Notes under the pieces: model-generated
Database searches by the model: none
What the model saw: only the letters and a program-made list of their open reading frames with translations
What the model was told of the DNA's origin: nothing
Program-made: the position numbers and the translations under genes
Shown here: positions 1-23,830 of the stretch, one piece after another
Layout: every line of letters begins with the position of its first letter
How positions within the stretch are numbered: the first letter of the stretch is position 1
IMG/VR virus record: IMGVR_UViG_3300031840_000290
Coordinates: 1-23,830 of that record
Reading direction: 5' to 3' (one strand)
Origin: a virus
DNA length: 23,830 nt

Positions 1-76
1 TAGTATGTATGAGTGTGATAAATGCAATGCTTGGTATGAAGTTTTTAATCAATTAAAAGAAAAAATTAATGGCTAG
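1..76 (+). CDS. C-terminal end of a small CxxC protein (partial)
   Basis: The reading frame from base 2 is open at the window edge and ends at TAG 74-76. It encodes a 23-residue tail from Met at base 5 that starts MYECDKCNAWYEV and ends QLKEKING. The CDKC pair suggests half of a small zinc-binding knuckle. Its stop overlaps the ATG of the next gene by 8 bases, the compact spacing used throughout this phage, which supports a real gene. Met at base 5 may be internal, and the true start may lie before the window. No function can be assigned. Confidence 0.45.
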   Translation, partial: SMYECDKCNAWYEVFNQLKEKING

Positions 77-461
77 ATATACCTACGCTTTCAGTAATGG
101 AAATTATAATGATTGGCATAGAAAATATGAGGGTATTGCCATGATTGATATTGATTCTGTTGAGTGTTGTCAGTATTGTTATGAACCTTTAGCTATCATT
201 GAGACTTGTTATGACAAAAATCAAAAATTTAAGGCTACAACCCTGTCAAAGATCATTGCTGAACGCCTAAACATACCCTGCTTTTTAGTTTTCTATAAAG
301 AATCGACACCTGGTAGCCTAATCTTTAGGATCAAGCGTATACGCAGCTCTAAGACAGAGTTTCAGCTAATGAATGAGGATCAATGGGTATCTATTTTAAG
401 ATCCTTGCACGACCACCACTCAACTAATTGTAAATCAACCAAACGAAAGGAAAATAAATGA
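69..461 (+). CDS. Hypothetical protein, possible PD-(D/E)XK nuclease-like fold
   Basis: This is a 130-residue soluble protein. An N-terminal NDWHRKYEG segment (14-22) is followed by AMIDIDSVECCQYC (24-37), with acidic D27/D29 and cysteines 33, 34 and 37. Next comes a strand-like EPLAIIE ending at E45, a lysine-rich turn (K50, K53, K55), a helix (about 56-68) and another strand, PCFLVFYKE (70-78). An Asp, then a hydrophobic strand ending in Glu, then lysine followed by helix and strand, resembles the core of PD-(D/E)XK nucleases. The usual lysine two residues after the Glu is missing (E45-T-C), so the active site would be variant or lost. It overlaps the previous frame by 8 bases and the next gene by ATGA. 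Nuclease function is inference; the gene itself is well supported. Confidence 0.6.
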   Translation: MARYTYAFSNGNYNDWHRKYEGIAMIDIDSVECCQYCYEPLAIIETCYDKNQKFKATTLSKIIAERLNIPCFLVFYKESTPGSLIFRIKRIRSSKTEFQLMNEDQWVSILRSLHDHHSTNCKSTKRKENK

Positions 462-1135
462 ATGTAAGTAGAGGATTTTTACATATAACTTATAAACTAT
501 ACCACCATTTAGATTTAGTAGACGGAGAGAGGAAGTCTCATTGTCTCAATGTATTTTTATCTGTAATGAAATATGCTTGGAAGAAAAATGGATACAAGGC
601 AGGATTAAGACACGAAACAATACACAAAGATACGGGTCTTTGTCGAACCACTATCAAATCTTGCTTGGAAACTTTAAACAAACTTAACATTGTTAAATCT
701 GTGAGGGGTAAATCTGGTAAGACTTATCTTGTTAATGAAACATTTTTGAGAGCCGAGAAACTTTACGAGCCAACCCAGATAGCCGTTAAACCTACACAAG
801 ATAGCCGTTTTACGGCTACATTAGAAGAAACAATATCCATTAATAATATAGGTAAAATAGTTAAGAGTTTTGCAGGGGATAGGGAGAAGATATTAGATGA
901 ATTATCTAAGCTCCCTATCAACGAATTAAAAGAAGATAAAACTAATATCTATTTATGCAAACTAGCCATTGAACGTAAGCAAGATAATGAGAGAGAGAAA
1001 AGTGCAACATATGTAAATGCTGATAAAATATTGTCGGCATTGTCCAAAATAAAGAAACAAGCTAATCCAAGATACAGAGAGAAAGTTGAATACAATAAAA
1101 GAAATAATTTAAATTGGAAAGGAGAACCAAAGTAA
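458..1135 (+). CDS. Winged helix-turn-helix protein, replication initiator- or regulator-like
   Basis: This 225-residue protein starts four bases inside the previous gene (ATGA), with AAAGGA seven bases upstream. The N-terminal half looks like a winged helix: helices at about 28-45 and 50-59, a recognition-type helix at about 60-76 (TGLCRTTIKSCLETL), then a basic wing at about 80-93 (SVRGKSGKTYLVN). This is the HTH_36-type arrangement found in phage and plasmid replication initiators and in some repressors. A linker at about 100-125 leads to a charged helical C-terminal part without a recognisable domain. The DNA encoding the linker carries repeated GATAGCCGTT words and is followed by an AT-rich stretch, recalling initiator genes that contain their own origin. 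The DNA-binding call is fairly secure. Initiator versus regulator is undecided. Confidence 0.7.
   Translation: MNVSRGFLHITYKLYHHLDLVDGERKSHCLNVFLSVMKYAWKKNGYKAGLRHETIHKDTGLCRTTIKSCLETLNKLNIVKSVRGKSGKTYLVNETFLRAEKLYEPTQIAVKPTQDSRFTATLEETISINNIGKIVKSFAGDREKILDELSKLPINELKEDKTNIYLCKLAIERKQDNEREKSATYVNADKILSALSKIKKQANPRYREKVEYNKRNNLNWKGEPK
778..817 (+). repeat. Iteron-like direct repeat plus hairpin inside the winged-helix gene
   Basis: GATAGCCGTT occurs at 778-787 and again at 800-809, 22 bases apart (about two helical turns). The second copy leads into a perfect hairpin, AGCCGT-TTT-ACGGCT (803-817), which gives a third, inverted half-copy. Around it the DNA is very AT-rich, particularly downstream (about 818-880). 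It could be an initiator binding site, an operator, or chance within coding sequence. Confidence 0.35.
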
Positions 1136-1566
1136 TGCCAGGTAGACCAATGAGAAAAGTATTTTGTCAAGGTAATACTAGAGCTGGATTGAGAAAAGGT
1201 TTAAAAATACCTTGTAGAATGAAAGGTTATGTATTATCAGACGGAAAATCTTATAGATGTAAATATCATGGCTATCAAAACTATGATAAATTTAATAAAG
1301 CAAACTACACAGATGAAAGTAGAATAAGACAACTCAAAACATTAATACAATTTAGGAACTATACAGATGAACAAATCAAAGAATACTATTACACCAAAAC
1401 AAAACCAAGAATTGATAACAGAGGAAAGTCTATATACCATAGAAGAAAAATTGGTAAACGGAATGACCCTTACAGAAATACTAAACGACAAGCAGTATCC
1501 TTACAGTTTGATGAAGTTCTACGCTTACTTGAAAAAAAATCCAGAACTAGAAACAAGGATACTTGA
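1135..1566 (+). CDS. Small HGG-like Cys/His protein upstream of terminase
   Basis: I place the start at ATG 1135, which overlaps the previous stop as TAATG and has GGAAAGGAGAA just upstream. An upstream TTG at 1114 is less likely. The 143-residue product has cysteines early (FCQGNT), then IPCRMKG, then YRCKYHG. This C...G..C...C..HG layout matches the small phage family with a C-x-C-x-C-x2-HGG-like signature often found next to terminase small-subunit genes. Four possible ligands suggest a zinc knuckle. The C-terminal 67 residues are very basic and lie entirely within the 200-base overlap with the next gene in another frame, so their sequence may be dictated by that gene. Role unknown; a DNA-binding accessory to packaging is a guess. 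Confidence 0.6.
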   Translation: MPGRPMRKVFCQGNTRAGLRKGLKIPCRMKGYVLSDGKSYRCKYHGYQNYDKFNKANYTDESRIRQLKTLIQFRNYTDEQIKEYYYTKTKPRIDNRGKSIYHRRKIGKRNDPYRNTKRQAVSLQFDEVLRLLEKKSRTRNKDT

Positions 1567-1840
1567 AGCTAGAAAACTAGGTATCCAAACTTTAATTGAT
1601 AAACTAATGCAAGTATTTAGTTATCAAGAAATCGAGTCACCTAACGAGGTGCTTTGGGTGAGGGAAAAAACTCGGTTTATTCAATGGGTTGCAGGAAAAA
1701 TTACTGATCTATATTCTGATAACAAAACTATTAAGCAAGATATTGATACTAAGATGTCTATTAGTTGGGAAGATAACTCTGATAATATGATTGATGTATC
1801 AGAGGATATAGTTGATATACCCTCTGATAATAAAGATTAA
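1367..1840 (+). CDS. terS: Terminase small subunit, Sf6 gp1-like
   Basis: This 157-residue protein has the plan of the Sf6 gp1-type small terminase. A helix with NGMTLTEIL (about 31-39) is followed by a turn and a second DNA-binding-type helix, YSLMKFYAYLKKNPEL (46-61). A long helix containing RILEARKLGIQTLIDKL then leads to a WVREKTRFIQWVAGKITDLYSD segment, which matches the family's conserved arginine-rich 'R...R..W....P..Y.d' region. The tail is acidic. Small terminases form rings that bind the pac or cos site and hand DNA to the large subunit. The start at ATG 1367 has AGGA nine bases upstream, inside the previous gene. The nearest large subunit lies 4 kb away, beyond an inverted gene block, which is unusual. 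Confidence 0.68.
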   Translation: MNKSKNTITPKQNQELITEESLYTIEEKLVNGMTLTEILNDKQYPYSLMKFYAYLKKNPELETRILEARKLGIQTLIDKLMQVFSYQEIESPNEVLWVREKTRFIQWVAGKITDLYSDNKTIKQDIDTKMSISWEDNSDNMIDVSEDIVDIPSDNKD

Positions 1841-2056
1841 TTAATCGTGATCGTATTGTTTCATTACAATATTAAAACTAATCCTGTGATGTGCTTCATG
1901 ACTATCTGCAAGTTCCTCAAGAATATTTATTAACTTTTTAATATTCATTCCATCATCACTTTGATAAGTAGCTAACACTTGATCTGTCATTTTCTTATCA
2001 GTTTTTTCATGGTACTTAGTACCTTTTATTTCTACTTTGTAGTTGTCTATGTACAT
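1841..2056 (-). CDS. Hypothetical small protein (last gene of leftward block)
   Basis: A 71-residue charged protein begins MYIDNYKVEIKG and then has a helical middle containing NIKKLINILEELADSHEAHH. AAAGGGAAAACA lies directly upstream of its ATG on the minus strand, a strong ribosome binding site of the type repeated in this block. Its stop abuts the stop of terS with no spacing, so the two operons converge tail to tail. No known domain is recognised. Confidence 0.65.
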   Translation of the reverse strand: MYIDNYKVEIKGTKYHEKTDKKMTDQVLATYQSDDGMNIKKLINILEELADSHEAHHRISFNIVMKQYDHD

Positions 2057-2078
2057 TGTTTTCCCTTTCTGTTTGTTG

Positions 2079-2315
2079 TTATATTTTTCTTGCTATGTAT
2101 TGAAACTTAGGATCATGATTAATGTTCCCATGCGTCAATCTTTTTTGATATAATTCCACAACATTATTTTCTGCTAATCTCATAAAAAAGTTAGCAATAT
2201 CTCTTAGATTATTGTCATAGAATCTCTGTCTTGCTAAGTAACCTTTGTCATAGTAGGTTATTGATTCCCCACTCCTAGCTTTTTGTACCCAATTTTCGTA
2301 TTGATTTAGTGTCAT
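2079..2315 (-). CDS. Hypothetical small phage protein with YENWV...GxxItYY...GYLAxxR pattern
   Basis: A 78-residue protein begins MTLNQYENWVQKARSGESITYYDKG. The pattern of W, then A-x-x-G-x-x-I-x-Y-Y, then GYLA and an arginine recurs in small accessory proteins of many tailed phages, from memory and without a known function. The second half is helical (NFFMRLAENNVVELYQKR). GAAAGAGG precedes the ATG at good spacing. The first 41 bases overlap the end of the upstream gene in another frame. Confidence 0.65.
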   Translation of the reverse strand: MTLNQYENWVQKARSGESITYYDKGYLARQRFYDNNLRDIANFFMRLAENNVVELYQKRLTHGNINHDPKFQYIARKI

Positions 2316-2457
2316 GTTTAACCTCTTTCATTTTTTGTTTGTTGTTATAATTTCTAACAATCATTCTAATCGCTAGACCATTTTCATCTTTAAGAGTATT
2401 GAATAATATTTTTGTCAATTCCCTTACAGATAAATTTTGTTGTAGTTGTTTATTCAT
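2275..2457 (-). CDS. Hypothetical small basic protein
   Basis: A 60-residue basic protein begins MNKQLQQNLSVRELTKILFNTL. Its start overlaps the stop of the upstream zinc-ribbon gene as TAATG, so translation is probably coupled; GAAGAAG upstream is only a weak ribosome binding site. The last dozen or so codons overlap the downstream gene, and that lysine-rich tail may be shaped by it. No family recognised. Confidence 0.55.
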   Translation of the reverse strand: MNKQLQQNLSVRELTKILFNTLKDENGLAIRMIVRNYNNKQKMKEVKHDTKSIRKLGTKS

Positions 2458-2621
2458 TACTCTAAAACTTCTTCTGGTGCTACTGATCCAATATCTTCAC
2501 TATTACAATCTTTACAAAATGATTTTTCACCATCATTTGTAATATTAATATTTTGACTTGAACAGCTATAACAAACCTCAACATAATTTGTTAAATCAGA
2601 GTAATATATTTTTTCTGTCAT
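2457..2621 (-). CDS. 54-aa zinc-ribbon-like protein
   Basis: I translated this short gene directly. The product is 54 residues, begins MTEKIYYSDLTNYVEVCYSC and ends PEEVLE. It contains two CxxC pairs, C17/C20 (CYSC) and C36/C39 (CKDC), separated by 15 residues with a turn-like NDGEKS. This is the classic spacing of a minimal four-cysteine zinc ribbon. AAAGG stands at normal distance before the ATG, and the stop overlaps the next ATG as TAATG. Small zinc ribbons in phages often bind nucleic acid or host polymerase subunits; that role is inference only. Confidence 0.7.
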   Translation of the reverse strand: MTEKIYYSDLTNYVEVCYSCSSQNINITNDGEKSFCKDCNSEDIGSVAPEEVLE

Positions 2622-2657
2622 TTTTATTTTTACCTTTCTATTTTGCTTAGTTGTTTA

Positions 2658-2900
2658 TTATCTGTAATCATCATATTGTTTTGCTTCCTCATCAGTTATT
2701 TTTTCATAATTCCATTCTCCATGATCCATGATCTCATCAAGTGTTAATGAATGAATGTCAATAAAATCTTTGTCATTTTCATCAATACCTAATTGCCAAT
2801 CTATTGAATGATAATCGCATAGGTCTTGTCTTAAACTTTCTAAGTCATTATAAACTGCACCATTTAATACACCTTGCTTATCTACTCTTAGTATTTTCAT
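2658..2900 (-). CDS. Hypothetical small acidic protein
   Basis: I chose the start at the Met encoded at 2898-2900, because GAGGAGAAA lies directly before it; an upstream Met at 2930 would place this site inside the gene. The 80-residue product begins MKILRVDKQGVLNGAVYNDL and is strongly acidic, ending DEEAKQYDDYR. A W-Q-L-G segment near the middle and a 'SLTLDEIMDHGEW' helix are visible. The ribosome binding site also encodes the last residues (EEK) of the upstream gene. Function unknown. Confidence 0.65.
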   Translation of the reverse strand: MKILRVDKQGVLNGAVYNDLESLRQDLCDYHSIDWQLGIDENDKDFIDIHSLTLDEIMDHGEWNYEKITDEEAKQYDDYR

Positions 2901-2902
2901 AT

Positions 2903-3142
2903 CTATTTCTCCTCTATTTTTTTTACGCATAACTTAACAACTCCAAGCCACTTATCCAACAGTAATTTCTTAACTGCAGGATCATTACATAAGTCATGGT
3001 CTATTTTTATTTCACTTAATTGATCCATAAAATATCTTATGTCTTTTTCTTTTTGTTCTCGTTGTTGTTGCTTAATTGCTTCATGTCTTTTAGCTTTGTT
3101 TTTAGTTCTAACTAAATCTAAAGCGTCAAAATCTACTGCCAT
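2903..3142 (-). CDS. Hypothetical small coiled-coil protein
   Basis: A 79-residue protein begins MAVDFDALDLVRTKNKAKRHEA, followed by a Gln/Glu/Lys-rich stretch (about 20-40) likely to form a helix or short coiled coil, and ends with a helical, basic KKLLLDKWLGVVKLCVKKIEEK-type tail (shown in part). The ATG directly follows the stop of the upstream gene, and the repeated GAAAGCGAGGAATAA junction provides the GAGGA ribosome binding site. No known family. Confidence 0.65.
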   Translation of the reverse strand: MAVDFDALDLVRTKNKAKRHEAIKQQQREQKEKDIRYFMDQLSEIKIDHDLCNDPAVKKLLLDKWLGVVKLCVKKIEEK

Positions 3143-3325
3143 TTATTCCTCGCTTTCCTCTGTTCCCTCATCCATAATATCTTCAAAGAAACAATCAACT
3201 TCTTCATATTCTGCCATTCCTTCATTGTGTAAAATAGTAGCTTTCTCTAAACTATCTGCTTCTATTATACATTCTTCTCTTATATGTTTTCTAACATCTC
3301 TCCAAAATGTGTATTGTTTTTTCAT
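3143..3325 (-). CDS. Hypothetical small acidic protein
   Basis: This 60-residue protein begins MKKQYTFWRDVRKHIREECI. The 'EADSLEKATILHNEGMAEYEE' part resembles small phage proteins with an 'eAdSleeA...h' segment. It ends in the acidic run TEESEE, which is encoded by the shared GAAAGCGAGGAATAA junction that also serves as ribosome binding site for the next gene. The start overlaps the upstream stop by ATGA. Function unknown. Confidence 0.65.
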   Translation of the reverse strand: MKKQYTFWRDVRKHIREECIIEADSLEKATILHNEGMAEYEEVDCFFEDIMDEGTEESEE

Positions 3326-3519
3326 TTATTCCTCGCTTTCTTTTTTATTTCTATTCCACTTGCAACTATATTATGATTTTTATAATCATAAATATCAAAA
3401 TAATCATATGAAGTTCTGCTGTCATTTGTTCTTAAAATTATATCATAATCCATAAGAATATTATTAACTGTATCATCTTCATTTTTTAATATTACTTGAC
3501 AATGTTTATCTTCTAACAT
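3322..3519 (-). CDS. Hypothetical small protein
   Basis: A 65-residue protein begins MLEDKHCQVILKNEDD, with many Asp and Tyr residues (SYDYFDIYDYKNHN) in an apparently beta-rich middle. It ends KKKARNK; this basic tail is the same GAAAGCGAGGAATAA DNA motif that encodes ESEE in its neighbours, read in another frame. Coupled at both ends (TAATG before, ATGA after). No family recognised. Confidence 0.62.
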   Translation of the reverse strand: MLEDKHCQVILKNEDDTVNNILMDYDIILRTNDSRTSYDYFDIYDYKNHNIVASGIEIKKKARNK

Positions 3520-3668
3520 TATTCCTCGCTTTCATCTTCTTGTATTAATTCCCCTTGATCATAACCTTGCTTAATCATTTCAGCTATATGCTCAAGATCA
3601 ACATCATTAGGTTTATAGTTTGGATAATCTTCTATTGTTAGTTTCCACCAACTTGTTTTTGTTTCCAT
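3519..3668 (-). CDS. 49-aa hypothetical protein with HIAxxIxxGYxxGE pattern
   Basis: I translated this short gene directly. The 49 residues begin METKTSWWKLTIEDYPNYK, continue with DLEHIAEMIKQGYDQGELI, and end DESEE. The 'W..ti.D.....D.eHIa..I..Gy..Gel' layout recurs in short accessory proteins of many phages (recognised from memory, function unknown). GAAAGGGAAATAAC precedes the ATG, and the stop overlaps the next ATG as TAATG. The terminal ESEE comes from the repeated junction motif. Confidence 0.68.
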   Translation of the reverse strand: METKTSWWKLTIEDYPNYKPNDVDLEHIAEMIKQGYDQGELIQEDESEE

Positions 3669-3681
3669 GTTATTTCCCTTT

Positions 3682-3753
3682 CTATATTGTTATTATTAAT
3701 ACTATCATTACAAATAAAATTACTACGCAACTATAAAAATTTATATCTGTCAT
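3682..3753 (-). CDS. 23-aa hydrophobic membrane microprotein
   Basis: I translated this very short frame directly: MTDINFYSC followed by VVILFVMIVLIITI and a stop. After a short polar N-terminus, essentially every residue is aliphatic or aromatic, so it would form one membrane-spanning helix. The ATG overlaps the stop of the upstream gene as TAATG, and the stop falls just before the ribosome binding site of the next gene, so it fills the gap exactly. It lacks a strong ribosome binding site of its own and would depend on coupling. It could be a membrane-active or toxin-like peptide, but a role cannot be read from sequence, and chance translation remains possible. Confidence 0.5.
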   Translation of the reverse strand: MTDINFYSCVVILFVMIVLIITI

Positions 3754-4001
3754 TATGCCACACCTAATTTTTGCATTGTGTTATATTGATCTTTTGTTAA
3801 TTCTGTTTCCGAATAAACCTCTATTGCATTTTCCATAAAGTTATCCCAAAAAACATTAGTTTTTAATTCATGCTTTTTTTCTAACCCCCAAAATTTTTTG
3901 CAATACCCATATTCTGTCATTTTTTTATCAAAAATATAGCTAGTTAAATGCTCGTATTCCCCAACGATACAATTAAATTTTACTAAATATTTTTTTGCCA
4001 T
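3753..4001 (-). CDS. Hypothetical small protein
   Basis: This 82-residue protein begins MAKKYLVKFNCIVGEYEHL, an apparent beta-strand pair, continues with an aromatic, lysine-rich middle (YGYCKKFWGLEKKHEL) and ends in a helical TELTKDQYNTMQKLGVA. The ATG is one base past the upstream stop, and the GAAAGCGAGGAT junction provides the ribosome binding site. No known family. Confidence 0.65.
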   Translation of the reverse strand: MAKKYLVKFNCIVGEYEHLTSYIFDKKMTEYGYCKKFWGLEKKHELKTNVFWDNFMENAIEVYSETELTKDQYNTMQKLGVA

Positions 4002-4002
4002 G

Positions 4003-4224
4003 TTATTTATCCTCGCTTTCTGTTTGTTTATCTAATGCGTTTTTAATTGTGCTTTCTAGTTCCCAATATAAATTGCTACCTTTTTCGGTGTTCTTTGTAC
4101 TACCTATATTTTCTTTGTCATCAATTACAAACTCACTTGCTATATCATCGCTTAAATTATCTATAAATTTAAAGTATAAATCATCAGCTAATTCACACGC
4201 TAATTCAAAGTTTTTATCTGTCAT
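4003..4224 (-). CDS. Hypothetical small acidic protein
   Basis: The 73-residue product begins MTDKNFELACELADDLYFKF and consists mainly of acidic amphipathic helix, with a central NIGSTKNTEKGSN loop and a C-terminal ESEDK. AGAAAGCGAGTAAATAAA stands before the ATG. The end of the gene carries the next copy of the junction motif. No recognised function. Confidence 0.62.
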   Translation of the reverse strand: MTDKNFELACELADDLYFKFIDNLSDDIASEFVIDDKENIGSTKNTEKGSNLYWELESTIKNALDKQTESEDK

Positions 4225-4225
4225 T

Positions 4226-4390
4226 TTATTTACTCGCTTTCTGTTTTTGTTTATGTTTTGTTATTGTTTTTTCTTTGCTGTTTTGTATTGCAATTATTCT
4301 ATGAAAAAAAGGGTGCGAACAGTCGCACCTCACACCCTCTTTTTTGGCTTGTTCATTAACTTTTTTAATGATCTTATCTTGCCAATTCAT
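4226..4390 (-). CDS. Questionable small basic protein containing a terminator-like hairpin
   Basis: If translated from ATG 4390 (GAGGA nearby) it gives 54 residues beginning MNWQDKIIKKVNEQAKKEG and ending in a lysine/glutamine-rich tail. Upstream Mets at 4408 and 4399 are in frame but lie deeper inside the previous gene. A strong hairpin plus T-run in the direction of transcription sits in the middle of the frame (encoding VRCDCSHPFF), and the tail has low complexity. Either a real gene carries an attenuator, or this is a noncoding spacer between two leftward transcripts. It begins inside the end of the upstream gene. Confidence 0.35.
   Translation of the reverse strand: MNWQDKIIKKVNEQAKKEGVRCDCSHPFFHRIIAIQNSKEKTITKHKQKQKASK
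4304..4329 (-). terminator. Intrinsic terminator-like hairpin in the leftward block
   Basis: On the minus strand GGTGCGA (4329-4323), loop CTGT and TCGCACC (4318-4312) form a perfect 7-bp GC-rich stem. It is followed by C and seven T residues (4310-4304). An overlapping alternative stem pairs AGGGTG with CACCCT, and the plus strand also ends in T-rich sequence (4338-4345), so it may work in both directions. It lies within the doubtful frame at 4226-4390. Confidence 0.6.
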
Positions 4391-4556
4391 TTTCCTCATC
4401 TTCCTCATCTTCGTTTAAATTGTTTGCGTCAAGATAATCATCATAACCTACATTATAGGCAATCGGATCGCTATCTTTTAAGAGTTTGGAAAAATTCCAA
4501 ATTCCTGTGTCATAAAGCTCATCTAACCAATCATTGTATTGATCTTCATATTTCAT
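4374..4556 (-). CDS. Small phage protein with WLDELYDTG...LLKDSDPIAYNVGYDDYLD pattern
   Basis: The 60 residues begin MKYEDQYNDWLDELYDTG and contain KLLKDSDPIAYNVGYDDYLD before an acidic tail (NEDEEDEENELAR). The 'LKe.DPiAY..Gy.Dyld' signature recurs in a family of short tailed-phage proteins, recognised from memory and without a known function. AGAAAGGAT provides the ribosome binding site. It is a soluble acidic protein, possibly a small host-interaction factor (inference). Confidence 0.7.
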   Translation of the reverse strand: MKYEDQYNDWLDELYDTGIWNFSKLLKDSDPIAYNVGYDDYLDANNLNEDEEDEENELAR

Positions 4557-4574
4557 TTTTTTTTATCCTTTCTG

Positions 4575-4832
4575 TTATATGTATTTTTTGTCTATGTTTT
4601 TGTTCTCAAGAAGATTAACAAAATCTTTATATCTCATACGATATTCTCTGTTGCTTCCTGTTAATTCCTCTATTCTGTTTAAGTGTTTCGCTGTAGTTAC
4701 TGACCATACATTCTCGCAAACATAAGTATCAACAGGCGTCTTAATTGCTACTGTTGTATTATAGCTATAAAATACTTGATTGTTTCCTATTGTTTGAGTG
4801 TATAGGCTTTTTTGGTCTATTTGTGTTTTCAT
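4575..4832 (-). CDS. Small phage protein with SYNTtVAI...WSVTTAKHLNRIEE pattern
   Basis: The 85 residues begin MKTQIDQKSLYTQTIGNNQ. A beta-rich FYSYNTTVAIKTP segment (about 21-33) leads to VCENVWSVTTAKHLNRIEEL (38-57) and a basic helical tail. The 'SYnT.VA....W.sVTT.KHlN' signature belongs to a widespread short accessory family of marine and enteric phages whose function is not known to me. AAAGGGAAAACA lies upstream of the ATG. The 77 bases before it hold two plus-strand TTGAC boxes nearby and no other gene. Confidence 0.72.
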   Translation of the reverse strand: MKTQIDQKSLYTQTIGNNQVFYSYNTTVAIKTPVDTYVCENVWSVTTAKHLNRIEELTGSNREYRMRYKDFVNLLENKNIDKKYI

Positions 4833-4909
4833 TGTTTTCCCTTTGTTATTTGTTTTCTATTGTTATAATTGTTGTTATTTTATTTTTATAGTTGACAAGA
4901 TGTCGCATA

Positions 4910-4996
4910 TTAGATTGACCATAAATGCAAGATATAAAGCATTAATGAAGTTAAAAAGGTTGTAGTAAATACAAAGAATAATATTTTATAGATCAT
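4910..4996 (-). CDS. 28-aa hydrophobic membrane microprotein
   Basis: I translated this short frame directly: MIYKILFFVFTTTFLTSL followed by MLYILHLWSI. It has one basic residue near the N-terminus and is otherwise aliphatic/aromatic, enough for a single transmembrane helix, probably with the N-terminus inside. AAAGGA lies seven bases before the ATG, an optimal ribosome binding site, and the frame overlaps the end of the upstream gene by 11 bases. This context favours real translation. Small single-helix phage peptides can act as holin-like, superinfection-exclusion or host-toxic factors; none can be chosen here. Confidence 0.55.
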   Translation of the reverse strand: MIYKILFFVFTTTFLTSLMLYILHLWSI

Positions 4997-5213
4997 TATT
5001 GTTTCCTTTTTTTTTGTTTATGTACTCATTAGCTTTGTTAATAACTTTTTTAGCTTGAGTTTTGTTTAAATGATGAACAGATTGAATAGCTTCTATGTTA
5101 TTTATGAAATCATACTCATTTTCAAAATATCCATTTAATACAGAAGCGATTGCAAAAGATATATTTTTATCATCATCAAAAGAATATATCCAATGTTCTT
5201 TGTTATTGTTCAT
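4986..5213 (-). CDS. Hypothetical small protein, first gene of leftward block
   Basis: The 75-residue product begins MNNNKEHWIYSFDDDKNISF, has a helical middle (IASVLNGYFENEYDFINNI) and a basic C-terminal helix (NKTQAKKVINKANEYINKKK) ending in Asn. AAAGGAAAC precedes the ATG. As the first gene leftward of the control region it should be the most directly expressed of the block. No domain recognised. Confidence 0.65.
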   Translation of the reverse strand: MNNNKEHWIYSFDDDKNISFAIASVLNGYFENEYDFINNIEAIQSVHHLNKTQAKKVINKANEYINKKKGNNNDL

Positions 5214-5387
5214 TTTTGTTTCCTTTGTTTTGTTTGTTTCGTTTAATTTAATATATTGGTTAATTAATGTAAGTTGACAAATTGACGCAGTTTAAAGATT
5301 AGAGAAGTTATAAAAGTTTAAAATGATCCTATTCTTATATTGACGCGTCAGTTTCTTTTTATGCGTCATGACAATCGGTCAACAATA

Positions 5388-5416
5388 TTGACCTATATAT
5401 TTCCGATAATTAATAG
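5388..5416 (+). promoter_or_regulatory. Candidate rightward promoter
   Basis: TTGACC (5388-5393) and TAATAG (5411-5416) are separated by 17 bases, the right distance for a sigma-70-type promoter. The -35 box lies in the right arm of the GGTCAA/TTGACC inverted repeat, so binding of a regulator there would block it. The -10 match is imperfect. Confidence 0.3.
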
Positions 5417-5433
5417 TTATAGGAATAACTATT
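5412..5433. repeat. 9-bp inverted repeat, possible operator
   Basis: AATAGTTAT (5412-5420) and ATAACTATT (5425-5433) are perfect inverted arms around AGGA. The arms overlap and immediately follow the candidate -10 box at 5411-5416, a typical repressor position. A hairpin role in the transcript is also possible. Confidence 0.4.
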
Positions 5434-5670
5434 GATAACATTTATTATCATTAGTAATATTCTGTTGTAGTTTTGGCTATATTTATAGAATGCAATACCC
5501 CCCTACCCCCAAAATTATGGTGTAAGTTTATTATATATATATACATAGGATTTGATAACAGACACACAGACATAGCCATACCCACAAACAACCCTGCACC
5601 CATTTATTAACACCTTTTCAAATTTTATTTTTTTTATTGTTTCAAAACTTAAATACACTAGATGTAGTAT

Positions 5671-5862
5671 ATGGATTATCTTAATACCGAAGATTTAGAT
5701 TGTATTGCTTATATTGATAAAAAAACCAATAATGTTATTATTAGATTTATTGGCTTACCTAATGCGATAGCAGCAGAGCTGTTTACTGATTATGTTATGA
5801 TGACATTAGGTGTAGATTATGATCCATTAATAAATGTTAGAAGATCTAAGATGATACACTAA
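5671..5862 (+). CDS. Hypothetical small protein before terL
   Basis: This 63-residue acidic protein begins MDYLNTEDLDCIAYIDKKTN, followed by a strand (VIIRFIGL) and a helix (AIAAELFTDYVMMTLGV), then DYDPL. This beta-beta-alpha arrangement is seen in small phage proteins, but I cannot name the family. There is no clear ribosome binding site before the ATG. The stop shares a base with the terL start (TAATG), so terL translation is probably coupled to it. Confidence 0.6.
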   Translation: MDYLNTEDLDCIAYIDKKTNNVIIRFIGLPNAIAAELFTDYVMMTLGVDYDPLINVRRSKMIH

Positions 5863-7133
5863 TGAATATCAAAATCCCTTATACTCCGAGAAAACATCAA
5901 TCTTATTTACATCAACAGATCAATAGATACAGATGGAGTGTTCTCGTGTGCCACAGAAGGTTTGGCAAAACAGTATGTATGATTAATCATTTGATTAGAT
6001 CAGCATTAATGTGCAAACATAAGAATCCAAGATTTGCTTATATTGCTCCAACCTTTAAACAAGCAAAGTCTATTGCATGGGATTACATGAAGCAGTTTAC
6101 AGCAAAGATACCAAACACTAAGTTTAACGAAACAGAACTAAGAGTTGATCTACCTAATGGTTCAAGAATAACATTGCTTGGTGCAGAAAACTCAGATGGG
6201 TTAAGAGGTATATACCTAGATGGATGTGTCATTGATGAATACGCTAACATTGATGGTAAACTCTTTGCAGAAATAATTAGACCAGCTCTATCAGATCGTA
6301 AAGGTTATTGTGTGTTCATTGGTACACCTGCTGGAATGAACAACAACTTCTATGATCTATACCAACACGCAAATGGTGCAGAAGATTGGTTTAACTACAA
6401 AGCCAAAGCAAGTGATACTAAAATTGTAGACCCAGAAGAATTAGAAAAAGCAAAAGAAGTTATGGGTGAAAAGAAGTACCTACAAGAATTTGAGTGTGAT
6501 TGGATAGCAAACATAGAAGGTGCAATATATGGCGATGAAATGAACAAACTAGATGACAAGAACCAATTAGCTAGAGTTCCCTACGATCCCACTTTGCCTG
6601 TCTCAACTGCCTGGGATCTCGGTGTTGCAGACCACAGTAGTATTATATTTTTTCAACAAAAAGGAACAGGAGTGCAGATAATAGACTACCATGAAGAACG
6701 AGGTCATGGCTTACCACACTACATCCAGTTGTTAGAAGAAAAACCTTACATCTACAAAGATCACTTTGCTCCACACGACATTGAGGTACAGGAGTTCGGC
6801 AATGGAAAGACTAGAAGAGAGATAGCATATCAGTTAGGAATTAGGTTTAAAGTAGTACCGAAGCTACCAGTAGAAGAAGGTATCCACGCAGTAACGATGA
6901 TGCTACCTAGATGTTGGATTGATGTTGACCATTGCAAAAACTTAATAGATGCGTTAAGACATTACCACAGGAAGTACATCGACAAAAATAGAATGTTCAG
7001 ATCAAAACCTGTACACGATTGGAGTTCACATGCTTGTGATGCAATGCGCTACCTTGCAGTTGGTCTCCAAGAAATTAATACTAGACAAACTGCGCCACAA
7101 AGTGTAGCAGATAATGATTACAGGATTATTTAA
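5862..7133 (+). CDS. terL: Terminase large subunit
   Basis: The 423-residue ATPase-nuclease packages DNA into the prohead through the portal. RKHQ (10-13) forms an adenine-contact motif. The Walker A variant is VCHRRFGKT (29-37), with K36-T37. Walker B is GCVIDEYA (121-128), with D125 and catalytic E126. The coupling motif is VFIGTPAG (151-158). The C-terminal RNase H-like nuclease shows TAWDLGVAD (249-257, D252), an Asp around 305 (APHD) and SHACDAMRYLAVG (389-401, D393), the three acidic positions expected for two metals. Length is normal to slightly short for a Terminase_6/RNAse_H-like large subunit. It starts at the TAATG overlap. Its small subunit partner lies 4 kb upstream across the inverted block. 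Confidence 0.95.
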   Translation: MNIKIPYTPRKHQSYLHQQINRYRWSVLVCHRRFGKTVCMINHLIRSALMCKHKNPRFAYIAPTFKQAKSIAWDYMKQFTAKIPNTKFNETELRVDLPNGSRITLLGAENSDGLRGIYLDGCVIDEYANIDGKLFAEIIRPALSDRKGYCVFIGTPAGMNNNFYDLYQHANGAEDWFNYKAKASDTKIVDPEELEKAKEVMGEKKYLQEFECDWIANIEGAIYGDEMNKLDDKNQLARVPYDPTLPVSTAWDLGVADHSSIIFFQQKGTGVQIIDYHEERGHGLPHYIQLLEEKPYIYKDHFAPHDIEVQEFGNGKTRREIAYQLGIRFKVVPKLPVEEGIHAVTMMLPRCWIDVDHCKNLIDALRHYHRKYIDKNRMFRSKPVHDWSSHACDAMRYLAVGLQEINTRQTAPQSVADNDYRII

Positions 7134-7135
7134 TT

Positions 7136-7402
7136 ATGGGATCAATATTTAAACCAAAGACACCTACTCTGCCACCTGTGCAACCTGCACCACCACCCCC
7201 TGTAATTGAACCACCTGTTGTTAAAGAAAAAGGAATGACAGAAGCAGAAAAAAAAGAAATTCAAGAAAGAGATGAAAAAATTGCAAAAGAACAAGCTGCT
7301 ATTGAAAGAAAAAGAAAAGGTAGAAAATCTACTATTCTTACTGGACCACTTGGTCTACAAGAATCTGAAGAAGAAAAACTTAAAACTTTATTAGGAGAAT
7401 AA
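7136..7402 (+). CDS. Small proline-rich protein with C-terminal ILTG motif
   Basis: The 88 residues comprise MGSIFKPKTP and a proline-rich stretch (8-28), a charged helix (about 35-62, MTEAEKKEIQERDEKIAKEQ), and a basic GRKSTILTGPLGL (62-74) followed by KTLLG. Short phage proteins with a Pro-rich head and a GR.STILTG..GL tail are commonly encoded next to the portal; no function is established to my knowledge. It starts two bases after terL. The same ILTG tail occurs in the gene at 7573, which suggests related roles, possibly a connector or minor virion component. Confidence 0.65.
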   Translation: MGSIFKPKTPTLPPVQPAPPPPVIEPPVVKEKGMTEAEKKEIQERDEKIAKEQAAIERKRKGRKSTILTGPLGLQESEEEKLKTLLGE

Positions 7403-7403
7403 T

Positions 7404-7571
7404 ATGTTAGATAAAATTAAAAAAGCATTTACAAAAAAGAAACCTGCTGCAAAAAAAGCAGAACCTAAATTTAATAACATGAATGATTTACAGAATGGTG
7501 TAGCAGTAAACAGAGAATCTAAATCTGAAACTAAATCTGAAACTAAATCATCTTTAACTTTCGGAAAATAA
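7404..7571 (+). CDS. 55-aa lysine-rich hypothetical protein
   Basis: I translated this short gene directly: 55 residues beginning MLDKIKKAFTKKKPAAKKAE and ending SLTFGK, with a small internal duplication (SKSETKSETKSS) built on a 12-base DNA repeat. TTAGGAGAAT lies just before the ATG. One base separates its stop from the next gene. The basic N-terminus could bind nucleic acid or membrane. It lies between two ILTG proteins and its LTFGK end is faintly like their C-termini. Confidence 0.65.
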   Translation: MLDKIKKAFTKKKPAAKKAEPKFNNMNDLQNGVAVNRESKSETKSETKSSLTFGK

Positions 7572-7572
7572 T

Positions 7573-8367
7573 ATGCCATACGGATACGGAGCATCTAAAA
7601 ATTATTCTCCAGGTTCTACTACAAGAGAAAGTTATAGAACTTCTAATGCGTATAATAGTAATTCTTATAACGCAGGTATTACAACAAATAATAAAAAAAC
7701 CTCAACAAGATCTAACAATACAAGTGCAAATAACAATGTTAAAAAAAATGTAAAAGAAACTTACAAAACAACAACCTATAAAAAAACAACAATTTCACCT
7801 GAACAAAAAAGAAAAAATGAATTAGCATTAAAAGTTGCTAAAGAAAAAAAAGATGCTGAAGCATTTAAAACATATACATATAAACCTAAAAACATACCTT
7901 CAATTTTTGGATCTATTAGTTCAAAATTAATAGGAGAAAAAACATTCAATGTAAATAAATCTTACTATGAAAGAAATGTTAAAGGAAAAGCAAAACCTGG
8001 TGGTGGATTTTATGGTGCTTCTATACAAGATTTTGAAGGTTACATGAAAGGTAGAGGTTCTGGATCAATAGATGCTATGGGTAAAACTATTTCTACTGGT
8101 AATGATCGTAATACATCAGGTACTGTTAAACCAAATAATACTGGGTCATATGTGGTTGAAAAAAATATTGGTGGAAAAACTTTACTTACAACAGCACCAA
8201 CTACAGCAGAAGTTTCACAAAGCGAAGCAGCAGATGTAGTAGAAGATAGTATTGAAAAAAGAAAAAGAAGAAATAAAGCTAAAGGAAGATCGCCAACAAT
8301 CCTAACAGGAGTTACTGGAGTAACTGGTAGCTTGACTTTAGGTAAACCAAGTTTACTAGGTAGATAA
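7573..8367 (+). CDS. Ser/Thr/Asn/Lys-rich protein with C-terminal ILTG motif
   Basis: The 264-residue product begins MPYGYGASKNYSPGSTTRES. The first 70 residues are low-complexity Ser/Asn/Thr, followed by a lysine-rich stretch and a glycine-rich centre containing GGGFYGASIQDFEGYMKGRG. It ends in a basic KRRNKAKGRSPTILTG followed by VTG repeats and PSLLGR. The tail parallels that of the gene at 7136. It is largely disordered in appearance, with no enzyme motif. Its stop overlaps the portal start (TAATG). Its position between terminase and portal suggests a minor head or connector component; this is inference. Confidence 0.6.
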   Translation: MPYGYGASKNYSPGSTTRESYRTSNAYNSNSYNAGITTNNKKTSTRSNNTSANNNVKKNVKETYKTTTYKKTTISPEQKRKNELALKVAKEKKDAEAFKTYTYKPKNIPSIFGSISSKLIGEKTFNVNKSYYERNVKGKAKPGGGFYGASIQDFEGYMKGRGSGSIDAMGKTISTGNDRNTSGTVKPNNTGSYVVEKNIGGKTLLTTAPTTAEVSQSEAADVVEDSIEKRKRRNKAKGRSPTILTGVTGVTGSLTLGKPSLLGR

Positions 8368-9992
8368 TGGCACAAACAGATAAAGCAAAAAATTTATTAA
8401 AACGATATGATCGTTTAAAATCACAAAGACAAAATTGGGAAAGTCATTGGCAAGAAGTTGCAGACTATATGCAACCAAGAAAAGCTGATGTTACTAAAAC
8501 AAGATCTAAAGGTGATAAAAGAACTGAATTAATTTTTGATGGTTCACCATTACAATCAGTAGAACTATTAGCAGCATCACTACATGGCATGTTGACTAAC
8601 CCATCTACTCCTTGGTTCTCTCTAAGATTTAAACAAAACGATATGGAGAATGAGGATGAAGCAAAGGAATGGTTAGAAGATGCAACAGAAGTTATGTATA
8701 CAGCATTTAATAAATCTAACTTCCAACAAGAAATATTTGAACTGTATCATGATCTAATTACATTTGGAACTGCTGCAATGTTTATTGAAGAAGATGATGA
8801 AGATATTTTAAAATTTTCTACAAGACACATTAACGAAATATTTATTGCAGAAAATGATAAAGGAAGAATCGATACAGTATTTAGAAAGTTTAGTTTGTCT
8901 GCAAGAGCAGTAATACAAAAGTTTGGCGATGTATCAATTAACATAGCAACTAAAGCAAACAAAGATCCTTACGAAGAAGTAGAGATCATGCATGCAGTAT
9001 ATCCCAGATCTGACTTTGATCCTAAGAAACAAGATAAACAAAATATGCCATTTGAATCTGTATACCTAGATGCAGAATCTGGTCATGAATTATCTGTATC
9101 TGGTTTTAGAGAGTTCCCTTTTGTAGTACCAAGATACTTAAAAGCATCACACGAAATCTATGGTAGATCTCCAGCAATGACAGCTTTGCCAGACGTTAAG
9201 ATGCTAAACGAAATGTCAAAGACTACAATTAAGTCTGCACAAAAACAAGTTGATCCACCATTACTAGTTCCAGATGATGGTTTTATGTTACCAGTAAGAA
9301 CAGTACCTGGTGGTTTAAATTTTTATAGAGCAGGAACTAGAGATAGAATTGAACCATTAAATATTGGAGCAAACACTCCATTAGGTTTAAACATGGAAGA
9401 GCAAAGAAGAAACTCAATTAGAAATGCTTTCTATGTAAATCAATTAATGATGCAGAGTGGTCCACAAATGACAGCAACAGAAGTTATTCAAAGGAACGAA
9501 GAGAAGATGAGATTGCTTGGTCCAGTTCTTGGCAGACTTCAATCTGAATTATTAAAACCATTGATCGATAGAGCATTCGCATTAATACTTAGAAAAAATT
9601 TATTTAGACCAGCTCCAGAATTTTTAGCAGGTCAAGATATAGAAATAGAATATGTATCACCACTTGCAAAAGCACAAAAGTCTACAGAGTTATCTTCTAT
9701 TATGAGAGCAATAGAAATATTAGGTAGCTTATCAAATGTTGCTCCAGTATTTGATCATATCAATATGGATAAACTTGTTAGACACTTAACAGACATTGTT
9801 GGTGTTCCACAAAAAATATTAAAACCACAATCTGAATTAAATGCTGAAAGACAACAAGCAGCACAACAACAAGAACAAATGCAACAGATGCAACAAGTAC
9901 AACAACTAGCAGAAGCAGGGGGAAAAGTAGCACCATTAGCAAAAGCATTACCAGAAGAAGCAAAGGCTTTGGCAAACGCTGATGTTGAATAA
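8367..9992 (+). CDS. Portal (head-tail connector) protein, T7 gp8-like
   Basis: The 541-residue protein matches the bacteriophage head-to-tail connecting family: YDRLKSQRQNWESHWQEVADYMQPR-type N-terminus (shown in part), RTELIFDGSPLQSVELLAASLHGMLTNPSTPWFSL-type motif (about 52-86), and later a long-helix region with NQLMMQSGPQMTATEVIQRNEE. T7 gp8 is about 536 residues, so the length fits. It forms the dodecameric ring at the capsid vertex through which DNA is packaged and ejected, and on which the tail is built. The C-terminus (494-513) is glutamine-rich. It follows the upstream gene by TAATG and leads directly into the head genes. Confidence 0.95.
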   Translation: MAQTDKAKNLLKRYDRLKSQRQNWESHWQEVADYMQPRKADVTKTRSKGDKRTELIFDGSPLQSVELLAASLHGMLTNPSTPWFSLRFKQNDMENEDEAKEWLEDATEVMYTAFNKSNFQQEIFELYHDLITFGTAAMFIEEDDEDILKFSTRHINEIFIAENDKGRIDTVFRKFSLSARAVIQKFGDVSINIATKANKDPYEEVEIMHAVYPRSDFDPKKQDKQNMPFESVYLDAESGHELSVSGFREFPFVVPRYLKASHEIYGRSPAMTALPDVKMLNEMSKTTIKSAQKQVDPPLLVPDDGFMLPVRTVPGGLNFYRAGTRDRIEPLNIGANTPLGLNMEEQRRNSIRNAFYVNQLMMQSGPQMTATEVIQRNEEKMRLLGPVLGRLQSELLKPLIDRAFALILRKNLFRPAPEFLAGQDIEIEYVSPLAKAQKSTELSSIMRAIEILGSLSNVAPVFDHINMDKLVRHLTDIVGVPQKILKPQSELNAERQQAAQQQEQMQQMQQVQQLAEAGGKVAPLAKALPEEAKALANADVE

Positions 9993-9995
9993 TTT

Positions 9996-10232
9996 ATGGA
10001 ATCAAATAAACAGCTAGAGAATCTAGTAAAAAAACTTAGAGACAACTATCAATATATTTTTAATACAGACGAAGGCAAAGAGGTTTTGTCTGACTTAGAA
10101 AAAAGATGTCATTATCATTCTACCACTAATGTAAAAGGTGATAGCCATGAAAGTGCATATATGGAAGGTCAACGCAGCGTACTTCTATTTATAAAACAAA
10201 TGCTGCAAAAGGAGAATAAGAATGTCAAATGA
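9996..10232 (+). CDS. Bbp19-like small phage protein
   Basis: The 78 residues begin MESNKQLENLVKKLRDNYQY and contain FNTDEGKEVLSDLEKRC, a histidine cluster (HYHSTTN), and AYMEGQRSVLLFIKQML. The 'F.t..Gk.VL.dL...c....s......s.a..eGqR.v...I' pattern fits the Bbp19-like structural family, usually encoded between portal and scaffold. A structural or assembly role is likely but unproven. Its last 11 bases overlap the scaffold gene, and they contain the scaffold's AAAGGAGAATAAG ribosome binding site nearby. Confidence 0.7.
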   Translation: MESNKQLENLVKKLRDNYQYIFNTDEGKEVLSDLEKRCHYHSTTNVKGDSHESAYMEGQRSVLLFIKQMLQKENKNVK

Positions 10233-11085
10233 ACAGATAACACAAAATGATGTGCCTGTAGAAGAGACAACACAAACTACTACAGACACTCCTAAACAAG
10301 AAACAATGATTGAGCAATCAGTTCCAACTGTTGCTAAGTCTTGGAAAGAAGCAATCTCAGAAGAGTTTAGAGCAGATCCAAACATTGCTAAGTTTACAGA
10401 AATAGATGCGTTAGCAAAAAGTTATATCAACGCAACTAGAATGATTGGTCAAGATAAAGTTGCAGTACCAAATGAAAACTCAACAGAAGATCAATGGCAA
10501 GAAGTTTATGGAAAACTTGGTAGACCAGAATCACCAGACAAATATCAACTAGAAGTACAATCAGATACTGTTCCATTAGATGATGGTGCAATAAAATCTT
10601 TTGCAGAGAATGCTCACAAGCTAGGTTTAAATAATAAACAGGCTCAAGGTATATTAGAGTATTACAAAAACTCTATGGAAGGTTCTGCACAACAAGCAAG
10701 AATAGATACTGAAACTGCACAAGCAAATGCTGAAGCTGAACTTCGTAAGGAGTGGGGTAGATCGTATGAAGATAATATAAAAAAAGCTGGATCAGTTGCT
10801 AAAGCAAATATGAATCCACAAATCTTAGATATGGAACTAAAAGATGGTACACGATTAGGAGATCATCCAGAAGTTATTAAAGGTTTTGCAAACATTGCAA
10901 ACATATTATCTGAAGATAAATTGGTTGGTACTGAAAGCGAAAGCGTTGATAGAAGTACAGACTATGAAGCTGAGATTAGTAAACTTGTTAATGATCGAGA
11001 TGGTCCATATTGGAATAAGTCTCATCCAGATCATGATAAAGTAGTTCAACAAGTATTTACTTTAAGAACTATGCTTAATGGATAA
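10222..11085 (+). CDS. Capsid scaffolding protein, T7 gp9-like
   Basis: This 287-residue, acidic, Gln/Glu/Thr-rich protein begins MSNEQITQNDVPVEETTQTT. It has a W-K-E-A-I segment at about 41, DALAKSYINATRMIG, and VAVPNENSTEDQWQEVYGKLG followed by RPESPDKYQLEV, the 'vP.e.stdedw..vy.klGrPe.pd.Y.l' signature of podovirus scaffolding proteins. The remainder is helical with an EAELRKEWG element. It acts inside the prohead, directs coat assembly around the portal and exits before packaging. Length is close to T7 gp9 (307). A strong AAAGGAGAATAAG site precedes the ATG. Placement just before the coat gene supports the call. Confidence 0.88.
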   Translation: MSNEQITQNDVPVEETTQTTTDTPKQETMIEQSVPTVAKSWKEAISEEFRADPNIAKFTEIDALAKSYINATRMIGQDKVAVPNENSTEDQWQEVYGKLGRPESPDKYQLEVQSDTVPLDDGAIKSFAENAHKLGLNNKQAQGILEYYKNSMEGSAQQARIDTETAQANAEAELRKEWGRSYEDNIKKAGSVAKANMNPQILDMELKDGTRLGDHPEVIKGFANIANILSEDKLVGTESESVDRSTDYEAEISKLVNDRDGPYWNKSHPDHDKVVQQVFTLRTMLNG

Positions 11086-11272
11086 AGAAGAATTAAAATT
11101 AGAAATACTTCGTATTGTTGTAGAGAGTGGATCAGAAAATCAAAAATCTAATCCCTTGCCAATCTGCGAAGAATATTATAAATGGGTTTCTATGGCGAAT
11201 GAAAATTCGCCTAAGAAAAGTAAGACAATTCGTAAAACAAGTTCTACGAACCTTACTGACAAGAAGGAATAG
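11078..11272 (+). CDS. Hypothetical small protein between scaffold and coat
   Basis: The 64 residues begin MDKEELKLEILRIVVESG, a helix, followed by SNPLPICEEYYKWVSMAN and a basic Ser/Thr/Lys tail. Comparable short proteins with 'ILrivve.....a..yy.Wv' are found between or near head genes in other phages; function unknown. It starts 8 bases inside the scaffold gene, so it is probably translated by coupling, and no independent ribosome binding site is evident. Confidence 0.6.
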   Translation: MDKEELKLEILRIVVESGSENQKSNPLPICEEYYKWVSMANENSPKKSKTIRKTSSTNLTDKKE

Positions 11273-11299
11273 ACTCTAGTCTAACAGACTTAAAATGCA

Positions 11300-11340
11300 A
11301 GAGAAGCCAGATTTTCTGATAACGTCTCTGTTTTGTTTTA
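11300..11340 (+). terminator. Hairpin and T-rich run before the coat gene
   Basis: AGAGA (11300-11304) pairs with TCTCT (11325-11329), and an inner CAGA-TT-TCTG hairpin (about 11308-11318) adds to it. GTTTTGTTTT follows at 11330. The 98-base gap before the coat gene is the longest among the head genes. It could be a partial terminator or a processing or stability element in the coat leader; the stem is weak. Confidence 0.3.
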
Positions 11341-11370
11341 ACATTAACTTAACAATTAAGGAGACATAAT

Positions 11371-12234
11371 ATGTCAACTGAAATAACAAAAGCATTTGTA
11401 GAACAATACAGTTCAAACATACAAATGTTATCACAACAAAAAGGATCACTTTTAAGAGATAAAGTGAGACTTGAGTCTGTTACAGGGAAGAATGCTTTCT
11501 TCGACCAAATTGGTTCTGTAACTGCAACTGTAAGATCAACTAGACACTCAGACACTCCACAAGCAGATACTCCTCACTCAAGAAGAAGAGTTAGCTTGGT
11601 AGACTATGAGTTTGCAGATCTTGTAGACGATTTAGATAAAGTAAGAATGTTAGTAGATCCTACTTCTAGCTATGCACAAGCTGCTGCTTATGCAATGGGT
11701 AGAGCAATGGATGATGCTATCATTACTGCTGCACTTGGTTCATCTGACACAGGTGTTGCTGGTGGTACTGCTGTTGCATTACCTGCTGGTCAAAAAATCG
11801 TTGAAGCTGGAACTGCTGGTTTAACTGTTGCTAAATTAAGACAAGCAAAAGAAATCATCGATCTTGCTGACGTTGATCCTTCACTAAAAAGATACATCGT
11901 AGTATCTCCAAAACAGATCTCTGATCTATTAGGAACTACTGAAGTAACTTCAAGTGACTTCAACACAGTAAAAGCATTAGCTGCTGGAGATGTTAATACA
12001 TTCCTTGGCTTTGATTTCTGTGTTTCTAACAGACTAGCAATCGCTACTAACAAAAGAAAATGTATCGCTTTCGTACAAGATGGTGTTGCATTAGCTGTTG
12101 GTAAAGATTCTACTGCTAGAATCGATGAAAGATCTGACAAAGGCTACGCAACTCAAGTTTACTATTCTGCTGCATTCGGTGCAACTAGAATGGAAGAAGC
12201 TAAAGTTGTGGAAGTTCAAGCACACGAAGCATAA
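11371..12234 (+). CDS. Major capsid protein
   Basis: The 287-residue coat subunit begins MSTEITKAFVEQYSSNIQML. It has a VTGKNAFFDQIGSVTA segment, a SRRRVSLVDYEFADLVDDLDKVRMLVDP region (in part) and a C-terminal FGATRMEEAKVVEV strand typical of the HK97-fold phage coat group with short N-termini that rely on a separate scaffold. It forms the icosahedral head. It is preceded by a strong AAGGAGACATAAT site, and its codon use is richer in GCT/ATC/TTC than in neighbours, as expected for the most highly made protein. Length is shorter than T7 gp10A (345) but usual for marine podoviruses. Confidence 0.9.
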   Translation: MSTEITKAFVEQYSSNIQMLSQQKGSLLRDKVRLESVTGKNAFFDQIGSVTATVRSTRHSDTPQADTPHSRRRVSLVDYEFADLVDDLDKVRMLVDPTSSYAQAAAYAMGRAMDDAIITAALGSSDTGVAGGTAVALPAGQKIVEAGTAGLTVAKLRQAKEIIDLADVDPSLKRYIVVSPKQISDLLGTTEVTSSDFNTVKALAAGDVNTFLGFDFCVSNRLAIATNKRKCIAFVQDGVALAVGKDSTARIDERSDKGYATQVYYSAAFGATRMEEAKVVEVQAHEA

Positions 12235-12244
12235 TAAATAGAAT

Positions 12245-12280
12245 TTTAGGGGGTGGAAGCGAGAGTGGAAACCCCCTAAA
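12245..12280 (+). terminator. Strong hairpin after the coat gene
   Basis: TTTAGGGGGT (12245-12254) and ACCCCCTAAA (12271-12280) form a perfect 10-bp stem with a 16-base purine-rich loop. No T-run follows, so it is not a textbook intrinsic terminator. It may stabilise the coat mRNA or partly stop transcription, as T7's late terminator does at the same position after gene 10. It ends four bases before the next ATG. Confidence 0.6.
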
Positions 12281-12284
12281 GTGC

Positions 12285-12485
12285 ATGAAAAAGATACAAG
12301 AATTAAAACCTGTATTACATTTTAAAAAAGAGAATTATGTATATAGGTATGTTTTGGTAGACAGATTTCAGAATGATAGCAAAAATCATTATGGATTTGA
12401 TAACAAAGAAGAGAGAACAACAGAAGAAATTTTTGCCTTAGAAAAAGATAGACATATAAGGCGAAAGTATATTATAAGGAAGTAG
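12285..12485 (+). CDS. Hypothetical small basic protein
   Basis: The 66-residue product begins MKKIQELKPVLHFKKENYVYRY, with a beta-like YVYRYVLVDRF stretch, then KEERTTEEIFALEKDRHIRRKYIIRK as a charged helix. There is no ribosome binding site between the coat hairpin and the ATG; the right arm of the stem ends four bases before it, so initiation is likely weak or structure-controlled. No family recognised. Sitting between coat and tail genes suggests a virion or assembly accessory, or no function at all. Confidence 0.5.
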   Translation: MKKIQELKPVLHFKKENYVYRYVLVDRFQNDSKNHYGFDNKEERTTEEIFALEKDRHIRRKYIIRK

Positions 12486-12486
12486 T

Positions 12487-13068
12487 ATGGCATCAGTAGT
12501 AGACATTTGTAATGGAGCATTAAATCAACTTGGTGCATCAACAATCTTAACACTTACAGAAGATTCAAAAAACGCAAGACTTTGTAACTCAAGATACACA
12601 CAAGTTAGAGATAGTTTATTTAGATCTCATCCTTGGAACTGTTTAATTAAAAGAGTTGAACTTGCAAAAGATACGGAAACTCCTTCATGGGGTTTTAGTT
12701 ATCAGTTTACTTTACCTGCAGATTGTTTGAGAGTTCTTACAATTTTAAATTATGATTATGATTACAAAGTAGAAGGTAGAAAAATTGTAGCAAATCATGG
12801 AACAGTTAAAATACAATATGTTGCAAGAATTGAAGATCCAAATCAATATGATGAATTGTTAAGAGAAACAATTTCAGCTGCATTAGCTGCTGACATTGCT
12901 TACGCAGTAACATCATCTAATCCTGTTGCTTCTAATATGTACAATTTATTTCAAGAAAAATTAAAAGAAGCTAGATTTGTAGATGCTACTGAAGGCTACA
13001 ATACTAATCCAGATAATGGTCAAGCAGATGTTGTTGGAGCTTCTACTTTTGTAAACTCAAGGTACTAA
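12487..13068 (+). CDS. Tail tubular protein A, T7 gp11-like
   Basis: The 193-residue protein begins MASVVDICNGALNQLGAST, then has NARLCNSRYTQVRDSLFRSHPWNCL (in part, about 34-58) and a WGFSYQFTLPADCLRVL segment (about 69-85). These are the hallmarks of the gp11-like adaptor ('AL..lG...I.s..d.s..A..c...y...r..lL..hpW...'). It joins the portal ring to the tail nozzle. T7 gp11 is 196 residues, nearly identical in length. ATAAGGAAGTAGT gives a good ribosome binding site. Confidence 0.92.
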   Translation: MASVVDICNGALNQLGASTILTLTEDSKNARLCNSRYTQVRDSLFRSHPWNCLIKRVELAKDTETPSWGFSYQFTLPADCLRVLTILNYDYDYKVEGRKIVANHGTVKIQYVARIEDPNQYDELLRETISAALAADIAYAVTSSNPVASNMYNLFQEKLKEARFVDATEGYNTNPDNGQADVVGASTFVNSRY

Positions 13069-13071
13069 CCT

Positions 13072-15105
13072 ATGGCTAGAGTTGCTGTTCAATTAACGAA
13101 CTTCACAGGTGGTGAATTATCACCAAGGTTAGATGGTAGAAATGATTTACAAAAATATCCTACAGGATGTAAGACTTTAGAAAATATGATTGTGTTTCCT
13201 CATGGAAGTGCAGCAAGAAGAAGTGGTACACAGTTCGTAGCAGAAGTAAAAGATAGTTCTAAAGAAACAAGATTAATTCCTTTTGAGTTTAGTACAACAC
13301 AAACTTACATACTTGAGTTTGGTAATCAGTACATAAGATTTTATAAAGATGATGGTCAAATATTATCTGGATCTCCAGCTGTAGCTTATGAAATAGCTTC
13401 ACCTTATTTAGAAGCAGAACTATTTGATATTAAGTTCGCACAATCTGCTGATGTTATGTACATTTGTCATCCTAATCATGCTGCTAGAAAACTTGCAAGA
13501 ACAGGTCACACATCTTGGACACTAACAGAAATTAATTTTACTGATGGACCATATATGGATGATAATATTACATCAACAACAATTAGTATGTCAGCTCACA
13601 CAGTTGGAAGTAATAGAACTTTAACAGCTTCATCAACAACAGGTATTAATAGTAACACAGGTTTTCAAACAACAGACATTGGAAGGTTAGTTAGATTTAG
13701 AAGTGGTTATGGAAAAATAACTGCAAGAACATCTGCAACTGTTGTTAAGGTTCAAGTATTAGAAGATATGGGTTCATCTAGTTCATCAACGAATTGGTCG
13801 CTAGGTTCATTCTCAGATACTACAGGTCATCCTTCTTGCGTAACCTTTTTTGAACAAAGACTTGTTTTTGCTGCAACACTATCTCAACCACAAACAATAT
13901 TTTTTTCTAAATCTGGCGATTACGAAAACATGGATGAAAATAGAGGTGGGGTAGTAGCAGATGATGATGGTATTATTTATACAATTGCATCTAACCAAGT
14001 AAATGCAATTAGATTTATGACAGCTACAAGAACTTTAATTATTGGTACAGCTGGTGGTGAGTTTGCAGTTAGTGGTGGTGGAGCTGATAATGCTATTACA
14101 CCTACAAACATATTAATTAAAAAACAATCTAACAATGGTGCAGCAAACGTAGATGCTTTAGCTGTTGGTAACGCAACTATCTTTCTCCAAAGAGCTAGAA
14201 GAAAATTAAGAGAACTAGCTTACAACTTTGACGTTGATGGTTATGTTGCTCCAGACTTAACAATCCTTGCCGAACACATTTCTGAAAGTGGATTTAAACA
14301 ACTATCGTATCAACAAGAACCTAATCAAATTATTTGGTGTTCAAGAAATGATGGTCAGTTAGTTGGTTTAACTTATCAAAGAGAACAACAAGTAGTTGCT
14401 TTTCACAGGCATATATTTGGTGGAGCATTTGGAAGTGGTAATGCAGTTTGTGAAAGTGTTGCAACAATTCCAACAGATGATTCTGAATATCAAACATGGG
14501 TAATTGTAAAAAGAACAATCAATGGTGCAACAAAAAGATATGTAGAATTTATTCATCAATATGACTTTGACGAAACAGATGATACTTCATTTAATTTTTT
14601 AGATTCACAATTATCTTATAGTGGATCACCTGTAACAACATTATCTGGTTTATCACACCTTGAGGGTCAAACAGTTTCAATATTAGCTGATGGTGCAACG
14701 CATCCAGACAAGGTTGTAAGTTCTGGAGAGATCACATTAGATAGATCTGCAAGTAAAGTTAAAATTGGATTAAGCTACACATCCTTATTACAAACAATGA
14801 GAATAGATGCTGGTTCACAGAATGGTACATCGCAAAGTAAAACTAAAAGAATCTATGAGATTACTGCTAGACTTTACGAAAGTATTGGTATCGAGATTGG
14901 TCCAGATCTAGCTAACATGGAAAGAATACCATTTAGATCTTCAGCTAACGCAATGGATACTGGCATCAATGTATTTACAGGAGACAAAGAAATAGAATTT
15001 AGAGGGAATTATGAAACAGATGGTTTTATATTTGTAAGACAAACACAACCTTTGCCTTTGACGATACTGTCATTATATCCTAAACTTCAAACTAACGATG
15101 GATAG
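13072..15105 (+). CDS. Tail tubular protein B / tail nozzle-stabilisation protein, gp12-like
   Basis: This 677-residue beta-rich protein begins MARVAVQLTNFTGGELSPRL. The opening 'NFtgGElSPrldGR.Dl.kY.tGc..leNmivfphGsa.RRsGt.fv' is the signature of the podovirus tail-hub/stabilisation family that occupies the T7 gp12 position. A central region with PQTIFFSKSGDYENM and a FIHQYDF-containing part follow. It would form the hexameric nozzle below the gp11-like adaptor and channel DNA during ejection. It is somewhat shorter than T7 gp12 (794). It follows gp11-like by three bases and overlaps the next gene by 8. Confidence 0.88.
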   Translation: MARVAVQLTNFTGGELSPRLDGRNDLQKYPTGCKTLENMIVFPHGSAARRSGTQFVAEVKDSSKETRLIPFEFSTTQTYILEFGNQYIRFYKDDGQILSGSPAVAYEIASPYLEAELFDIKFAQSADVMYICHPNHAARKLARTGHTSWTLTEINFTDGPYMDDNITSTTISMSAHTVGSNRTLTASSTTGINSNTGFQTTDIGRLVRFRSGYGKITARTSATVVKVQVLEDMGSSSSSTNWSLGSFSDTTGHPSCVTFFEQRLVFAATLSQPQTIFFSKSGDYENMDENRGGVVADDDGIIYTIASNQVNAIRFMTATRTLIIGTAGGEFAVSGGGADNAITPTNILIKKQSNNGAANVDALAVGNATIFLQRARRKLRELAYNFDVDGYVAPDLTILAEHISESGFKQLSYQQEPNQIIWCSRNDGQLVGLTYQREQQVVAFHRHIFGGAFGSGNAVCESVATIPTDDSEYQTWVIVKRTINGATKRYVEFIHQYDFDETDDTSFNFLDSQLSYSGSPVTTLSGLSHLEGQTVSILADGATHPDKVVSSGEITLDRSASKVKIGLSYTSLLQTMRIDAGSQNGTSQSKTKRIYEITARLYESIGIEIGPDLANMERIPFRSSANAMDTGINVFTGDKEIEFRGNYETDGFIFVRQTQPLPLTILSLYPKLQTNDG

Positions 15106-15550
15106 AATATTAAATATAGTATCATACAAAGGAGAACATGGAGCATACATTATGAAGCAACAGATGAATCATACATTGATGGATAAGGATATGGAGTTTG
15201 ATGGTAACGCAAAGAACCTAGAACAAGATAACTTAGCATTTACAGGTATGATTGATGGTAAACCTATCTTTGCTGCAGGTATGAAAATTATTTGGAATGG
15301 TGTTGCAGAAGGTTGGGTGTTAGCTACTAAAGATGCTTTAGATCATCCTTTGCTAGTCGCAAGAGCAATTAGAAAAGATTTCGCAAGGATTGCTAAAGAA
15401 AATAATATCAATAGAGTTCAAACTGCTGTAAGAGCAAACTATACAACTGGCTTAAAATTTGCTAAGTGGTTAGGTTTAGAGGAAGAAGGATTAATGAAAA
15501 AATTTGGCTTTGATGGTTCAGATCAATATATGTATGCGAGGCTATTCTAA
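15098..15550 (+). CDS. gp13-like GNAT-fold phage protein (DUF2833 type)
   Basis: This 150-residue protein has a strand pair, AFTGMIDGKPIFAAGMKIIW (about 47-66), then GVAEGWVLATKD, a helix with RAIRKDFARIAKENNINRVQTAV, and a C-terminal GLKFAKWLGLEEEGLMKKFGFDG followed by YMYAR. This is the fold order of a GNAT acetyltransferase and the pattern of the gp13-like proteins encoded after the tail tube in T7-like phages, where the protein aids assembly of the internal core. Acetyl transfer is not shown by sequence. Length is close to T7 gp13 (138). The start lies inside the previous gene. Confidence 0.75.
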   Translation: MDRILNIVSYKGEHGAYIMKQQMNHTLMDKDMEFDGNAKNLEQDNLAFTGMIDGKPIFAAGMKIIWNGVAEGWVLATKDALDHPLLVARAIRKDFARIAKENNINRVQTAVRANYTTGLKFAKWLGLEEEGLMKKFGFDGSDQYMYARLF

Positions 15551-16080
15551 TGGGTTGGCAAGCAGCAGTAGTAGGCGCAATAGGCGCAGCAACATTTAAA
15601 CAACAAGGTAAAATTGGTAAATTTAATCAATCAGTTCAAAATAGAAATGCAGAAGTTGCCGAACAAGAATCTTTACAAATAGAACAAAAAACTGAATTTG
15701 ATATTGCTAGGTTTAATGAATCTTATCAAAAATTAGTAGGTCAAGCAGAAGTAGCTTTTGCTAAATCTGGTGTTGTTTCTGGAACAGGCACAGCATATAG
15801 AATAGCTGCAGCAAATGCTAGAGAGAAATATATGCAAGAAAATATTATGAGATACAATTCTCAAGTTGCTCAATCTAAAAAAATTGAAGAAGCAAACTTT
15901 GCAAAAATATCTGGTCAAATGGCTAGAGAACAATCTAGAATGGCTCAAATACAAACAATAGGATCTACAGGAACAAGTTTACTTAATATGGGTAATTTTG
16001 GTGGTGGTCAATCTTACAGTAAAACTTATACTGGTTTTGGTCAAAGTGGATATGGTAGAGATCCTGGAGATATAATGTAA
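15550..16080 (+). CDS. gp14-like internal virion protein
   Basis: This 176-residue protein begins MGWQAAVVGAIGAATFKQQG, a hydrophobic glycine/alanine segment able to insert in a membrane. A Gln/Glu/Ala-rich helix follows (about 22-115) with FAKSGVVSGTGTAYRIAAAN, and the tail is Gly/Ser-rich. Size, composition and position match T7 gp14 (196), which is ejected and forms a pore in the outer membrane. It overlaps its neighbours at each end by a single base or so, with GAGG a short way upstream of the ATG. Confidence 0.82.
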   Translation: MGWQAAVVGAIGAATFKQQGKIGKFNQSVQNRNAEVAEQESLQIEQKTEFDIARFNESYQKLVGQAEVAFAKSGVVSGTGTAYRIAAANAREKYMQENIMRYNSQVAQSKKIEEANFAKISGQMAREQSRMAQIQTIGSTGTSLLNMGNFGGGQSYSKTYTGFGQSGYGRDPGDIM

Positions 16081-18323
16081 TGCCAAAAATACCTACATTT
16101 ACAACTGAAGCAACAATAACAGGTGAAGTTGGATCTGTTAAATCTAATATTCAAATGAGTCTTGATCAAACTATTGGATCTGCTTTAGCACCTGTAACAA
16201 AAGAAATTGTACAACACGCAGTTAAGAAAAAAGATTTTGAAAATAAAACAGAAGCATTGAGATTAGAAAATGATTTTATCAGAGATATGCAAGACGTTTA
16301 TGATGAAGCAGGAAATTTAGAAAATAATGATCAAGCACAATCTATTGTTAAAAGTAAATCAAATATGTTGATACAAAAATATTCTAGTTTAGCAAGTAAC
16401 AATAATTCAAGAACTTTATTTAATCAGTATGCTTTATCTGAAGTGCAGAAAGGAATATTTAGAACAAGTACAGCAGTTGAAAAAAATACTTTAATTGCTT
16501 TAGATACTTTAGTTAGTCAAAAAAAAGAAAAGTTAATGATAACTGCTATAGATACTGATGAAGGATTTGATTATGCAGTTTTGGGTAGTGATTTAGAAAA
16601 TTTATATACAACGAACTATAAAGGTAAAGTTTCAGATGCAGTTTTAGGTAGTATGATTGCAGGAATACCTAATGAAATAAAATATTTAGAAGCAGAGAAA
16701 ATGATTTCTGATTCTCCTAGAGAAGCATTGAAAATGTTAAAAAATGAAAATGATTTTGTAGGATTAAATTATAAATCAAGAATACAATTAATAGATAAAG
16801 CTCAAAAAACCTTAATACCTATTGTTCAAGCTCAATGGAAATCTCATGTTGAACAAATAAATGATGGTCAAGATGTTGAGCCTTTTGATTTAGAATTAGT
16901 AGCAGAAGTTCTTCCAGAAGAAGTTGCAAACGCAATGATTCAACAAGAGACTATTTTTAGAGATACTGCAGACAATATAAAAATACTTTTAAGATCAAGT
17001 GAAAAAGAAGTGTATAAAGTTTCTGAAGGTTTGATAAAAGAAGCAGAAGAAATGTATCTTTATGATAAAGCAAAAGATATTAAAAAAACTTATGAGTCAA
17101 TTGTAGCTCAAAGACAAGAAGATATAAAAAATGATCCTGTAGAATATACTATTAGAACTAGTCCAGATATTAAAAATTTAGTACAACAATTAGAAAATGA
17201 ACAAAATCCAGATATAGCTGCAAGTCTTTCTAAAGAACTTGCTGTTAGTATAATGGAATACCAAACTAAAAATCTTGGTATTAAAAAAACTAATCAAAAA
17301 GTAATGACAAATTCTATGTCATCACAATTTATAAGTGAATATAAACAAGCAGCTAAAGATAAAAATGTTAATTTACAAGAAGCTATGCTTCAAGGTTTAG
17401 CTACAAAATATGGTAATTTAGAAGATGAAGCATTAGCACAATTAATGATTGATGGATTACCACAAGGTGCAAGAATGATAAGTGCTGGTTTCGCAACTCA
17501 AGAAGATAAAATGAAATTTTTAAGTCTTGATGATCCAGACGTAATAAAAGATATAAAACAAAACTTAAAAGATATGGGTGATACAGATATAAGTTTTCAA
17601 AAAATGAGAACAGCTATTAGACAAACCTCAGATTTTAAAGATATAGAAAACGTCATAAGAAGAAATGTTCCTTTTGATCCTAGTGATGAAATTCCAGTAA
17701 TTGAAGATGTTGTTGAATTTTTAGCAAAATATGGAGCCAATGAATTTTTAAATGGTGATGTAAAAACTTTTAATGCAGCAGCAGAAAAAGCAGCAAATTT
17801 TTTTACTAAAAATTTTGATATAGAAGATACTTATTATTTTGAAAAAACTTTTGTAGATTCTACTACAGGAAAAAGAATTCTTCCTCAAAAAATGGAAAGA
17901 AATAAACAAATGATGGAAATTATAAAAAATAATTATTTATCAAAACTTAATTTAACTACTTTTAGTTCTAAAAAAGAAGGTATTACAAGTGAGCAATTAA
18001 CAGAAAAAATGCAGTATCAAATGAGAGAAAATGGAGAATGGAGAAATTCACCAGATGGAAAAGGTTTTGTTTTTGGTATTGTATTAAGTGGAAATAGTTT
18101 TGGAATAGTTGAAGATGCAAATGGAAATCCATTATATTTTCCAAAAGATTGGGATAAAGATACAGTTCCTGGATTTGATATTGTAGTTGACTTAGATATT
18201 GAATCTAAAAAACAAATGTCTAGAGGGTACCTTGGTTCTCAAGAAAAAATGAAAGAAAAAGATTTTTCTCTTGGAAAAAGACCAAGTGAAATTCCTACAG
18301 AAGCATTTCAAATTTTAAAGTAA
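16080..18323 (+). CDS. gp15-like internal virion protein
   Basis: The 747-residue protein begins MPKIPTFTTEATITGEVGSV and is overwhelmingly helical, acidic/lysine-rich and without signal peptide or membrane helices. It has the 'iP.ft....i' N-terminus and length of the gp15 class (T7 gp15 is also about 747). It is probably packed in the internal core and ejected with gp14- and gp16-like partners to form the DNA-translocation tube spanning the periplasm. The C-terminal part (about 640-740) is more beta-rich, with GKGFVFGIVLSGNSFGIVED. It starts on the stop of the gp14-like gene (TAATG). Confidence 0.78.
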   Translation: MPKIPTFTTEATITGEVGSVKSNIQMSLDQTIGSALAPVTKEIVQHAVKKKDFENKTEALRLENDFIRDMQDVYDEAGNLENNDQAQSIVKSKSNMLIQKYSSLASNNNSRTLFNQYALSEVQKGIFRTSTAVEKNTLIALDTLVSQKKEKLMITAIDTDEGFDYAVLGSDLENLYTTNYKGKVSDAVLGSMIAGIPNEIKYLEAEKMISDSPREALKMLKNENDFVGLNYKSRIQLIDKAQKTLIPIVQAQWKSHVEQINDGQDVEPFDLELVAEVLPEEVANAMIQQETIFRDTADNIKILLRSSEKEVYKVSEGLIKEAEEMYLYDKAKDIKKTYESIVAQRQEDIKNDPVEYTIRTSPDIKNLVQQLENEQNPDIAASLSKELAVSIMEYQTKNLGIKKTNQKVMTNSMSSQFISEYKQAAKDKNVNLQEAMLQGLATKYGNLEDEALAQLMIDGLPQGARMISAGFATQEDKMKFLSLDDPDVIKDIKQNLKDMGDTDISFQKMRTAIRQTSDFKDIENVIRRNVPFDPSDEIPVIEDVVEFLAKYGANEFLNGDVKTFNAAAEKAANFFTKNFDIEDTYYFEKTFVDSTTGKRILPQKMERNKQMMEIIKNNYLSKLNLTTFSSKKEGITSEQLTEKMQYQMRENGEWRNSPDGKGFVFGIVLSGNSFGIVEDANGNPLYFPKDWDKDTVPGFDIVVDLDIESKKQMSRGYLGSQEKMKEKDFSLGKRPSEIPTEAFQILK

Positions 18324-18324
18324 C

Positions 18325-19590
18325 ATGGCAAATTTTACATTTGGTTTAAACGTAAACGAAACAGCTAAAGAGTCTGGCTATGATCAATACAAAACTTCTT
18401 TTCGTGAAGTATTAGGTGCTACTTATGAAGAGACTATAAATTTTAATCCAGCATATAGATTATATAAAAGTTATCAAATTTCAGATGCTAAAAATCAATC
18501 ACAAGAAGAAGGTATAGAGCCAATTAGTAAACAAGAATTAAACAAAAAGTATTCAGATTTAGGTTTGTATTTTGAAAATGATGAATATCAATCTGTTGTA
18601 GATATTATGGTTGATCAGAAAAAAGAAGAAAGAGAAAGACAAAGTATATTAGAGCGTGGACCACAAGGATCATGGAATCCTTTTTCTGGTGGTTTTTATG
18701 TGGGTGCTGCAAAATTAGCAGTAGGTATTGGTGGTAGTTTTCTTGATCCTATAAATATTGGAGCATCTTTTATTCCTGTATTTGGTCAAGCTAGATTTGC
18801 TAAACTTGTTGCTCAACCTAGTATGACATTGCCAAGAGCAAGAGCAATCAGAGGTGCAGTTGAAGGATCTTTTGGTGCAGCAGTTGTTGAGCCTATTGTT
18901 TATAGTTCTGCAAAACAAATACAAGCAGATTATGGAATAGTAGATAGTTTTATAAACATTGGCTTTGGCACTATTCTTGGTACTGGACTTCATGTGGGTG
19001 CAGGTAAATTAAAAGATATTAGAACTGCTAGAAAGTTTCAAGAACAACTAATTAAAAATAAAAAAGATTTAGATGCTGGTACTGGTGGAGAACCAGAATT
19101 AAATTTATATAAACAGTATTATCCAGAAAATAGTGACATCATGATGAAATTAGAAAAAACAGATCCTAGAACTAGAGAACTATTACTTCAAAAGGCTATA
19201 GGTGATGTTATGCAAGAAAATCCTGTAGATGTAACTGGTGTTGTTAATGCTGATGCAACTCTTCGTGTTGGTGAAGCAGAAACTCCTACAGTTAAAATTG
19301 ATCCTTCAAAAAAAATAACTTCCGATCAAATAGAATTACAAAATTTTCAACAAAAAATTATAAATAAAGATGCAAAAGCATTAGAAAAAGACAATCCAAT
19401 TGTAGAAGAAAGATTATTAAATTTAAGAAACAAGCAAACAGAATCTGGTTATGATTTAAATTTTGGTGATGATTTAGAAGGAGAATTAACAGTTCAAAAA
19501 ACAAAAGATAATTTAGATGAATTAAAAACTAAATCAAAAGATTTAGAAAAAATTACAGCAGATTATATTAACTGTAGGAATGGTAGATAA
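18325..19590 (+). CDS. gp16-like internal virion protein, N-terminal portion
   Basis: The 421 residues begin MANFTFGLNVNETAKESGYD. A helical head (1-110) precedes two glycine-rich hydrophobic regions (about 122-155, GGFYVGAAKLAVGIGGSFLD; and about 176-226, GAAVVEPIVYSSAKQIQADY), then a charged helical tail that ends DYINCRNGR. Such hydrophobic Gly/Ala segments are typical of the gp16-type ejection proteins that cross the inner membrane. No lytic transglycosylase motif is evident. Together with the next gene it totals 1,284 residues, near T7 gp16 (1,318), so the large core protein appears to be split in two. Confidence 0.65.
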   Translation: MANFTFGLNVNETAKESGYDQYKTSFREVLGATYEETINFNPAYRLYKSYQISDAKNQSQEEGIEPISKQELNKKYSDLGLYFENDEYQSVVDIMVDQKKEERERQSILERGPQGSWNPFSGGFYVGAAKLAVGIGGSFLDPINIGASFIPVFGQARFAKLVAQPSMTLPRARAIRGAVEGSFGAAVVEPIVYSSAKQIQADYGIVDSFINIGFGTILGTGLHVGAGKLKDIRTARKFQEQLIKNKKDLDAGTGGEPELNLYKQYYPENSDIMMKLEKTDPRTRELLLQKAIGDVMQENPVDVTGVVNADATLRVGEAETPTVKIDPSKKITSDQIELQNFQQKIINKDAKALEKDNPIVEERLLNLRNKQTESGYDLNFGDDLEGELTVQKTKDNLDELKTKSKDLEKITADYINCRNGR

Positions 19591-19592
19591 AA

Positions 19593-22184
19593 ATGGCTAA
19601 AAATGTATGTATAACTAGAATAGAAAATTTATTAAAAGAATCGTCTTTTACTGGAGTAAAAAAAGATGAAATAATGAATAGCCTTAAACAAGCTATGGCA
19701 GAAAGAAGACTTAATCGTATAGATGAAATTAATGTAGATGCTATTGCTAAAGATGTTTCTGAACAAATAAAAGCACAAAAAATAATAGATAGAGCCAATG
19801 CTTTAAATGATGAAATTATCAGAAGAAAAAGAGCTCAATTTATTATTGATAATTATCAAGGCATTGAAGAAGAAGGTTTAATGGCAGCAATAGTTGGATC
19901 AAATGAATTAAGACCAGGAGCTAGAGATTCAGTTGCTGTTGCTCAAGATGTTGCTCAAGCAGATTTAATTAATTCTTTTAAACAAAAAGTTAGAGAAGCA
20001 AAATTAGATAAATTATTTACTGATGCTGATCTTCCAACACAAGAAAGAATAGCAAAAGTTATGGAAGAAGCTGGAGCGCAACCAACAAATGTAGAAAAAT
20101 TAGCAGGTATAAAACCTCGTATTACTGAAACTAATCCTCAAATTAGAAAATTAGGAATACTAATGGAAGAACATTCTGAAGCAGTTAGAGTAATGTTAAA
20201 TGATAGAGGAGCCAACATTCCTAAACTTTGGGGTTGGGTTGTTAAACATAATCACGATCAATTTAATGTAAGAGCTGCTACAGAAACTTTAGGTATGAAT
20301 TTAGATGATATAAAAGCAGATGCTAATTTAAAAGGTAGTGATGTAAATTATAATAAAAATTTTAAAGCTTGGAAAAATTTTACATCTAAATATTTAGATG
20401 AAAGAACTTTTGATACTGTTGATGATAGAGATGATTTTTTTGTAGACGTTTATAATTCTTTAGTAGGAAACAAAATTCAATTAGCAGAAGGTGTTAATAA
20501 TATTTTTGGATCAAGAAATGTAACAAAAGCAGCAGGTGGTAAAAGGGTTTTGCATTTTAAATCTGCCTCAGATTGGTTTACTTATCATAAAAAATTTGGT
20601 CATGGAAATCTTCAAGAAACATTTCTTTCTGGATTATTAACAGCAGGAAGAAATATTGGAATAATAGATAAATTAGGATCTAATCCCAAAGCAAATTTTG
20701 ATAAAATAAGAATGGCAGTATATAATCATGTTAAAAAAAGTGGAAGAGATTCATCTAAACTTGCTAGTGAAGAATATTTTAAAAAATTTTATATGCAAAT
20801 AAATGGATCAAATTATACTGTAGAAAATTTTACTTTAGCAAAATATGGATCAATACTTAGAGTTGGTCAAAACATAACAAAACTAGGTGGAGCTGCAGTA
20901 TCTGCTCTTACTGACGTTGGTCTTTATGGTTCTGAAATGAAAGATCAAGGTGGTAAAACTTTATTGGGTGGAATGGGTGAAGCTTTTTCTGCTCTTGCAA
21001 AAATAAAAAATACAAAACAAAAAAAAGAAATAGCTGAAATGTCATTATTAATGACAGATGGATTAATAAATGATATGGCTGGAAGAAATCAAGTAGGAGA
21101 TAATTTAACTAGGGGAGCCACTCAAATACAAAGAACATTTTTTAAATTTAATTTATTACAATGGTGGACTAACACTTTAAAAGAATCCGCTATGTTAGGT
21201 ATGTCTAACTATTATGCAAGACAAAAAAATTTACCTTACAATAAATTAAACAAACAACTTAAATTATTATTTGAAAAATTTAATATAGATTCTAAAAAAT
21301 GGGATGTTATTAGAAAAAATGGAATGGTTAAAGCTGATGATGGTATGGAATTTATTAACATTGGTACACTTGATAAAATTTCTGATGCAGATATTAAAAA
21401 AATTACAGGTATAGATAATTTAACTAAAAGAGAAATTGGAATAGAAAAACAAAAATTTAAACATTCTGTAGCTGGAATACTTTTAGATAGAACTTTGTTT
21501 GCTGTCATTCAACCAGATGCTAGAGTTAAAGGAATTATGAAACAAGGAACTTTAGCAGGTACTCCTATAGGAGAAGCTGTTAGTTTTCTTGGTCAATTCA
21601 AAGGTTTTCCTGTTGCAATATTTAATAAAGTAATAGGTAGAGATTTAGCTTATATGAGAGCTGGACCAAATCAAGATATAGGTAGAGGTGCAAGAGGTAT
21701 AGCAGCAACTATAGTTACAAGTGCTTTATTAGGTTATGCTTCAATGACTTTAAAAGATATTTTAAAAGGAAGATCTCCAAGGGATCCTTCTAAATTAAAT
21801 ACAGTTCTAGCATCTTTATTGCAAGGTGGTGGTCTTGGTTTATATGGAGATGTTTTGTTTAAAGAACAAAGAGATGGATCAACTATTATAGCTGGTCTTG
21901 CTGGACCAACAGCAACAACTGTAGCAGACGTGTTGCTTGCTATTAATTATGGTATTCGTGGAGAAGGTGGCAAAGCAGGTAAAGCAGCATATAGAGCGGT
22001 TAGTAGTAACATACCTTTTATGAATTTATTTTATATTAAAACAGCATATGATTATTTAATAGGTTTTAATATGATGGAAACTATGTCTCCAGGCTCATTA
22101 AAAAGAGTGGAAAGAAGAATGAAAAAAGATTATAATCAAGAATATTTATTGACTAAACCATCATCAACCTTTAAAGGTTTTTAA
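19593..22184 (+). CDS. gp16-like internal virion protein, C-terminal portion
   Basis: The 863 residues begin MAKNVCITRIENLLKESSFT. The protein is highly helical and lysine-rich, with few motifs until about 680-710, where ARGIAATIVTSALLGYASMTL forms a probable membrane segment, followed by a glycine-rich LLQGGGLGLYGDVLF region and a basic C-terminus. This is the style of the T7 gp16 C-terminal region, which contributes to DNA translocation across the inner membrane. It starts two bases after the preceding stop with AGGA only distantly upstream. It sits between the gp15/16-like genes and the fibre, as gp16 does. No catalytic residues are recognisable. Confidence 0.68.
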   Translation: MAKNVCITRIENLLKESSFTGVKKDEIMNSLKQAMAERRLNRIDEINVDAIAKDVSEQIKAQKIIDRANALNDEIIRRKRAQFIIDNYQGIEEEGLMAAIVGSNELRPGARDSVAVAQDVAQADLINSFKQKVREAKLDKLFTDADLPTQERIAKVMEEAGAQPTNVEKLAGIKPRITETNPQIRKLGILMEEHSEAVRVMLNDRGANIPKLWGWVVKHNHDQFNVRAATETLGMNLDDIKADANLKGSDVNYNKNFKAWKNFTSKYLDERTFDTVDDRDDFFVDVYNSLVGNKIQLAEGVNNIFGSRNVTKAAGGKRVLHFKSASDWFTYHKKFGHGNLQETFLSGLLTAGRNIGIIDKLGSNPKANFDKIRMAVYNHVKKSGRDSSKLASEEYFKKFYMQINGSNYTVENFTLAKYGSILRVGQNITKLGGAAVSALTDVGLYGSEMKDQGGKTLLGGMGEAFSALAKIKNTKQKKEIAEMSLLMTDGLINDMAGRNQVGDNLTRGATQIQRTFFKFNLLQWWTNTLKESAMLGMSNYYARQKNLPYNKLNKQLKLLFEKFNIDSKKWDVIRKNGMVKADDGMEFINIGTLDKISDADIKKITGIDNLTKREIGIEKQKFKHSVAGILLDRTLFAVIQPDARVKGIMKQGTLAGTPIGEAVSFLGQFKGFPVAIFNKVIGRDLAYMRAGPNQDIGRGARGIAATIVTSALLGYASMTLKDILKGRSPRDPSKLNTVLASLLQGGGLGLYGDVLFKEQRDGSTIIAGLAGPTATTVADVLLAINYGIRGEGGKAGKAAYRAVSSNIPFMNLFYIKTAYDYLIGFNMMETMSPGSLKRVERRMKKDYNQEYLLTKPSSTFKGF
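22166..22179. repeat. 14-bp perfect palindrome at end of gp16-like gene
   Basis: AACCTTTAAAGGTT reads the same on both strands and is followed by TTTAAAT, just before the fibre ATG. Within it AAAGGT can act as the fibre ribosome binding site. A weak hairpin (5-bp stem, 4-base loop) could slow translation or transcription; chance is also possible in AT-rich DNA. Confidence 0.25.
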
Positions 22185-22186
22185 AT

Positions 22187-23677
22187 ATGACAATATCATC
22201 GACTACAGTAAAGAACTCCTACTCTGGAAATGGTACACTCGATACCTTTAACTATACTTTTAAGATATTTGCAGACGCTGATATTCAAGTAATTATTAGG
22301 GATGCAACAGCAACTGAAACAGTTAAAACTTTAACTACACATTACACAGTAACAGGTGCAGGAAATGCTAATGGTGGAACTATTGTTTTCACAGCAGGTA
22401 ATATTCCAACTGCTACAGAAACTGTAGTTATAAGAAGAGCATCACCACAAACACAAGCAATCGATTATATTGCTAACGATCCATTCCCTGCTGAAAGTCA
22501 TGAAGAAGGATTAGATAGATCTATGATGGCTATTCAACAGCTACAAGAAGAAATAGATAGATCAATTAAATTATCAAGAACAAACACAATGACATCTACA
22601 GAATTTGCTGTTGGTGCAACTGAAAGAGCAGGAAAAATTTTTGGTTTTGATGATAATGGTGAACTTGTTGTATCGCAAGAACTAGGAACTTTTAAAGGTA
22701 ATTGGGGTGCATCAACTACTTATAATGCTAGAGATATAGTTAAAGACACTTCAACAAATAATATATTTTTATGTAACACAGGTCATACATCTTCTGGTTC
22801 ACAACCACTAACAACTAACACAGATAGTGCTAAATGGGATTTATTAGTAGACGCAGCTAGTGCTACAACAAGTGCTACTAATGCTGCCAACTCGGCAACT
22901 GCTGCAGCTACATCTGCAACTAATGCAGCTACCTCAGAAACCAACGCAGCTACTTCAGCAACTAATGCAGCTACTTCGGCAACTAATGCTGCAAATAGTT
23001 TTGATAGTTTTGATGACAGATTTTTAGGAACTAAAGCAAGTGATCCAACTTTAGACAATGATGGAGATGCTCTTGTTGAAGGTGCGATGTACTACAATTC
23101 AACAGACAACGATATTAGATTTTACAATGGTTCATCTTGGGATGCTCCTGCTACACAGGCTGCAACGAGTGCAACTGCTTCTGCTACTTCTGCTACAGCA
23201 TCTGCAACTTCAGCTACTAACTCTGCAAACTCTGCTACGGCATCTGCTACATCAGCAACTAACGCAAGTAATTCTGCAAGTGCTGCATCAACTTCAGAAA
23301 CTAATGCTGCGTCAAGTGCTAGTGCTGCTTCAACGTCTGCGTCAAACGCATCGACAAGTGAAACCAATGCTGCCACATCTGCTACTACGGCAACTACTCA
23401 AGCTAACAATGCTGCAACATCTGCTACTGCTGCACAGGCTGCTCAAACTGCTGCCGAACTAGCTGCTGATAATTTTGAAGATACATATTTAGGAGCAAAA
23501 ACTTCAGATCCGACAGTTGATAATGATGGAGACGCTTTAACTGCTGGAGATTTATATTTTAATACAACATCAAATATATTAAAAGTTTACAATGGTTCAT
23601 CTTGGCAATTAGCTGCTATAGATGCAACTAGTTTAGCAACCAATGGATTTAGCATTGCAATGGCAATCGCTTTATAG
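22187..23677 (+). CDS. Tail fibre with gp17-like N-terminus and Ala/Thr/Ser repeats
   Basis: The 496-residue protein binds the host. Residues 1-130 (MTISSTTVKNSYSGNGTLDT..., with VVIRRASPQTQ and FPAESHEEGLDRSMMAIQQL) form a T7 gp17-type attachment domain that docks on the tail. Residues 168-220 (GNWGASTTYNARDIVKD, LCNTGHTSSGS..., W217) resemble small chitin-binding/CBM5-like modules. Heptad-like SATNAAT/SETNAAT repeats at 225-270 and 322-428 suggest a slender trimeric shaft. Two homologous modules, 276-318 and 431-473, each read 'D..fLG.K.SDPT.DNDGDAL..G..Y.N.....i..YNGSSW'. No receptor-binding knob is visible at the short C-terminus, so another protein may provide it. It is followed by TAAGGAGAG for the next gene. 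Confidence 0.88.
   Translation: MTISSTTVKNSYSGNGTLDTFNYTFKIFADADIQVIIRDATATETVKTLTTHYTVTGAGNANGGTIVFTAGNIPTATETVVIRRASPQTQAIDYIANDPFPAESHEEGLDRSMMAIQQLQEEIDRSIKLSRTNTMTSTEFAVGATERAGKIFGFDDNGELVVSQELGTFKGNWGASTTYNARDIVKDTSTNNIFLCNTGHTSSGSQPLTTNTDSAKWDLLVDAASATTSATNAANSATAAATSATNAATSETNAATSATNAATSATNAANSFDSFDDRFLGTKASDPTLDNDGDALVEGAMYYNSTDNDIRFYNGSSWDAPATQAATSATASATSATASATSATNSANSATASATSATNASNSASAASTSETNAASSASAASTSASNASTSETNAATSATTATTQANNAATSATAAQAAQTAAELAADNFEDTYLGAKTSDPTVDNDGDALTAGDLYFNTTSNILKVYNGSSWQLAAIDATSLATNGFSIAMAIAL
22859..23605 (+). repeat. Alternating heptad-repeat and DNDGDAL modules in the fibre gene
   Basis: Degenerate GCAACTAATGCAGCTAC-type units run at 22859-22996 and 23150-23470. 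Between and after them lie two copies of a module of about 43 codons (23012-23140 and 23477-23605) that share SDPT-DNDGDAL and YNGSSW. The order is repeat, module, repeat, module. This is a likely site of unequal recombination and length variation. Confidence 0.7.
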
Positions 23678-23689
23678 TAAGGAGAGTAT

Positions 23690-23830
23690 ATGGCACAGAA
23701 CTTTAGACGATACACAAGCAACGATGTAGGAACATCTGCAGCAACATTATTTACTTCAGACAGTTATGATACTGTTGTTGGTATATCAGTTGCAAACATA
23801 ACAACATCATCAGTTATAGCATCAGTTTAT
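23690..23830 (+). CDS. Start of a virion-associated protein (partial, runs off window)
   Basis: After TAAGGAGAGTAT the ATG at 23690 opens a frame that is uninterrupted to the window end (47 codons). It begins MAQNFRRYTSNDVGTSAATL, followed by a beta-rich VVGISVANITTSSVIASVY. Short 'FRRY.sn.VGTsa..l......d...GisvaN.t' proteins are encoded next to fibre genes in marine podoviruses, as far as I recall, and are probably small structural or fibre-associated proteins. Only the N-terminus is visible. Confidence 0.6.
   Translation, partial: MAQNFRRYTSNDVGTSAATLFTSDSYDTVVGISVANITTSSVIASVY

Follow-up and report, generated by a model that had tools for sequence, protein, structure and literature searches.

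A hydrophobic 28-aa microprotein in an apparently exchangeable membrane-peptide slot of HTVC010P-type pelagiphages

Superinfection-exclusion membrane proteins of phages, such as T4 Imm and Sp, HK97 gp15, P22 SieA and lactococcal Sie2009, are at least 70 aa long, while lambda CIII and the small early proteins of T7 are early host-takeover peptides. The microproteins described here resemble the exclusion proteins as small, predicted membrane proteins made by phages that are diverse, exchanged and apparently dispensable for growth; they differ in that they are shorter (20-54 aa), have no sequence match to those proteins and are carried by phages without known lysogeny genes. With lambda CIII and the T7 proteins they share tiny size and a place in a small accessory gene block that varies between relatives, but there is no homology and their slot is fixed beside a repeated element. 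Small phage membrane proteins as such are a known kind; no description of such a slot, holding at least six dissimilar and mostly unannotated microproteins beside a repeated element, was found in the open-licence literature.

The window (the whole stretch of DNA analysed, 23,830 bases, equal to the entire IMG/VR virus record) is part (23.8 kb) of the genome of an HTVC010P-type pelagiphage. Such phages infect SAR11 bacteria and are among the ocean's most abundant viruses, and most of their early genes are without a function, the smallest often being unannotated. The closest cultured matches were HTVC024P and Greip (both at ~86% identity over ~72%), followed in the comparison by HTVC100P and HTVC035P. 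Since the matched cultured relatives have genomes of 34.6-36.1 kb (~35 kb, against 24 kb for the window), ~11 kb is missing from the window; in complete relatives this stretch carries the M15 endolysin and DNA-metabolism genes. The features lie in a leftward block that in relatives has the same orientation as nuclease, annealing protein and DnaA-like genes:

5274-5289, minus strand: element E1, TGCGTCAATTTGTCAA, 76 nt before the start of the 75-aa gene, oriented as E2 (54 blocks aligned)
4986-5213, minus strand: upstream gene of 75 aa, overlapping the microprotein gene by 11 nt; varies between phages
5004-5009, minus strand: AAAGGA, Shine-Dalgarno-like, within the 75-aa gene (read from the sequence; not constant in family F1)
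4910-4996, minus strand: predicted membrane microprotein of 28 aa, family F1, C-terminus LY-x-LHLWSI (29 distinct coding sequences with synonymous codon changes)
4892-4907, minus strand: element E2, TGCGACATCTTGTCAA, 2 nt past the microprotein stop and 75 nt before the start of the 85-aa gene
4575-4832, minus strand: downstream gene of 85 aa, beyond E2; varies between phages (weak match to phrog_5643, of unknown function)
3682-3753, minus strand: second conserved single-helix microprotein of 23 aa, MTDINFYSCVVILFVMIVLIITI (more than 30 loci; no E2 after it)

The preliminary description had proposed a hydrophobic membrane microprotein gene at 4910-4996, and both the coordinates and the character of the product held. 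The ORF begins with ATG and encodes MIYKILFFVFTTTFLTSLMLYILHLWSI. Its best 17-residue Kyte-Doolittle mean was 1.89, typical of a single membrane helix, and membrane insertion was favourable by a rough score. Both measures indicate at least one membrane-spanning helix, from which a cell-envelope location is predicted. At the level of known families the peptide was isolated: a tblastn search of phage records with the peptide found no match at E<=10, and slot peptides searched against Pfam, PHROGs and PADLOC profiles gave no significant match, hence no homology to a known exclusion family.

Conservation, proposed earlier as a check, was assessed by gathering relatives via terL and via a degenerate DNA pattern of the C-terminus, with tblastn on the relatives' loci. 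The resulting family F1 comprised 29 distinct coding sequences, with products 28, 31, 32 or 33 aa long, across independent contexts, including unannotated copies in HTVC035P (654-749) and HTVC204P (281-367); five matches of the degenerate pattern in genome contigs came from unrelated bacteria, had no matching hydrophobic ORF and were discarded as chance. The last nine residues (LY-x-LHLWSI) were almost invariant, and although the degenerate pattern presets part of this end, ten terL-selected blocks showed the same end free of that bias. The codons differed among members: leucine was encoded by CTT, CTA or TTA and by TTG, CTT or TTA, histidine by CAT or CAC, serine by TCA, TCT, TCG, AGC or AGT, and isoleucine by ATC, ATT or ATA. 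Because no single base change turns a TCN serine codon into an AGY one, these switches are most simply explained by selection on the peptide. The helix portion drifted among hydrophobic residues (median dN/dS ~0.5 over the last 25 codons). Moreover, the gene was kept in many contigs with different neighbouring genes, and its conservation is therefore far beyond chance. Judging from these codon patterns, the ORF is a real protein-coding gene whose tiny, very hydrophobic product is under selection.

The start of the gene was less constant than its end. The overlap with the previous gene was as first described, whereas the "optimal" ribosome binding site was so only in part: AAAGGA does stand 7 nt before the ATG in the window, but at this spacing it occurred only where the 75-aa gene lies upstream in this form (the window and block L088). 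At other F1 loci the start lay from -23 to +11 nt relative to the stop of differing upstream genes, with or without a Shine-Dalgarno-like sequence, and the homology began at the ATG, with many different genes upstream. As far as these comparisons go, AAAGGA belongs to the 75-aa gene and not to F1. The 5' end of the 28-aa form, ATGATNTATAA, carries stops in both other frames, so any gene running into the F1 start terminates there; F1 is likely translated by coupling to whichever gene precedes it. A role for the 75-aa gene as the peptide's dedicated partner was ruled out, as upstream genes vary freely.

E1, which stands ahead of the block's first gene, and E2 share a repeated form (TGCG(A/T)CAATTTGTCAA-like) in fixed orientation ~75 nt before start codons, and are likely operators or parts of promoters. 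Sigma-70-like sites were no more numerous than in shuffles in a promoter scan, so a promoter role for E1 and E2 is one we infer. The elements resemble mycobacteriophage stoperators, as described in PMC9283540 and PMC6550527, in being short asymmetric intergenic repeats in fixed orientation to transcription; this is a resemblance only, and they differ from those stoperators in occurring mainly as two copies at the block start and in having no known lysogeny repressor.

E2 was also found in relatives without F1, and there too the adjoining ORF was tiny and hydrophobic. A short hydrophobic ORF adjoined E2 in 36 of the 41 distinct terL-selected E2-bearing blocks, against a background of 2.2% (425/19,586) at other positions on the same strand of the same blocks. 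The occupants in the terL-selected blocks were i) F1 (LHLWSI; 10 blocks), ii) F2 (MFTRLFKKIDGLMQN..., 38-39 aa; 8 blocks), iii) F6 (MIKKILN..., 37 aa; 6 blocks), iv) F3 (MEQMLYELF..., 25 aa; 5 blocks), v) F4 (MEYFYLALVLAIIITLIFGK, 20 aa; 5 blocks) and vi) F5 (MKTILNITLILL..., 54 aa; 2 blocks). Cultured isolates cover three of the types: HTVC035P and HTVC204P (F1), HTVC100P (F3) and Greip (F4). In every family tested dN was below dS (dN/dS of 0.25 for F2, 0.05 for F3, 0.06 for F4 and 0.16 for F6). By the rough score F1 and F4 are clearly predicted to insert into the membrane, insertion of F2, F3, F5 and F6 is marginal or doubtful, and the predicted topologies differed among families. The six families have no evident similarity to one another, though peptides this short cannot prove that they are unrelated. 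Read across blocks, the order is the first gene or genes, then the putative membrane microprotein, then E2, with the slot filled by at least six apparently dissimilar hydrophobic microproteins.

The type of peptide changed readily. On the terL DNA tree (42 phages) slot type changed at least 13 times, the minimum for six types being five, and three phages with near-identical terL (L004, L005 and L008) nevertheless carried F3, F1 and F2 respectively. An upstream family of 51-54-aa hydrophobic proteins paired with all six slot types. Slot types also recombine with the genes that precede them. The peptide was absent from three blocks (L043-L045) and is therefore dispensable; in L043 and L045 a non-membrane gene of the 57-aa type, which precedes the peptide elsewhere, adjoined E2 directly. 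One block (L052) held F3-like and F4-like ORFs in tandem. HTVC010P and Lederberg lack E2, yet close to the corresponding position had F6-like and F2-like ORFs, and no E2-slot peptide was recognised in HTVC024P, HTVC203P, HTVC034P or Skadi. On this comparative evidence, the membrane microprotein is an accessory module that can be exchanged.

The explanation that we favour, at a little under even chances, is a non-essential, rapidly exchanged accessory protein that would act at the inner membrane in host takeover or superinfection exclusion. The direction of the block, shared with the replication genes and opposite to that of the virion and lysis genes, suggests that it is expressed early or in the middle of infection (no open transcriptome of an HTVC010P-type phage was found). 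The peptide would form a single helix within the inner membrane, for F1 with a predicted N-in/C-out topology given its basic N-terminus, and the fixed C-terminus LY-x-LHLWSI might bind a host inner-membrane protein or a membrane site that serves incoming phage DNA. Early in infection, such binding could shut out superinfecting competitors or adjust the activity of a host membrane enzyme. That the peptide is small, dispensable and quickly replaced from one close relative to the next fits an arms-race tool, and superinfection exclusion, one of the options first raised for this peptide, appears compatible with the data. On the other hand, the tandem types in L052 weaken the idea of mutually exclusive specificities, coexisting types count against exclusion as the sole role, and the marginal insertion scores of F2, F3 and F6, together with the differing topologies, count against a membrane accessory. 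Selection seems to keep a membrane microprotein without fixing which one, a testable pointer to the handling of the host membrane or to dealings between phages.

Under a broader and rather doubtful proposal, to which we give about one chance in four, lytic pelagiphages would have a dedicated site for exchangeable cassettes, delimited by a repeated operator-like element and stocked with unrelated membrane peptides of 20-54 aa for competition or exclusion; if this is true, no smaller phage exclusion proteins would be known. More radically, almost any helix might do, its co-translational insertion being what tethers the early transcript and the phage DNA to the membrane.

The strongest competitor of the accessory-protein reading, itself unlikely but to be taken seriously, holds that the peptide takes no part in exclusion and is a takeover peptide regulating one specific host membrane enzyme (a protease, transporter or division protein). 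Its size and single-helix build are like those of small bacterial membrane regulators and of early phage inhibitors, lambda CIII among them, and a C-terminus that does not vary points to a single binding partner; the quick exchange of one peptide for a dissimilar one, however, would need several targets or several solutions to one.

A leader or arrest peptide, in which translation of the helix and the fixed C-terminus controls the gene after E2, would likewise account for the strict conservation of the last residues. That the most conserved residues directly precede a stop adjoining a conserved, regulatory-looking element speaks for this reading, which we nevertheless consider improbable: the conserved C-terminal motif upstream of a gene holds within F1, but the other families end differently, so that six dissimilar peptides with different C-termini occupy the same place; the downstream genes differ among loci; the ORF with its leader folded no better than shuffles (z 0.31); and an RNA family search gave no Rfam match.

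Still less probable is the holin-like role raised as one option in the preliminary description, whereby the peptide, acting as a holin or pinholin, would oligomerise in the inner membrane and trigger lysis with the endolysin. The slot peptide is like holins and pinholins in consisting of one short hydrophobic helix, holins being diverse in sequence and replaceable, and no holin is annotated in phages of this group. It had been remarked that none is recognisable in the window, which is explained by the window being only 24 of ~35 kb. The search for a holin/endolysin pair elsewhere in the genome, also suggested there, was carried out in complete relatives. In all six the M15 endolysin (backed by Pfam and PHROGs) lay away from the slot and had adjacent membrane-protein candidates of its own. 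In HTVC100P, HTVC035P, Greip, Lederberg and HTVC010P its upstream neighbour was a 64-87-aa protein with a C-terminal helix and its downstream neighbour a protein of ~125 aa that includes a strong hydrophobic segment, while in several of these five a short N-anchored protein followed further on; the holin-like and spanin-like labels of these neighbours are weak. This set lies in the late region in the direction opposite to the slot block, which is co-oriented with replication genes, and unlike a holin the slot peptide is neither beside the endolysin, within the lysis cassette nor in the late region and is missing from some relatives. A holin-like role is thus disfavoured.

That the ORF is no gene but a by-product of conserved DNA around E2 has a negligible chance: the DNA is AT-rich, the flanking element is itself conserved and close members are nearly identical in DNA, but synonymous variation with a conserved protein end, in-frame length variants, low dN/dS in the other slot families and the serine codon-class switches, which rule out conservation of the DNA only, stand against it.

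The 23-aa microprotein at 3682-3753 is most likely the other single-helix peptide from which a shared membrane theme of the leftward block had been suggested. Its dN/dS was 0.35 over 19 coding sequences, it is unannotated in HTVC100P (1201-1272) and HTVC035P (2178-2249), and its order relative to an 82-aa gene differed between phages. The theme was borne out, more strongly than the window by itself could show, by these two conserved single-helix peptides, by the further slot families in relatives and by the frequent hydrophobic 51-54-aa neighbour.

A further unclassified small membrane protein, strongly hydrophobic, of 51-55 aa and ending in CFLLFALDVARNFIN, was common in the block:

683-839 of the leftward block of L007: 51-55-aa hydrophobic protein
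182-349, HTVC100P (L084): the same protein
261-422, HTVC035P (L085): the same protein
1946-2101, Skadi-3 (L127): the same protein

Within the leftward block a clear intrinsic-terminator-like hairpin (GGTGCGACTGTTCGCACC, then a T-run) was seen at 4312-4329 (minus strand), inside or at the end of a 60-aa gene (4226-4408). Where the leftward block and the terL side diverge, the intervening DNA contained a cluster of palindromic TTGAC/TGACGCGTCA motifs (5340-5395 of the window) and a terminator-like hairpin (5377-5393).
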